From Amanita rubescens (taxonomy: Eukaryota; Basidiomycota; Agaricomycetes; Agaricales; Amanitaceae): a stretch of 64,000 nucleotides of DNA. The stretch is taken from assembly GCA_015039365.1 (NCBI GenBank), contig WION01000070.1:1-64000 (forward strand). The letters run 5' to 3'. Shown here piece by piece: positions 1 to 64,000 of this stretch. Positions within the stretch are counted from its first letter, which is position 1. Each line of letters starts with the position of its first letter. The translations under genes and the position numbers were made by a program. Under the pieces are notes generated by a model. It worked only from the letters and a program-made list of their open reading frames with translations, had not been told where the DNA came from and did no database searches.

Positions 1-712
1 TCGAGCAGAGAGTATTTGCAAGGGAGGAAGCTCCCCTTGTAGAGATACTATACTCGTCTAAATAGTTCATTTAGGAAGACATGTCAAGTTTTTACTTGAC
101 AATGCGACATATACACACTCGCATATCCATCAGAGGATTCTTTTCACACAAAGAATCATCGTCATATATCTCGCTATTTACATAGCTTGATATTTATGCA
201 AGTTGTTAAACGTTATCGTTTACCTGCCAAAAATATTCATTTAGCACTTAAGGATATATTCTTATCCTTTATTAAACAAAGTAATAAATCATATCAGAGA
301 CAGCGAAGGCAGTAGAACAAGCCCCTTCTCGATAAATATGATTTCACACACTTTGTAAGGCTTGAAGCCTGGGGGTGCTTTTATAAATGGATATTATCAA
401 TATGACAGGAAACTCGATTTTTGATAAATCGATTCAAACAATATACATCATTGTATTGGCTTTTCGACAAAGTCATATCCTATACCTTTAGGATCAAACA
501 ATGATAAATATTGTATAACGTATACAACAAACATTATAGGAATATTAAAGAAATATATAATACAAGGGATTAAGGTGAAAGCAGCATATAGTCTGGATCC
601 CCGTACTTGTACACGAAACGAGAGATCTTCCGTGAAGACTTTCAAGTCTTGCAATTCCGGTGACTCGTATAAAGATATTTCATATATTCCTGGATAACTT
701 AGCGAGGGGGTG
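1..712 (+). pseudogene. Decayed 3' end of a Copia-type polyprotein
   Basis: The stretch just before an LTR-like sequence translates in broken plus-strand frames into fragments that resemble the end of a Copia RNase H domain, for example KPLLDKYDFTHFV near base 320, which recalls the TKPL..(K/D)F..LR motif at the end of Copia pol. It ends in a purine-rich tract (701-712, AGCGAGGGGGTG), in the position of a polypurine tract. The tail TAACTTAGCGAGGGGG is nearly the same as the tail of the element at 3637-13705, so the two are probably relatives. Several stops and frameshifts are present and the left part lies outside the window. The assignment is an inference from short motifs. Confidence 0.4.
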
Positions 713-1080
713 TGTTAAAGTTATCTTATCTAATCATATAAGATAACGTATATCTTATCTTATCTCATATAAGATAATACATCATATCTTATCCTATAGA
801 TTAGGATATACAGATTAGATGTACATACATGCATATATGTATTCACATACATATACACATGTACATATACATACATAGGATACTGGAATATCCTATAGTC
901 GCTTGCGTCATCCCATTACTGCGGTAGACGCGTCATAGCTGCGCTAGACGTCATATCATACGTCATGCACAGCTCTTCCTCTATTTACTATACTTTGTAC
1001 TTATTAGGATACTAGTAGTATATAAGACTACCTGTACGTAGGTACAAATAAGAACCTTCCTTCTCCTCTTACCACCACAT
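713..1080 (+). repeat. LTR-like sequence, right boundary not resolved
   Basis: It begins with TGTTAAAG directly after a polypurine-like tract, as a Copia 3' LTR should. It contains AT-rich, microsatellite-like sequence (ATACATAT repeats near 830-880) and a TATATAAG box near 1018. No matching second LTR is inside the window, so the right end (set here at the CCACCACA near 1078) is a guess. The element joins the broken 5' side of the hAT gene that follows. Confidence 0.35.
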
Positions 1081-1246
1081 CCTATATCCATAGGATAGTG
1101 AGTTATCGTTCGAGGTCGTCACCGCCACTCTACACTCCACTCTAAGTAAGTATTCACTTTAATACTTAGACGCTGCGCTGCTGGGCGTATCTTCGTCACT
1201 TGAATGTAGCTATACAGCCTGTCAGACTCGTCCTTGCTAAGGTAAG

Positions 1247-2726
1247 TTGCCGTGCATTGAATATGACATGTGCTCACCTTCAAATAACCAGCTCCGCAAC
1301 TTATCCTTCAAGTTGATCCATTCAACCACCGTTCTCGGTCCTGCCTGGAAGCGATGCTTGGCCGATCTGAAGATGGATTACCGTATCATGCCTCGTGACG
1401 TCACAACGCGCTGGAATTCGACGTATGACATGCTGGACTTCGCTATAAAATATAGAGATGCGTTAGATAAGATGACGTCGGACAGGAGAAATGACTTACG
1501 CAGGTATGAGATGGATGACAGCGACTGGAAGCTGGCAGAGCAACTCCGTAATGTGCTCGAGGTAAGTCTGGCCGCACTGCTGCCATGATGCTTATCTAAC
1601 ATTTTACACGCTTCTGCTCGTCTACCTCAACTCATCCACCTCAACTCGTCAAATCATCATCTATGCCTAATCGGTTGTCTGTAACACTTAAAACCTGGAA
1701 CGTTCTTCAAAACTGGAACACACGATGATATCCGATATGACAGATCTTGAAGGAGGCAACACAGTACTTCTCTCGTGCTAAACCTAACCTCGCTCAGGTA
1801 ATCCCGGCCATAGACGCAATCCATGAGGAGTTTTCCTCTTTCATCCATCAACCATCTGTACCGGATCCGATTCGGGCAGCAGTTGAGATGGCAAAGAAGG
1901 TGCTGAATCGGTATTATTCAAAAACAGACGACGTTGAAATCTATCGGATTGCGATGGGTAAGTTGTGGGTTTTCTTATAGCCGTAAAACATTAACTGACG
2001 TGTTTTAAGTCTTACACCCTCGTCACAAGCTAGCTTACTTTACTCATGCAGGCTGGGAACTGAGGTGGGTGAACACAGCCCGAGAACTCGTCGAGCAAGA
2101 ATACGAACGCAACTATGAAAACCTTGATGTTGATGGGTCCCAGGAGGTTACGCAGAGCGGTGAAAGCTCCAAGAGTGCATCAAAGGTACATGGTTATCAT
2201 CTCTTTCGTACTTTGTCAGGTCAGCTGAAATTTATATGAGGCTTCGTCCACACAGCGCGCCAATCGGTTTGATGCGCTTGCATCGCTAGCGCCTTTATCA
2301 ACTTACAAGCCCTCCGACGAGCTTAAACGGTACCTCCAAAGCGACCCGGAAGATGTTAAAGATGCCGTAGCTTGGTGGCACGAGCATCGTTCAACATATC
2401 CTCGGCTTTCTCGAATGGCATTAGATTACTTGACCATTCCCGGTAAGTCAAACAAATTCTTCTTTATTTATTTATAAGTCTGATTGCTCTCGTGACTCAC
2501 AGCTACCTCAATTGACGTCGAGCGTTTATTCAGTCGAGGCCGGCTGATCATCTCTCACGTGCGCGGCAGGCTAGGTGTACAAAACTCTCGTGCTTTGATA
2601 TGCTTAGGGATTTGGAGCCGATTGGGCCTGGTAAAGGATGTGGATATCAAAGCTGTATCTGGCAGGGAGGAATCCAAAGGTGCTCATCAGCTCGACGATG
2701 GATGGGATACCATACATTTAGAGTAA
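1247..2726 (+). pseudogene. hAT transposase gene, 5'-truncated (C-terminal half with dimerisation domain)
   Basis: Five exons can be read: 1247-1561, 1744-1957, 2010-2185, 2256-2442 and 2503-2726, all joined in frame by GT..AG introns of 52-182 bases. The product contains the PRDVTTRWNSTYDML motif that is common in fungal hAT (Ac-like) transposases, LHPRHKLAYF in the middle, and a full C-terminal hAT dimerisation domain with WW..H...YPRLSRMALDYL and TSIDVERLFSRGR. What is missing is the N-terminal part (BED zinc finger and first catalytic residues). Upstream of 1247 no matching exon was found and an LTR-like sequence abuts the gene, which suggests truncation by a later insertion. The ATG at 1247 is only the first ATG in frame, not a proven start. 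Confidence 0.8.
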
Positions 2727-2780
2727 CTATAACTTAGTACTTGTCAATACGGTATCAACAGCTTCAACAGCTGCCACCAG

Positions 2781-2925
2781 ACCCCCGTGACCCGTACCTG
2801 TGACCCGTGACCCATACCCGTACCCGTCAAACCCGTTGATCTCTCACCCGCGGGTCCACGGGTACGGGTAAAGGCGGGTACGGGTCAGGGTGTAAGTGTG
2901 ACTACCCACGGGTTACCCGCTGTGA
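2781..2925. repeat. CCCGTA/TACGGG subterminal repeat block of the hAT element
   Basis: About 145 bases are packed with ACCCGT and ACGGGT hexamers. The left half is C-rich and the right half G-rich. TACCCGTACCCGT at 2815-2827 is the exact reverse complement of ACGGGTACGGGTA at 2858-2870, so the block can fold into a hairpin. It starts 55 bases after the hAT stop codon, where hAT elements carry transposase-binding subterminal repeats. That role is an inference. Confidence 0.6.
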
Positions 2926-3236
2926 TCCCTAAACGAGGCTACTCAGTCAATTTCGACAATAGCGGATGTCACATCTTCAGCAAAAGCCGAGAACTGTGTG
3001 GAGTAGCCCGAGAAGTCGACAATCTTTACATCTTGAATGCCAAACCAGTTATCCCCGAACGCGCCTACGTCTCTCGCACAATGAGAGAGATGAGCGAGAA
3101 TAGCGACTTAGAGTCTGCAACTCTCGAATCGGCACTCATCGCCCGGACCAAAAAGTCCAAGGCACCACTCGGGATTTGGCACCGTCGATTCGGTCATATA
3201 GCGCTTGATGCTGTCAAACAGCTGTTGAGCCGCTGA
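2898..3236 (+). pseudogene. Copia gag-pre-integrase fragment
   Basis: The reading frame holds a stretch ending IWHRRFGHIALDAVKQLLSR. This matches the gag-pre-integrase zinc-binding start of Copia polyproteins (LWH.RLGH....). The preceding part (NLYILNAKP) also fits the region between protease and integrase. Neither the catalytic integrase core nor the protease is present. After the TGA at 3234-3236 the frame stays open to about 3429 with charged, low-complexity residues. The fragment follows the hAT repeat block with no gap, so one element probably landed in the other. Confidence 0.6.
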
Positions 3237-3239
3237 AAC

Positions 3240-3636
3240 GATCAGAAGAAGGCCGATGCGGAAGTGCGTTCGGCCAAAGGGGCTTCGGAGGTCAGTCCTG
3301 GGGGTGCCTCGGAGGCAGAGAGGGTGCCGAATGCGAAGGTGAATGAGTGGAAGGTGTCCGAAGCACCGAGGAACGAAGGGAACGAAAGGAATCGAACTCG
3401 GAGCAGTAATGGGGTGATAATTCGCTAAGTACAACTACGTACACAATGGTATATATACTACGGAGGCACGAGGTGACCATGTGACAATTCCTGCACCGAG
3501 TCCGAGGCCTGTGCATGCGTCCGAACACAAACGATCATCCTCCAGGGTCGAGCATAGGCTCGGAGTGCTTCGGGGAGCTTCGGAAGGATTCGGAGATCGG
3601 TTCCAACGTAGCCGGAATCGGCTCGTTACACCTCCT
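3240..3636 (-). repeat. GC-rich LTR-like remnant with TCGGAGG motifs
   Basis: Read on the minus strand, AGGAGG is followed by TGTAACGAGCCGATTCCG, an LTR-like start after a short purine tract, with a TAGTATATATAC box further on. The sequence is rich in TTCGGAG/CTCCGAA repeats. No partner LTR was found and no coding capacity is evident apart from the open frame noted for the Copia fragment. The Copia LTR at 3637 begins directly at its edge. Confidence 0.3.
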
Positions 3637-4341
3637 TGTTGAAACTAGGGGTAACAAGTCCCTAGCGAGCAGCGCAGTCTAGTACATGGAATGTACTACT
3701 TACCGAGTGTGGTGTGGAGTTGTTAAGAGCTTACTGGAGCTGGGGCTCAACAGTAGACAGTAGAGAGGATAATAGGATAAGGATTGACGCTACTAGAGTA
3801 CAGTTTATATACTACTAAACTACAAATAAGTACAAAGAGTCTTATCAGTATGAGTCAAAGGTATTTGACTCATAAGGCGTCATTCCACAGCAATGCACAG
3901 CTATTGTACAGCAATACACAGCTTTGCGCAGCACTTGACTCATCAATTATATTGACTGACTCATCACATTATCAATCTTCAATGTGATAGGTCGATAACC
4001 ATAACGTATATATGTCTTCTATTCTCATGTCAACATATATTCACATCATCAATAGTTCCACTATTATGATTGGATGATCTCATGAGAATATCGCTAGGAT
4101 ATTCTCATGTCAGAATATGTTCTCATCATCAATCATCCATTATTATGATTGGTAGATGAGTATGAGAATATGTCGAATATATTCTCATGTCAATATATTA
4201 TCTCACACTCAATCATCCACTATTATGATTGGTTGAGAGACGAGTAAGTAACTGAGCGTTATTACATTAGTTAACATAAACTAATGATATCACTTATATT
4301 TACTATATACTGTATGTATATCGTATATTATAAGTTCAACA
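3637..4341 (-). repeat. 3' LTR of the large Copia element
   Basis: It is the same 705-bp sequence as 13001-13705, starting TGTTGAAACT and ending AAGTTCAACA in plus-strand reading. It contains three tandem 80-bp units (4021, 4101, 4181). The short ORF inside it (3784-3987) also occurs identically in the other LTR and is not taken as a gene. Confidence 0.92.
4021..4243. repeat. Three tandem 80-bp units inside the LTR
   Basis: Each unit begins ATTCTCATGT and contains TATTATGATTGG. The exact period is 80 bases (starts at 4021, 4101 and 4181; the last unit is shortened). Within a unit AATCAT..ATGATT and TCTCAT..ATGAGA form inverted arms, so each can fold as a hairpin. The same array is present at 13385-13607 in the other LTR. 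Confidence 0.85.
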
Positions 4342-4356
4342 CTCCCCTTCGCTAAG
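4342..4356 (-). other. Polypurine tract of the large Copia element
   Basis: On the minus strand GCGAAGGGGAG directly precedes the TGTTGAAC start of the 3' LTR, the usual position for the plus-strand DNA primer of an LTR element. Confidence 0.7.
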
Positions 4357-5454
4357 TTATTTATTAGCTTTCAAAAGGGTAGTCAATTTATCATTTTCTC
4401 TTTCATAGTATTTAAAGATTTCTTCAAGATATCCTCGCACTTCAAGATCTTGAATTCTTTCAAATATTTTACTATGTTGTCCTGGGGACTTATTAAGGGT
4501 TTTACTTTTAATATAATTAGCAAAAGTTTGTGATGCCTTAATATGATTGGTTAATGATATTTGACTATCATCTAGGATTAATCCCATCTTCATTCGGAAT
4601 ATTACAAATTTTGAATATGGTAGATTTTTGGTCATTATATCCGCAACTTGTTCATTGGTAGGAATGTATGTGAGTTTAATTTTCTCACTTTCAACACATT
4701 CTCTAATGTAATGGAATCTTATGTCAATATGTTTTGAACGATGTTCTTGTGCAGGGTTACTGGCTAAGAACATTGCACCTTGATTGTCACAACATAAGAA
4801 AATAGTTTTAATTGGAAAATCAAGTTCACTCATAAGTGACTCAATCCAAACTATTTGTCTTGATGTATCAGACATTGACATGTATTCTGCTTCAGTTGAA
4901 GACAGTGCCACTACTTTTTGTTTTCGTGAAACCCATGATATAGCACCTCCTGCGAGTTTTACTATATATCCAGTGACAGATTTTCTTGTAATCTTGTCAG
5001 CACCCCAGTCAGCATCAGTAAAGGCTACAAAGCCTTCTTTGTTTAAACCATTATAAACTATTTTAGTTTGTACAGTGGTATTAACATAGCGTACTATGTA
5101 TAATGCTTTCTGTATGTGTTCTTCATTTGGGTTTGCACAAAACTGAGACATTAATATTACTTGATAAGTAATATCAGGTCTTGTTCCTAATGCAAGATAT
5201 AACAACGATCCTATTATTTGTTGAAAATAAGATCGCATTTCTGCTGTACATTCTTTTGTAGCAGCAGTTGGAATATATCCTGTTGGTAAAGGCGTACGAG
5301 TTGGTTTACAATTTTCTAAACCAAATCTTGTTACAACCTTTTTAGCATATGCATGTTGATCAATAATAAGAGTACCCATGTTCTTATTGTAATTGATTTG
5401 CATACCTAAGTATTCTTTAACTTTTCCAAGATCATGACATTCCCATTTCTTCAT
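4357..5454 (-). CDS. Copia pol, 3' part (end of reverse transcriptase and RNase H)
   Basis: This 365-codon frame continues the reverse transcriptase (KEYLGMQINY) and carries the complete Copia RNase H: TDADWG, STEAEY, CDNQGA and KHIDIRFHYIRE supply the expected acidic and histidine residues, followed by VADIMTKNL. It overlaps the end of the upstream frame by four bases in another phase. The junction is a short T-rich run (CTTTTATG on the minus strand), so the split is best read as a one-base indel rather than a designed frameshift. About 75 residues after TKNL have no evident function. Confidence 0.9.
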   Translation of the reverse strand: MKKWECHDLGKVKEYLGMQINYNKNMGTLIIDQHAYAKKVVTRFGLENCKPTRTPLPTGYIPTAATKECTAEMRSYFQQIIGSLLYLALGTRPDITYQVILMSQFCANPNEEHIQKALYIVRYVNTTVQTKIVYNGLNKEGFVAFTDADWGADKITRKSVTGYIVKLAGGAISWVSRKQKVVALSSTEAEYMSMSDTSRQIVWIESLMSELDFPIKTIFLCCDNQGAMFLASNPAQEHRSKHIDIRFHYIRECVESEKIKLTYIPTNEQVADIMTKNLPYSKFVIFRMKMGLILDDSQISLTNHIKASQTFANYIKSKTLNKSPGQHSKIFERIQDLEVRGYLEEIFKYYERENDKLTTLLKANK

Positions 5455-8400
5455 AAAAGCATTTTAACTTTATGAATTTCTGGTGTATTGTCTCCCATGA
5501 AAAGCATGTCATCGACATATACTATACACACTATTATAGTGTCGTCTTCTCTTCTGACGTATACGCCAGAATCAGATAAACAGCGTATAAATCCTAAATC
5601 CTCTAAGGATTTATTAGCATGTTTATTCCAGGCATATGAGGCTTGTTTAAGTCCATATATTGCCTTTTTAAGTTGGTAAACTTTTTGTTCTTGGCCTTTG
5701 ACTACATAACCTTCTGGTTGTTGCATATAGATATCCGCTTCGAGATCTCCGTACAAAAAGGCTGTTTTAACATCTAGTGCTTCAATATCCCATTTTTCTA
5801 GCACAGATATTGCTAACAAAAGGCGAATCGTTTCATATCTTGCCACTGGCGAAAACGTTTCATCATAGTCAAGTCCAGGTCTTTGAGAAAATCCTTTAGC
5901 GACAAGTCGAGCCTTCTTTCGACCGTCAGATTTAATATCATATACCCATCTACATTTAATAGGTGTACGATTATGAGGTAATTCTGTAAGCTCCCAGATT
6001 TTTCTATCATTCAATGATTTCATTTCATCATTCATTGCTGTTTCCCATTGTTCATAAGATTTAGGATCAGCAATTTTGACTTTTTGAATATCTTTGTATT
6101 GATAATCTCTGATATTATCTCTTGAGATATCAATGGCAGGAATTGCTTGTGCGAGTAAGTAATTCAGAAAACCATTACCTTGCTCTTTAATGAGACTTGT
6201 CATTTCATTAATTTGAGCATTGTGTAATGTTGAATAAAGTAGTTTAACTTTATCAATATGTTGTCGTATTTTAGATCTAAGAGAATATCTGATTGTAACG
6301 TCAAGTCTTGGATCAGATTTATCTTTTTCTTTAAGATCTTGAATCAATTCTCGAACAACATCTTGTTCTTCTGTAATTTCTTTTTCAATTTCTAATGGTG
6401 TTTTATTACCATAAGCATTGTCTTTCTGTATAACCGGTTTTCTAGATCTTTCAGATCTTCGAGTAGGTTCTACAGGTTTTTTAGCAGTTCCTTTGCCTTT
6501 TCCTTTAGTAGGTTTATCTTTAAGACTTTGTACAGGTAGATCTAATTCAACGCCTGTAGGTTGATCTAATTCAGCACCTTTGTCTTTTGAAGATGTATCT
6601 TTCTTTTCAAAGAAAGATTCTAATTTATCATCCCATTTAGTGTCATCATCATCATCATCTGATGAATCAGAACTAGGATGATTTTCAAAGTTGAAATCAA
6701 AGAAATCATTATCTGAATGCTGCTGTTCAGATGAAATATCTCCTTCATTATCTGGTTTACCATCAGAGATATTTTTATCTGAGTTTTCAGAATTATCCTG
6801 CTCAATAGGCCTGATAGGGTCCAAGTTTTTTGTATAATTTTCATCTTGAGGTTTGGCTCTTGGAAATTTGGTTTCATCAAATTCAGCTTGGGTGGATACT
6901 CGAAGTTGATTTGTATTCGTCATGAAGCGGTATGCTTTTGCATTCGGTTCGTATCCAATAAAGGTCATTATTTCAGACCTTGGTGTTAATTTATTTTCGC
7001 GCGATTCATGTGGGATAAATACCCAAGCTTTAGATCCGAATATCTTAAAGTAAGAAACATCAGGTTTCTTTCCAGTAAGATTTTCAACAGGGGTCTTCCA
7101 TTTGGTTCGTCTAAGTGGAGTACGATTATAAACATGTACGGCAGTTTCGATCGCAAAGTTCCACCAAGATTGAGGGCATGAAGCATGTAATCTCAATGCT
7201 TCACTCTTCTCCCAAAGTGTTCTATTCATGCGTTCAACCTTTCCATTTTGTTGATGTATATATGGAGTAGATTTTTCATGAATAATTCCTACATCCGTTA
7301 AGTAATCTTGTATGTTTGTGGACATAAATTCGCCCCCTCGATCGGAACGAACGATTTTTATGTTATATCCATATTGGTTGTATATTTGTTTGTGCCAACC
7401 TTCAAATACTACAGCGACGTTAGACTTTTTCTGTAATGGTTTTACCCATACATGTGATGTACAATCATCAAATATTACCAGTAAATATTTCTGTTTATGA
7501 TAAGATTGTATAGGAAAAGTCATCAAGTCACAGTGTATACGTTCAAAGGGTTGGGTAGCACGTTTTTCTGAAAGAGGAAAGCTTTGTGAAACAGCTTTTC
7601 CTTTTAGACAACCGTTACAAGGTTCTAAGTTTTTAGGAATTGTTAAGGGAGGGAAACCCTCTAAGTTTTTAGAGCCTAATTTCAATATTTGTTGGCTAGG
7701 ATGACCCATCCGTTGATGCCAAATTTCATATCCAACAACATTAATTGTGGTCATCATTAATTTATAATTTGAAGGTTTAATAATTTGACCTTCTGTCCAC
7801 ATTAATGTTTCGTTACCATCTCCTGGAAATCCTTCCAGTGATGCGTTTTCAGAGCCTTCTCTGTAGAAAGAAATCCTATCATTATCTTGTTTTGCAATAA
7901 AACCTTGTTTACACAATGTTCCATTGCTTATTAGTCGTAGTGTGGCACTTGGCATATGGAGGACTGGATAAAGTTTCAATCTTGAAACCGAACCATTTTT
8001 AAGGGTGTGATCCAAAATCACAGTCCCTATACCTAATATATCTGCTTGATTATCAGCTGTAAATACTGAAGTAGGAACTTCGTATTTTTTATAGCTGACA
8101 AAATCTTCTAAGTGTGCGGTAAAATGATGTGATGCACCTGAGTCACACATCCATATTGTAAGTCCTTTATTATTTTTATAACATTCAGGACATTTGCAAG
8201 AAGGTGATTTATCACAAAATTGACTATATGGATCTTGAAGATGTCCAATGTTAATAACATTAGCACGTCTACGATTATTTTCTTCTATTATGAATTCATC
8301 TAAGTTATATTGATTGTATAATTCAGAGAATGTTCCATAATTTGGAAGATTTTGAAGATTAGACATGTTTTGTCTATATCTTTCATTCTCACGCATATTG

Positions 8401-10328
8401 GCATCAAAATTATATAAATTATGAAGATCAGTAGATCTTCTTGGTGTAGGGTTTACTATCGGTACATTTGATGGTATTACCGGTACAGTGTCAATAGTAC
8501 GATTAGTTGGATAATCGTATAAATTGAAAAAATCTTCATAAGGCGTAATAGGCCTTGTTTGGATTTGAGATGATGCCATAGATTCTGGAGCCGTATGGTA
8601 AACAGAATCTTGATCAGATTGGTAAAAGTAATTTAAATCTGATGAACTTACAGATTCTGGTCGGAGGGATACAGTGTCATGGTCAATTACCATCCCTCTC
8701 AACATATTTTGTAAGTGTTCTATAGTGCGTGCATTAGTATTCATTCTTCGAGCTTCCAAATTAGCTCGTCGAACTTGATCCACATAATATTGTCTGGTAT
8801 GTACATACCACCAACTTATTTGTTCATCATCAAAGGAACCAGGCATTGGTCCCTCAGGCTCCTCATCGGTATAAAGTCCTTCATACCCTGAAGAATTGGC
8901 CTCAGATTGATGTGATTCATTATCTGTTTGATATCCTTCATTATCGGTTTGATGATGGGATATACTAGAGGAAGCAAAGATAGGACTAGCAAGATCGTCC
9001 AAACTTTGAGTATCCTTAGTATCTGCAAATATTGCAGAATCAAAGATATCAGAGTAGTCCGTTGATTCAGTTCGTACTTTTTGTACATCTCTGGATACAG
9101 AATCTCCCGAATCTTCGGATATCTCATCAATTCTCCCCATGAAGTCGTCCGTGGGAACCGCACGAGTACCTTTGTACTTGTAAATCTTGGGGACAAATTC
9201 TTCATCAAAATCTGTTATTACCTGATCTCCAATTCTGGCAATCAGAGGTAAAGATGCTGATGTCGAAGATGCCATAGCATGCCCAGAACCAAGTGTTGAT
9301 TGAGCTGCTGTGCGAGCAGCAAGTTTATTCGCACGATTCTTTGCTTTAGCTGCCTTATTGCGTTCCCAATTTGGTCCTTTAGACTGATTAGGGACTTGAC
9401 CAGCCCATTGGGGTCTAAAAGGAGTCTGAGATTGGCCAGGTGTATGTTTTGGTCCATTAGATGGTCCACCTGTCGAAGTATGTTGTGTTGGGTTTCTTCG
9501 ATTTCCCATTGGTTTTCTTCCACCTCTGCCTCGAAAGGATTTCCCACGATAGGAATTCCAAGGGGTGCGAGGTTGTCCTTGTTGCAATTGTTGGCGTGCC
9601 ATATTTGCAACTACTTGAGAGTTAGAATGTTTATTCCCTCTCGTGACAACAGAAGTATTGGCATTGTTCCTGTTACCTTTCCTTCGGGACCATTCCTCAG
9701 ATATGAGATTAAGGAATTCATCTACAGTGTCATCATCTGCGGAATGTGCCAACAGATTTGCGACAAAGCTGTCCCATGAAGGAGGTAAGGCATGTAGGAT
9801 CGTCATAATTTGCATTTTGACGGTTAAGGTTACACCTTGGTTTGACACTCTATTAATCAAGTCCATAAGATGCGGAACTTGAGTGTTTGGATTGGAATTC
9901 TCTTTGAGTTTCCAGTCGACAATTTGTCTATAGAGTCCAAACGTAGCAGCCAGACCTTGTTTACCAAATTTATCCTTTAGAGATTTCCAAAGGACTTCGG
10001 CTTTATCGTTTTTATCGTCAACAAGGTGTACTAGATTAGGTGCTAGTTTTAAGGTAATGTAACCCTTGGCTTTCATATTGTCCTCTTTAAATTCGACGTA
10101 TTCTTTACGAATTTCTTTAAGGGTTTTTAATTGATCTGGCTTTATGTCAGATGTCTTTATCGCCTCTTTTTCAGACGGTTCAAGATCTCTGGGCCAGTCA
10201 AGTTTAGGATCAATATGTGCACCAAGACCTTGACTGTTTAAGTACGCAGTCATAAGTCTTTCGAATGCAAGCCAATTTGATCCGGTAAGAACAGGAACAA
10301 TGGAGTTTATCGAATTGGAAGAAGACAT
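5451..10328 (-). CDS. Copia gag-pol polyprotein, 5' part (gag, protease, integrase, most of reverse transcriptase)
   Basis: The 1625-residue product starts at a good ATG. Residues about 1-210 are a UBN2/Copia-type gag. Next comes a Gln/Gly/Arg-rich basic stretch, then a long acidic Ser-rich insert to about 700, then a Cys cluster (SCKCPECYK) in place of a classical CCHC knuckle. The aspartic protease motif CDSGAS lies near 727. Gag-pre-integrase and HHCC (WHQRMGH..., CNGCLKGK) lie near 875-910. The integrase DDE residues are in HCDLM, RSDRGGEF (about 994) and NGKVERMNR. The reverse transcriptase spans about 1440-1625 with RWVYDIK, KARLVAKGFSQ and YVDD near 1604. The frame stops shortly after YVDD, so full pol requires reading into the next frame. 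Role: structural protein and enzymes for cytoplasmic reverse transcription and nuclear integration. Confidence 0.95.
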   Translation of the reverse strand: MSSSNSINSIVPVLTGSNWLAFERLMTAYLNSQGLGAHIDPKLDWPRDLEPSEKEAIKTSDIKPDQLKTLKEIRKEYVEFKEDNMKAKGYITLKLAPNLVHLVDDKNDKAEVLWKSLKDKFGKQGLAATFGLYRQIVDWKLKENSNPNTQVPHLMDLINRVSNQGVTLTVKMQIMTILHALPPSWDSFVANLLAHSADDDTVDEFLNLISEEWSRRKGNRNNANTSVVTRGNKHSNSQVVANMARQQLQQGQPRTPWNSYRGKSFRGRGGRKPMGNRRNPTQHTSTGGPSNGPKHTPGQSQTPFRPQWAGQVPNQSKGPNWERNKAAKAKNRANKLAARTAAQSTLGSGHAMASSTSASLPLIARIGDQVITDFDEEFVPKIYKYKGTRAVPTDDFMGRIDEISEDSGDSVSRDVQKVRTESTDYSDIFDSAIFADTKDTQSLDDLASPIFASSSISHHQTDNEGYQTDNESHQSEANSSGYEGLYTDEEPEGPMPGSFDDEQISWWYVHTRQYYVDQVRRANLEARRMNTNARTIEHLQNMLRGMVIDHDTVSLRPESVSSSDLNYFYQSDQDSVYHTAPESMASSQIQTRPITPYEDFFNLYDYPTNRTIDTVPVIPSNVPIVNPTPRRSTDLHNLYNFDANMRENERYRQNMSNLQNLPNYGTFSELYNQYNLDEFIIEENNRRRANVINIGHLQDPYSQFCDKSPSCKCPECYKNNKGLTIWMCDSGASHHFTAHLEDFVSYKKYEVPTSVFTADNQADILGIGTVILDHTLKNGSVSRLKLYPVLHMPSATLRLISNGTLCKQGFIAKQDNDRISFYREGSENASLEGFPGDGNETLMWTEGQIIKPSNYKLMMTTINVVGYEIWHQRMGHPSQQILKLGSKNLEGFPPLTIPKNLEPCNGCLKGKAVSQSFPLSEKRATQPFERIHCDLMTFPIQSYHKQKYLLVIFDDCTSHVWVKPLQKKSNVAVVFEGWHKQIYNQYGYNIKIVRSDRGGEFMSTNIQDYLTDVGIIHEKSTPYIHQQNGKVERMNRTLWEKSEALRLHASCPQSWWNFAIETAVHVYNRTPLRRTKWKTPVENLTGKKPDVSYFKIFGSKAWVFIPHESRENKLTPRSEIMTFIGYEPNAKAYRFMTNTNQLRVSTQAEFDETKFPRAKPQDENYTKNLDPIRPIEQDNSENSDKNISDGKPDNEGDISSEQQHSDNDFFDFNFENHPSSDSSDDDDDDTKWDDKLESFFEKKDTSSKDKGAELDQPTGVELDLPVQSLKDKPTKGKGKGTAKKPVEPTRRSERSRKPVIQKDNAYGNKTPLEIEKEITEEQDVVRELIQDLKEKDKSDPRLDVTIRYSLRSKIRQHIDKVKLLYSTLHNAQINEMTSLIKEQGNGFLNYLLAQAIPAIDISRDNIRDYQYKDIQKVKIADPKSYEQWETAMNDEMKSLNDRKIWELTELPHNRTPIKCRWVYDIKSDGRKKARLVAKGFSQRPGLDYDETFSPVARYETIRLLLAISVLEKWDIEALDVKTAFLYGDLEADIYMQQPEGYVVKGQEQKVYQLKKAIYGLKQASYAWNKHANKSLEDLGFIRCLSDSGVYVRREDDTIIVCIVYVDDMLFMGDNTPEIHKVKMLL

Positions 10329-10530
10329 TTTCTTACTTTGGTTAAGTTTGTTTAAAATCTAAGAAGATTTTTCGTAAGAAAAGGTTTAAATAATAATAAG
10401 GCATAAGAATATATGTGATGATGTAATTTCCATCCTGATTTCTTAAGCTTAATGTCGTTCATGTTAAAATGACAAGAATATAGTTTTTTACTATCTAGTG
10501 TCAATACTAGAAAGTAAACTAGGGAATATC

Positions 10531-11835
10531 TTATTTACACGTCCTTTCAGGTATGTAATATCGAATTTCCGTCACAGGGTTAGATGCGAATCTAGCCCTC
10601 CTATTGTCTCTATCATCGACAGGTTTGTCGAAAATAGATTCTTTAGGTAATTTTATGTGAGGAAAATCTTTATACCGTCCGGGAAGCCTTCCAGTTTCCT
10701 GCCATATTCCCATGTCATTACTATATTCGTCAACAACCCTTTTCACTTCGGTTCCCTCTTGATTTGAAGGAAACACTCCAGCCGCTCTGCTTTGGGCTCG
10801 AGTTTTAGATACGATATATCCCCAACTTGCAATGTTGGGGGCGCATCTACTCCAGGTAGGTGTTGTTGACTTTCGCCATCCTTTTTGTTCTGTATTACGT
10901 TTTAGTTGGGTCTTATATACGTTAAAAGGTGTATTTACCTTTCCTTTTTTGTATATTTGAGTGATCTCCTCCGGAAGAGGAATTCTGCCCCTTTCGTCAG
11001 ATGCGATGCCAAGGAAATGTTGGCGGTACGCATCCGAATCCAAAGCATTAGGGATATTCGTCTTATTTTTCCATTGACGATTACCCTTATGCCAGTCGTT
11101 TTTGGTGACTGGCTTGAATTGGACATGGGCATTGTTTGGTGGTCCATAGGACCACTCTTCCGGTTTAGCGTTGTGGATCCAAGGCGATCCACGATCTTTG
11201 TTATATCGCCAACCTTCGTTGACGATAACAGGTCGTCCTTGTGGACGAGAGACTGGCCCAACAGCCTTCGCGGCCTTGGCGTATGAGACTAGATTATCTT
11301 TATGAGATAAAGATGCACACCTAGTATTTCTAGAAGACTGACCTGTTGGGCTCCGCATTGATTTGGGAGCCGTCGGGACTCCTTTATAGTCGAAGACGAC
11401 TTTTTGTACACAGCGGTGTACATGGTGTATCGCATCGGGATGCGAACAGTGGCAGCCTTTTGCTGCATGAGGCATATATGGGCGCGAGCCCATGGGAACA
11501 GGATACTTTTTATAGTTCCTATTTAGCCTCACAGCTTGAGGCGCAGAAGTCGGAACAGGAAAACGTAATGAAGGTACCATTTCTGGTACCTGTGCCTTTG
11601 CAGGCGGCGGCGAGTTCTTTGGTAAGGCCCTAACGGGGGCCTGGAGGTGCCGGGCGCCAGAGTTCGGCAAAGCGTTGCCAAAGGTGTTCTGGCGGGGGCT
11701 CCCGCGTGAAAAAGTCGGTGTGCCAGGGGCAACACCAGTGCGGGACAACAACGAAAAGGAATTTTCGAACGACATTTTTATATAAAATGAAAAAATAAAT
11801 TTGAAAATGTTGCTGAAATCAGGAGGTTTAATCAT
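10531..11835 (-). CDS. Extra ORF upstream of gag in the Copia element (unknown function)
   Basis: This open frame of 434 codons lies between the 5' LTR and gag on the coding strand. The ATG at 11775 (MSFENSFSLL) would give 414 residues and is the more likely start, because the first 21 residues are hydrophobic and AT-rich. The protein is basic and rich in Pro, Arg, Asn and Ser. It has one compact Cys/His cluster at residues 108-122 of the shorter form (GCHCSHPDAIHHVHRC) that could bind zinc, and no membrane segment. I do not recognise a family. It is not gag, which is the UBN2 domain of the next ORF. A nucleic-acid-binding role would fit the charge but is a guess. Confidence 0.7.
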   Translation of the reverse strand: MIKPPDFSNIFKFIFSFYIKMSFENSFSLLSRTGVAPGTPTFSRGSPRQNTFGNALPNSGARHLQAPVRALPKNSPPPAKAQVPEMVPSLRFPVPTSAPQAVRLNRNYKKYPVPMGSRPYMPHAAKGCHCSHPDAIHHVHRCVQKVVFDYKGVPTAPKSMRSPTGQSSRNTRCASLSHKDNLVSYAKAAKAVGPVSRPQGRPVIVNEGWRYNKDRGSPWIHNAKPEEWSYGPPNNAHVQFKPVTKNDWHKGNRQWKNKTNIPNALDSDAYRQHFLGIASDERGRIPLPEEITQIYKKGKVNTPFNVYKTQLKRNTEQKGWRKSTTPTWSRCAPNIASWGYIVSKTRAQSRAAGVFPSNQEGTEVKRVVDEYSNDMGIWQETGRLPGRYKDFPHIKLPKESIFDKPVDDRDNRRARFASNPVTEIRYYIPERTCK

Positions 11836-11839
11836 CACA

Positions 11840-12987
11840 TAATTCTTTGGATAAGATCAAAAGAAAGGAATGGGTTTTCAGAGCCTTCAGCCCTTACTAA
11901 TCCCAGAAAACAGATAATTTGTACGCAAATTGGATGTTTCTGCACAAGTTTCGCACATCATTGTTTCTTCTTGTCATGCATGTTGAATTTGGTACTAGTC
12001 GTTATGAAAGGTGTTATATTAACCAAGATCTATGTCACATTGGTATCCACTTCGATGTTTTTAGCATCTAATAACGCAGTATTACATTTGCGTGGGATAT
12101 GATCCAATGTAGGTAAGAATAGCCAACCTAAGCGTCTGACAATAGATTAAAGACTCGGGGATCGGCCCTTGTCCCTTCTTAAACGATCAAATGATAACCG
12201 TTTAATCTCTGGAATAACCATGACGATAACGACTACATTCCCAAATGCATGAGATAAGTCCATCACTTAGATGGTCTATGGGGTCTCAATCCCCCACTAG
12301 ACGTGTATGTACAAGTATTTAAGAATTAATCTAGACACCGCTGGGTTACAGCTGAGTGTATTCCTAATCTAGAGAAGTCCCTAAGGGCGCATTCTCGATA
12401 GGCAGAGTGTACGGTCCACAATGTGACCTCATCTCACCCCTTATACTAGAATCTATTATTACTTGTACATATATTAGGTATTTTACAGGATCGAAAATCC
12501 TGATGATGGTATAGCGTGGTTTAATACGTCCAATCACATCACACTGCCCAAGCGGAATACAGTGTGGGACGTTACCCTTTTATACGGTAGGTAATAACCG
12601 GTGAAGTTCACACTTCACAAGTGAGCCAATTTCTATTGACGCAGTAATGGTCCACTGCGAGATTTTTAAGGCGATCTAAGCCGGTTTTTAACGTCATCCA
12701 AGACTGTCCCTTGTACAGGGATACTCGTAATTTAGACCGCTGAGTAATAACGGGGTCCCCTTAGCCCTGGGTCCGGGCGTATACAATCCAGGTAAGCGGA
12801 TGACTCTGAGTCTATCCCTCACTTCCCAGAAGGGTTAGCCAAGTGCGGTGACTAATCTAACAAGAAAATGAAAACCACACTGGGCGCCTCGCCCAGTTAC
12901 CTTTGTTTTACCTTTTCTCTCCGTCAATGACTTGAGAGTGTGCGTCGCTTGGCTTCACAACCAATAGCGCCAAAGGCGTCTGGTTTC
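11840..12987 (-). other. Long leader of the Copia element
   Basis: About 1.15 kb separates the primer-binding site from the first ORF. No open frame of useful length and no recognisable RNA gene was seen. It would form the 5' untranslated leader and packaging region of the element's RNA. Confidence 0.5.
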
Positions 12988-12988
12988 G

Positions 12989-13000
12989 GGGCCCATAACC
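12989..13000 (-). other. Primer-binding site matching the initiator tRNA-Met anticodon arm
   Basis: On the minus strand GGTTATGGGCCC directly follows the 5' LTR. It is complementary to GGGCCCAUAACC in the anticodon stem-loop of eukaryotic initiator tRNA-Met. Drosophila copia is known to prime from a cleaved half of that tRNA at this site. The same 12 bases are found in the second Copia element at 36177-36188. Confidence 0.8.
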
Positions 13001-13705
13001 TGTTGAAACTAGGGGTAACAAGTCCCTAGCGAGCAGCGCAGTCTAGTACATGGAATGTACTACTTACCGAGTGTGGTGTGGAGTTGTTAAGAGCTTACTG
13101 GAGCTGGGGCTCAACAGTAGACAGTAGAGAGGATAATAGGATAAGGATTGACGCTACTAGAGTACAGTTTATATACTACTAAACTACAAATAAGTACAAA
13201 GAGTCTTATCAGTATGAGTCAAAGGTATTTGACTCATAAGGCGTCATTCCACAGCAATGCACAGCTATTGTACAGCAATACACAGCTTTGCGCAGCACTT
13301 GACTCATCAATTATATTGACTGACTCATCACATTATCAATCTTCAATGTGATAGGTCGATAACCATAACGTATATATGTCTTCTATTCTCATGTCAACAT
13401 ATATTCACATCATCAATAGTTCCACTATTATGATTGGATGATCTCATGAGAATATCGCTAGGATATTCTCATGTCAGAATATGTTCTCATCATCAATCAT
13501 CCATTATTATGATTGGTAGATGAGTATGAGAATATGTCGAATATATTCTCATGTCAATATATTATCTCACACTCAATCATCCACTATTATGATTGGTTGA
13601 GAGACGAGTAAGTAACTGAGCGTTATTACATTAGTTAACATAAACTAATGATATCACTTATATTTACTATATACTGTATGTATATCGTATATTATAAGTT
13701 CAACA
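13001..13705 (-). repeat. 5' LTR of the large Copia element
   Basis: It matches 3637-4341 base for base in every stretch compared. It carries the three 80-bp units at 13385-13607. The promoter should lie here, reading leftward. Confidence 0.92.
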
Positions 13706-13989
13706 TATTATTTAGTAATACTATGTAATATGCATTGTCGTCTCTGTAGTAAGCCATAACACTCCATAGAACATCCAAAATCAAGTCAGTCATTGCCTCG
13801 GCAGCTCCTCTGGACTCCCTCGTAAAGATTGACGACATTTCATAACACTATGTCACAGGATTCCTCTTTTGGTATGTTCATTTGTTTCTCCATATGTTCG
13901 CACATACGTCATACACCAGACGGCAGTGCATTATTATTAGACTAACTATATATACTATGCGGCTATTCTGAGTAGCATCATCGGGCCAC

Positions 13990-16598
13990 CTAATCTAGTA
14001 CAATGGTGAAGTGACTCTTCGCTGGAGCTGCACCAGGTTTTCCCCTCTTCAGCCTGGAGCATCGGTTAGAACTTGATAGAAACTCATTCATGTTCGCTTA
14101 CCTTGCTTCTGCTGCCCAATCCTTTAGCATGCGATGCAACTTAGGCCCGTGGTACGGATCAGCGAGGATGAGCTCCAAATGAGACATTATATCCATGTAT
14201 TGCGATTCATATAGCAACTTGGAGAATGTTCCTTTTTGGTAGTACCCCAGTGAATACTCGTCAAGACAGTGGGTGATCTAGGCCATTCCCATTAGCAATA
14301 CATAGTTCAGAGTGCATGAAAAACGCCTACAGCTGTTGATGCAAGAGCGAGGGATCGGATTGGGACATCAATGAATTCGGCAGGGAAAAGATCATAGAGG
14401 CAGTCGCTACTACTCCCACCGGTACCGTAGAAGAACTCCTGGCAGGCGTATTTGAGTGCAGGGTGGGAATAGTTGCTTATGCGGCCCTGTTCGTCTTTGT
14501 CACCTTGGAGGAATGTTGGACTTTTGATCGTCTCTGCGACATTTGTGGCAACAATTGCGTAATATTCGGCTTGACCACATACATCGAATGGTGGTGTAAT
14601 GGTGTCCTCAAAGAAACGCTTGACTGCGATGCGAGCTTTATCCTTGAGCCGGCCTCGAAATGTTGAAGCGTCGTTAAACATCTGTTGAAGGTTCAACTTT
14701 AGCAGAGCGAAGATTCATAATTTGAACTCACAATCTTTGCCATATCCCGATGATATTTTTTATAGACAGCTATGAAAGTATTATCAGTTAGGCATCATGA
14801 CGGATAAAATAAACCTGCAAGCAGATCATACACATATCAACAGGAAATTGTTTGTTATCTGCGTGAAAGTCAGCAATTGCCTCTGTTATGCATCCTGCTG
14901 CAATTGATATGTGGTTTTCAATCGCAGGGAAGGGCTTCACTATAGCGATTTGAAGGCGGAACTTCTGCTTCGCGTTATCTAGAACGGTCTTCCAGCCGGG
15001 ATAATCAGTAGTAGTATAGAATCCCATGGTTGCGGGGTTCGGTCGTCCTGACTTGTAAGGAGTCTTTGAGTGGCGAGGTGCTCTAGTTCGCTGCGCATCT
15101 TCACCAGACTCATCTTGCTCGGAAAGCTGGGGAGACTGTTGGCGAAAGTCTGCACCACTCATTTCCAGGTGGTCAAGTGTTGGGGGGCGAACAGCGCGGT
15201 TTCGCTCACGAAAATCTGAGACGACGTCTAGTCCTTCGATTCTATTCAGAACAGCAGCGAGTAGGGTCAAATGGCTTACCACCCTGGTCGGCTGTTGCTG
15301 GAGGCTGCCGAAGAGCTCGCAGAGCCTGCCGCTCATCTTCATCAGGAGATACTTCGTCAATTGGAAAATCTGCAAGATTAGGTCAGTGAGAGCTCGGGAA
15401 AACACGGGTGCTTACCTAGATCACCGATATGGTCAGGCATCTGACTTTCCTCAATGTCATAGGCTCCACCATCATTGCCTGGATCACCGGCGGCGTTGTC
15501 GTCACCATTATCACCCTCACCACTGCTGTCATCGTCATCTTCATCATCGCCCTGATTGGCCTGATCATCACCCCCAACATCACCCTCACCTTCTATGTCA
15601 CCAACATCTCCACTTTCTTCTTCGCTTGTACCAGCTCTGTCGGCATTGACGACAGGTGCAGTAACTCCCAAATCTTTTGCCGAATAAGCAGGGGGATGTC
15701 GGTATCTATGTTAATAGAAAGTTTTAAACTATGCTTTTGTAAAGCACGGGAACTCACTGGGTCCTATTTGTGTTGGCAATTCGGGCATCCTCTGCAAGTA
15801 AAACAGGATCAATCGGTGGCTGGCGCCGGCCCTCATTGCGCCCAACTTTGGCTGGAATGTTGAAATGTAAGTTGGATTGGATAGCTTAATGTATTTAAAT
15901 GAGGACGTACTGGGAGTAGCCACTCCTCCAAACTGCGGACTGTGGTGGTAGTTGGCATGGAAGCCGGTTCCAGTTCCAATCGCGGTCTGGCCTTGTATTG
16001 TAATATTTGTTGCTTGAGCTGCTCCAGTGCGTGAATCGCTGAAGATGCAGCCGGCATAAAGGAATACAAACGTGGAGCGACTGTTCCAGTACCGAATGGA
16101 ACTCCTGGATGGAAACCAAAAGCAGACTCTGCACTCCCTAATTTGAACCTTGGTTGAGTCCCAGTGCTGCCACCGAGACTTGGTGGAGTGATAGGTTTGG
16201 CCGTATCAGCTGCAGCATCTTTCTGACTTGTACCTGCCGTTTTCTGCTGCACTGCGTGAACACTTAACCATTCGCTAGTTTAGTTACCCACCTTTCGTCT
16301 TGGCTTGGGTCGTGGCTGGGGAGCTAGCGGATTTACCTCAGCTGTATCAGGAATGGCGAACAAAACCTTCTTATGTTGAGGATTCCCAACTATTTTTGCA
16401 GCAGCCTTCTCCAACTGCTCAATAAACCCGCCTTTACCTTGCGTCGATCGTTTTGGTCTAACAGACTCTATTGAAAGGATTGACTAGCGAACAGCAATCA
16501 TTTAATATTTACATACCAGTGCCAGTCGTCTTTGGAGCCTTGGGCACGCGACCACCAGGTGCGCCTGTCTCTTTGCGCTTTTTAGCAAGGTCGGCCAT
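13990..16598 (-). CDS. DUF6532-type protein (multi-exon, function unknown)
   Basis: The start MADLAKKRKETGAPGG is at 16598. The next exon reads RPKRSTQGKGGFIEQLEKA, a common opening of Agaricomycete DUF6532 proteins. A Pro/Ser/Thr-rich middle and a strongly acidic segment (about 15440-15650) follow. The DUF6532 domain begins near 15000 (YPGWKTVLDNAKQKFRLQI), continues at 14690-14340 (RGRLKDKARIAVKRFF, HPALKYACQEFFYG, ALASTA) and ends in LDEYSLGYYQKGTFSK and HLELILADPYHGPKLHRML. The last exon ends FTIVLD at 13990. At least eight introns are needed. The joins at about 15900 and 15270 did not resolve cleanly in frame, so an indel or a missed intron is possible. Function is unknown; such genes occur in large families in these fungi. 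Confidence 0.75.
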
Positions 16599-16889
16599 AT
16601 TTTTCTCAGTAAGAGGACGGTAAGAACGCAGTTAATGGTTTGGAGATGAACAACTTTGCTCCGGTTTCAACTTTATATATTAGGACAGCTGCCCTGAACG
16701 CCAAATATTTTGTTATCGGTCTGTTCCTGGAATGGTTTGCGGAGGCAACGGCCAACTGTAAATGGTATAGAATGAGTGTAAATTGGGAGTTACATGGATA
16801 CAACATTTTAGTCTAATTTAACGAAGGACAAGCTCTCAGTGAGCTCAAGGTATCGCTCTGCTGTAGATCATTTACATTAGATTGGTGAG

Positions 16890-17262
16890 CAGTCTAGACA
16901 GAAAACGAACACACCAGAAAAATCGGAGACTGGAAACTGCGATTCAGCCAGGAGAAGGGAACCAAACCCACTGTGGCGCAGGGCACTCCGAACCTGACCA
17001 ATTTTAAGCTCAGCTTTCCGCAATTGTTCTTCAGCAAAAGCGAGCTCGCTGTAAGCCTCTTCAAACTGTATTTGGGCTGAGAGACTATCTGAATGACAAG
17101 CGGCTCACAAGCTTTGCGTAGCATTTAGTATGAATTTGGCTTCTTGCACAGTATGCACTTGCTCAGGGACAGAAACCTGTAGGTGCTTTAGAAACTAAAC
17201 AACAGGGATAAAATATCTTACAGGAGCATTTCTGTCCACTCGATTAGTGTGGTTTGGCATGT
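16890..17262 (-). pseudogene. Small coiled-coil protein gene, possibly broken
   Basis: Exons read MPNHTNRVDRNAP, then after a 45-base intron SVPEQVHTVQEAKF, then a helical segment with FEEAYSELAFAEEQLRKAEL and IGQVRSALRHSGFGSLLLAE. The last two are in one frame but separated by an in-frame TGA (at about 17108) that no GT..AG intron removes cleanly. Either the gene is broken or an unusual splice is used. The helical part suggests a coiled coil. The gene lies 290 bases upstream of the DUF6532 gene on the same strand. No function can be assigned. Confidence 0.4.
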
Positions 17263-18640
17263 GGGTTTGCGCTCAAGCTGTGGTGCGACATCTGTTTGCA
17301 TATGTTTATTTCATGACTTCGTGAGCAAAATAAAATAGATACAGGACATTCAAAAACAATTATAAAGTATCAATGCAAACGGGGGAAAGAGGGCTACAAT
17401 AAGCAGTTTCTGAAAAAAAGTTGCGTAGACTGCAACCGAAAAGTGGTGCAATGGTGAGGCGACTGCGCCTACTATGCCTTAATTCATAGCCACGTCACCG
17501 CATTTAGCGCGCTGCCTCTTTAACCTTCTTGTGCCATATACAATAGATTCTAATCACAAAGGCTTATCAGTGCCCATCCTTAGAAACAACATGAATGGCG
17601 TACCTTGTGTAGTGTGTAAAATCATCCTCCAATTGGTTGATCACACGAGCCACCATGACTCCCTAGCCGTGCCCGCCGCGCCCCTCACTTCTTCGAATCC
17701 AGCAGCTCATTGCTTCTCATTGCTTCCCTTTGCGCCTGGCGCGGGGAGCAGGGCCGGCATCTGATGACCTTGCAGCGAACTTCCTTCGTCCATGCCCTGC
17801 CATCTCGCCAAAACGAGTAGCTTCCCGCTGCGAGCGAGCTCGAGGTTCTTGCTCAGGCGGTCGCGCCGCACGATAAGCTTCGATAAAATGCTAGGAGTCA
17901 GTATTTCCTGCAGCCTCTTCAAGTCGCAGTGGTTTTCGTTCTCAACTGCGATGAAACGTGAATACAGGGTCACGGCTTCAACCAAAATAAATACCTTCTA
18001 CAACACCCTAGAAATACTCTCGGTCTTTGATGGTACAACCATCGAGCGCCTTGGCGCCCGGTTGATCCAATGATGGAGAACGGGATGGCGTCAATCAAGA
18101 TGCGGGCGCGCTCAGCACCAGCCCCGGCGGCGGTCTCTGTAATAATGGCGCGAATCTAGCATAGCCACGTCAGGCTGGCATCAACAAAGCATGGCACTCC
18201 TAACATACGCGCTTCTTAATTACGATACACGCGAGTATCAGCCTTTGGGATGAGGGGGATAAGGTTGACCTAGTTCCCTAGGCGTTTCATAATAATGTCC
18301 AGAGGCTTAAGGCTACTATTCCAAGCACGACGGCGAAAGAGAAGACTGGAAAGCAATTTTGATGGCACATGCGTGTGCCCTGTAGGACGGATGAAGTAGA
18401 GGCAAGCGTGAACACGCATTGAATCCGTTTTTCGCTCTGAGGTTGCTGTTCCTGGTACATATAAGCCCCATGCTGGTCATCAATGAACTCGGAGCCAAGA
18501 GCCACGATCGCCCACGTAGGCCCTGCCTTGAAAATTTTGACCCTTGTCGTGATGTAGTTCTTGGCGAGAAATCAAGCGCAGACAGAGTGAGAAGTTGCGA
18601 GGTGATTATAAAGCCGCGACAAACTCGGATTTAATTGAGG
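17263..18640. other. No clear gene; one weak ORF
   Basis: The only frame of note is 17707-17985 on the minus strand (92 codons, Leu- and Arg-rich). It shows no recognisable motif and no supporting exon. Otherwise nothing is seen here. Confidence 0.3.
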
Positions 18641-18647
18641 ATAGTGT

Positions 18648-18902
18648 AGCCATGAACAAGAGAGTCGGTGAATAATGAGAAAGAGCCAAGGAAGAGAGCG
18701 ATTTGATCGAAAGCAGGGTCAGGGCTTGGTGATATAGCTACGAATTGCATGTTGACTCGTTGATGGTCAAAGTCAGCAACGACTTTGTCCAATTTGATTG
18801 AAAGCAGGGACAGGGCTTGGTGATATAGGTATGAATTGTATGTTGACTCGTCTGCAGCCATGAACAGGAGAGCCGGTGAATAATGAGAAAGAGCCAAGGA
18901 AG
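18648..18902. repeat. Nested direct repeats, also present inverted at 26.4 kb
   Basis: Two sequences are each duplicated: AGCCATGAACA..CCAAGGAAG at 18648-18694 and 18856-18902, and ATTTGAT(C/T)GAAAGCAGG..GACTCGT at 18701-18764 and 18792-18852. Copies differ at several positions. The stretch 18693-18789 matches the reverse complement of 26386-26482. On the minus strand the copies keep similar open frames (RVNMQF.(P/A)ISPSP..AF(D/N)QI), so they may derive from an exon. Confidence 0.8.
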
Positions 18903-19099
18903 AAGGGGGACGGGTCCAAGAGGGACATCAAATAATTGTTGAGGGATTCGTCGAACTGCACTACCATATCAACAACAGAACAAAGCCTATGTTATCAAAC
19001 GCACAATCTGACTTACCTGTTTGTGGTCTTTCGAAGGCCCTTCTCTTCCTCTCAAGCCTTCTTCCTTTCCTGTTCGTCTCGGCAATCATGTCTGTTTTC

Positions 19100-19570
19100 A
19101 GCTCGTCCCTAGCATTCTAACCAACCGTGAACTTTCATCTCCTCGCTATGAAACGAAGCACCTACCATCCAAACAGAATAAGAATCGTGAAGATAACACC
19201 AACTCCAAACGGCATCTTCGTCAACTCTCCCCTGCTTTTTCGCGTTTGCAACCTCGTAATCGCGCTTTTTGAACACCAATTTGAGCCTTTTCGCCTTCCT
19301 TTTTGTAAGTTCCTTTTGCAAATGAAGTAGCTCGGGATGGATCCCTGATCATCGTGGGCGACATGTTATGGTTGATGCCTTTTCTAGGCGGCGTTGCTGA
19401 CCCAGATGTGTTGGAATCAGATGACGAGGGAGCAGCATAGGTAGTCGACTGGAAGCGGCTCCAGCGGTGGCAATATGACCTATCTCCCGCACACTAGGAG
19501 CCGTCGCATCCAGAGATTGGAGGTCTTCTCTTCTATTTGTGACATGTGACATATGACATGTTTCCTGCAC
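19100..19570 (-). other. Possible exons of an unassigned small gene
   Basis: On the minus strand a segment reading MPFGVGVIFTILILFGW (about 19222-19172), ending at a GTAGGT donor-like sequence, would form a membrane helix. Upstream, about 19340-19240 reads as a Lys/Arg-rich segment (KGTYKKEGEKAQIG). I cannot join these into a reliable model. Confidence 0.2.
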
Positions 19571-19574
19571 ATTT

Positions 19575-22500
19575 CTACTCGTCTAGAGCATAATACAATT
19601 CTTTTGTAAAGTACTTGTTCAGCCAAAATTCAGTACTAAATGCAAGACAAGTTGTCTTCGTCAAATGAGAATCAGCCTTTTCTCCGAAACGGGGGACTAG
19701 AGAAACTAAGCTACGAAGCTGACTTAAAGGCACTATATCACCTAGTGGGCGACCATTGGCACGATGAGCTCTTTTCAGAACATGCAGCGATGATGCAGGT
19801 TCGGGGGCAGATGCAGTGGCTTGGGGGATAATGTCAAACCGGTCCACATAGGCGACGAATGGATTATTTGTCGCAAATGCTGGGGTCTGCCTGTTCGGAA
19901 TAATTCGCATGATTACTCTGAGTTGCGCAATTGTATGTCCTGTATCATCTTTGAATGAGCTTGAGCCTTGAATTACCGACCAACAATTGAGCATTACCTT
20001 TGAGACCACTATATGGCCATCGCGAGACTGGATCAGTGTTTACCACAACTGGATCGCATCGACCATGTTGCCATTCAGCGGATGGAGGAGAAGCATGGAC
20101 AGCCTGCGAAGGCAAGGGACCATGTGGGTAGTGGTATGACTTTGATTGCACCCGAACTGATGTCCAAACGTCAACAACATCAAGTGGGAGGCGATCGGTA
20201 ACAAGTGCTGGTCGGCGACCACCAATCGCATGGTATTGTTTGGTGCTAATACGAATGAAAATAATTGGCGAAGGCAGCTGGAATATCTGGTATACCATAC
20301 TTATCAACAAGTTGATCAAGATTGAGTCGCCTGTAAGTTGGATCTCTTCGTAAATGGAAAGCAGTGTGCTCCACAGCGAATGTACGATATGGGAGAGGTG
20401 CATTGAGAATTTCGCCTCTCACTAAGGCAGCAGCGCGGGCAAAATAATTGACTTGGGATGAGGTGTACCCTGTTCGTCGTTTAATGGAGTTTGTGCTGCC
20501 ACCGTCATGATCAGAATCATCGCTATCGCCATTCTGATCCTGGGCCTCAACGATTCCTTCAAGAAGCTGCATAGCTGCATGCTGATCGTCAGAGTCTCGC
20601 AAAGACGTCGCAAGATCGAATTGGCGACATTTTTCTTCCCTGTCAAGATGGCGAACAATCTGGGCCTCGTATTTTTGATTGTTGGTTGAATGGGAAGGGT
20701 GCTTGATCTCAGAAATATGTGCTCGCTCAGTGACGTCAGCAGACCACTGAATAGGAACTCCACAATTGCGAATGCTAGGGGCGACACTCTGAAAAGATTC
20801 CAATTTTGGAATATGCCAGTGTGTGATCGGCACGTTCTTCTTTCCCCTTCGAGCCCCAGCTTTAATTATCGCATCTTTATGTTGATGAAACAGGGAAAGT
20901 GACTGTTCAATCTTTGCGCAGTCCCTATCGGAAATCCGGGGTGCCTGAGCTGCGTAGCGAAAATCCATCAAGGCCCGGACTGCTATAAGGAACGAGCGAT
21001 CGGGTGTAGCACCAGCAATGACACTGATCAAGTATCGCTGAATATCCCTATGCTCACGGCCAGTAACTTGTTTTAGATTTGCTATCCCCTCAGCAAATTG
21101 TCGATAACCAGTGGCAGGATGCAATATCGAAAATCGGAAGTCTAGTTCAGCACCTCCAATAGCACGAATGCACCATTTGACGTCATGGTCCCAGAATTGC
21201 TTATGCCAGTGATGAAGAGGTTCGGGAGTCAAGAAGACGTCAGGTTGTGCCAGTGGCCAGTCCCTCCAGAAAGGGCGATGGACACCATTTAGGCGATACG
21301 TCATCGCAGCTGCTCCATATGCCTTGAGGTCCAGGGGATCTGCACCTTGAGATTCAAGAGATATTAATTGTGAAAGAGTCTTCTCGGCTGTCCGGGATGG
21401 GTGCCGGAGCGGATCGCCGAATTCTTTATATGATGCCATAGTCACAGCAGAAGTTTTCCCTGCAACACCTGCTATCATCGCTGCCTCTGGGGTATCAGCA
21501 ATGTATGCGACCAATGGTGTGAAGCAGTATCGCAGAGATCCCACTGGATCGGACATCATCACTCCGATCTCAGCTGCTTTCTTAAGTGGCTGAGTGATGA
21601 AGTCCAGGCATGCATGAAATAGGCGAGCTGTTAGCATACCCTGGACCTTTTTGTCCTTTTCGATGAATTTCGGAATGGGTAACAATGCCAGGAGGAGAAA
21701 GAGATGGTTAGAAGCCTTCATACGAAAAGCGAAGTCGATATTTGCAAGCGAGATAAGAAGGGGGTGAGCTTCCCGGCCACCTGTCATGGCTGAGATATTC
21801 GTCTTGTCGGACGAAAGCATTGTACCTAGCAGCGTCGCCCCTTCAGGTAACTGCGACTAAGTTGTGTGAGTGGCACTTGTCATTAACAGAAAACGAACTT
21901 GAAGGTTCTGACCTGTATATCCCAAGCGGCATCTCCTGTGCGCCATTCTGTGAATACTCGCATCAGTCCTCTTGCATTATCGAAGACCTGGAGTGGTTTG
22001 TAGTGAATTCGTCCTTCAAGAGTAGGGGCGCGCAGTAATGACTGCAGGCACTCAATAGGGTTGCGAAAGAATAACATGAGAGGCTTTTTAGTCGGGCTAT
22101 ATGCTTCCCAAGGCTTGAATTTCCATTGGGGACCCTTTGGAAGCATCTCAGCCCGCGAGCGAAGATCTTTTGCAGATTGGAAAGAGAGCTTAAGCGATCG
22201 CACCTGGAAGAAGCAAATAGTAAATTTGCATGTGAATTCGGTGGAAAAAACATACCAGCTTTAAAGAAAGAAATTTTGTTATGTTCGCCATGCTCAGGCC
22301 TGACATTAAGAGAAATGAGGCTAGCTCCCACTCTTCCTTCGACGAAAATGGATAATATAGATTGGCTGCTCGCTGCCTAGCATACGCATCAGTGTCGAAG
22401 TTCTCTAGGAAAGTTTTCCCTTTTCCAAATGTCTGGCCAGCCGAGGGATGCTCCTTGATGATAGGTTCGAAAGTCGGCTCAGCTGAATCCATTGGCTCAT

Positions 22501-22768
22501 GAGGAGACAGTGGGCTATTATCATCAACATCCATAGTGGCCTCTTCCATGTTGCAGGCTCCACTTGCTGACTGGAAATTAACTGAGGCCTCGGTGTCAAA
22601 GCCCTGGTAGGATACATTGTTTGCCGGTTCGTTTATGACAGAAATTTCTGATTGCATGGCAGCAATCTCAGCAATATATGGCAAGCAGGCACCAAGTGGT
22701 TGGTTCATGTGGGCCATGACAGCCATTCGCGTCTTTAACTTCTTGGCACATAGTGGACAACGAGGCAT
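19575..22768 (-). CDS. Plavaka transposase (EnSpm/CACTA-related), intact, 993 aa
   Basis: Five exons (22768-22256, 22203-21913, 21856-20301, 20245-19998, 19948-19575) join in frame with introns of 49-56 bases to give 994 codons. The start MPRCPLCAKKLKTRM with its C..C and H pattern is the zinc-finger-like N-terminus of this family. Then come FGKGKTFLENFDTDAYA, NLYYPFSSKEEWELASFLL, TEWRTGDAAWDIQ, LLGTMLSSDKTNIS, HPLLISLANI, FRMKASNHLFLLLALLPIPK, DPVGSLRYCFTPLVAYI, GVAGKTSAVTMASYKEFGD and RLNGVHRPFWRDWPLAQP. Later motifs include VTGREHRDIQRYLISVIAG, RALMDFRYAAQAP, IQWSADVTERAHI and the ending FSTEFWLNKYFTKELYY. It should catalyse cut-and-paste transposition with an RNase H-type DDE core. No stop or frameshift was found, so it may be active. 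It lies 101 bases downstream of the dioxygenase gene on the same strand. Confidence 0.9.
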
Positions 22769-22869
22769 TCGATTATCGTCGTGGTTGCAGTTAAGTCATG
22801 TGAGAAAATCCGGCAATTACTAAATTAGGCACGGGCACACGGCGATTACTGGATTATGCAGCTATGAAC

Positions 22870-24473
22870 CTACTTGCGCTTTTTCCCTCTGGGTCCATAC
22901 GATATACCACTCTCCCCATTACATTCCAAATCCTTCTCAACATCTTCTTTTTTCATCTTGTTTTCAAGGTACTTTCGCCAGGCAGCTGGAAGTCGGTTCG
23001 ATGTTACAAAAGCGAGACCAATATGCTGAAATTGAGTTGCTGGAAGCGAAGGCTGCACCTTCTGGAGACTTGTGGCATGCCACTTTCCTGGCTTCCATGC
23101 GATTAATGTGTTTTTGGCATTTTGGACCCGTATCCCATATTCGGCGAAGAAAAAGTTGCCCCCATATGTGGAATCTGGGTACGACCTGTCGGTATTCCAT
23201 GAGATCGCCCAATCATGGGGTTGCTCATCTCTATGGACAGCCCTAGATGCACATCCTATGAGAAATTATAGTGGTAAAAGTAATGCTGCACTTACCGCGA
23301 GTAATTGCTTGCCATAAGGCCCATAGGTGGAGCGAGCTCAACATCGTGGAAGTTGAAAGAACTTTCGCCAATCACTACCTCATATGAACCTTCCCGAGTT
23401 GTTGTCTTCCAGTCGCGATTCATTGCTGGAAGGCCATTCTTGTGAATGAAGTCTTCAAAATCGCTGATGATCTCGTCGGGTAACCATGCCCGGCATAGGT
23501 TCCAAAATAGTGCAAATACTGCACTTGTCTGCTGGGCAAGGTTGTCCACCATTTCTTGGTCCTTCTTTCTTCTTTCAATATTCCTAGCCCAGTCGAACGC
23601 AAGCTTCGACCGGGAGCCAGCTGAAAAACCTGCGAGGACCAAGGAGCCAGGATCGTCTTTCTGGGGCAAAATCAGTTGCAGTATATTAGGAAATGGCGAG
23701 CACGCACTCTAACGTTCCTTTTCACTGCTATGCTCAGCTGAATCACCTGATTGACGAAATGTATGAGCTCAGGGTGCTTGCAGAAATCCCGAATAACGAT
23801 TCCAACCAATTGGTCTTGAAATACGCATTAGTGGATGGCTGGAAAAGTCTGGAGTACGCTTACCTTCTTCGTCTCTGAAAATGGCACTTTGGCCAGGCAG
23901 TAAATCATGCATAAGCATCTCCTCGTCTAATTCATGAACTGGGAGGCGCGGGGTGCGACGGTCCTTCATCTTGCAGTTCTTAAGATGGCTGTTCCACATA
24001 TCAAATATTTTCTTGTTCTCAGCGATCCAGTGGCCAGGTGGGGGGTAGATCGCTCCGACTCCAAGGTCGATTGCAACAAAAGTAGGGATGCTATCTAATA
24101 ACTGCTGCTTGCGAATCACCTGGAATGGTGATTTCCAGTTCAGGCCGGCCTGGAAGATGAAGAGTCGCTGCTGTTCCTGCAGTGCGCTTTTCAGCTTTCG
24201 GCGATCTTTCAATGCTTGAAGAAGTTGTTCGCTAACAGTGTTCCCATGGCACAGAGGGTTGTTGCAGAAAGAGATAAAGTTATTGACAAGTTTCGAGGGA
24301 TCTAGAAGTTTCGGTGGGGCCCCAGCATCCTTGAGACATGTGGCTAGAGAATGGGCAACTGCCTGCAAAGCATTTTCGGTGGTTGCAACAGAAAGAAGAT
24401 CAAGGAATGCAGGATCGGATCCAAGGATGTCAGCACAGTGCTGAAACATCTCGTTTGCCTTAGAGCCACCCAT
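22870..24473 (-). CDS. TET/JBP-like 2-oxoglutarate/Fe(II) dioxygenase, intact, 471 aa
   Basis: Four exons (24473-23864, 23814-23747, 23660-23296, 23242-22870) join in frame to 472 codons. Residues 1-203 are helical with no motif I know. LLPGQSAIFRDEED leads into the oxygenase fold. The metal site is HRD (His351, Asp353) and His403 in KPGKWHATSL, 50 residues apart, with Arg431 (FVTSNRL) placed to bind 2-oxoglutarate. GGNFFFAEYGIRVQN and TLIAWKPG are typical of the core strands between. This layout is that of the TET/JBP superfamily, enzymes that oxidise 5-methyl pyrimidines in DNA. Fungal members are known to be expanded and linked to DNA transposons, especially the KDZ class. The pairing with Plavaka suggests it travels with the transposon. 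The family call rests on motif layout only; another 2OG dioxygenase family is possible. Confidence 0.65.
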
Positions 24474-25860
24474 AGCAGAGGATACTATAGTAGCAAGGCG
24501 CTGCGAGTGATGGAACTGAGATTCAGAAATAGCGGGCGGTTAGCACAGCCACCATACGTCTTACCTGCAGGCTGCCACACGCTATGCCACAACTCGTTGC
24601 ACTGGGGAAAGACCAGCCTTAGCCCTTGTTTCATGCCGTGCTGACCGGAGCGGGCAGGTTCTAGAACCAATGCATACGGGAAGTGAACTCGCTTTTCTAC
24701 TGCATCCTCTCAAGCTGCGCGGAAATTTGATCGAAGCTCCCATGCTCCACTGGCAGCTAAACCGCGCTCCAATCACCACCACCTGGGCCTGCAACTCCCG
24801 CATCGCTCCAACCCATCTCCCACAGCGTCTGGAACACCCAGCAGCCTCCGTCGAGGAAGCTCAAGATTTTGTGCGTCGAAGGACATCCGAGTAAGGTGCG
24901 GCACCCGTCCTCCTATCCAAGTGTCAGAGTACTAAGGTCTCCTGCAGTATGATAGCACATTGAGACCCGGAGCGATGTTCCTTCTCAAACCACCCGACCT
25001 ACACACATTCCAGCTCTATGACCATCTATGCAGCTGCGCCCATCCCTCCTTCCTCTCCCAAATCTGCCCCAGCAACCTCAAGCATCACAACCCCACTTTA
25101 TCGCCGCATACGACAACCAAGCCACCTATCCGGTAAATAGCACCAATCCGTTCCCATTCTTACCCGACCATCGTACCGCCCAGGCAGAAGTGTGGCAGGT
25201 TCCGGCACTCAACAACAGCAAGTGGTAAACCCGTACGCGAAACGGTTGGCGAAACAGACAATGGGGTGGCGGCAAAGGCCACCAGCACCGAAAAGGGATT
25301 CAGATGGAGCTGCTAATCAATACAAAGGTCTACCAGGTCACCATGCACCACCATCTCTCCGATCGCGCGATAAATCAACTTCTCAACACTCCCATTCTAT
25401 GCGACTACATTCTCCACCCCACTCTTTGTCCGCCCCGTCTTCTGATGAAGAAAACAAGCATGCCAACTTTAATCGGCAGGGCTGTTGTTGGCCCCGCAAA
25501 TGATTTTGGATCCAAGCCAACTATGGTCTTACCAGCCCTACTGGCCATTCAAGGCGGGCGGCAGCGCTTCCGCGCCGCTTGCCTACAAAATTAAGATTGA
25601 TCCGTTCTAAGGAATGGTGTGGGTTGGAGATGGAGTTGGCACCTTATCGTCCGCCGAGATTATCATTCTTTTGGCGTGGACTACTAGTCTGCAGGCGACA
25701 CTCTGCGCGTACCAGCAGTGTAGGCCCTCCAATTGTTTACCTTGTCTTTTAAGGTTAAAATCTGTGGCTCAGCACACTGCGGACGATGGAGAAGGCGTTG
25801 GACTCCAAATTCTGGAAGATCGTATCTAGTCTATGCCTGTAGACGGCATTAGCGGCGAAC
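24474..25860 (+). other. Unassigned region with broken open frames
   Basis: Plus-strand frames are Pro-, Ser- and Gln-rich and change phase repeatedly, for example around 25190-25500 (NPYAKRLAKQ, LSAPSSDEENK) and 25510-25600. The composition looks like a formerly coding, disordered protein segment. No complete gene was found. Confidence 0.3.
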
Positions 25861-26010
25861 GCAAGGATTTCCTCCATCAGATGCTGCAGAAGGATTCAGC
25901 TGATCGGCTCAGAGTCGGACAACATGGGGGTGCACCCTTACTTTGCTGGAGTGCGCGCGTTCCTTATTTTATCGAAAGCGGCCCCGTAGCCAGCGCGCGG
26001 GAATAGCCAT
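25855..26010 (+). pseudogene. Fragment resembling the C-lobe of a Ser/Thr kinase
   Basis: ERKDFLHQMLQKDSADRLR, followed in the next phase by MGVHPYFAGVRA, resembles the end of AGC-type kinase domains (DF...LL..DP..R......HPFF). A one-base shift and a later stop break it. The rest of the kinase domain was not found upstream. Confidence 0.35.
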
Positions 26011-26385
26011 ATGTACAAGCGCCAACCTTCTTCCCCTCTGGTCACGCCACCAGAAATCTCAATAGCCCAGACCTAACACAAGAAATTCCAGCACCTCGAC
26101 CAGTCCTCCAAGCTGCTAGAAACACTGCCCAACACTTGCTTGAGTATCGGTGCAGGAGAAGGTGGCAACCCGTTTGCCGGATCGCGCCAGAAATCGAAGA
26201 ACACAGATCTCTACATGGTTCTTTCGGTGCATCTTAACTGCCGCTTTCACCACTGGGATCTCCTTCCTTCCAGCAGCTCCCTCAAATCTCGCAAGGGAAA
26301 CAAAGCGAGATAAATCAAGTCCGGGCTGGGAAAGACCACGCATCAACACCTTCTCAACCAGCTCTCTGCTCTTACTTCGCCGGGT

Positions 26386-26482
26386 GGCAAAGTCTTTGCC
26401 GACTTTGACCCTCAACGCGTCAATATGCAATTCATACCTATATCACCAAGCCCTGTCCCTGCTTTCGATCAAATCGCTCTCT
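26386..26482 (+). repeat. Inverted copy of the 18.7-kb repeat
   Basis: GACTTTGACC..AATCGCTCTCTC is the reverse complement, with about a dozen differences, of 18693-18789. The plus-strand frame reads FADFDPQRVNMQFIPISPSP. Together the two copies flank the transposase/dioxygenase pair. Confidence 0.8.
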
Positions 26483-26689
26483 CACTCCGCAAAATTCTCC
26501 GATCAGCGATAACATTTACGGAGGGTCCAATAACAAGAAACATTCCCACTCAAGACAAACGACATACCCTGAGGTTGCGCCGCTCTCAACGATGGATGAC
26601 GCCAATGACATAGACTTGATATTTCAACAACGGGGACAAATTCTGCGCCGTGCCGGACTACCGACTAATCAATCATAATTAGCTCCCAC

Positions 26690-27800
26690 CTCTCAACTGA
26701 CACTGACATTATATGGCGTGCCCGCACCCCTTTACGGCGGCCATCACATCATGGGCCCGGGAAGGCCACTGGGATCTGGTGTAGGAATTATTGGGGGGAC
26801 ATGAGGACTTTACCCCCGGTTGTAGGCGTTGGGATACCCATTGGTCTGAACACATGGGAGGAATAGTCGGCGCTGGGATTGGCTTGCCTATCGCCACGCC
26901 ACCTGCAATGGGAGCACCGCATCAACATTCTCATGGGCCACCTCCACCTCGTTCGATGCATCAACATCAACAACAAATGCCATCCATCCACGCCAACGCC
27001 CGGGCCCGTCCCCATCAACATAACCATCATTCACATCCATTTCAGCATCAATCAGCCTACAAGAGATTCTGGCGAAATACATGGGTACCCTCACGTGCCT
27101 GCAAGACATCAGGACGGCGGTATGGAAGTGAAGTGTTGGAGGGTAGGGTCAGGAATGCGGAGGATTTACGAGGCGCGAGGGAAGTACACGATGCGAGCAG
27201 AAGGTCCATCTCACCTGTCAATGTGGGCAGACCATCGAATTAATCCCGGATGGACCATGATATAGTGGGCGCAATGAAAGGTGCAGTGAGGCGACGGATG
27301 TGGATGACGAAGATAGGCTAGTCAAGGAACGCGAGAGACGTGAGAAGGAGTGAAACAGGCGGGAAACTGACCGAGATAGGGAAAGAGATGCGGATTGCCA
27401 CGAGTACCAACGAGAGGCGGGGGAGTGCGAATATCACATTCAACCAACATCGCAACACCAGCATCGACATGGACCCTCCTCCCAGCACCAACATATGCAT
27501 CCCATGGCATCAGGTCACCGCGGCCACCATCATTCTACCAGATCCCATCACCGTCACCACCACGTTCTACATCGTCATCAACTTCTACTGGGCCAGCCGG
27601 TCACGGGACGTCCTCTTCGCCACCTAGCTTGCCCTGCTCAGTCCGCAGCCATGAGAACACGACATTGGGAGGCCACTTCCAGGCCCAGGTCAACTTTCCT
27701 CTAAAGCCATTCAACTGCCAGCGAACAAGTCAAATGTACGAGAAAGGGAGACACAGTCGAATCACGGGCATCCAATATGCCCCTAGTTTACGTCCCTCTT
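26690..27800 (+). pseudogene. Decayed His/Pro/Gln-rich and Arg/Glu-rich coding sequence
   Basis: Frames around 26910-27060 read GAPHQHSHGPPPPRSMHQHQ and HQHNHHSHPFQHQS; around 27340-27400 a frame reads as an alternating Arg/Asp/Glu stretch; near 27490-27570 more His repeats appear. The pattern resembles low-complexity parts of fungal transcriptional regulators, but frames shift and no domain is present. It is probably a relic. Confidence 0.3.
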
Positions 27801-27963
27801 GTATAGTAGTCGTTGCCGTTACCAATCCATGAATATGCATGTGCCATCAAAACATTCTGTTTTACGCCCAATACAGGATGATTTTGAGGCTGTGCATGAC
27901 ATATGTGTGACATGCAAATGTGACAACGTGTCTACGATATTCCCTTCTCTCTTCTTGTGTATA

Positions 27964-30433
27964 ATGTCCGCCCCAGAGCTTTCATCCGCCCCACAACCTA
28001 CATCGCTTACCACAGGGACTGGCTCCAACTCCCACACCCCTTTCACCTTCCTCAGCTCCATTAATGATACATCAGCCAGGAGATCATCTTCCAGATACGA
28101 ATATTGTGCCCAATCCAGCCGTTTTATAGATGATGGCAATTCCTACAATATTCCAGGACTCAACGATACTCTTATACAAGACATCGATGGTCGAGCTGTT
28201 ATAGTTACCGAACACTGGCTCAGTACCATGCTGTTTCCAGACGATGCATTCGGTTTCCCCATCAGTGCCAAGTTTATGGGAGAACATTTTCAAGGCAAAT
28301 TCCTCAACGACTCCAATCTTATCGACCCCGATAATTTTGCCGACGAGAGCCGTACCTCCGTGTTCCTTAATAGGATGATCTCAACCATTACATGCTTTCT
28401 CCGTACCAGAAATCAGTCTAACGTGAACGACATCCGACCCCTGCGCTACTTCACTGCGATTCACTCAACTAAACCAGTTTTGGGTAGCGCAATGAAACGG
28501 AAGCCCGATTTAATGCTCATTCGTCTTGCTGGTGATGGCATCATAAGCAACAAATCGTTGTATTGGCACGACGCTCAAGGGTTGGTCGAACAGACCCTTG
28601 AAAGCAGGGTACCGATACGAATGACAGAATCGATAATTTCCAAAGCCTACCTGACATTCTGCGCCCAACCCGAAAGAGATTTTGTTACCACTCTTTGCAT
28701 CACCAGGGAAGGTTTTCGTGTTATTGTGGTGGACCATACCGGTTCGGTGGAGACAGAGCTGATATCTTTCGCCGACCGTTCTAGTACCATTCCGTTCATT
28801 CGAGTGGTGATGGGCCTAGCGTTTCTCCCCGATAAATATATCGGGATAGACACCACTATAATCCGCCGCGTTAGACCTAGCGAGTCTGGCACCAAATTCG
28901 AGGAACAATACCCACCCTACAACAACAAATTTTCTACCTTATCTGTCGTTATCGATACGTTAAATGGCCCGATACCCAGTTGGCGCACTCCGAATCCCCT
29001 TGCTATTACAACAGAGCCTGCCCCTGCTGGCTTCGATAAGAACATCTGTTCAGTATCGATTGACTCCACTGTTTATCGGGTCATCTCCATCATTTTCGAA
29101 TCCAAAAGTCTTATAGGCCGCTCAACAAAGGTTTTTCTGGTGGAATTGCCAGATGGCGGCAAAGCGGTTGTGAAGGATAGTTGGATCACGATTGATAGGC
29201 TGAAGGAAGCGACATTTCTTGAAGGGCTGCACATTCCTTTTGGCCCAAATCTCCTCAAGGATACCGTCCTCAGGGATACCGACGATATTCGAAAACATAT
29301 TTCGAAAATGGCGATCATATTTGAACGTCGACAAAAGCGTCGCATCGCAATTGATCCTACTGGTGTTCATATTTCTGATTTTTCCTCTCTATGGGAATTA
29401 ATGGTCGCTCTTCTTGACACAGTCATTGGTACGTGTGAAGTACTTTATGGTTTCTGCCTTGGGTGTTGATCCTGCTTCTCTGCAGCTGTTATGTACCTTG
29501 AGACCAAAAACAAGGTTCATCGTGACATTTCGTACACCAATATCCTTCTTCGGGAGCCTGGACAAGATTCGGTTGAGAAGCAATTAATCAAGGATGAATT
29601 CAAGGATGGGCTTGGTTTGACGGATATTGAGTCAATGCGGAAAAGATTCAAGTGTCGCGAGGGATTGCTCATAGATTATGATTATGCATCTGAACTATCA
29701 TCACAGAAAGATAAAGACAGACAGGGAGAGGGCGACGGAAACAAAATGGATGAGAATGTGTCAGGAATCCGGACGGTAAGCTTATTTTTAGACCCAAACC
29801 GAATGTCACTTATTGGAAATTTTGCAGGGTACCGCCCCTTTCATCGCGGTGGAATTGCTCCTGTTCGCTCTTCCTCACCGAGTGGTCCATGATCTGGAAT
29901 CCATATTTTTTGTCCTCCTGTTCATCTGCACCCACCTCGAGGGTCCTAGCGGTACTGTCCGAAGCCCACCTCTCTATGGGCCACCTGGGAAGCAGTCTCA
30001 TCCTTCCCGTATGAGATATTGGTTTGCCGCCACCAACTTGGTCATGCTTGGAGACGTGAAAAGCAACCATATGTTTTTGTACTTCGAGGAATTTATCCTT
30101 CGGCACATCTCACCCTACTTTCAACCCCTTGTGTCGTACATCAAACAATTTTGGATTGCATTGCACCCGCAGAACGACACTTGTCATAGCACAGCCACTG
30201 GCCATGATATCGTCAACGTTTTCAAGTCAGCACTCCAAGATAAAGAGTTAATTCTTCAAGCACAGCAATCCCACAATAGCCTTGGGAAACGGGCACATCC
30301 AGGTGATCGCGCTCAAACCGAGACTCGATGGGACGCTGTCAAACCAAGCAAGATGGAGTTGCGAAGCAAAGCGAACATGAAGCCAGGGAACCTGCCGAGG
30401 CGAAATCCAGTCATAAAACGCCGCAGGGGTTAG
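27964..30433 (+). CDS. FunK1-type fungal protein kinase, 786 aa
   Basis: Three exons (27964-29428, 29486-29775, 29828-30433) join in frame through 57- and 52-base introns. The ATG at 27964 (MSAPELSS) is preferred over upstream in-frame starts because the upstream part is not protein-like. The N-terminal half is the region usually found before the kinase in this family. The kinase has IGRSTKVFLV (loop), VVKDSW (ATP-binding Lys near 404), VHRDISYTNILL (catalytic loop, Asp near 502) and LLIDYDYASEL (a DYD version of the metal-binding DFG, near 551), then TAPFIAVELLL and HDLESIFFVLLF, both hallmarks of Pkinase_fungal. A basic tail ends KRRRG. FunK1 kinases are numerous in multicellular basidiomycetes; substrates are unknown. 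Confidence 0.92.
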
Positions 30434-31150
30434 TGGTCTACCAATGATTAATATTTGATATTATATCGATCTTGACATCGATTCACGAGCAAAGTTAGTA
30501 TACCTCTTTTTCTAGCCTTTATGCATTTGTTACTCGTTGCTATTTGTTGGTGTGCCGTCAAGAACTGTTCAATGTTCTAGAACTTAGCTTCACTGAAATT
30601 GTCGTCTACAAGTTGTAACATAGTATGCCCAGCGAGAACTTATTTAATATTACACCCTGCTTTCAGAGTTACACGTCATGTACAGAGATGGGTAACAATT
30701 ACGGAGGGTTACAGAGATAATGTTAATCATCTACAGAGTGCTACAGAGACAAATGCTAGGCAGCCAGTGTTACATAGCATTCCATAATAAATAAGCCCCA
30801 CCATGGCTCACTACAATAAAAGCGATGCATTACGAGCTATTACAACAAAAAACTGAGTTTGCTGATGTAGAGGCGAATTCGAGCGGTTAGGAAGCGTGCT
30901 CTGCGATACCCGTCCGAACATCTTCTTCAAGCGATTGCGAAATCCCTTGGACTCTTTGGCAGTCTGCGACCGTTGGTCAGTCATATCGATGAGGGGAGGA
31001 GATAAGAGCTTTAGGGTCCGTCACTTCAGTTCTCCCACGTCGTCCGTCAAAGAATAGGCTAACGCGGCACCGATCTTTCTCACCGCCGAGAGGAGGTCTC
31101 GTAGACCTTATTCCCTTCCTTCTACACTGTTCTCGCGCGAGAACTCAGCA
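30434..31150. other. No gene seen
   Basis: This is the sequence 3' of the kinase gene. GTTACAGAG-like short motifs recur near 30665-30775. No ORF with coding character was found. Confidence 0.4.
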
Positions 31151-31180
31151 ACCCAGCACTCAACCTGGAACTCCCTCGCT

Positions 31181-31440
31181 CATGTCCAACACGACCTCAT
31201 CTTCCTCAGTTCCCAATCTTGTTCTTCCCACGGGAAAACCGCCGCTGTCATCCTTCTTCCTCTCGTCGTCATCGGCGCCATCGTGATCTGGGACATGGTC
31301 GAACGACGGTGTCTCCTTTGCCACCGACCTCGCCCTTCCACAGATTCTCGTCATACAGCCAGCACTTCCGAGCGCAAATCTCGACGGTTATATCCTCCTC
31401 GCCCTTATCTGACTACACGTTCTCGCTCAACCTAATATAT
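31181..31440 (+). pseudogene. Remnant of a single-pass membrane protein gene
   Basis: One frame begins MSNTTSSSSVPNLVLPTGK; a second, shifted by one base, gives GKTAAVILLPLVVIGAIVIW followed by a basic tail (ERRCLLCHRPRP). A Ser/Thr-rich outside part, one helix and a basic inside part is a common fungal membrane-protein layout. The phase change means the gene is broken or has an unseen intron. Confidence 0.3.
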
Positions 31441-31727
31441 CCGACAGTTCGTAATGCTTATAGCGCGATGCAAATGTTATTTCGCTCGGAATGCCTGGTG
31501 AATGTGTTGACGAGGAAGGACCGTGACGGTAGTATTTCCCATTGTTTGGAATATCGATATCGATAGTAACGGATCGCAACAGGAGTCTTACTGCACAATG
31601 CGCACCTACTCTCGGCCGCCCTGATCACGATTCAGATTCTCAGTATCCGTATCCCTCCATCCATCCAGCCATTTTCTCTCTGCGGTTAGTAGCTTTCCGA
31701 AGTGATTTGTTTGGTGGAGTTAGCATC

Positions 31728-31732
31728 CAGTT
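31728..31732. other. Target-site duplication, left copy (CAGTT)
   Basis: CAGTT precedes the left LTR at 31733 and is repeated at 36491-36495 after the right LTR. Five bases is the normal Copia duplication. Confidence 0.9.
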
Positions 31733-32034
31733 TGTTGAAATATAGCGAGGGGAGCGGGGTGTTCGAATAGGAATCACGTCGTATTCGTCCGTAGACTAGC
31801 TACTTATATAGGCTATAGCGTAGTAACGAAATCTTCTCGGCGCACAGCGCCGTATCCTCAAACGCTCCCTCGCCGAGTCCTCGCCCGCCTCCTACACTTC
31901 CTCGTCGTCTACCCCTTGTCCTCCATCTCCATCCGCCTCTCCGTCTCCCCCGGTTCCATCTCCTGCGCACAGCGCGTGTCCAGCCGTACCAGCGGCTGTC
32001 GTCTTCTTCGGCGGCCGTACATCCGATCCCAACA
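31733..32034 (-). repeat. 3' LTR of the young Copia element
   Basis: The 302-bp sequence is the same as 36189-36490. The last 48 or so codons of gag-pol are encoded inside it (the ORF stops at 31892). The polypurine tract GAGGGGGAG (minus strand) abuts it at 32035 and is itself part of the ORF. Confidence 0.95.
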
Positions 32035-35000
32035 CTCCCCCTCGGCCGTCCGTCAATCCCATCCTCCTCTTCAACTTCTCATACTGCGGTCGCGGTAGTC
32101 CTTTTGTGAATAGATCCGCGACGTTGTCTTCACTTCGTACATAGCGAATCTTGAGTCGTTCAGTCTTGACTAAGTCCCGTACGAAATGTAGAGCGATGTC
32201 GATGTGTTTTGTGCGCGCGTGAAACTCCGGGTGATGCGTGATGGCGATCGCCGCTTGGTTGTCGCTAAAGATCGTGGGCGCACTCGGTGCCTTGATGCCT
32301 AGCTCGGTGAATAGCGTGTGAAGCCATAAGGCCTGCTTGGCAACGTGAGTGACAGCGACGTATTCAGCTTCGGCGGTCGATAAGGCAATAGTCGTTTGCC
32401 TTTTTGAGCTCCAGGCGATGGCTCCCCCTGCGAGAGTAACGACGTAGCCGCTCATGGACTTGCGGCTGGCTTGGGAGGCCCAATCGGCGTCGCAGTAGAT
32501 TGTTGGTTCCTCAACCACATCCTTCCTCCCCTCGTACCTCGTCACCTCATCCCTACTTCCTTTCAGATACCTGAATACTCTCTTCACAGCAGTCCAGTGG
32601 CGTGGTTTTGGGTTACGCGTGAATTGGCTAAGTCGGCTGGCCGGGAAACTGATGTCTCCCCTTGCGATCGTGGCCAAACGGAGTAACTTCCCGATTAGTC
32701 CTGCATACGCGTAAGTAGCCTGATCGGACTGTCCTTCCTGATCCTCTCCATCCTCGTAATCCAGACTGACGTTCGGGTCCAGCGGCGTGCTGACCGGGTT
32801 ACAGTCTTGGAGTCCGAGCTCCTCCAATACCTGGTCAATGTAGTGGGCTTGAGAAAGGGTGAGGACGCGCCGTTCTCGGTTATAGTCAAGTTGGATGCCG
32901 AGAATGAACTTGGGCGCGCCGAGAATCTTGATCTCGAATTTCCCCTTCAAGTCGTGTGTGACCTGATTGATTTCTCCTTCCGAGCTACTGATGCAAATGA
33001 TGTCATCGACCCAAATTAAGAGGATTGAGAACTTAGCGTCGTTTCCTCGAACATAGACGCTATAGTCGCTTTTGGTTTGTTTATAGTTTAGATCTGTGAG
33101 AGCATTCGTTAGGGTTTGGTTCCAGATGTTACCCGCTTGCTTGAGTCCGTAAATTGACTTTTGTAAGCGGCATACTTGGCTGGTCCCGTTATCAAATCCG
33201 GGCGGTTGTCGCATGTAGATCTCTTGATCAATTTTCCCGTTTAGGTAAGCGTTCTTGACGTCGTATTGCGCGAGATGCCATCCGTTTTGGGCAGTCGTCG
33301 CCAAGAGCGCTCTGAGACTTTCGTAGCGTACCACGGGTGCGAAAGTATTGAGATCATCGTAGTCGAGTCCGGGTTTCTGAGAAAAACCTTGAGCGACAAG
33401 CCTTGCCTTGAATCTGACGGTATTTCCTTTTTCGTCCTTCTTCTTCAAGAAGACCCATTTACTCCCCACGGCCTTCCTTCCTTCCGGCAACTCCTCCATC
33501 CTCCAAGTCCCCATCTTCTCCAACATCCCCAGCTCCTCCTCCATCGCCTTCATCCATTCCTCCTTTTCCCCACTCTCCAACGCTTCCGCAACGGACTTTG
33601 GTTCGGAGTCCGTGGTCGCCATAAAGATGAGATCAATCGGATCAACGATCTGATCGATTGCCAAAAGTAGACGATCGGTCCCTGTGCGTGCGTCTGGGTT
33701 CCCGAGGAGTTTGTAGTCGACATCCTTGCGTGTGGATCGGACTGGGCGTTCACTGATATTGGGTGTGACTGTTGGGGGTGTTATGGTAGTGGTAGTTTGC
33801 GCAGGTCGTGCAGGAATACGAATAGTGAGCTTGTCTGCAGCATCAGTTTGATCTGCGGTTTGATCGGTGGCGGTCTGATCGGGTTGATGCGCCGTTCCTT
33901 TTGAGGTAACTTCCCCTGGCTCCCCCTCGGCGCGCAATCCCGGCACTTCCGCCAATCGATTCTCCTCGTGAAATGCAAAATTGCGGGAGATCTTGACAGA
34001 ATGGTTGGTACTGTCATAATAGCGGATAGCTTTAGGTCCATCAACAAAACCTAATAACTTTCCTTTTTTAGCTTTAGCGGCCAATTTCGAGGCGCGCTGC
34101 TCGTCTAAGACCCATACGTCACAACCGAATTCCCGTAGGTGGGAGATGTCCGGTTTCTCGCCGAGCCATGCCTCATATGGCGTCTTTCCCTCCAGGGCTC
34201 TCGTGGGTGCACGATTCCGTAAGTAGACAGCGTGTGAAATAGCCTCGTCCCATAGATTGGCTGGGAGTTTCGCCCCTAGCAACATTGTGCGCGCCATTTC
34301 AACGATAGTGCGGTTGAAACGTTCAGCAACGCCATTCTGGGAAGGTGAGTAGGGTGCGGTAGGCTCTAGAGCTATACCATTTTCGTCTGTCCACTTCTTT
34401 AGTTTCGTATTGACAAGTTCTTTGCCGTTATCTAAGCGGAGCTTCTTCGGTACCTTTCCACATTGGTCCCGGACCATTCTGAAATAGGAAGTGATCCGAT
34501 CGAAAGCTTCGTCCTTAGATTTCAAAAATAGAAGGTGGCACATTCTCGTCGCGTCGTCCGTGAAATTGATGAAGTAACTGTACTTGTGAATGGACTGTAG
34601 CGGTGCTGGCCCCCATACATCTGTCATGGTCCTTTCTCCGGCAATCTTGGAGCGGTGTTTCGCCTCCTGTGGATATTTCTTTCGCGCCATCTTCCCCTTT
34701 AGGCAGGTTTCGCATGATTGTGATGCGACCGTGGTTTCATTTATATTTAGACCTGTAACCATATTTTCCCGCCTAGCGCGATTGATTGCGGAAATACAGA
34801 GGTGACCATACCGTTTGTGCCATTCGTCCCACGAGTACTCCGGTACCGTGGCAACGAAGGCCTTGTCTCTAGCGCGTAATTCTGCTTTTGCATCAAGCAG
34901 ATATAACTTTTGGACCTTATGGCCTACCCCCACGAGGGTACCGTCCTTTTTCTTTAAATAGATGTAATCATCTTGGCTTTCCACACGTCCACCAGCGTCC

Positions 35001-36115
35001 GTGAAGCGACCTTGTGATAAAAGACAGTTTGGTGCATCCGGCACGTGTGCGACGTTTCGTAAATGATGCGTGATGCGCTTTCCTTTTATGGTAAAGTGGA
35101 GAATGACAGTTCCTCGTCCTGCAACGCGTAGCGCCCCGAGTCCCTTGATGGTGGAATTCTCTGGGGTGTAGTCAATGAACATTTCCCGCGTCGTACATAC
35201 GTGAGTGGATGCGCCGCAATCCATAAGCCAGTCGTCTTTGGAAAAGTCCACCAGGGTTGCCATATAGCCAAATCCGGAAAGATCCCCATCGGCTGGTGCG
35301 TCCTCGCCTTGTGCCTGATGCGCTTGATCTCGTTTCCCCTTTCGGCTCCTCGGTCCCTGACCCTCTTTCCCGCCTCCTTTGGCCCAGCAATCCTTCGCCA
35401 GGTGTCCCTTCTTTTTGCAATTATGACATTCGCGTGTCTCCCTGCCCCTTGCCTGTAGAGCTGTGTCTGATGATGATGGGTCCCCACGATCCTTACGACG
35501 ACGTTCCTCATCGAGTAATACTCCGATAAGGCTTGATAGATTGATCGTGGCTGTGTCCCCCTGAGATCCAAGATACCCAGAGGTGAAATTGTCCCATGTG
35601 TCTGGGAGGGAAGTGAGCAGTATCATAGCGAAGTCGTCGTCAGGGAGTGCACTTCCCATGAGATGTAGCTCCTCCTGCTTCCTCCTCAGGTCCGTAATGT
35701 GGGTGGACATGTCAAAGTCCTCGGGGGCGGTCGCCCGAAATAGCGCGCGGCGTGCCGCGAGAATGCCGAGCTTTCCACGACTTTCCTTAACAGTCGTCAA
35801 TTGATCCCACATCTCCTTGGCAGTTTTGGCACCTAGTAAGTAGATCGTTTCGCTGTTACCTACTGCCAATTCGATCCGCGTCCTCGTTTTCGCATCCCTC
35901 TTCTTCCAAATTTTGTAGTCTTTCTCATTCTTTTCGTCAGGTGGTTTGGCTGTGACCACATCTTCAAGATCAAGGTCTCGTAAAATCGCCAAGATCTTTC
36001 GCTTCCACGGTAACCAATTCTGGCTATTCAAAGGCTCGATCCGAAAGCTGCCGGCACCGATTGAGATCTCGGTGTTATCCGTTTTAGTGTCTGTTTGAAT
36101 TTCGGTGGTAGGCAT
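31892..36115 (-). CDS. Copia gag-pol polyprotein, intact, 1407 aa
   Basis: Residues 1-205 are a UBN2-type gag. A CCHC zinc knuckle (CHNCKKKGHLAKDC) is at 230-243. The protease motif is MDCGAS near 299, with Cys where Ser or Thr is usual. Gag-pre-integrase has WHKRYGH and CLKGKMARK. The integrase catalytic residues lie in TDVWGP, RLDNGKE (about 561) and NGVAERFNR (about 599). The reverse transcriptase (GSKWVFLKKKDEKGN, KARLVAQGFSQ, YGLKQAGNIWN) has WVDD near 1035 in place of YVDD. RNase H has CDADWAS (about 1208), STAEAEY, SDNQAAI and KHIDIALHFVRD. The C-terminal 60 residues are Gly/Asp-rich, without domain, and are encoded across the polypurine tract and into the LTR. Confidence 0.97.
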   Translation of the reverse strand: MPTTEIQTDTKTDNTEISIGAGSFRIEPLNSQNWLPWKRKILAILRDLDLEDVVTAKPPDEKNEKDYKIWKKRDAKTRTRIELAVGNSETIYLLGAKTAKEMWDQLTTVKESRGKLGILAARRALFRATAPEDFDMSTHITDLRRKQEELHLMGSALPDDDFAMILLTSLPDTWDNFTSGYLGSQGDTATINLSSLIGVLLDEERRRKDRGDPSSSDTALQARGRETRECHNCKKKGHLAKDCWAKGGGKEGQGPRSRKGKRDQAHQAQGEDAPADGDLSGFGYMATLVDFSKDDWLMDCGASTHVCTTREMFIDYTPENSTIKGLGALRVAGRGTVILHFTIKGKRITHHLRNVAHVPDAPNCLLSQGRFTDAGGRVESQDDYIYLKKKDGTLVGVGHKVQKLYLLDAKAELRARDKAFVATVPEYSWDEWHKRYGHLCISAINRARRENMVTGLNINETTVASQSCETCLKGKMARKKYPQEAKHRSKIAGERTMTDVWGPAPLQSIHKYSYFINFTDDATRMCHLLFLKSKDEAFDRITSYFRMVRDQCGKVPKKLRLDNGKELVNTKLKKWTDENGIALEPTAPYSPSQNGVAERFNRTIVEMARTMLLGAKLPANLWDEAISHAVYLRNRAPTRALEGKTPYEAWLGEKPDISHLREFGCDVWVLDEQRASKLAAKAKKGKLLGFVDGPKAIRYYDSTNHSVKISRNFAFHEENRLAEVPGLRAEGEPGEVTSKGTAHQPDQTATDQTADQTDAADKLTIRIPARPAQTTTTITPPTVTPNISERPVRSTRKDVDYKLLGNPDARTGTDRLLLAIDQIVDPIDLIFMATTDSEPKSVAEALESGEKEEWMKAMEEELGMLEKMGTWRMEELPEGRKAVGSKWVFLKKKDEKGNTVRFKARLVAQGFSQKPGLDYDDLNTFAPVVRYESLRALLATTAQNGWHLAQYDVKNAYLNGKIDQEIYMRQPPGFDNGTSQVCRLQKSIYGLKQAGNIWNQTLTNALTDLNYKQTKSDYSVYVRGNDAKFSILLIWVDDIICISSSEGEINQVTHDLKGKFEIKILGAPKFILGIQLDYNRERRVLTLSQAHYIDQVLEELGLQDCNPVSTPLDPNVSLDYEDGEDQEGQSDQATYAYAGLIGKLLRLATIARGDISFPASRLSQFTRNPKPRHWTAVKRVFRYLKGSRDEVTRYEGRKDVVEEPTIYCDADWASQASRKSMSGYVVTLAGGAIAWSSKRQTTIALSTAEAEYVAVTHVAKQALWLHTLFTELGIKAPSAPTIFSDNQAAIAITHHPEFHARTKHIDIALHFVRDLVKTERLKIRYVRSEDNVADLFTKGLPRPQYEKLKRRMGLTDGRGGVLGSDVRPPKKTTAAGTAGHALCAGDGTGGDGEADGDGGQGVDDEEV

Positions 36116-36176
36116 AGTTAATCAGTGATGAGATGCAATCGATAAAGATAAAGCTTAATGAGATAGTGGAAGGGCG

Positions 36177-36188
36177 GGGCCCATAACC
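36177..36188 (-). other. Primer-binding site of the young Copia element
   Basis: On the minus strand GGTTATGGGCCC follows the 5' LTR immediately. It is the same 12-mer as in the large element and is complementary to the initiator tRNA-Met anticodon arm. Confidence 0.8.
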
Positions 36189-36490
36189 TGTTGAAATATA
36201 GCGAGGGGAGCGGGGTGTTCGAATAGGAATCACGTCGTATTCGTCCGTAGACTAGCTACTTATATAGGCTATAGCGTAGTAACGAAATCTTCTCGGCGCA
36301 CAGCGCCGTATCCTCAAACGCTCCCTCGCCGAGTCCTCGCCCGCCTCCTACACTTCCTCGTCGTCTACCCCTTGTCCTCCATCTCCATCCGCCTCTCCGT
36401 CTCCCCCGGTTCCATCTCCTGCGCACAGCGCGTGTCCAGCCGTACCAGCGGCTGTCGTCTTCTTCGGCGGCCGTACATCCGATCCCAACA
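36189..36490 (-). repeat. 5' LTR of the young Copia element
   Basis: 302 bp, identical by eye to 31733-32034, followed by the right CAGTT target duplication (36491-36495). A TATATAGGC-like promoter box is near 36260. Confidence 0.95.
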
Positions 36491-36495
36491 CAGTT

Positions 36496-38700
36496 CTGTA
36501 TTCAATATTGTGCTATAGACGCTTTGTATCTCTCGGGAAGGCTTTATCTAATCAATAAGGAAAATGCTGTCGCGTTTACACAGATACTGCGTAACTATAC
36601 ATTCCATTGCCAACTCGGCCCAACTGGATCTCCCCGAGTGCTACAAGCCCCAAACGACAACCGTAATAGCATTAATGAACAAAAGAGACACTGCTCTGCA
36701 CCACGAACCCAGCCGCTGAACCAATACATCCAATCTGAACACCATTCACGACCCATTCTGGATCATCTTGTTCAACATAGCTCAACGTCTACTTTCATAT
36801 TAATAAACGAGTAAGAGGAAACGTGGAACGCTCGCCATGGTCCATAAAATGGCCCTACCACCGATCATCTTGACTGTCCCCTTCAACTTCCCAATCGGTG
36901 GCTGCATTCTGTTACCTTCCTCTGCCAATTTAGATTCGCCGGCCTTGAGATCAGCTGATCCGTCTTGAATTGGGGTTGAGGAGGAAGAAGGTGTAGGACG
37001 AGGAGGCGGAGAGTACCCCGTTATGAATAGCGTGATTGGGAATAGCCGGATGCCTCGTTGATGTCTTCTTCGTTGCCTGTTGATCGGCCTGTTCTTGACC
37101 GCAAAAGCGGTGGTGAGAAGTCGTGTCTCTCATTCGTCTTAATATGGTGGGACTTGCTGTGCTTGCGTGGGTCAGTTGTGTGAATCAGATAATAGGAGAG
37201 AACACGCACGCAACAAATCTTGATAACCCATCCAATACACAACACGCCTCCATTTCTGTGACTGCGTCGTCGGCATTTGGCCCTCCCCGACGAGCTTTCA
37301 ATGCCTCCCACCGTTCCTTGATTCCATCCTTCCAATACCCCGGCTACACCTCCCATCCTGACAAAATCAAGATAAGAAAAAGAATCGACGAGTCGTTCGA
37401 CCCAACGACGCGTATTTCAGATCGAAACGGACCATTCGTGGTTCGTGAGGCCACTTCTTCTCCAGTGGGTGAAAAAGGTGAAGCGGCGTTAGTGGGTTGG
37501 CCGCTAGACGGTTCAGAATATTGGGCATCTGAGGAGACGTCTTTGGGTATTGTCGAAACCTGTATGCGGGCAAGGTCAGAGTCAGGTAAGATTAGGAAAT
37601 TGAGACTCACGTCGTCCCCGACGTTGTCGGTATTGTCATCGTCATCGTCATCGCCGCTCATCCTCACCCTCGTCGCTATAATCCTCATACTCGTCTTCGT
37701 CTATGACACCTCCAATATCTTGAGCGATGTTGATCAAGTTCCCCCACGCCTCTTTCATATTCTCATACCTCGCCGCGGAGAGGAACGGGTAATCCGGGAC
37801 GATCCTATGCGGTGAAATGTCCTCGGGGTTGAGCTGCTTCGGCGGAGGGTGTTGGTTTGGGCTGTCAGGGACGCCTTCGTCGAGTGAATTGCCTTAAAAG
37901 GGATCGGTGCTCGGATAAAAGAGGTGGTGGTGGAGCAGAAAGTGGGGGTGTATACCGGCGGAGAGAAGGGTGAGCATGCCGAGAGGTGGATTTGGGTTGC
38001 TCCTTCTTCTGAGCCTGAGGAAGGCGGGGAGGGTGAGCGGAGGGGTTTTTTTCCTTTTCCGTCGAGAGGGACGCCGTAACTGAGAGGTTGGATTATAGGG
38101 AGGAAGGGGCCGTAGAGTCTGTTTTGTGAGGTAGCCCATATCGTACACTCTCCTTCCTGCTGTGGTCCTGATTTGTTGTTGAGAGCGTTTAGTGTCAGCC
38201 CGAGTTTGTAGAAGAGGCGCCCGGTTCCGATCAGTTCCCATTCGAGGATTGTGTTTGCGACCTTTATTCCAAGAAACGCAGTCCGTGACTCGTTCAAAGT
38301 GAACGCAGAGGTTGTACGCTAGAGTCTTCCTTGCAATGTGGACGACGATGACGAGTGGGTAGGCTAGACGCGGTGTGGGGAAGCGAAGAGGGTTGTGTCG
38401 TGCATGCAAGGGATCAACCAACGGGGGAGTACATGCCAATAACCAATTTTTCGGTGTTGATTCTCGAAGTGCAATTATCCTGAAGAGCCTTTTGGCATGC
38501 ATTCCAGTCACACAATCCCGCTGGAAAGCGCGCGCCAGAGACGCTTGTTGTCGCTTAGCGAAGCCATCTTTGGCAGCGACGATGACGACGTGCTCGACGG
38601 AACTGCTGTGATCAACCGGTCCGAATATGCCGGTCAACATCACCAACGACTACAACAACCCGCAAACTTGAACTCACCGAAATCGACAACGACGAATAGT
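36496..38700 (-). pseudogene. Probable decayed host gene(s), unassigned
   Basis: Minus-strand frames show coding-like pieces that cannot be joined: about 37880-37650 reads SLDEGVPDSPNQHPPP and then YENMKEAWGNLINIAQDIGG and an acidic stretch (DEDEYEDYSDEGEDE); 38300-37900 reads a Pro/Ser-rich segment (GKGKKPLRSPSPPSSGS); near 36900 a frame reads KAGESKLAEEGNRMQPP. Stops separate them in the same phase. I recognise no family. Confidence 0.3.
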
Positions 38701-41700
38701 AATACGGACCCTCTTCCTCAAGGAAAAAGTCAAACTCATCAGCAGGTGGATTCAGTGTAAGTCCAGGCTCTCTACAGTCAGTGTCCATCTTCTTTTTTCT
38801 GCTAGTTTCACTCAATAGTATCCCAATAGACCACTCCGATATCAACTTGGAACCAGACTACCAACGGGGCCAATCCCCCTGCGCTTTGTGTCCAACTCGG
38901 CTGACTCTGTCCATCCTAGATCTCGTTTGGCCAGAAAGGAAGCAAATTGGTACGTGCTGCCACTACATCGCTTACGGATTTGCTTATGTTGGGTCTATTA
39001 GCCGTCAACACGTTTGACGATGGTTCCGAAACGAGAACGTGCATGGATAGAAAGCAGCCGTTATATAGGTGCGTTACCAATTGCGTTTTGCCTTCAGCGA
39101 ATGTTAATACGACTACAGGTTCATGGACCGTTACACCTCCCACGTCGAGTCGTCTGATTTCAACTGCCACTTAAAAATTCCACGTAAGTATAGCTTAACT
39201 TTTTTGATATCGCGTAGCGAGTCTAATTGTACGAAACAGACAAGGACCAGTGAGTACCCAATCCCCCGGCCACCCGTCAACGTTTCTTACTACTACCTAC
39301 GCACAGCTTCACGGTGAAAGCTGTGATACAAGGTGTCAGTCAGAAGACGAAAAGCGCCAAACGCAAGACCATTCTGCCGGACAAGTACCGTCGTCTTTTC
39401 TCTAACAAACTGACCAAGACGAACGAGAAGCTTTCCAGGTTGCGTGTTTTTTTTTCATTCGTCCCTGTTAACGGCTGACATGGTTTGTTCCACAGCGTGT
39501 CCAACTGGGTATGGCGTTGAAAAGCTAACAGTGGGAAGCGCCGTGGAAAACCCATCGTAGCTTGGCAGCGCCCAAAAACTGAACAAAGTTTCGCTTTTTC
39601 GGTTCGTTTTATGGTCTATGCCCAATAATATTGTAGTGCAGACGAACACGACTGTGGAACTTATGAAGCGAAATGAGCGAAGGAGAGGGAGGCAACCGTG
39701 AAAAGACAGGATGACGTGGTGATAGACGAAAGGAGCAAAGTGATCGTGTGGTCTCAGTTGACCGGGCGTCACTAAGAATAGTCAGGAAAAGGAAAAGAGG
39801 AGACGCGTCTTTGCGATGGTAAGGTTATTGGGTGTCCGCGATCACGAAGTATTAACGAAATAATGATGAGATCGTTCAGATGAAATTCAAGACGATTGGA
39901 AACCCTGCCAAACCTCCGTTAACATTACGTTGGAACGACGCTCAGATTCGTCCTCCAAGGGGAAATTACGGACCACGTATGTGTCGTCGCCTGTGCTTCA
40001 TAATCACGCCTCAAAAGCTTCAGACTTCGCATCTGGATCTTCGGTTCCCAACCATACGCACGGATCGCGACGGATAGTGAAGATGTATGAAGCAAAAGGC
40101 ATTTGAGAGCCGAGTTGAACCAAGGTTATCGACCCCGAGGTACGTGTCCATCCGAGATTGACTGAAGGCAACAACTGACGTGGAGCGCTACCATGACAGG
40201 ATTCGGCATCTCTCCCGAGTCATCCTCACGCTTTTGCTACTAGGCCATTGAAACCTTTGCCAAGCGCCCGTGCACAGTTAAAAGTTGTCGTCCTGTCGCA
40301 TTGAAATCGACATCGGCGTCAATGTCAACATCAACATCAACATCCTTTTTTCATTCGTCTAACAAGGTCGCTGGTGCGATTGCAGGTGGCGTCGTCATCG
40401 GATGTGTTGTGGGAGGGATGTTTGGTGGCATTTTGGCAGACACTCACGATGGTGACTCCCCATTAGTGTAATTTACGTTAATTTTTCAAAATAAGGAGCG
40501 GTCGCTCCACAAAGTCATTGTACTTGAGCGTAGCGAAGAGTGTCCGAGCAGCATGATTTTTCGCTTAGCTTTACCCCTCCTCTATGGAATGTCCGTTACC
40601 TCTCCCTCCCATATCGCTGCTGCTCAGGCCACAGTACAACACTCAAATTCTCAAGCAAAGAAGGCTGGAATTACGTTGACAGAAAAGGAGAAGCAGGAAA
40701 ACTGCGTACCGCTCGCGGTAAAAAGACGAGTCACCCTTGGTTCGCACCGTGCAAAGGTGCTGTTGGCCTCGGGCGCGATGGCATCTGACGATAACGACCT
40801 AGTTCAAAACACCCGGACGACTGAAGATAGGTATTTGCAGCTCGCATGGTGGATGTCGCTCAACTAGATTGGCGCCCAAAGCAAAAGACAAGGGGGAAGG
40901 TGCAGGAGAAGCCGAAAGCACCCGCCATGTACTGGCCGAAATGGTACTGGGACTTGACGGGTTTACTGGTACGATCGATCTCTCGCCTCGAAACAATTAC
41001 GCTGCTAAGTTGGCGTGGATTGCTACCCTTTGCTTCATCCAAGGGAACATGGTTGGATGTACGACGTTCCTTCTTCCGTCTGGGAAACTTCCAAGCATGG
41101 ATCGTTTCTCCAACCCTCTCGATTCGATTCTCGCCGATCTGCTTCTTCATCATGGACTTTCATTGGACGAGTACCACAAATCTAAGTGTTACAAACGGTC
41201 GGAAATTATTAGGTTGAGCGAGTGGGTGTGGTAAGAATTTGCGGGTTCTTGTACAGAAGCCTCGGAAACGACCGTGGTGGGATTAAAGGATAGCGGATGA
41301 TGATGAATACGTGGATATCGTCACTGTTACCCTCGGTAGTCAGATTGGACAGATAAGGGCGGGCGAGAGTACTGAGGCACGCAGGCCCACACAGGATCTA
41401 TCGGTATACTTCAGGTTCAGCTTCTCCTTGACGCAACTTGAGCAAAGGAAAAGACAGTAATGAAAAAAATAACCGCTCACCACACCCTCTTGTAGTCGCC
41501 AACTCGATCAACTCAGTCCCCTTCACCCCATCTTCCATCCCTCTATAAGCCCGCTGGGCACTTTCAATACGCCTCTCCCAAACACTGTTAACTTTGAAAG
41601 CTGAACCCCATGGTAGGCTAAGCCTGCATAAGAAGGAGACGGGGTGTGGAGGGCGTGTAAAGCTGGAGAAAGTAGCTGAGCTCCGAGGCGCGCCGAATTG

Positions 41701-42110
41701 CCAGCAAGGCCCATGCCTTTCATGCGTCGTGTCTCAGCGTAACCGACGAAATCGCTCGCTATAAGAGAGACGAGCCTCGAGCTCAGCGTTTGTTGACAAA
41801 TGTTTTTCGCCACTGCCAGTCCCAGACTCTTTTTTTTAAAAATAAGATCGTGTATATTCATCGTAGTACAACTGATAGTAGATCAAAAATGTAGAGAGCA
41901 ATGCGTCTTCGGGTATCGTAAGTATCATTATGCAAGTAGGACGAGGTAAGCCATTGTCAAAAGATCGTTAAGTAGGAAGCAGTCCGACCAGACTCCTTCC
42001 CAGTCGGTTTTCCTAATGGTGAGAGACGGTGGATGCTGAAAAGCATCACGCACTAACGCGCTCGCTACGGCTAGTATCAGTCAACGTGTAGTAAAACAAC
42101 GCTAAGGCAA
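38700..42110. other. Region with only weak open frames
   Basis: Noted frames: 40869-41234 plus, 121 codons starting MAPKAKDKGEGAGEAEST, with an ordinary amino-acid mix but no known motif; 40553-40867 plus; near 40365-40470 plus, a segment NKVAGAIAGGVVIGCVVGG that would form a membrane helix after a Ser/Thr tract; 41523-41861 minus. None has supporting exons. Possibly relics of one or more membrane-protein genes. Confidence 0.25.
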
Positions 42111-42115
42111 AGTTC

Positions 42116-44363
42116 TTACGTCCAGATAAATGGACCTGGATGAAGCAAGCGGATTGTTCTCTCCTTGCCGAGGGTTTTGAGCCCCTTCTTCTTAACGTTC
42201 AATTTCGTGACCTCAACGAGACCTTCCGCCTCGGCCTCCTCGAGCATCGTATTCCACCAATGTTTCTTGCCACCGTATATCTTGTTGCCAATCCAGAAAA
42301 GCTTGGACATCGCATCGTTGAGATTCAGAGGTGTGTTCGCGCCGCCATTACGCTGAAGCCATCCGATGAGATATTTGAGATGCGCTGGAACAGCTCGGGG
42401 GCCGTTTGTAGATGCCGGCCCGTCCAGGGATACGAATGAAGTGCCGGACTCCTCGCTGCGCGGGATTACTACGGATGGAATCGCATTGGCATTTGGTGTT
42501 GACAGCGGCCCCTGGCAAGCTGTGTGAGACAGCTCCCGTTGAGCCAGTGGAAGGTGATTACTAGTCAGAATTGTGTCGACAATCGGGGCCTCGCAGTCAA
42601 TGCTGGGTAAAGTCCGCCCGACGGCGAGCAACGACGCGCCGCCATCCAGAGTCAAGCGCGGCCGGACTCGCAGTTTCAGGTAGTCTCTGCCAAGTAGCCG
42701 CACCGAGCTGTCGTTGCTCGTCATCACGAGGGCCGAAGGGGAGAACACCACGCATTTCCCCGTCGCAAGAAGCATGACATCTTGAAACCACTGTGCCGTT
42801 TCAGCATTGTCACCTGCAGACACGTGCCGTGCAAGATGTGTACACCACGACGGCGAGGTGAAACGGTGGCAGATGATGAAAGATGCGAGGTCGAGAATGG
42901 TGGATGGGATGACCGTAGGCTCCTGGACATGCGGTGAGCGTGGCGAACATCTCACAATGGGGCGGTACCTACCTGCGTGGCAATAATGACACGTGTGGAG
43001 AGATGTCGCTGCAGGCGGATGATGCTTGAGATCGACTGCGTGAGACGGGCAGTGCTGCTGTTGATGAGGTACTTGTGAGCCTCATCGAGGACTACGACGC
43101 AAGTCAGGATGATTCTGAGTGAATACATTTTCGGCAAGACGTACCAACAATCTTGCCGTTCAGTGATCGCCATTGCATGAATAAGCCTAGGACGATGTCA
43201 AACAAGATCCCTGCTGTTAGACCTGAGTACGAAAGGAACAATAAGGTCCTGACCAGCGCGTGATTCGGATGTTGTGCTCACTGTCAAGGAAGGGATCCGT
43301 GAGGTCAACGAGTACCAGCTTTCCAGCACAGAAGTACGACTGAATATCCGGTGCTTCTGGACGAAGGAACGCGTCAAGGAGATCGAGGCGAAGCTTGATC
43401 ATTGCCTTTTGCGTTGGGTTCAGGTTCTCAGCGTTGATCTGTCGCTTGAACTCTGGTTGTCATCAGCAACAAGAAAGATGCCAGACCCCGACTTGCCTTG
43501 GTAGTTGAATGCATCCACGCCCATGTTACGGATGATCAGAAGGGCGGAATGCATGTACAGGGGCATCGTCTGGCGCACTGTGAGCATCTGTGTCTGCGCG
43601 AGTTAAATAACAGATTACCTCCGTATTATCGCATCCCATGATTGCCAGCATCCTGTCCGCAGTGAGGTCTTGGTCCGAGAAGTAGAAGGGTTCGACGCGA
43701 ACGTGCGGAAGAGAGGCGTATGCACGGCGTCTACGCGTGACGTTGCTTGGGCTAGTGATGACGCGAGGGAGTGAAGAGAATCACAGCCGGTGGGAAGAAG
43801 CTTACGAGCACAGCACTGTGACCTTTGGGAGGCGGTCTCGATGTTCTTGACTTGCGTTCTCAGATGCGGGGCATGACAAGAAGGCAGCCTCAGCAGGTCG
43901 ATTACAGTCTTGCTCGTCAAAATGAAACCTGTCGTCGCTTGAGCGTGGCAATATAATCCGGTTCAGAAGCGTACACGAGTGCTGTGAGTGGTTGAGGCAG
44001 TCGCCCGATCCTTGAGTCCACGACCAGGGAGGCCTCCAAAATACAAGACAAGGTGTGGCTCTTGCCTGAGCCCTGATCCAGTCCTTCGTCAGTGGCATCG
44101 GTCCTCCAAGCCCAGATAAGACTCACTTGCACACCGCAGATGACCCCGCTGCTCGGGGTATTGGTGTTCATATATAATCTGTCCCCGTTCGTCGTCCCGA
44201 GCAGTCCGCGAGAAGGGAAAGCTTCGGCATGGTGCCTCACGGCGGCAAAGTTTAGCAGAGGCGACGTGATAAGCTGATGTTGGAGGAGTGTTTCGTCTGT
44301 TTCGTCATAGCGGTCGTCGTGGCCGTTAGCTTCCAGGAAGGCCTGTTCATCATCAAGGTTCAT
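42116..44363 (-). CDS. HerA/AAA-like P-loop ATPase (multi-exon, fungal family of unknown function)
   Basis: The start MNLDDEQAFLEANGHDD is at 44363. The first intron interrupts the Walker A motif: ICGVQ then GSGKSHTLSC across the splice. Then follow GRLPQPLTALVFHFDE, VEPFYFSDQDLTADRM, PLYMHSALLIIRNMG, KAMIKLRLDLLDAFL, LVLVDLTDPFLDS (Walker B-like), VVLDEAHKYLI (second acidic motif), SIIRLQRHLSTRVIIATQEP, PSTILDLASFIICHRFTSP and LTLDGGASLLAV. A C-terminal part of about 90 residues looks like a small helical domain. One intron (near 43465-43500) must use a GC donor (GCAAGT) to keep the frame. This family is common in Agaricomycetes and resembles HerA/DUF87-type ATPases; substrate and partner are unknown. 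Confidence 0.8.
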
Positions 44364-45870
44364 GGTCACCGTGTGTGCGAAAGAGGAGTGCCGCTGAGTT
44401 CGTATTATGTAAGTAAAGATATGATCATCAAGGGAATTGAATTGATATAATTCAATATGCAGGCACGACTTTCACACCACCGCCGTGCCATTTTCACCTG
44501 CACCTCGTCGCGTACCTAAAGCATCCCCATGTTTCAACCATGATGACATCGTGGTACTAAACGCTAATGCAAGTTCTAATGAACAGGACTCGCTGTTTAG
44601 GTTCCTTCCCGCTTCCACAGGATTCAAAGGAAGCGAACCACCTTCGGAAAAGGACTTGGAAGACGAAGAAAAGGGTAAGGAAGGAGGAAATGACGAGGTA
44701 GGGGACAAGGAAATGAGGTACCTCAGTAAGCACGCTCACCCGGATCTTCGTCACTTATCTGACGAGACTCGGACAACGTAGACTATCGCATCAACGTTCA
44801 AAAAACCACTCTCAGTACTGCCAACCTTACCAGTTACCACACGGTCCACACCCTAATCCTCGCCTTAAACGATTCCGTTCTTCCGGCCGTCGTTGATACG
44901 CCGCTTCAGCCAGCTTCAATGGCTTCAACAGTACAATCATGAGCCATGTATATAGATCTATCTTCCGGCAATAGAAGGGCTCGTGCCAACGCAAATGGTG
45001 CAAATAATCAGATATTTCCTCGGGTTCTGCCATCACATTGGGCAAGAACTTAGAAGTGATTGACGGCGATGATTTGGACAAATTGGACGAGCTTCTTGCA
45101 AAGTTCCACAAGAAGTATTCCAGTATGTGGGTGTACCCGCATACTACCCCAGCAACACCCGCTTACCCATTACCGCAACCTTAATACCGAATTTGGTGCA
45201 CTCAATGGCCTTTGTTCCTCAATTGCCGAGTCACAGCTCATAGAGGGTGTCAAAGGCCCATACAGACGTGGCAATCAAAATGAGCCCTGATCTCCGATAC
45301 ACCAACTAACGGCCTATAGAATCTGTTTTGCCGTCCAACAACATGAAACTTACTTCTGAGGTGTGCGATATGACTGTTATTGATGGGATAAAAGTTGATA
45401 CGGGTTCTACTGAACAGAACTCGTCATATTCAACCCATTCACGCCTACGACCTCTATACACTTCTCCGGACTCAAAAGAAGCGCAAATAATGAAGGACAG
45501 TGAGACAAAGGGAGAATACAAAGTAGGAGGTGTGGAAACGACGTACCGTGGTAAGCACACATACCTGGGCCTTCGAGACTCCTCTGATGAACCCTTCAAT
45601 GACGTAGGATCACTCAAGACTCATCCTCCTGCAACTAACAATTTTGAATCGACCCAAGAGCCATCTGTTCCGCATAGTGTACAAGCCCGTTTGCGAGGCG
45701 TCGCCGAAACGCCGCCTCAAGCACCTACAGAAGTTTCCAATGGGAACGACGAAAGGATCTCAATAGTCTCAAGCCAGGGGCTCGGATGCACTCGTACTAG
45801 CGTTGATGCTGTCAGTGGCCCATGGACATGCAAAATTGCAACGTCAAACATAAAGTGCCAACATATCGAC
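44364..45870 (+). other. Unassigned plus-strand open frames
   Basis: 44485-44781 reads 98 codons with an acidic, Lys/Glu-rich middle (PPSEKDLEDEEKGKEGG). Near 45045-45180 a frame reads LEVIDGDDLDKLDELLAKF. 45328-45939 reads 203 codons, Ser/Thr-rich. They might be exons of one gene divergent from the ATPase, but I could not join them and no domain is recognised. Confidence 0.3.
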
Positions 45871-45878
45871 GTAATACA

Positions 45879-46984
45879 CTATTGTACTGCTGCAGCACGT
45901 CCGCCGGGTCGTTTCCTCTGCTTATTGCCACTTTGCTGAATCGTTTCACTGACGTAGAGTTCGCCGTTCCTTTCGTCCATTTCCAACATCAGTGGTGCTG
46001 CACTCCTAGACTGTATGAAAACCATGAGCATGAGATCAACGTCAATGTCAGACTCAAGATATCACTGACTTCCCGCTTCCATTTGCCGTTTAACCACTTT
46101 CCATTAGCCGCCACAGTCAATTTAGCTACGGGAAACACCTTATATGTCCTTGTTTTGTCGCCAGCAATGTAAGTTGCAATCAAATTGTTCTTAAATATAA
46201 TGTATCTTCGCTTGACAACGTTGAAGCGTGAGTGTACTTTTTAAAGAATAAAGAAACCGGGGACTGACGGTACGATCGCGATGATGGAATGATAAATAGG
46301 TTGTACCGGATGGTATCAGAGCCGATGCTATGCTGAGACGAACACCTGTTTCAAATGGATGCTCTTTTTTGACAACCGGCAAAGTAAATTGTCCTCTTTC
46401 TAGCGTTAAAGCTGGCGTTTCGTCCTTGACCACAAAAAATGCCTGTGTCTTCTTGTTTTTCCAAAGAATACATATCTCCGTCGGAGGTTCGTGCCCGGGG
46501 ATGCTAGACTAAAATGATTTCGCGTGAGATACGTCAAGAGCCTAAAGAGCTTAAATTTGGAATGCCACTCACATGGGTGTCTTTCGCTGCTCGTTTCCAC
46601 TTGCCAATTAACCATGGTGAATTACCCTTGGTCAGCTCAGATACACTAACACTCTTCGCCTCGTCAGTAGTAGTTTCGATCGAGATTTTGTTAAGAGAAT
46701 GCTGGTCGCCGTAGAATGAGAGAAGTTTGATCTGTTGAAACGGTATGAGCCTCTTGGTCTACTTAAAAAAACCCGGAACTGACAGGTTGACGATCGGCTG
46801 GTTCGTAAGAGGAATCAGATAGTCGGATGTCAGTGGCAAGAGGAATGTTTAGATGTGGAAAAGGCGGCTTCATGTTCTCGTCGTACTCGGAGTCAGAAGC
46901 TGGCTCGTGAGTGTCACGAGGAGAACTTGTCGCCGCCACAGAAGTGCAAAGCAGGAACGAAAAGAGAGAAAATGAGAACAACAT
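45879..46984 (-). CDS. Secreted protein with two copies of an unrecognised domain
   Basis: The first exon encodes a signal peptide (MLFSFSLFSFLLCTSVAA) and an acidic spacer. After a 52-base intron comes domain copy 1: IKLLSFYGDQHSLNKI, VSVSELTKGNSPWLIGKWKR and, after another intron, PPTEICILWKNKKTQAFFV. Copy 2 follows: TTYLSFHHRDRT, YKVFPVAKLTVAANGKWLNG, KWKR, then RSAAPLMLEMDERNGELYV. The stop is set at 45879. The exon joins of copy 2 are less certain. Related sequence occurs in the genes at 55.6, 57.1 and 51.9 kb. Function is unknown; an extracellular or effector-like role is a guess based on the signal peptide. Confidence 0.6.
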
Positions 46985-47033
46985 GATGATGTTAACCGAC
47001 TCGGAGGAGTGAAGGATACGGATGGGTGGTTAC

Positions 47034-47075
47034 GAAGACCAACTCGGCCCAGCATTAACTGATGCGGATTTTTAT
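47034..47075 (-). promoter_or_regulatory. Family core promoter, copy 1 (diverged)
   Basis: On the coding strand GATAAAAATCCGCATC is followed by CCGAGTTGGTCTTC, weaker versions of the blocks found before the genes at 52.1, 56.2, 57.8 and 59.5 kb. It lies about 50 bases upstream of the ATG at 46984. Confidence 0.5.
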
Positions 47076-47138
47076 CAGTGTGATCCGAGGCACAGGCGTG
47101 AACCCTCTTTGAGATTAAAGTAACCAACGTGAGCACAG

Positions 47139-50100
47139 CTACCCTTCCTCATCCGCATCATCCTCGCTATCCCAACTATTTAACCCCAGATCCCTCACAC
47201 TCGACACAGCAACTAACAAGGGATGATTTGAATCAAACATCGCCAAGAGCTTGGCCATATCGTCCAATGCAAACTCCTCAAACTCCTCAACCAACGCCAT
47301 ATCTTCCTTGTCTGTCTCCGGGTCAGACGCAACCTGATTGGCACGGCTCTTCCGCCTATCAGCGAACCCCTGCAGTTGCCGTTGCGTCGCTTCAATGATA
47401 CCAGTGTGGTACTCTTGCGCGAGCGCGCCAACTCCACCGATCACGCGTATACAGTCTGCAAATGCCTTATAGAGTGACGCTAGGAATGATGCATCTTGCT
47501 CAGTATTGATGCAATTGACAAGCTGGTTCAGCGTCGCGGATACCATCTGAGTCGTCAGCGTCCCGCTACTTTTCCCAGCCACTAGCAATAGCGGAATCAG
47601 CCTAAATAGGCATTAATTCCTGATGACTACAGTTGACGACAAGATGACAACTTACATAGCACACGCCTCTCGAACGCCTTCATGGAAGTAAAACTTCAGA
47701 CCAGGCAGCGTCACTTCCAAAGTCTGCGCCAAATACGGCGCAAACTGGGCACCCAACGTCGAGCAATAGATAATGAGCGTCTCAAACGCCTGGCATTTCT
47801 CTTCGATCACGGACGTTCGAATACCGAGCGACTGCCCATCGACGTTGATCGTCTCCCAACCTTTTCGTTCTTCATTTTCGTCGCCGTCTACATCAGTCAT
47901 CAGTCATCCGGTCCACACAATGCGACACGCCGACATACCAAAAACCGAGATGTCAGCCTTGACACCTGCCGTGTCGAGCAACGTCGGCATGACAATGGGA
48001 AGGTAAGGTTCAAAATTGGGTCCCATAGCTTGACAGACCTTTGCCCACGTTCCAATAAGATAATGCTGCAGCTGCGTGTCGGAAGGATCGATAGGGCTCT
48101 CTAGATACTGACATCAGCATGGCATGACGACAAAGATACGTCAAACCTACTTTGTATCCGCATCAGCAGCTCAATGAGCACTGTAGAATCCGGTAAAAAC
48201 ACATCTCGTCCAACAGCAATGGCTTAAAGTGTCGTGTCAGGTAAATCTATTCTCCCGAGTCAATATAAAATGTACCAATGAGACCAGCACACTCCATGGC
48301 CTTGACCCGTAGTTTGTGATACTCTGGCCCGTCCGCATTTCGCAGAATATCCAAAAGAAGAGGCATTATAGTCGAATAATGCTAAACGAATCGCGCTCAG
48401 TGAGATGTATTACGAAACACACCCATACGTACTTTGGCAAAGGTAACCTCACTCGCATCAGCAACCATGGCAAGTGTAGTGATAACCTGTTCCTGGACAT
48501 AACGGTGCACGTGTCGTCCTTGCCCCGGATTGAGCAGTTTAAGCAGACGCTCGACAATGGGGTCCAGGTATGGAACGAGCGTATCCCGTTCGACGCCCTC
48601 GCAAAAGTTGATAAGGGCTGCCGCTGCGTGAGAATGAACTCTTTATCAAGAATTGGCAAATATCGGGAATCGTTAGACGATTCTCACCTTGACTCAGGGT
48701 CCTCCAGCGCGGGGATGAGAACAGAAAAGAGCTGTTGACTATGTCTCTCTTGGATGATTTCCTGGTGCGCCACGTCACAGATCTGGTTTCGTACCGAACA
48801 AGCAGACATACCTCGAGATCTGTACATAACTGCCCTCTATTACGATCGTTCAGCTTCGAGCACCACCAATAACATTGTACGCTTACATGCACTGACAAGC
48901 TGCATACCGCACCCGCGGATGTGTATCACGGAACATGGGAACAACCATTCTGTTCAAAAACATGTTAATCCGAATAAGCAGACTGCATAAAGACTTACTC
49001 AACAATCTTTCCCAATTCATGTTGCATAACCTGTGACCATCGTCAAGACACGACAAAGCAAAAGCTCTGACGTCTCACCCTTCCCGTACCTTCTCCGATG
49101 GCAGCTATTGCCATCAGCCCAGCATGCCGCGCTCTCCAGTCAAAACTCGCCAACATGGACGGAATATACTGTTGGGGCACAGGCTGAGATGTGGACGGAA
49201 GCATAACATAAAGAGGTTCTCACCTGAAACGCAGGTGGCAACACGGCCCTCCCGCCCAGCGCACACGCCAGCCTATCCAAAGACTGCTCGTAAAGCGCAG
49301 GAGGGGACTCTGCCTCAGTCGAACTAGATCCTGCGGACGGCTACATGCCACCCATTCGTCAGCCAATGCGGTAAAAGAAAGCCTGAAACAGCAAACTTAC
49401 GTCTTCCCTCAACCACACATCCAAAGCGTCATCGTCCAATTCACCCATCCCCTCCAAACACGCTCGCACAATCACATCTGTCCATCCATGGACTTTTTTC
49501 ACCATACTTGCTTTTGCTTCCGACAAGCTGACCATAAACTCCAGAGCGCTTAACCGTAACGTCGATTTTTCATCATCTCCCTCATCTCCGCGTCCTGCGT
49601 CTGCATCCGCCTCTGCCTCTGCGCTCCTAGATGCGGAGGAGGGGGGAAATACAAACACAGACTTGCCATTTTCGGTTGCACCCGCAGACGAGTGAGAAGG
49701 GAAGGGTCTGCCAACAGTTGGTGTTGGACCCGCATCGACAGTGGGTAGTATCAATGGCGGAAGGAAGGTTAAGAGTGCCGGTAAATGTGGTTGGAATAGG
49801 TATGGATGAGAAGAGCATAGCGGAGTCAAGGTGGCTAAGAATTCCGACAAGTTGGAGTAATAAGATGAATCGTCGTCCGACGAAAGTGGAGGGGAAGGAG
49901 TCGTTGCAGGTATTGAAAGACTGGTATGCTGAGCGAGAGCGGGAAGGGTTTCAAGCATCGGGTACAAGAGCTGAGACAATTGGTGCGGAGCATCTGCAGC
50001 AGTGATATACGCAACAGACGCGAGCAAAGCGGCATGTCTAACCTAAAAACGTACAAATACGTAAATGAACGTGACCTCCAATTGAATGAGACGCACCTCG

Positions 50101-50867
50101 ATGCTAAACGCGTCTTGCAATCCCCTCTGAAACACGGCGAGGACGGCGTCAGTTTGAAGATCAACGACGAGATTCGGACAGCCAGCAAACACCCTGAACG
50201 CGCTCTCGCGTACATATCGGCTGGGGGGGACGCCAGGATCCGGTGCCGGGGCGTGCCCTTCTCCGACGCCGGCAGCGTTGGCGATGGAAAAGATGACGAC
50301 TTGAAGGGCATGCCATGGCCTTCCTCTCTTCATACTCTCGTTCGCGACATCGCACACGGTGTCGACGGTCTTGTGTCTGACGCCCTTGGCAGGCTCGTGT
50401 TCGAGAGAATGGAGCAGGATGCGTTCAAGTTTTGAGAGAGTAGCGTTAGAGAGGTGGTCGTAGAGGGTAAGACGGGGAGCGACAATGGCATTGTGGGAGG
50501 GATGGGGAGAGGAAGAGTTTGGGTTGTAAGCTTGCACGGAGGGACGAAAGAGTAGACGCCTGAGGAGGACGAGCGAAAAAGAGCGCATCTAGATGCGATC
50601 AGAGGGCGACTAGCGGAGATCGGGGAAGTAACTTACGACCTCCGTGTCTGCCGCTATCGCAAACTGAGCAAGAGCAAGCAGATAAAGCTCTGGAGAATGT
50701 GCGAGGCGGTCATTGACGGCGTTTTCGGCGCTAGGCTAAAAGTGAGTGAGACACGGGAAGCGAGTAGTCAAACATTACTTCTGGCGAATGTCATTGTCAC
50801 CGAGAACGAGATTTGAGAGGATTTGGGTGAGCTCTACAGTGATTTCTGGAGGAACTAGAGCCTCCAT
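47139..50867 (-). CDS. PSE1: Importin beta-3 / Kap121 (IPO5)-type karyopherin, short C-terminus
   Basis: The start MEALVPPEITVELTQILSNL is at 50867. Many introns (more than ten) interrupt it. HEAT-repeat segments follow in order: LALAQFAIAADTEV, SFSLVLLRRLLFRP (50588), SKLERILLHSLEHEPAK, VRESAFRVFAGCPNLV, RHAALLASVAYI (about 50027), STLRLSALEFMVSLSEA, WRARHAGLMAIAAIGEGTG (about 49110), DGDENEERKGWETINVDGQS (47880), EEKCQAFETLIIYCSTLGAQ, GLKFYFHEGVREACAML, and a last exon ending HPLLVAVSSVRDLG and an acidic tail. It should import ribosomal proteins and other cargo through the nuclear pore with Ran. The ORF stops at 47139, where IPO5/Kap121 relatives normally have roughly 250-300 more residues of HEAT repeats, so the gene is shortened or uses a lineage-specific end. 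Confidence 0.85.
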
Positions 50868-50979
50868 ATGTGGAACGGTCGTTTGTTATTATCATCCTCC
50901 TCGATTTGTATCCGGCACTTGCCGATTGCCAAACAACAAAACGTATATATTAGTTTACGTTACAAGGGTATCATCACAA

Positions 50980-51640
50980 CTAAGCCATCAATCCACCAAA
51001 AACTGCACCAACGACACCAACGGCGAGGGCAAACAGATTAGCATGATCAAATGTAATTTTGGCACCTGCAGACTTGGAAGCAGTGCTCGTAGCTGCAGAC
51101 GTAGTTGAAGAGCTAACACTACCACCGGAGGAACGAGGCGCGCTTGAACCACTGGCGGTGGTAGTACCAGAAGGTGCTGAGGCAGCACCGGTGCCGGTGG
51201 CAGTGGTACTACCGCTGGTTGATGCAGCTGTGACGCGTCCGAATCAGCAACGCGAAATAGTCGACGTGTTTAGTCGCGTTACTCACTGCAAACGGCCTTT
51301 TCAAGTTGAGCAGCGGCAGCCGCGTCAGATGCCGTGCACTTGGACGCCAAGCACGTCGCAGCAGACTGTTGGAATGCGGTGTTGGTGCAAACGCAAGGAC
51401 TAGTGCTGCAAATGTAAGAGTCAGTACCCTAGACTAGTTGACAGAGAGTAAAAGGACGAACATGGACGTGCAAGCACCATTGGTGCTCTGGAGGGCAGCC
51501 TCCACGCAGGTCAGAACACATGGGGGGATCTGGCTAGTGCTGGTAGGAACGGCAGTACTAGAGGCACTGGAGGGAGTCTGGGCGTGGACGCCAGCAGCAA
51601 GGAGAGCAGCAAGAGCAAGAAGGTTGGCGTTGAACAACAT
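50980..51640 (-). CDS. CFEM-domain GPI-anchored protein, copy 1
   Basis: The start MLFNANLLALAALLAAGVHA (signal peptide) is at 51640. Three exons encode a CFEM domain with all eight cysteines: PPC, LTC, GAC, SPCVC, ATC, SKC and AVC. A Ser/Thr/Gly/Ala-rich stalk and a hydrophobic end (LFALAVGVVGAVFGGLMA) follow, as expected for a GPI anchor. The Asp often found just before the fourth Cys (haem ligand in studied CFEM proteins) is absent. A GAATATATAAAGG TATA box lies about 45 bases upstream of the ATG. CFEM proteins sit in membrane or wall and can bind haem or act at plant contact. Confidence 0.9.
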
Positions 51641-51912
51641 GATGGCTCGGAGCAAAATGGGTTTAAAGAACACGCGCCTTTATATATTCAACAACAACGT
51701 GGGAATGCGCACCAAACTACTTACATTCAATACGATTCATATATTCAACCAGCCATCTCCGCCGCGTGGGAATCGACAATAGTTTAAGACGGAGATTATC
51801 CATACATTCCGTGCCAAGTGAGATCAGCGAGATCGTAATTCCAGTTATAATGATAAAGTCCATCTTGTGACATGTGACATGTCGCTGCAAAATAATTTCG
51901 GAAATCAACAAA

Positions 51913-52134
51913 CTACTTTACGACCAGGGCCCAACCGGACAGCACGCCTGCGTCTTCGAGACGAGTCACCTGAGCGTGTTAAGTATGTGAGATCGCACGG
52001 CAAATTAGCAAAACCACTAATATAACCTGAGTCAACAGGCTCCTCAGAAAAATATGAGAGGGAGCGACCACCACAAAAGTGGTAAGCAAGAATACAAGCA
52101 AAGTCGAGCATGAGAAAGTGGCAATAGTTTTCAT
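51913..52134 (-). CDS. Short secreted protein, truncated member of the secreted family
   Basis: The start MKTIATFSCSTLLVFLLTTF at 52134 is a signal peptide similar to that of the gene at 56.2 kb. After one intron (about 51970-52025, bounded by GTTATA and CTCAG) the frame reads VTRLEDAGVLSGWALVVK and stops. This resembles only the middle of the family domain (SELTK....LEGMW). The rest of the domain is missing, so it is a remnant or a very short product. Confidence 0.45.
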
Positions 52135-52180
52135 ATCGTGGATATCTCTTGATAACGCTGAGGTTGGGGATGGCTTTACA

Positions 52181-52231
52181 GAGACCAGATCTGAGGCGCG
52201 TTAGTGAGCCCGGCATCATGCAGATTTATAT
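52181..52231 (-). promoter_or_regulatory. Family core promoter, copy 2
   Basis: On the coding strand CATATAAATCTGCATG is followed after about 25 bases by CCTCAGATCTGGTCTC (52181-52196), 47 bases upstream of the ATG at 52134. Both blocks match those at 56.25 and 57.92 kb. Confidence 0.7.
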
Positions 52232-53834
52232 GCTTTGTTGCCAAGCACACCGTCACGGTGAGACATACCTTGATGCAGAGCACGACGTTTCAACTCCGTT
52301 TCATCGCAACTTCAAACCGTCCAATTCATATGTAGAACGATTAAAAAAAGGGCAATTTCTCACCGCCACCAAGAAAGAAAATTTGAATCCGGCATCATTA
52401 GAAGACATTATCCCACGAGTCCGTCACCGCCATTCCCGACGGGCGGTTGCATGCGGGGAATGACTTCAAAGCCAAAAACTGTCTTCGCTCGACCAACGAA
52501 CCCAATCCGTTAGACTTACGGCCCTGGAGAAGATTTAGGGATGAAGTGCGCGTCTATACCCCTACGACACAGCGGGCTGCGTATGGGAAGTGGTGCATGC
52601 GTCCTCCGTATGCTAAACAGACCTCTTGCCAGTCTCCTCGGCGTTATTTGGGGTTTGAGTACGTGTTCCTTATCTATTTATATAATTAAACAAGTGCTCA
52701 CACACACACACAGTACTACAGCTGCCTCCCACGGCGCTGGTGACGACTACATATCTCCAACATGCTACCGATCCCGCTTTTTCCAATGGTGGAACACCGT
52801 CCCCACCCTACTTCCGAATTGACGAACGACCCACGTTGCCGTATGGCCTGCCTTCGCCTGGTGTCGATGCCGCTGCGACGAGCATGCCCGGGACACAGGC
52901 TGGGATGGGCGTTCGCCCAATGCCTTGATTTCCCTAATGCGGCGGGATGCATCCTCACCGGAATCCACGCAGAAATCAAGAAAAACACCTCCACGCTCGA
53001 CTGCGTCATCCTCTCCACTTCTCGTCCAACATCCGCAGCAGCATAAACTCGACCTCTCGTCAATTTCGCTCACAAACGCCAACTGGCATCCGCTCTATAC
53101 CGATGACCCATTTGAGTGACCCGCGCCCGTGTTGACCACTCGATGAACACGTGAAATGGAAACACAGTTCACCCATCACGAGCTCAACATCCAGCCTGTC
53201 TTGTAACGCTGCACGAACGAGAAAAAGTATTTTCCGTCGCGTTCAGGGATTCCGAGCGGAGACAGGGATCAATCTCCTCCACGGCTCACTGCGCTCTTCC
53301 CACAATCAATGTTACGACAAGAAAGAGCCGATGAGCTAACGTCCACTCTGGAGGCGCTGCTGAAGAGTCGCTCAGAACATCGTGAACCTTGGCTCACGCA
53401 CGTATTTCCCGACCTTCTTGCACCTTTGATTTCACTGACAAACTACTAGAATTGAACAAGAGGATACGGAAACGGTGGAAGGGCTGAGAAGGGTTGTGAG
53501 TAACTCGATATTCTCTTCAAGTGCCATATGGGTCCAACGCAATGAACTCGTAGACGAAGACTCCATTGCACCATCAAATTGGAACAAGACAAGGTGAGCG
53601 CGCTCAAATTACTCGAAGCAAGCTTGCGCCTCATTCGGACCCAAGTTGAACACTCCCCACCACTGACTCAGACCACCTATCCCTCACCAACCTTCTAACA
53701 TAGCACTGCGCCACCGACGTCCACACAGCCCATAAGGCCTACAGCACCATCCTCACAGTCGGATCAGACTCGTCACGACAACCGAACAATTGTTTGGTGC
53801 ACCGTTACATGTGGACGTTCAAGGGTATTATCAA
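52232..53834 (+). pseudogene. Broken plus-strand gene between the two CFEM genes
   Basis: From 52738 a frame reads MTTTYLQHATDPAFSNGGTP and PYGLPSPGVDAAATSMPG; near 52915 the coding-like phase shifts by one base and continues as SPNALISLMRRDASSPES, then KLDLSSISLTNANWHPLYTD to 53119. Further on, ELTSTLEALLKSRSEHREP (53330-53390) and ETVEGLRRVVSNSIFSS (53465-53520) look like later exons. No family is recognised. Probably a host gene disabled by at least one frameshift. Confidence 0.35.
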
Positions 53835-54541
53835 CTAAACCATCAATCCACCAAAAACTGCACCAACGACACCAACGGCGAGAACAAACAGGTTGTCGTG
53901 ATCAAATGTAATTTTGACACCTGCGGACTTGGTAGGAGTGCTCGAAGCTGAAGACGAGGTTGAAGAGCTCGTAGCTGAAGACGTGGTTGAGTAGCTAGTG
54001 CCGCCGCCGCCGCTGCCACCACCACCACCACCACCACCACCACCACCACTGGTGGAACTAGAGGGCGTGCTTGAATAGCTGTCGGTAGTGGTGCTTGTGG
54101 CAGTGGCACTACCGCTGGCAGATGTAGAGGCTGCGTCCGAATCAGCAACGCGAAATAGTCGACGTGTTTAGTCGCGTTACTCACTGCAAACGGCCTTTTC
54201 AAGTTGAGCAGCGGCAGCCGCGTCAGATGCCGTGCACTTGTACGCCAAGCACGTCGCAACAGACTTTTGGAACTCGGTGTTGGTGCAAACGCAAGGACTG
54301 GTGCTGCAAACGCAAGCGTCAGTACCCTGGACTAGTTGACAGAGAGTAAAAGGACGAACATGGACGTGCAAGCACCGTGGGTGCTCTGGAGAGCAGCCTC
54401 CACGCAGGTCAGAACACACGGGGGGATCTGGCTGGTGCTGGTGGGAATGACAGCAGTAGAGGTGCTGGAGGCGGTCTTCCAGGCGTGGACGCCGGTAGCG
54501 AAGAGTGCAGCAAGAGCAAGAAGGTTGGCATTGAACAACAT
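53835..54541 (-). CDS. CFEM-domain GPI-anchored protein, copy 2
   Basis: This is a tandem paralogue of the gene at 50980-51640 with the same three-exon layout, signal peptide (MLFNANLLALAALFATGVHA), eight CFEM cysteines, GPI-type end (LFVLAVGVVGAVFGGLMV) and TATA box (GAATATATAAAGG). The stalk differs: a (CCA)n tract at 54015-54055 encodes about 12 Gly followed by Ser and more Gly. Intron sequences and 5' flank are also conserved, so the duplication included the promoter and is recent. Confidence 0.9.
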
Positions 54542-55577
54542 GATGGCTTGAAGCAAAATGGGTTTAAAGAACACGGGCCTTTATATATTCAACTACAACG
54601 TGGGAATGCGCACCAAACTACTTACAGTTACAGCACATTCAACACGATTCTGAGGTAGGCAATCACACCGCCACCCATCCGTTTTTGACTCAACGCGCGA
54701 TCAAATCGGCGACCACGTCTTGAGAGCCTACACTACCAGCCAGCCTTCCCATGCAGGCACACATCGCTCACCGCCTGTGAATGGCAAAGTTCATCCAGGA
54801 ACACTCGTTGCAAATCGAAGTGATTAGCTATCGTTTCGCATTCCATGATCGTTCTTCATCTCTCCTGCCCTTCATCAGATTCCATCGCGTTCTCATCCGA
54901 ATCCAGGGGCGAGATGATGTTCATTGTCGTCCCTTGCCAAGACATCTCTTAAAATGATGTGGCTGTGCTCAATCCTTAAGTTTCCACCTTAACTTACCAT
55001 AATCTACGCTAGATCAATGCAAGCTACCTGGCACTTTACAATCTAGCTTTAAATCATGCGTTATCAGGGTTTGATGGCGGTAAGACGACCAATCGTTCGT
55101 GTCCCCATGCGAACTCTATATTTAAGGTCGGGCTGTGTAATCCGTGAGACGTGCCGTCAGGAGACCACTGGCCTTTCCTTCTGATATCAGAATCCACGAA
55201 CTCACCAACTGGCCATGGAATGACTCAGTCTCGCTCAATTTAGACATCTTGGCTTTCTCTATATATTCCGTGGATTCACAAGAAAGCTCTTTCCGCTAAA
55301 TGCAAGAAGAATGTCCAGGCATAGAAGCAACAGAAATGTATATTTATATGTGGGAAAAATAATGCTCAAAAGTAATAATATGTGACCGAGATGTATCTTA
55401 TAAGGGGCATATATGATGAATCTAGCGGTAACTCGTTGAAAGTGAAGGCTGTATGAATGTCGACTAGAAACCTTTTGCATAGACTCGCCGTCGTTTTGGC
55501 GGTAGATAAAACGATTCAACAGGGAGAAGTGGGATGTGAAGTCAGAAGTGTGGCATATCCACAGCGGAATTGACATT
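54542..55577. other. No gene seen
   Basis: Upstream flank of CFEM copy 2 and downstream flank of the next secreted-protein gene. A 105-codon minus ORF at 55259-55576 has no motif and runs through what is probably 3' sequence. Confidence 0.4.
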
Positions 55578-56169
55578 TCACCGCGCAGTGTTCATGCGTA
55601 TAAACCATCCGCCGACACGGTTATTGCGTGAAATCCTCATCGCGGTCGGGAGGCTAGGCTGTAAAGATTATTTCAGAGTGAATGAGCCAAGACTTTTGAT
55701 ATCACTGTGGCACTGACCCTATCTTCACGTGAATCTGATGTTAGAATCCACATGCCTTCCAACGCTTTCGTACGTTCCTCGCTTTTTGTGAGTTCAGAAA
55801 TCGACAGGACTGGCGCACTATCGTGAACATATAAAGCAGAAAGTTTTACCCCGCGAACAGTCATATCATCGCCCACGAAAGTGACAAGGGTCTTCTTGAG
55901 CTTCATATCGGGAACCAGGTTTAAACGTATTAAAAAAGTAGGGAATGGAAACCACTGACATAAGATTGACGTCCAACCTTTTCCCAAGTAGTACCAGATA
56001 GCTCACCCGCCTGTTCGAGAGGAATATTCTGAGGGGTATGTTAAATCGTAGTTTCAAAAATGATAGACACACTGACCCGACTAGAAGCAATAGAGGGGGC
56101 GGCCACGACGAAAGTGCTAAGCAAGAACAAAAGGAACGAGTACGAGAATAACTTGGTGATGGCCTTCAT
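55578..56169 (-). CDS. Small secreted protein, one copy of the unrecognised domain
   Basis: The start MKAITKLFSYSFLLFLLSTF at 56169 begins a clear signal peptide ending near VVAAPS. One or two short exons follow. The domain reads LKKTLVTFVGDDMTVRGVKL, VLSISELTKSEERTKALEG, MWILTSD, then after an intron (55620-55680) PSLPTAMRISRNNRVGGWFI and stop. This matches the order of blocks in the gene at 46 kb: (S/T)F.GD, SELTK, L.G.W, and a final I......GG.F. The exon structure between 56080 and 55930 is not settled. Cellular role unknown. Confidence 0.6.
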
Positions 56170-56241
56170 ATCGGAGATCGAGAGGACTAAAAGTAGGAAA
56201 CGGTACAGTGGGCAGCGGCTATTTCTCGATGTGGGGTAGAG

Positions 56242-56288
56242 GAGACCAGCTCTGAGGTTTATTAGGGCACCATGCAGGTTTTATATCG
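56242..56288 (-). promoter_or_regulatory. Family core promoter, copy 3
   Basis: On the coding strand CGATATAAAACCTGCATGG is followed by CCTCAGAGCTGGTCTC (56242-56257), 73 bases upstream of the ATG at 56169. This is the clearest example of the two-block promoter. Confidence 0.75.
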
Positions 56289-56583
56289 CGTTGTTAAGCC
56301 TGTCCTGAGACGAACATGATACCTTGATGCACGATGGGAGAACTGTTTCGTCGTTGCCAAGCAGGTCGTGACACTGCCACAAATCTAATTATAGTAACAC
56401 ATTTTGACCGCGAATTGTGGTTCAATTCTTTGCCGTACCATCTCCGAGAATATCGGCGGCCCTATAGAATATCTGTCGTCATTCGTTGAGGCTCAGCAGC
56501 CAAGGCAACCGGACTATTAGCACGGCAGAGCGGTGATTCGAGCAGTGGCTTGAACGACAAAGAAGGGGAAGAAGAGGTTGTTC

Positions 56584-57849
56584 GGCCTAGGTGAGAATGA
56601 TAAGGACATCTTCCTGAACAATAAAAGTACAATCTGGTGTTGATGGTGGGTGTTCCTTCCCCTCTGGATCCGGGGAGGGAAAGGCTAACGGCGCAAAGGA
56701 TAACTTAGTGACCGTAGTGCCCATGTCGGGCCGCGTTTCGGCCACTTCGTTGATTCGCAAGCTTTTTCCATGACGAGTAATTCGAAGCCGGATGAGATTT
56801 TGAATGCTCATATGGCGAGTATTTGCCTATATTTACCCTTCTGACACGCTCGCTAGGGTATGAACGATATCCCGTTTACGAAAGAAGGTCTACTCGACAT
56901 GCCAGAGATTCGCATCTCACTTACCCATTTCTCTCATTGTTTACCGATATAATAGAAACATCTTTCATTTTCCTGCTCCTCTCTGGTCCAACAGGGCGGG
57001 ATCGATTTCACGGCGTCGTTTTCTGGCTGGGTATCATGAGCCATGTGCCATCGACATCCAAGATGATATGCATATTATTTGGAATATTATTCTGTAAGAA
57101 AGTTCGTTACATGAGACACAATCAAAATTCGTTAAATCCTGAGATCCTCGGACTGACATCATTTTCATCCTTTGGTATCCGAAGCCACCGGTCTTCTGCA
57201 TATTCACGTGGAAATTCCGAAATCTTGTAGTGCTTAGCCTTCGAGTTGGGACCGACCGAAATTGCCACGCCATTAATGGTTTTCCCGTTGCCCTCAAAGA
57301 TGGCAAGCATATCCGTAGGCAATAACTTGTAATTCTGTTCAGGTAAGTGAGTGCAAGCGTGAGTTGAAAGTCGTCGTATTCACCGGTTTCTATCAAGACC
57401 GTGATACGCAATGCGTATATCAGCGGAGCTTAGAAGAAGAAAAAAAACAAGCTGACCAAAAGAGGTATCCTAGTACCCCATGCCTTTATCCACCTAGTAC
57501 CACATAGATCCCCTTCAGTTGCTAGATGTCTCTCTTGCGGGGCCTGTTACAAATGCGAAATCATATGAGCATAGTTTCAAATATAAGTCCCACTAACAAT
57601 GAGATGACTCTCCCTTTCCGGCTTTCTAGTAGCAGGGGGGGGAGTTTGATTTCCGAAAATAGTGCGGAACGCTGCAGAAGTGATCAGGAGAAACAACGGT
57701 AGCATGTACAAGAACAACAAACTGTGTTTTCCAGTAGGAGGGGGGGGAGTTTTCTTTCTGGAAAAAGGGCCATACGGAGCGGACGCTGCGGAAGTGATCA
57801 GGAGAAACAACGGTAACATGTACAAGAACAACAAGGTGGTGATCTTCAT
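56584..57849 (-). CDS. Secreted protein with duplicated signal-peptide segment and the family domain
   Basis: The start MKITTLLFLYMLPLFLLITS at 57849 is a signal peptide; 38 codons later nearly the same segment recurs (SLLFLYMLPLFLLITSAA), each followed by a Pro-rich stretch (TPPPP, TPPPA). The domain exon (57330-57125) reads LLPTDMLAIFEGNGKTINGV, KHYKISEFPREYAEDRWLR, and after a likely intron NIPNNMHIILDVDGTWLMI. A further frame to 56587 (RLRITRHGKSLRINEV...) may be the last exon or a separate piece. Exon joins between 57580 and 57330 are uncertain. The 114-bp in-frame duplication is described as a finding. Confidence 0.5.
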
Positions 57850-57908
57850 TGATAACACAGGGCGTTCGAGGGTAAAGGACAGGATATGGGAGCAGATGTG
57901 AAGCAGTG

Positions 57909-57952
57909 GAGACCGGCTCTGAGGTGCGGTAGGAATCACGCGGATTTTATGC
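57909..57952 (-). promoter_or_regulatory. Family core promoter, copy 4
   Basis: On the coding strand GCATAAAATCCGCGTG is followed by CCTCAGAGCCGGTCTC (57909-57924), 60 bases upstream of the ATG at 57849. Confidence 0.7.
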
Positions 57953-58850
57953 AATTTGAACTTGCGGCAGAGGATGTGTCGGAACGGCACTCTAGATCAT
58001 GATGTGGTGATGATGCTCTACGCAAGCACCATCCCACAGCATCAGCATCATAGTATGATGACGAACTAAGATTTGATTGATACTTACTACAACTTTTGAT
58101 AGCGGAACTCCACACTAGAATACCCAGAAGGGGCCAAGGGCATGGCCGAACCACACGTTTTGACCATCGACCTGACTGAATAAAGAAAGTGACATCGTGG
58201 TTTTACGGTGAGCGGGTGCAAGTGGTCACTGTGTACGACCGTCATGATGTCGCCATGGACAAAGACTTAAGATTACGCACGGTTCAAGTGCCAAGACCTC
58301 AGGCCTCAGGTGCATTGCCAAGCCGTCTCGTCATGCGTGCAGGCCGTGCGAAGTATCAACATCGTGTGGTGCGGCTGAAGCCCTGACATGTGACCTGGGT
58401 TATGGGTGTCAATGAACGTTTGAAGAGATTTGATAGACGAAAACAATCCCGTCAACCACTCCACACAACATGAGACTGAATGTGACCTGAGGCAGTTCGA
58501 CTCACATATCGCAGATATCACTAGATAGGTCCTTCGTACTCCATACTGGTCCTGGCAACATTTCTAGCGCTCCTACATCCGTGCCAGCATGCACATCCGA
58601 GGCACCAAAAACAACGTGATCCTACGCTAGGCGCGACAGCAGAATAATGGTTCAGCATTTTTTATTATCTCATCCTGTAAACTGCAGGTCGTCCAACCCT
58701 CCATTATGTTCAAAAGTATCAGAGAACAACAACAAGATTAGTATGACGACAACACAATTCTAAAAACGTCTACCAATAAACTAACAGGCACGACCGACTA
58801 CTTAGGAGACTGGCCAATTTCTAACAATTTGGAGATCTACCCGCCGCTTT
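57953..58850. other. No gene seen
   Basis: Flanking sequence between two secreted-protein genes. A plus ORF at 58189-58386 (65 codons) has no motif. Confidence 0.4.
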
Positions 58851-58852
58851 CG

Positions 58853-59530
58853 TCAATAGTGAATTGGGTTCCGGTAGTTCTGTAAAGTACGTGAGATGCA
58901 TACTATTGAAAAGTTGCTATACCCACCTCTGATTCAGCTGCGGGAGGTTGCGGGCGACCACTTACAACGGGCCGCTCCCCATCCTTTATATTTCTCTCAT
59001 GCATGTGAGACGCGTACAAATTTGAGGGATCGCAATATTTGCATCCCACACTGCTATAGTTCCGGGCTGAAAGGGATACATCTGTAAGATGCTTGCAAAC
59101 AGGGAAGAAAAAAATGACGAACCCAGCCTTCCAGTAAATACATCCGGCTCCAGTGATCGAGGTTGACCTTTGTCCTATGAGAAAGTTCGCCAAACAGAGG
59201 GTAACCCCGTCGAGTCAGATGAGATGATTGATCGTCGTGGTGAACGTGGACGGGAGTGTTTGGGCGAGCAGGGGGAAGGGGAGGAGAGTGAAGTGGTGGT
59301 ACGTGGACGGGAGTGCCCGGGCGAGCAGGGGGAAGGGGAGGAGAGTCAAGTGGTGGTGGTGGAGGTTCGTAAGGCGGGAGGCCACTGAGGGACGGACGTC
59401 GCGATCGTTCGCCTTCGGCGCCGTCGAGATGTTCCAAGGGAGAGTTTGCTTTAAAATTGTCTCGAAGGGGAGCTGCTGCCACAGAAACGCCAAGTGCGAA
59501 GAAAAGCAACAAGTAGGAAAATAACTGCAT
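58853..59530 (-). CDS. Secreted proline-rich protein
   Basis: The ATG at 59530 gives a signal peptide, MQLFSYLLLFFALGVSVAAA. A Pro-rich region follows with a tandem repeat: SPPLPPARPGTPVHVP and SPPLPPARPNTPVHVH. Then come LFGELSHRTKVNLDHWS and, after an intron of about 30 bases (59130-59100), HLTDVSLSARNYSSVGCKYC and a hydrophilic tail to AAESE. The last short exon and the stop at 58853 are tentative. Similarity to the family domain is weak, but the promoter carries the same conserved blocks. Role unknown. Confidence 0.55.
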
Positions 59531-59553
59531 GGGCAAAGAATGTCGACTGTGAG

Positions 59554-59600
59554 GAGACCAGCTCTGACATGGTTTCCTAAACTGCGCGAATTTCTACTCG
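59554..59600 (-). promoter_or_regulatory. Family core promoter, copy 5
   Basis: On the coding strand AGTAGAAATTCGCGCAG is followed by GTCAGAGCTGGTCTC (59554-59568), 24 bases upstream of the ATG at 59530. The TATA-like block is diverged; the second block is intact. Confidence 0.6.
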
Positions 59601-61713
59601 TTGGTCGCCAGGCACGTGAAAAACGTCATTTGATGTCCTAATCAACGCTTGATGATTTTTCCTTATCCTGTATGGCTGCACTGCTGCCGGCGTGATCGTC
59701 ATGGTCATACTTAGGCTAGCGTTATGTCGGTTCCTGGAATAATTTGAATAGCATCATGATCATGAAGAGGCGGGGACCCAAGAGTACGCCGATGGGAGCA
59801 ACCACTAGAAGGAGAGGGCGCTGGAAATCGTTGCTAGCTGTACGAATGCCGCCAGCGGCGGGGTGTAAGTACCAGGGTGTATCGCTGAGTGTGGCGGAAA
59901 TTAGAGTAGCTGATCCTATTCTTCGATCATGCTTCGTAGAAGATCGATAAGCACCAGCGCATCAATAAAAAATTATCGCATCATCAAGAGTCCTACGATG
60001 CAGAGCTTTGTTCCGCCTGATCTTGCAATTGAATTATTAACACTCGCTATGACGTTGAACTCACTTGGGTTTCATTCGAACGTCTTCGAAAAGTGCAGTG
60101 AACGTTAGAGTCACAGCAATAATTGAAGTAAAAGAGGCCTGACGTCGTTATGGCTACGCACGTCGTGCGAAAGGTTGGTTTCACCAAGTCTTCAAAGCAA
60201 TTAAAGCGATAGGTGACAAGGCTGAGCGCTGAGCTAAGAGTTGCTAGTTCTGACCACGTTGACGTGTGGCCACGCTACCAAAAATAACACGCACCGTACG
60301 AAGGATATCCACATGTATGAGTCTGACCGACTCAAGCTGGTTCGCCCGCGTTAACGTCAACTTGGACGTTCAGGGTCACTCTGTCAGTAACTGCTTCGGT
60401 ACCTTCACGACGATGATGTGCATATATATTCTCATCCACTTCAATTGCTCACCGTTCTTGAAAATTGAAGGCTATACCTGACTTGGGCGAAGCTCAAAGA
60501 ATCGACTTTGACTGAGAGGACCCACAACTCTTTTCCTATCTCGCATCCGTAATCGTCCTAGGCGCATCATACTAATGAAACCTGTCAAACACTGACATTG
60601 CCAATCAAATTTACGTTATCCATCCACTTTGACTGATTCGTCAACATGCCCTATATGTTTAGATGAACTGTCATGACTCGACATGACATCAACAAATATA
60701 TCAATATCATTAGTGGCGTAGGCGCATGTTTTTCATTTGTGTTTCGACACGCGCTAAGGGCCATGTTCCTTCCACCGAGGCCGCTTGGTGGGTGCTTCTG
60801 CAACGTTCGAGCAACAATCGGGTAGTGTGCAAGCACATCTCTGACTTGTTACTGGCACTCATCGACGGCCACGGCCGACCTAGGCGAATGCCAACTGGAC
60901 GTTGTCCTCGACGTTACCCGGACTCTTTATTCTTGAGATCCGTCCGCTGGTTTGCATCTGAGCGAAATCATTGCCTGAGAGTTACCGCATGAGGGATGGC
61001 TGAATGGAGCATTAACCGCATAAATCCAAAATGAAGGCACCAGCACTACGTAAAACCATATAGTTTATTATCCACGGGATGTTGCACAAGGTTGCATATT
61101 ATACATTCAACGTCCAGTGGTGATATATCGTAAGGTCCAGATGAGAAGAAATAGATGACAGCGTCATGACTGGTGCCTATGCTCTGCTTGTAGTCGAACA
61201 ATACTTGGGGGATAATGCAATGATATACAACGGGGAATAGAAGTGGTCGCAACTGTCGCAGGATTCATAGTCCAGAGAGGCGCATCTATAGATGTACAAT
61301 GATAGGACAAAGGGCCGCATGCGGTGTTGGATATAGGAATGATTAAGGCATGCGTCAATCATGCCTCTAGGAGACCAGCCTTGGGGACAGAGATAGAAGC
61401 CAGAACAGCCCAAGCTGAGCAGTGCCCAGTTGGACAGCCAAAGGAAGGCGGGTAGCGACGGGGATCTTTCTGAAAGGGCCGCATGGGGAGGAGCACCGTG
61501 AAACCGGGGAATAGTTCGGAGACCGAGTAGGTGCTCAAGACTGAATAAAAGGATTATAGGCGGTGATATCGGCGAGATTATATAGATATGAGGAAGACGA
61601 CGAGACGTGAGAGTCTGATAAAATAAGACAGCATTAGACAAGGAGCGCAAAAGGGATCAGGGATCGTTGCTTACCATGATATATTACAAAGGCTTAAAGA
61701 CCGGGGTGAGATA
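59601..61713. other. No clear gene
   Basis: Short frames (59744-59950, 60266-60481, 60726-60992 plus; 61177-61650 minus) have no motifs. The last lies directly 3' of the G-alpha gene and is probably untranslated sequence. Confidence 0.4.
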
Positions 61714-63139
61714 TCATAGGATGCCGGAATCCTTGAGGGCATTTTGAAGGATTGTTTCCTTAACGGCCGCGAAGACTAATCTTATATTAGTCGTATCCGT
61801 GGCTTGCGTAAGACTAAAGAGAATCAGCAAGGATCAGGCAACTATAAGCTAGACTTACTGTGGGTACACGCTCAGCCTCGCTCGGTTCACTTGCATGAAC
61901 CGCCACAGGATGTATTTTGCAGCCTTGTTTACATCCTTACCGCCCGTGTATTCCGGAAAGTGGCGCTCTAATGGAACCTATCAAAACGAGTTAGCGCTGT
62001 GGCGGCAGTTTCACAAGTGCCGAGTCATACCTTCTGTAGTTTGTGTTTGAAAACGTCGGTTTTGTTAAGGAATAGAATGATTGATGTACGAAGGAACCAT
62101 CTTGAGTTTATCACGGACTCAAACAAAACGAGTGACTCAGTCATCCGGTTCTATCGGGTATAAATAGACCATCACGTCAAGAGTTTGGGAGACCCCTACC
62201 TGAGCTTTCTCCTCTAGTAAGACTTGATCATATTCACTTAAGGCTGTGCAAAATATGATCGATGTCACGGCCTCAAAGCAATGTATCCACTTTTTCCGTT
62301 CTGATCGTTGGCCGCCGACATCAAACATATGTATTCTGCATCAACGTCAGCGCCTTCAAGTCGGAGCGGGAACCGGCACATACGATAGTTGGCCCATGGA
62401 GAATCGGGTTTCTGTGATACCAAATGTCTTCCGCCGCGCCCGAAGTACGTCCGTTTCATTCGGACGGAATCCGGGTGTCCCTATCCGCAGGACATGTTCA
62501 AAGAAACTGTCAAAATTTTTAAGTGGCTGTGTTGTAGGGTGGTCATACGAGGCGTACTACTCAGCGCTGTCCATCAGGTAAAACTCGCTGACGTAGTCGT
62601 CGATGATTTTCTGAACGGCGGGGTCTTTGTGGAATTGGTGTATAGCGTCTGCAATCTCTGGCGAAAAGTAGAGTTCCTTTGAGCCCTGGATTTCAAGCTG
62701 ATAGTCCAATATCTTTTCCGCGAGTAGCTGTCGGCAGGGGGGCCACTAAGCTGAATAATAACCGAGAGAGCGGACGATGGCTTACACGGTTGTTTTGCTG
62801 TTCACACTGCTGGCCTATTTTCCGCATATGTATGACGATGGCCTGGGCAGACTCGAGGACGTTTTGGTAGACGATAGGACGGAATGTGTCGAGCTCTTCG
62901 GGCGAGAAACCGTCCTGATGGATGATCTTCATCTGCTTGACAATAGTGCTTTTGCCCGACTCTCCAGAACCTGGATAAAGGTAAACCAACGAGCGGGATC
63001 GAGAGAAGGTGAGAGGCGTACCCAAAAGTAGAATCTTGCATTCTCGTTTGTACTTCTTGTGGTCCTCTTCAAGCTGTTTATCGATGGCCTCTGAATGGAG
63101 TCTGCCCTCCTCATCTACGCTGGAGACACAGCCGCCCAT
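61714..63139 (-). CDS. GPA3: Heterotrimeric G-protein alpha subunit, fungal group III (Gpa3-like)
   Basis: The start [12 protein letters not shown] at 63139 carries the Gly2 myristoylation and Cys4 palmitoylation signals. An intron splits the P-loop: KILLL then [19 protein letters not shown]. Further exons read [49 protein letters not shown] (switch I with the GTPase Arg and Thr), [20 protein letters not shown] (switch II, catalytic Gln), [14 protein letters not shown] (base specificity NKxD), [17 protein letters not shown], and the C-terminus [14 protein letters not shown] and NALKDSGIL. The end lacks the pertussis-type Cys at -4, and the MGxCxS start and NAL(K/R)DSGIL end fit the Gpa3 group that signals to adenylate cyclase and cAMP/PKA in basidiomycetes. 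About six introns. Confidence 0.9.
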
Positions 63140-63295
63140 TTGGGAGAGAAAGAAAGTGAGGAGGGAAAGGAGGTGATGGGAGTAGAAAGGAAAGAAGTGG
63201 CGAGCGTGGAGAGGAGGACGGGCGAGGGACAGCCCTCGATATATCTATCCTTTTTCGGACATTCCCAAACCGAGCTGATCACGTAAGCGAACCAA

Positions 63296-64000
63296 CTACT
63301 TAAACGAGCTCGCCCTCGGCATTCGCCGTACCTCCGCCTTCACCTGCTCTCCTAGTTGCTCTGCTCGCTCAATGCACCATGGACACCCGCTCACTGACAG
63401 CTTAATTGTGTTCAAACTGATTTGCCGGTCCCAATCTCCAAGGACACTGATGCTCGTCTGGAAAAGTAACGACGAGAATCGATCCCATTTGGGGCAATAT
63501 GACCTCCCGTCGTTGTGCGGAACAGGCGCCGCCGACCGAAGCATGCTGTGGATCTTTTGCCAGCGTTCCCGGTATCTAATCTAGCTCAGTTATTAGAGCA
63601 CAGCTTTCCCTTTATCCTAATCAGTAAACTTACCCACGCTGTAAATGACTTTGTACATCCAAGTGCGGCATAAGCATCGTCCATTTCCCAAGTAAGAGTA
63701 TAAGGCGCTGCTTCATCGAATAAGTCGTCGTAATCGTATTTGCAAGCATAAGTAAGGACCGCCGTTGGATGCGTTTTGAGGATTCGGCTAGTATCAACGT
63801 GAAGTCAGTCAAGCTAGAATACCATATCGATTATCACTCACTATTTCATATGCAATTTACAGACCTCCATCGCATGATGGATCACATATTTTTCCACCGC
63901 CTCTGCAAAACGGATAGCAAACGCCACTGAATGTTCTTCCAAGTCAGGCAGACGTTCGTTATGGGTATAACAAAGAATGAACTCGACAATCTTTGCCGTC
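63296..64000 (-). CDS. BTB/POZ-domain protein, 3' part (continues past the window)
   Basis: On the minus strand from the window edge: TAKIVEFILCYTHNERLPDL, SVAFAIRFAEAVEKYVIHHA, MEVCKLHMK, then after an intron RILKTHPTAVLTYACKYDYD and DAYAALGCTKSFTAWV, then after a second intron YRERWQKIHSMLRSAAPVPH to FK and stop at 63296. This is the layout of the many BTB proteins of Agaricomycetes, in which the BTB fold is followed by helices and a cysteine-containing tail. The N-terminal part and start codon lie outside the window. Probable role in protein-protein interaction or ubiquitin ligase adaptation; partner unknown. Confidence 0.75.

What the first reader, a model, noticed from the sequence alone, without database searches (positions are those of the whole stretch)
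47034..59600. Five secreted-protein genes share a two-block core promoter
On the coding strand a TATA-like block (consensus TATAAAATCCGCATG) is followed by CCTCAGAGCTGGTCTC, 24-73 bases before the ATG, at 59554, 57909, 56242, 52181 and, more diverged, 47034. Neighbouring CFEM, importin and G-alpha genes lack it. The 16-bp block is better conserved than the proteins, so it probably marks the transcription start or a regulator site and makes the genes co-regulated.
Basis: seen in the sequence. Interest (0 to 1): 0.8.

Follow-up and report, generated by a model that had tools for sequence, protein, structure and literature searches.

The report
Shared start-site block, secreted-protein genes
In the mushroom Amanita rubescens, dozens of fast-changing genes for secreted proteins carry the same short DNA block where their transcripts probably begin, which may let the fungus switch the whole set on together.

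Summary
The window is from Amanita rubescens, an ectomycorrhizal mushroom. CCTCAGAGCYGGTCTC occurs 43 times exactly in 75.7 Mb (reversed control 0); CAGAGCYGGTCTC occurs 136 times (control 1). I examined 111 of these 136, which collapse to 55 promoters. 49 of 55 have a signal-peptide-like ORF starting within 350 nt downstream, against 3 of 55 on the opposite strand. In the main family the TATA box's first T lies 30-35 nt before the block's CA in 39 of 44, most often 31, the usual TATA-to-start distance. Starting from signal peptides, blind to promoters, 58 of 59 genes with DNA in hand carry the block. AGAGCYGGTCTC is nearly invariant although flanks and mature proteins have diverged. A second secreted family, at least one member of which has zinc fingers, has it in 13 of 13. 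In the window four sites are solid; the fifth (47034) is not significant. Best reading: a gene-class-specific initiator with a downstream extension. Start site and co-regulation are inferred, not shown. A role in the mRNA leader is the main rival.

The parts
59554..59569 (-). block TGTCAGAGCTGGTCTC; TATA-like TAGAAA at about 59591-59596
   Evidence: 2 mismatches, score 23.7, 23 nt before ATG 59530
59054..59530 (-). secreted-protein ORF MQLFSYLLLFFALGVSVAAAPL..., 158 aa
   Evidence: ORF list, model; N-terminus hydrophobic by a crude test
57909..57924 (-). block CCTCAGAGCCGGTCTC; TATA-like CATAAA at about 57946-57951
   Evidence: 59 nt before ATG 57849
57577..57849 (-). secreted-protein ORF MKITTLLFLYMLPLFLLITSAASAP... 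(gene end uncertain; introns possible)
   Evidence: the last two on the haplotype copy L032
56242..56257 (-). block CCTCAGAGCTGGTCTC (exact); TATAAA at about 56280-56285
   Evidence: 72 nt before ATG 56169
55578..56169 (-). secreted-protein gene MKAITKLFSYSFLLFLLSTFVVAAP..., several exons (model uncertain)
   Evidence: sequence; model on the haplotype copy L032
52181..52196 (-). block CCTCAGATCTGGTCTC; TATAAA at about 52225-52230 (34 nt before the block)
   Evidence: 46 nt before ATG 52134
52027..52134 (-). first exon (by eye) of a secreted-protein gene MKTIATFSCSTLLVFLLTTFVVVAPS...
   Evidence: sequence
47034..47050 (-). degenerate block GGGCCGAGTTGGTCTTC, not significant alone; GATAAA at about 47071-47076
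   Evidence: score -1.7
46992..47007 (-). second degenerate copy CCTCCGAGTCGGTTAA just before the ATG
   Evidence: score 1.7, P 0.07
46000..46984 (-). secreted-protein gene, public protein P0001 (290 aa); continues below 46000, where I did not trace it

Best explanation
A class-specific core promoter of Amanita rubescens. A TATA box is followed about 31 nt later by an initiator (YYCA+1GA) fused to an invariant downstream stretch, so that the element spans about -4 to +12 (CCYCA+1GAGCYGGTCTC). It serves a large, fast-diverging set of secreted-protein genes. Shown here: the motif, its spacing to TATA, its orientation, its near-universal presence upstream of two signal-peptide families, and its conservation against diverged flanks. 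Inferred: that the A of CAG is the transcription start; that AGAGCYGGTCTC is read as DNA by the initiation machinery or a dedicated factor; and that this ties the genes into one expression programme.
For: 136 13-mer sites against 1 in the reversed control. Strict TATAWA in 36 of 55 promoters in the 20 nt expected, 4 of 55 in the 31 nt upstream of that; first T to the A of CAG 30-35 nt in 39 of 44 family-1 promoters with a TATA-like site, mode 31. Mouse TATA-to-start spacing is mostly 27-34, commonest 30-31 (passages of PMC1779604), and S. pombe TATA boxes centre at -28 to -30 while the human initiator is BBCA+1BW, which YYCAGA fits (passages of PMC8871863). Signal-peptide-like ORF downstream 49 of 55, opposite strand 3 of 55. 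Blind protein-side test 58 of 59. Second family 13 of 13. Flanks outside TATA and block are near random, while letters not used for selection (the three before and the one after the 13-mer) still carry 0.8-1.2 bits. Additional copies nearby are in sense: 8 forward, 1 reverse, 0.5 and 0.7 expected.
Against: No 5'-end data. Family 2 has its TATA at 38-39 nt in 7 of 8, longer than the usual range. In 10 of 15 tandem-copy promoters a decayed copy lies 32-36 nt after TATA and the perfect copy 24-29 nt further on, so the perfect block need not be at the predicted start. The most invariant letters are downstream of the CA, not the CA itself. Six of 55 fail the signal-peptide test, one of them (L013) clearly; 3 of 55 have no TATA-like site; one of 59 signal-peptide genes (L110) has no block. 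Part of the sharing is common descent of paralogues.
Confidence: 0.58

Rival explanations
1. A 5'-terminal mRNA element: the block is conserved because every transcript begins with AGAGCYGGUCUC, bound by an RNA-binding or translation factor (as with 5'TOP leaders), giving coordinated translation or stability of the secretome.
For: The invariant part lies wholly in the predicted transcript. Perfect copies persist downstream of the predicted start when the start-site copy decays. Nearby copies are in sense.
Against: No folding beyond shuffles in 5 leaders tested. It does not by itself explain the tight spacing to TATA, unless the element must be cap-proximal.
Confidence: 0.2
2. A binding site of an ordinary regulator whose place near the start is incidental; for example a dimeric factor reading the imperfect dyad GAG-CYGGT-CTC.
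For: The dyad; tandem copies; other shared upstream sites such as CACGTG in 9 of 55 promoters show ordinary regulators at work.
Against: Fixed distance to TATA and single orientation are unusual for such sites.
Confidence: 0.12
3. Only common descent: paralogues inherited the same 5' end and it has not yet diverged.
For: Family-1 signal peptides are alike and many sites join into one group when they are included (38 of 55).
Against: Flanks are near random and mature parts fall into 33 groups, yet the 12-mer is nearly invariant in a set not chosen by it. A second family not joined to the first by sequence has the same block.
Confidence: 0.07
4. A 3' splice acceptor (YYYCAG|AG) of a leader intron rather than a promoter element.
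For: The CAG is preceded by C/T-rich sequence.
Against: A TATA box lies 30-35 nt before it; many promoters have their own GTAAGT-type leader intron after the block (seen by eye); an acceptor would not need GCYGGTCTC.
Confidence: 0.03

Closest known systems
Oomycete INR+FPR core promoter (Phytophthora infestans), PMC3599244 (abstract and one section read)
   Same: A 16-nt block at the start site made of an initiator fused to a taxon-specific downstream part, tied there to stage-regulated, infection-related genes.
   Different: Different sequence; TATA-less; about 13% of all genes; the block there is described as heterogeneous. Here TATA is present, one gene class is involved and the downstream part is nearly invariant.
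Effector-gland promoter motifs of plant-parasitic nematodes (STATAWAARS, PMC6062891, abstract; DOG box, listings)
   Same: A lineage-specific promoter motif that predicts secreted proteins of unknown family.
   Different: Different phylum and sequence; expression in gland cells was verified there, while nothing about expression is known here.
TATA + initiator promoters (mouse PMC1779604, fission yeast PMC8871863; passages)
   Same: Spacing of TATA to CA, and the consensus BBCA+1BW.
   Different: Those initiators are short and degenerate and not restricted to one gene class; here ten further bases to +12 are nearly fixed.
TCT / 5'TOP initiator of ribosomal protein genes (recalled; listings only)
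   Same: An initiator used by one functional gene class that also fixes the 5' end of the mRNA.
   Different: Sequence and gene class differ; no pyrimidine tract at +1.

Membership tests
TATA + initiator core promoter | TATA box with first T about 27-34 nt before +1 | tested here: met
   39 of 44 family-1 promoters with a TATA-like site have 30-35 nt to the A of CAG; family 2 has 38-39 in 7 of 8, outside the range (range)
TATA + initiator core promoter | BBCA+1BW around the start | tested here: met
   YYCAGA in the consensus; in the blind set the C is T in 11 of 39 and the A differs in 4 of 39
TATA + initiator core promoter | transcripts start at the A | not testable with these tools
   no 5'-end or expression data held
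Oomycete INR+FPR | INR (such as TCATTCT) followed after 2 nt by FPR, without TATA | tested here: not met
   sequence differs and TATA is present (definition)
Effector-associated promoter motif | motif predicts secreted proteins | tested here: met
   49 of 55 against 3 of 55 (a hydrophobicity test, not a trained signal-peptide predictor); 58 of 59 in the reverse direction
Effector-associated promoter motif | genes expressed in the effector-producing tissue or stage | not testable with these tools
   no expression data held
TCT / 5'TOP | pyrimidine tract starting at +1 (recalled) | tested here: not met
   predicted +1 onwards reads AGAGCYGGTCTC

The most novel reading that the evidence does not exclude
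Amanita rubescens uses a dedicated start-site code for its candidate effector repertoire. Two secreted families without detectable relation, one of proteins rich in GxW motifs and one of which at least one member carries nuclear-signal-like stretches and C2H2 zinc fingers, are read through the same start-spanning 12-mer by one lineage-specific factor acting on the DNA or on the identical 5' end of the mRNAs. New secreted genes would join the programme by keeping this block while the protein changes freely.
Probability: 0.3. Interest if true: 0.85.

Novelty: new variant of a known kind. Interest (0 to 1): 0.62.

Why it matters
Fungal candidate effectors are hard to find because their sequences diverge quickly. 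A nearly invariant promoter block that survives while the proteins change gives a sequence handle on an otherwise orphan secretome: three protein searches found relatives only in A. rubescens, plus one ORF of unnamed source. It makes directly testable whether an ectomycorrhizal fungus runs a large part of its secretome through a class-specific initiator or a common mRNA leader. No fungal counterpart appeared in the listings of four paper searches (listings only), and the 13-mer in either orientation was found in three papers of the library, unrelated by title and start of abstract.

Tried and rejected
The TATA 15-mer as a motif of its own: not enriched in the window. The 61371 match: no TATA at the usual distance, weaker score. 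Hairpin in the leader: no unusual folding in 5 tested. Known RNA families in the window: none at the gathering threshold. Pfam: none for six early fragments; for P0001, P0002, P0004 and P0005 nothing above a cut-off; no PDB relative for a five-row family profile. AlphaFold2 of P0001 with a five-row alignment: mean pLDDT 38.8, of no use, so no fold search was run. Membership in oomycete INR+FPR or TCT: sequences do not fit. TATA + CAGAGC without the rest of the block: 173 against 94 for the control, too weak to extend the set. Negative control of other secreted families: none of 6 hydrophobin and 5 CFEM matches has an exact 13-mer from the lists within 1 kb upstream (compared by eye; one search rechecked only by contig against a short list). 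The 55 'distinct' promoters come from ungapped clustering at 80% over -50..+16, so a few near-duplicates that differ by indels (L051/L067, L056/L089) count twice.
Full report
What was checked. The window is part of contig 651 of a 75.7 Mb, 786-contig assembly. The protein of the gene at 47034 is identical, over the 200 residues I submitted, to Amanita rubescens protein F5887DRAFT_1249955 on a 199,600-base contig, the length of contig 651 (104-residue start of L104's contig entry), so the organism is A. rubescens, listed among mycorrhizal genomes in PMC7550596 (passages). Many loci appear two to four times, so the assembly seems to hold both haplotypes (inference).

Observation in the window. 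Four copies of the block are solid (56242, 57909, 52181, 59554). The fifth, at 47034, is not significant alone. It and a second degenerate copy at 46992 share CCGAGTYGGT. The CFEM promoter lacks the block, and the matrix found no further strong site in the window apart from 61371, which I take for chance.

Genome-wide occurrence. CCTCAGAGCYGGTCTC has 43 exact sites against 0 for the reversed pattern and 286 against 42 at up to two mismatches. The 13-mer CAGAGCYGGTCTC has 96 + 40 = 136 sites against 1. The 12-mer AGAGCYGGTCTC has 200 against 14.

Where the sites are. I read 111 of the 136 13-mer sites with their flanks; they collapse to 55 promoters. The distance from the first T of the TATA-like site to the A of CAG is 30-35 nt in 39 of 44 family-1 and other promoters with such a site, 31 nt being commonest (19), and 38-39 nt in 7 of 8 family-2 promoters; 3 of 55 have none. 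Strict TATAWA is found in 36 of 55 in the expected 20 nt and in 4 of 55 in the 31 nt upstream of that. Within 350 nt downstream 49 of 55 have an ORF whose start is hydrophobic like a signal peptide, against 3 of 55 on the opposite strand (a simple hydrophobicity test). The six that miss the cut-off are L013, L022 (narrowly), L030 at 1075, both sites of L040, and L071; L071 groups with family 2 by sequence. Many leaders contain a GTAAGT-type intron start after the block (by eye).

Blind test from the protein side. A 40-residue signal-peptide query found 77 places with no use of promoter sequence. DNA was in hand for 59 of the 77: 58 have the block (24 with no mismatch, 18 with one, 12 with two, 3 with three, 1 with four) and one, L110, has none. 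In the 39 unique sequences the letters AGAGCYGGTCTC carry 1.4-2.0 bits each, the Y apart, more than the letters before them. This set was not chosen by the block, although the scoring matrix was trained on block sites. A comparison by coordinates alone gave 53 of 77, because the list of sites with mismatches is cut at 100 places.

Two families. Family 1 has a signal peptide like MLFxYALLFFLLGTSVxAxP. With signal peptides cut off, the downstream ORFs of all 55 sites fall into 33 groups at E<1e-3 (many loci hold only about 0.9 kb, so relatedness is underestimated). By eye, mature parts often repeat a G-x-W motif. Two of my gene models equal the public proteins P0002 and P0004 exactly; the model for P0001 agrees only over its first 200 residues. 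Family 2 (MRLSLAI signal peptide) is not joined to family 1 at E<1e-3 even with signal peptides included. One member is 479 aa with KRKAS and RKRPR stretches, a proline-rich middle and two C2H2-like fingers at the C-terminus, one above the Pfam cut-off. All 13 family-2 places found by protein have the block, ten in the exact list and three as CCCAAGAGCTGGTCTC.

Tandem copies. A second sense copy of the core exists in 8 of 55 promoters, with 1 weak reverse copy, against 0.5 and 0.7 expected. Among 15 tandem-copy promoters looked at closely, 10 have a decayed or AG-less copy (such as CAGCTAGTCTC or CAGCTGGTTTC) 32-36 nt after the TATA-like site, followed 24-29 nt on by the perfect block; the other five differ in spacing, in lacking TATA, or in having two intact copies (sequences). 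In family 2 the perfect block comes first and a sequence like AAAGCNGGYCTTT follows just before the ATG. So the perfect sequence is kept in the transcribed leader even when it is not at the TATA-set start. This is the main reason why I keep an mRNA-level role at 0.2.

Other shared promoter parts. CACGTG occurs in 9 of 55 promoters at -48 to -62, against 1 in 17.6 kb of DNA further upstream, and AAGTTTCA is over-represented (5 promoters, 0.5 expected). The block is therefore one part of a common promoter, and the best kept one.

Outside evidence. Three protein searches found relatives only in A. rubescens, plus P0003 of unnamed source. P0003 is an ORF that reads through a promoter: 22 of 24 residues around the block's reading (VLNLRAGLHTH...) are identical to the translated promoter in L012, against 70% identity over 77 residues in the secreted part.

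Mechanism. TATA plus YYCA+1GA at the canonical distance is what an initiator looks like, and a fixed downstream extension is best paralleled by the oomycete INR+FPR block. I therefore propose a class-specific initiator with a downstream element. Start sites, the reader protein and co-expression remain unshown.

Noticed in passing
L123 302-1741 (-), genome place C13:467321: Predicted secreted protein of 479 aa with nuclear-signal-like stretches (by eye) and C-terminal C2H2 zinc fingers, one above the Pfam cut-off; an odd combination. L071 has another C2H2-like stretch.
   Followed up: partly
promoters of L020, L029, L053, L058, L059, L060, L074, L104 and the window gene at 59530: E-box CACGTG at -48 to -62 from the block in 9 of 55 promoters, against 1 in 17.6 kb background.
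   Followed up: partly
window 57577-57849 (-): The ORF seems to contain its signal-peptide stretch twice (LLFLYMLPLFLLITSAA repeated), as if the first exon had been duplicated.
   Followed up: no
L013 (C55:55848): An exact block with TATA precedes an ORF without a signal peptide (MDLSNCHLNRS...), a possible exception or a gene start that I misread.
   Followed up: no
L014, about 0.9-1.8 kb after the block: A retrotransposon-gag-like ORF with a CCHC-type stretch lies next to a family-2 gene (by eye).
   Followed up: no
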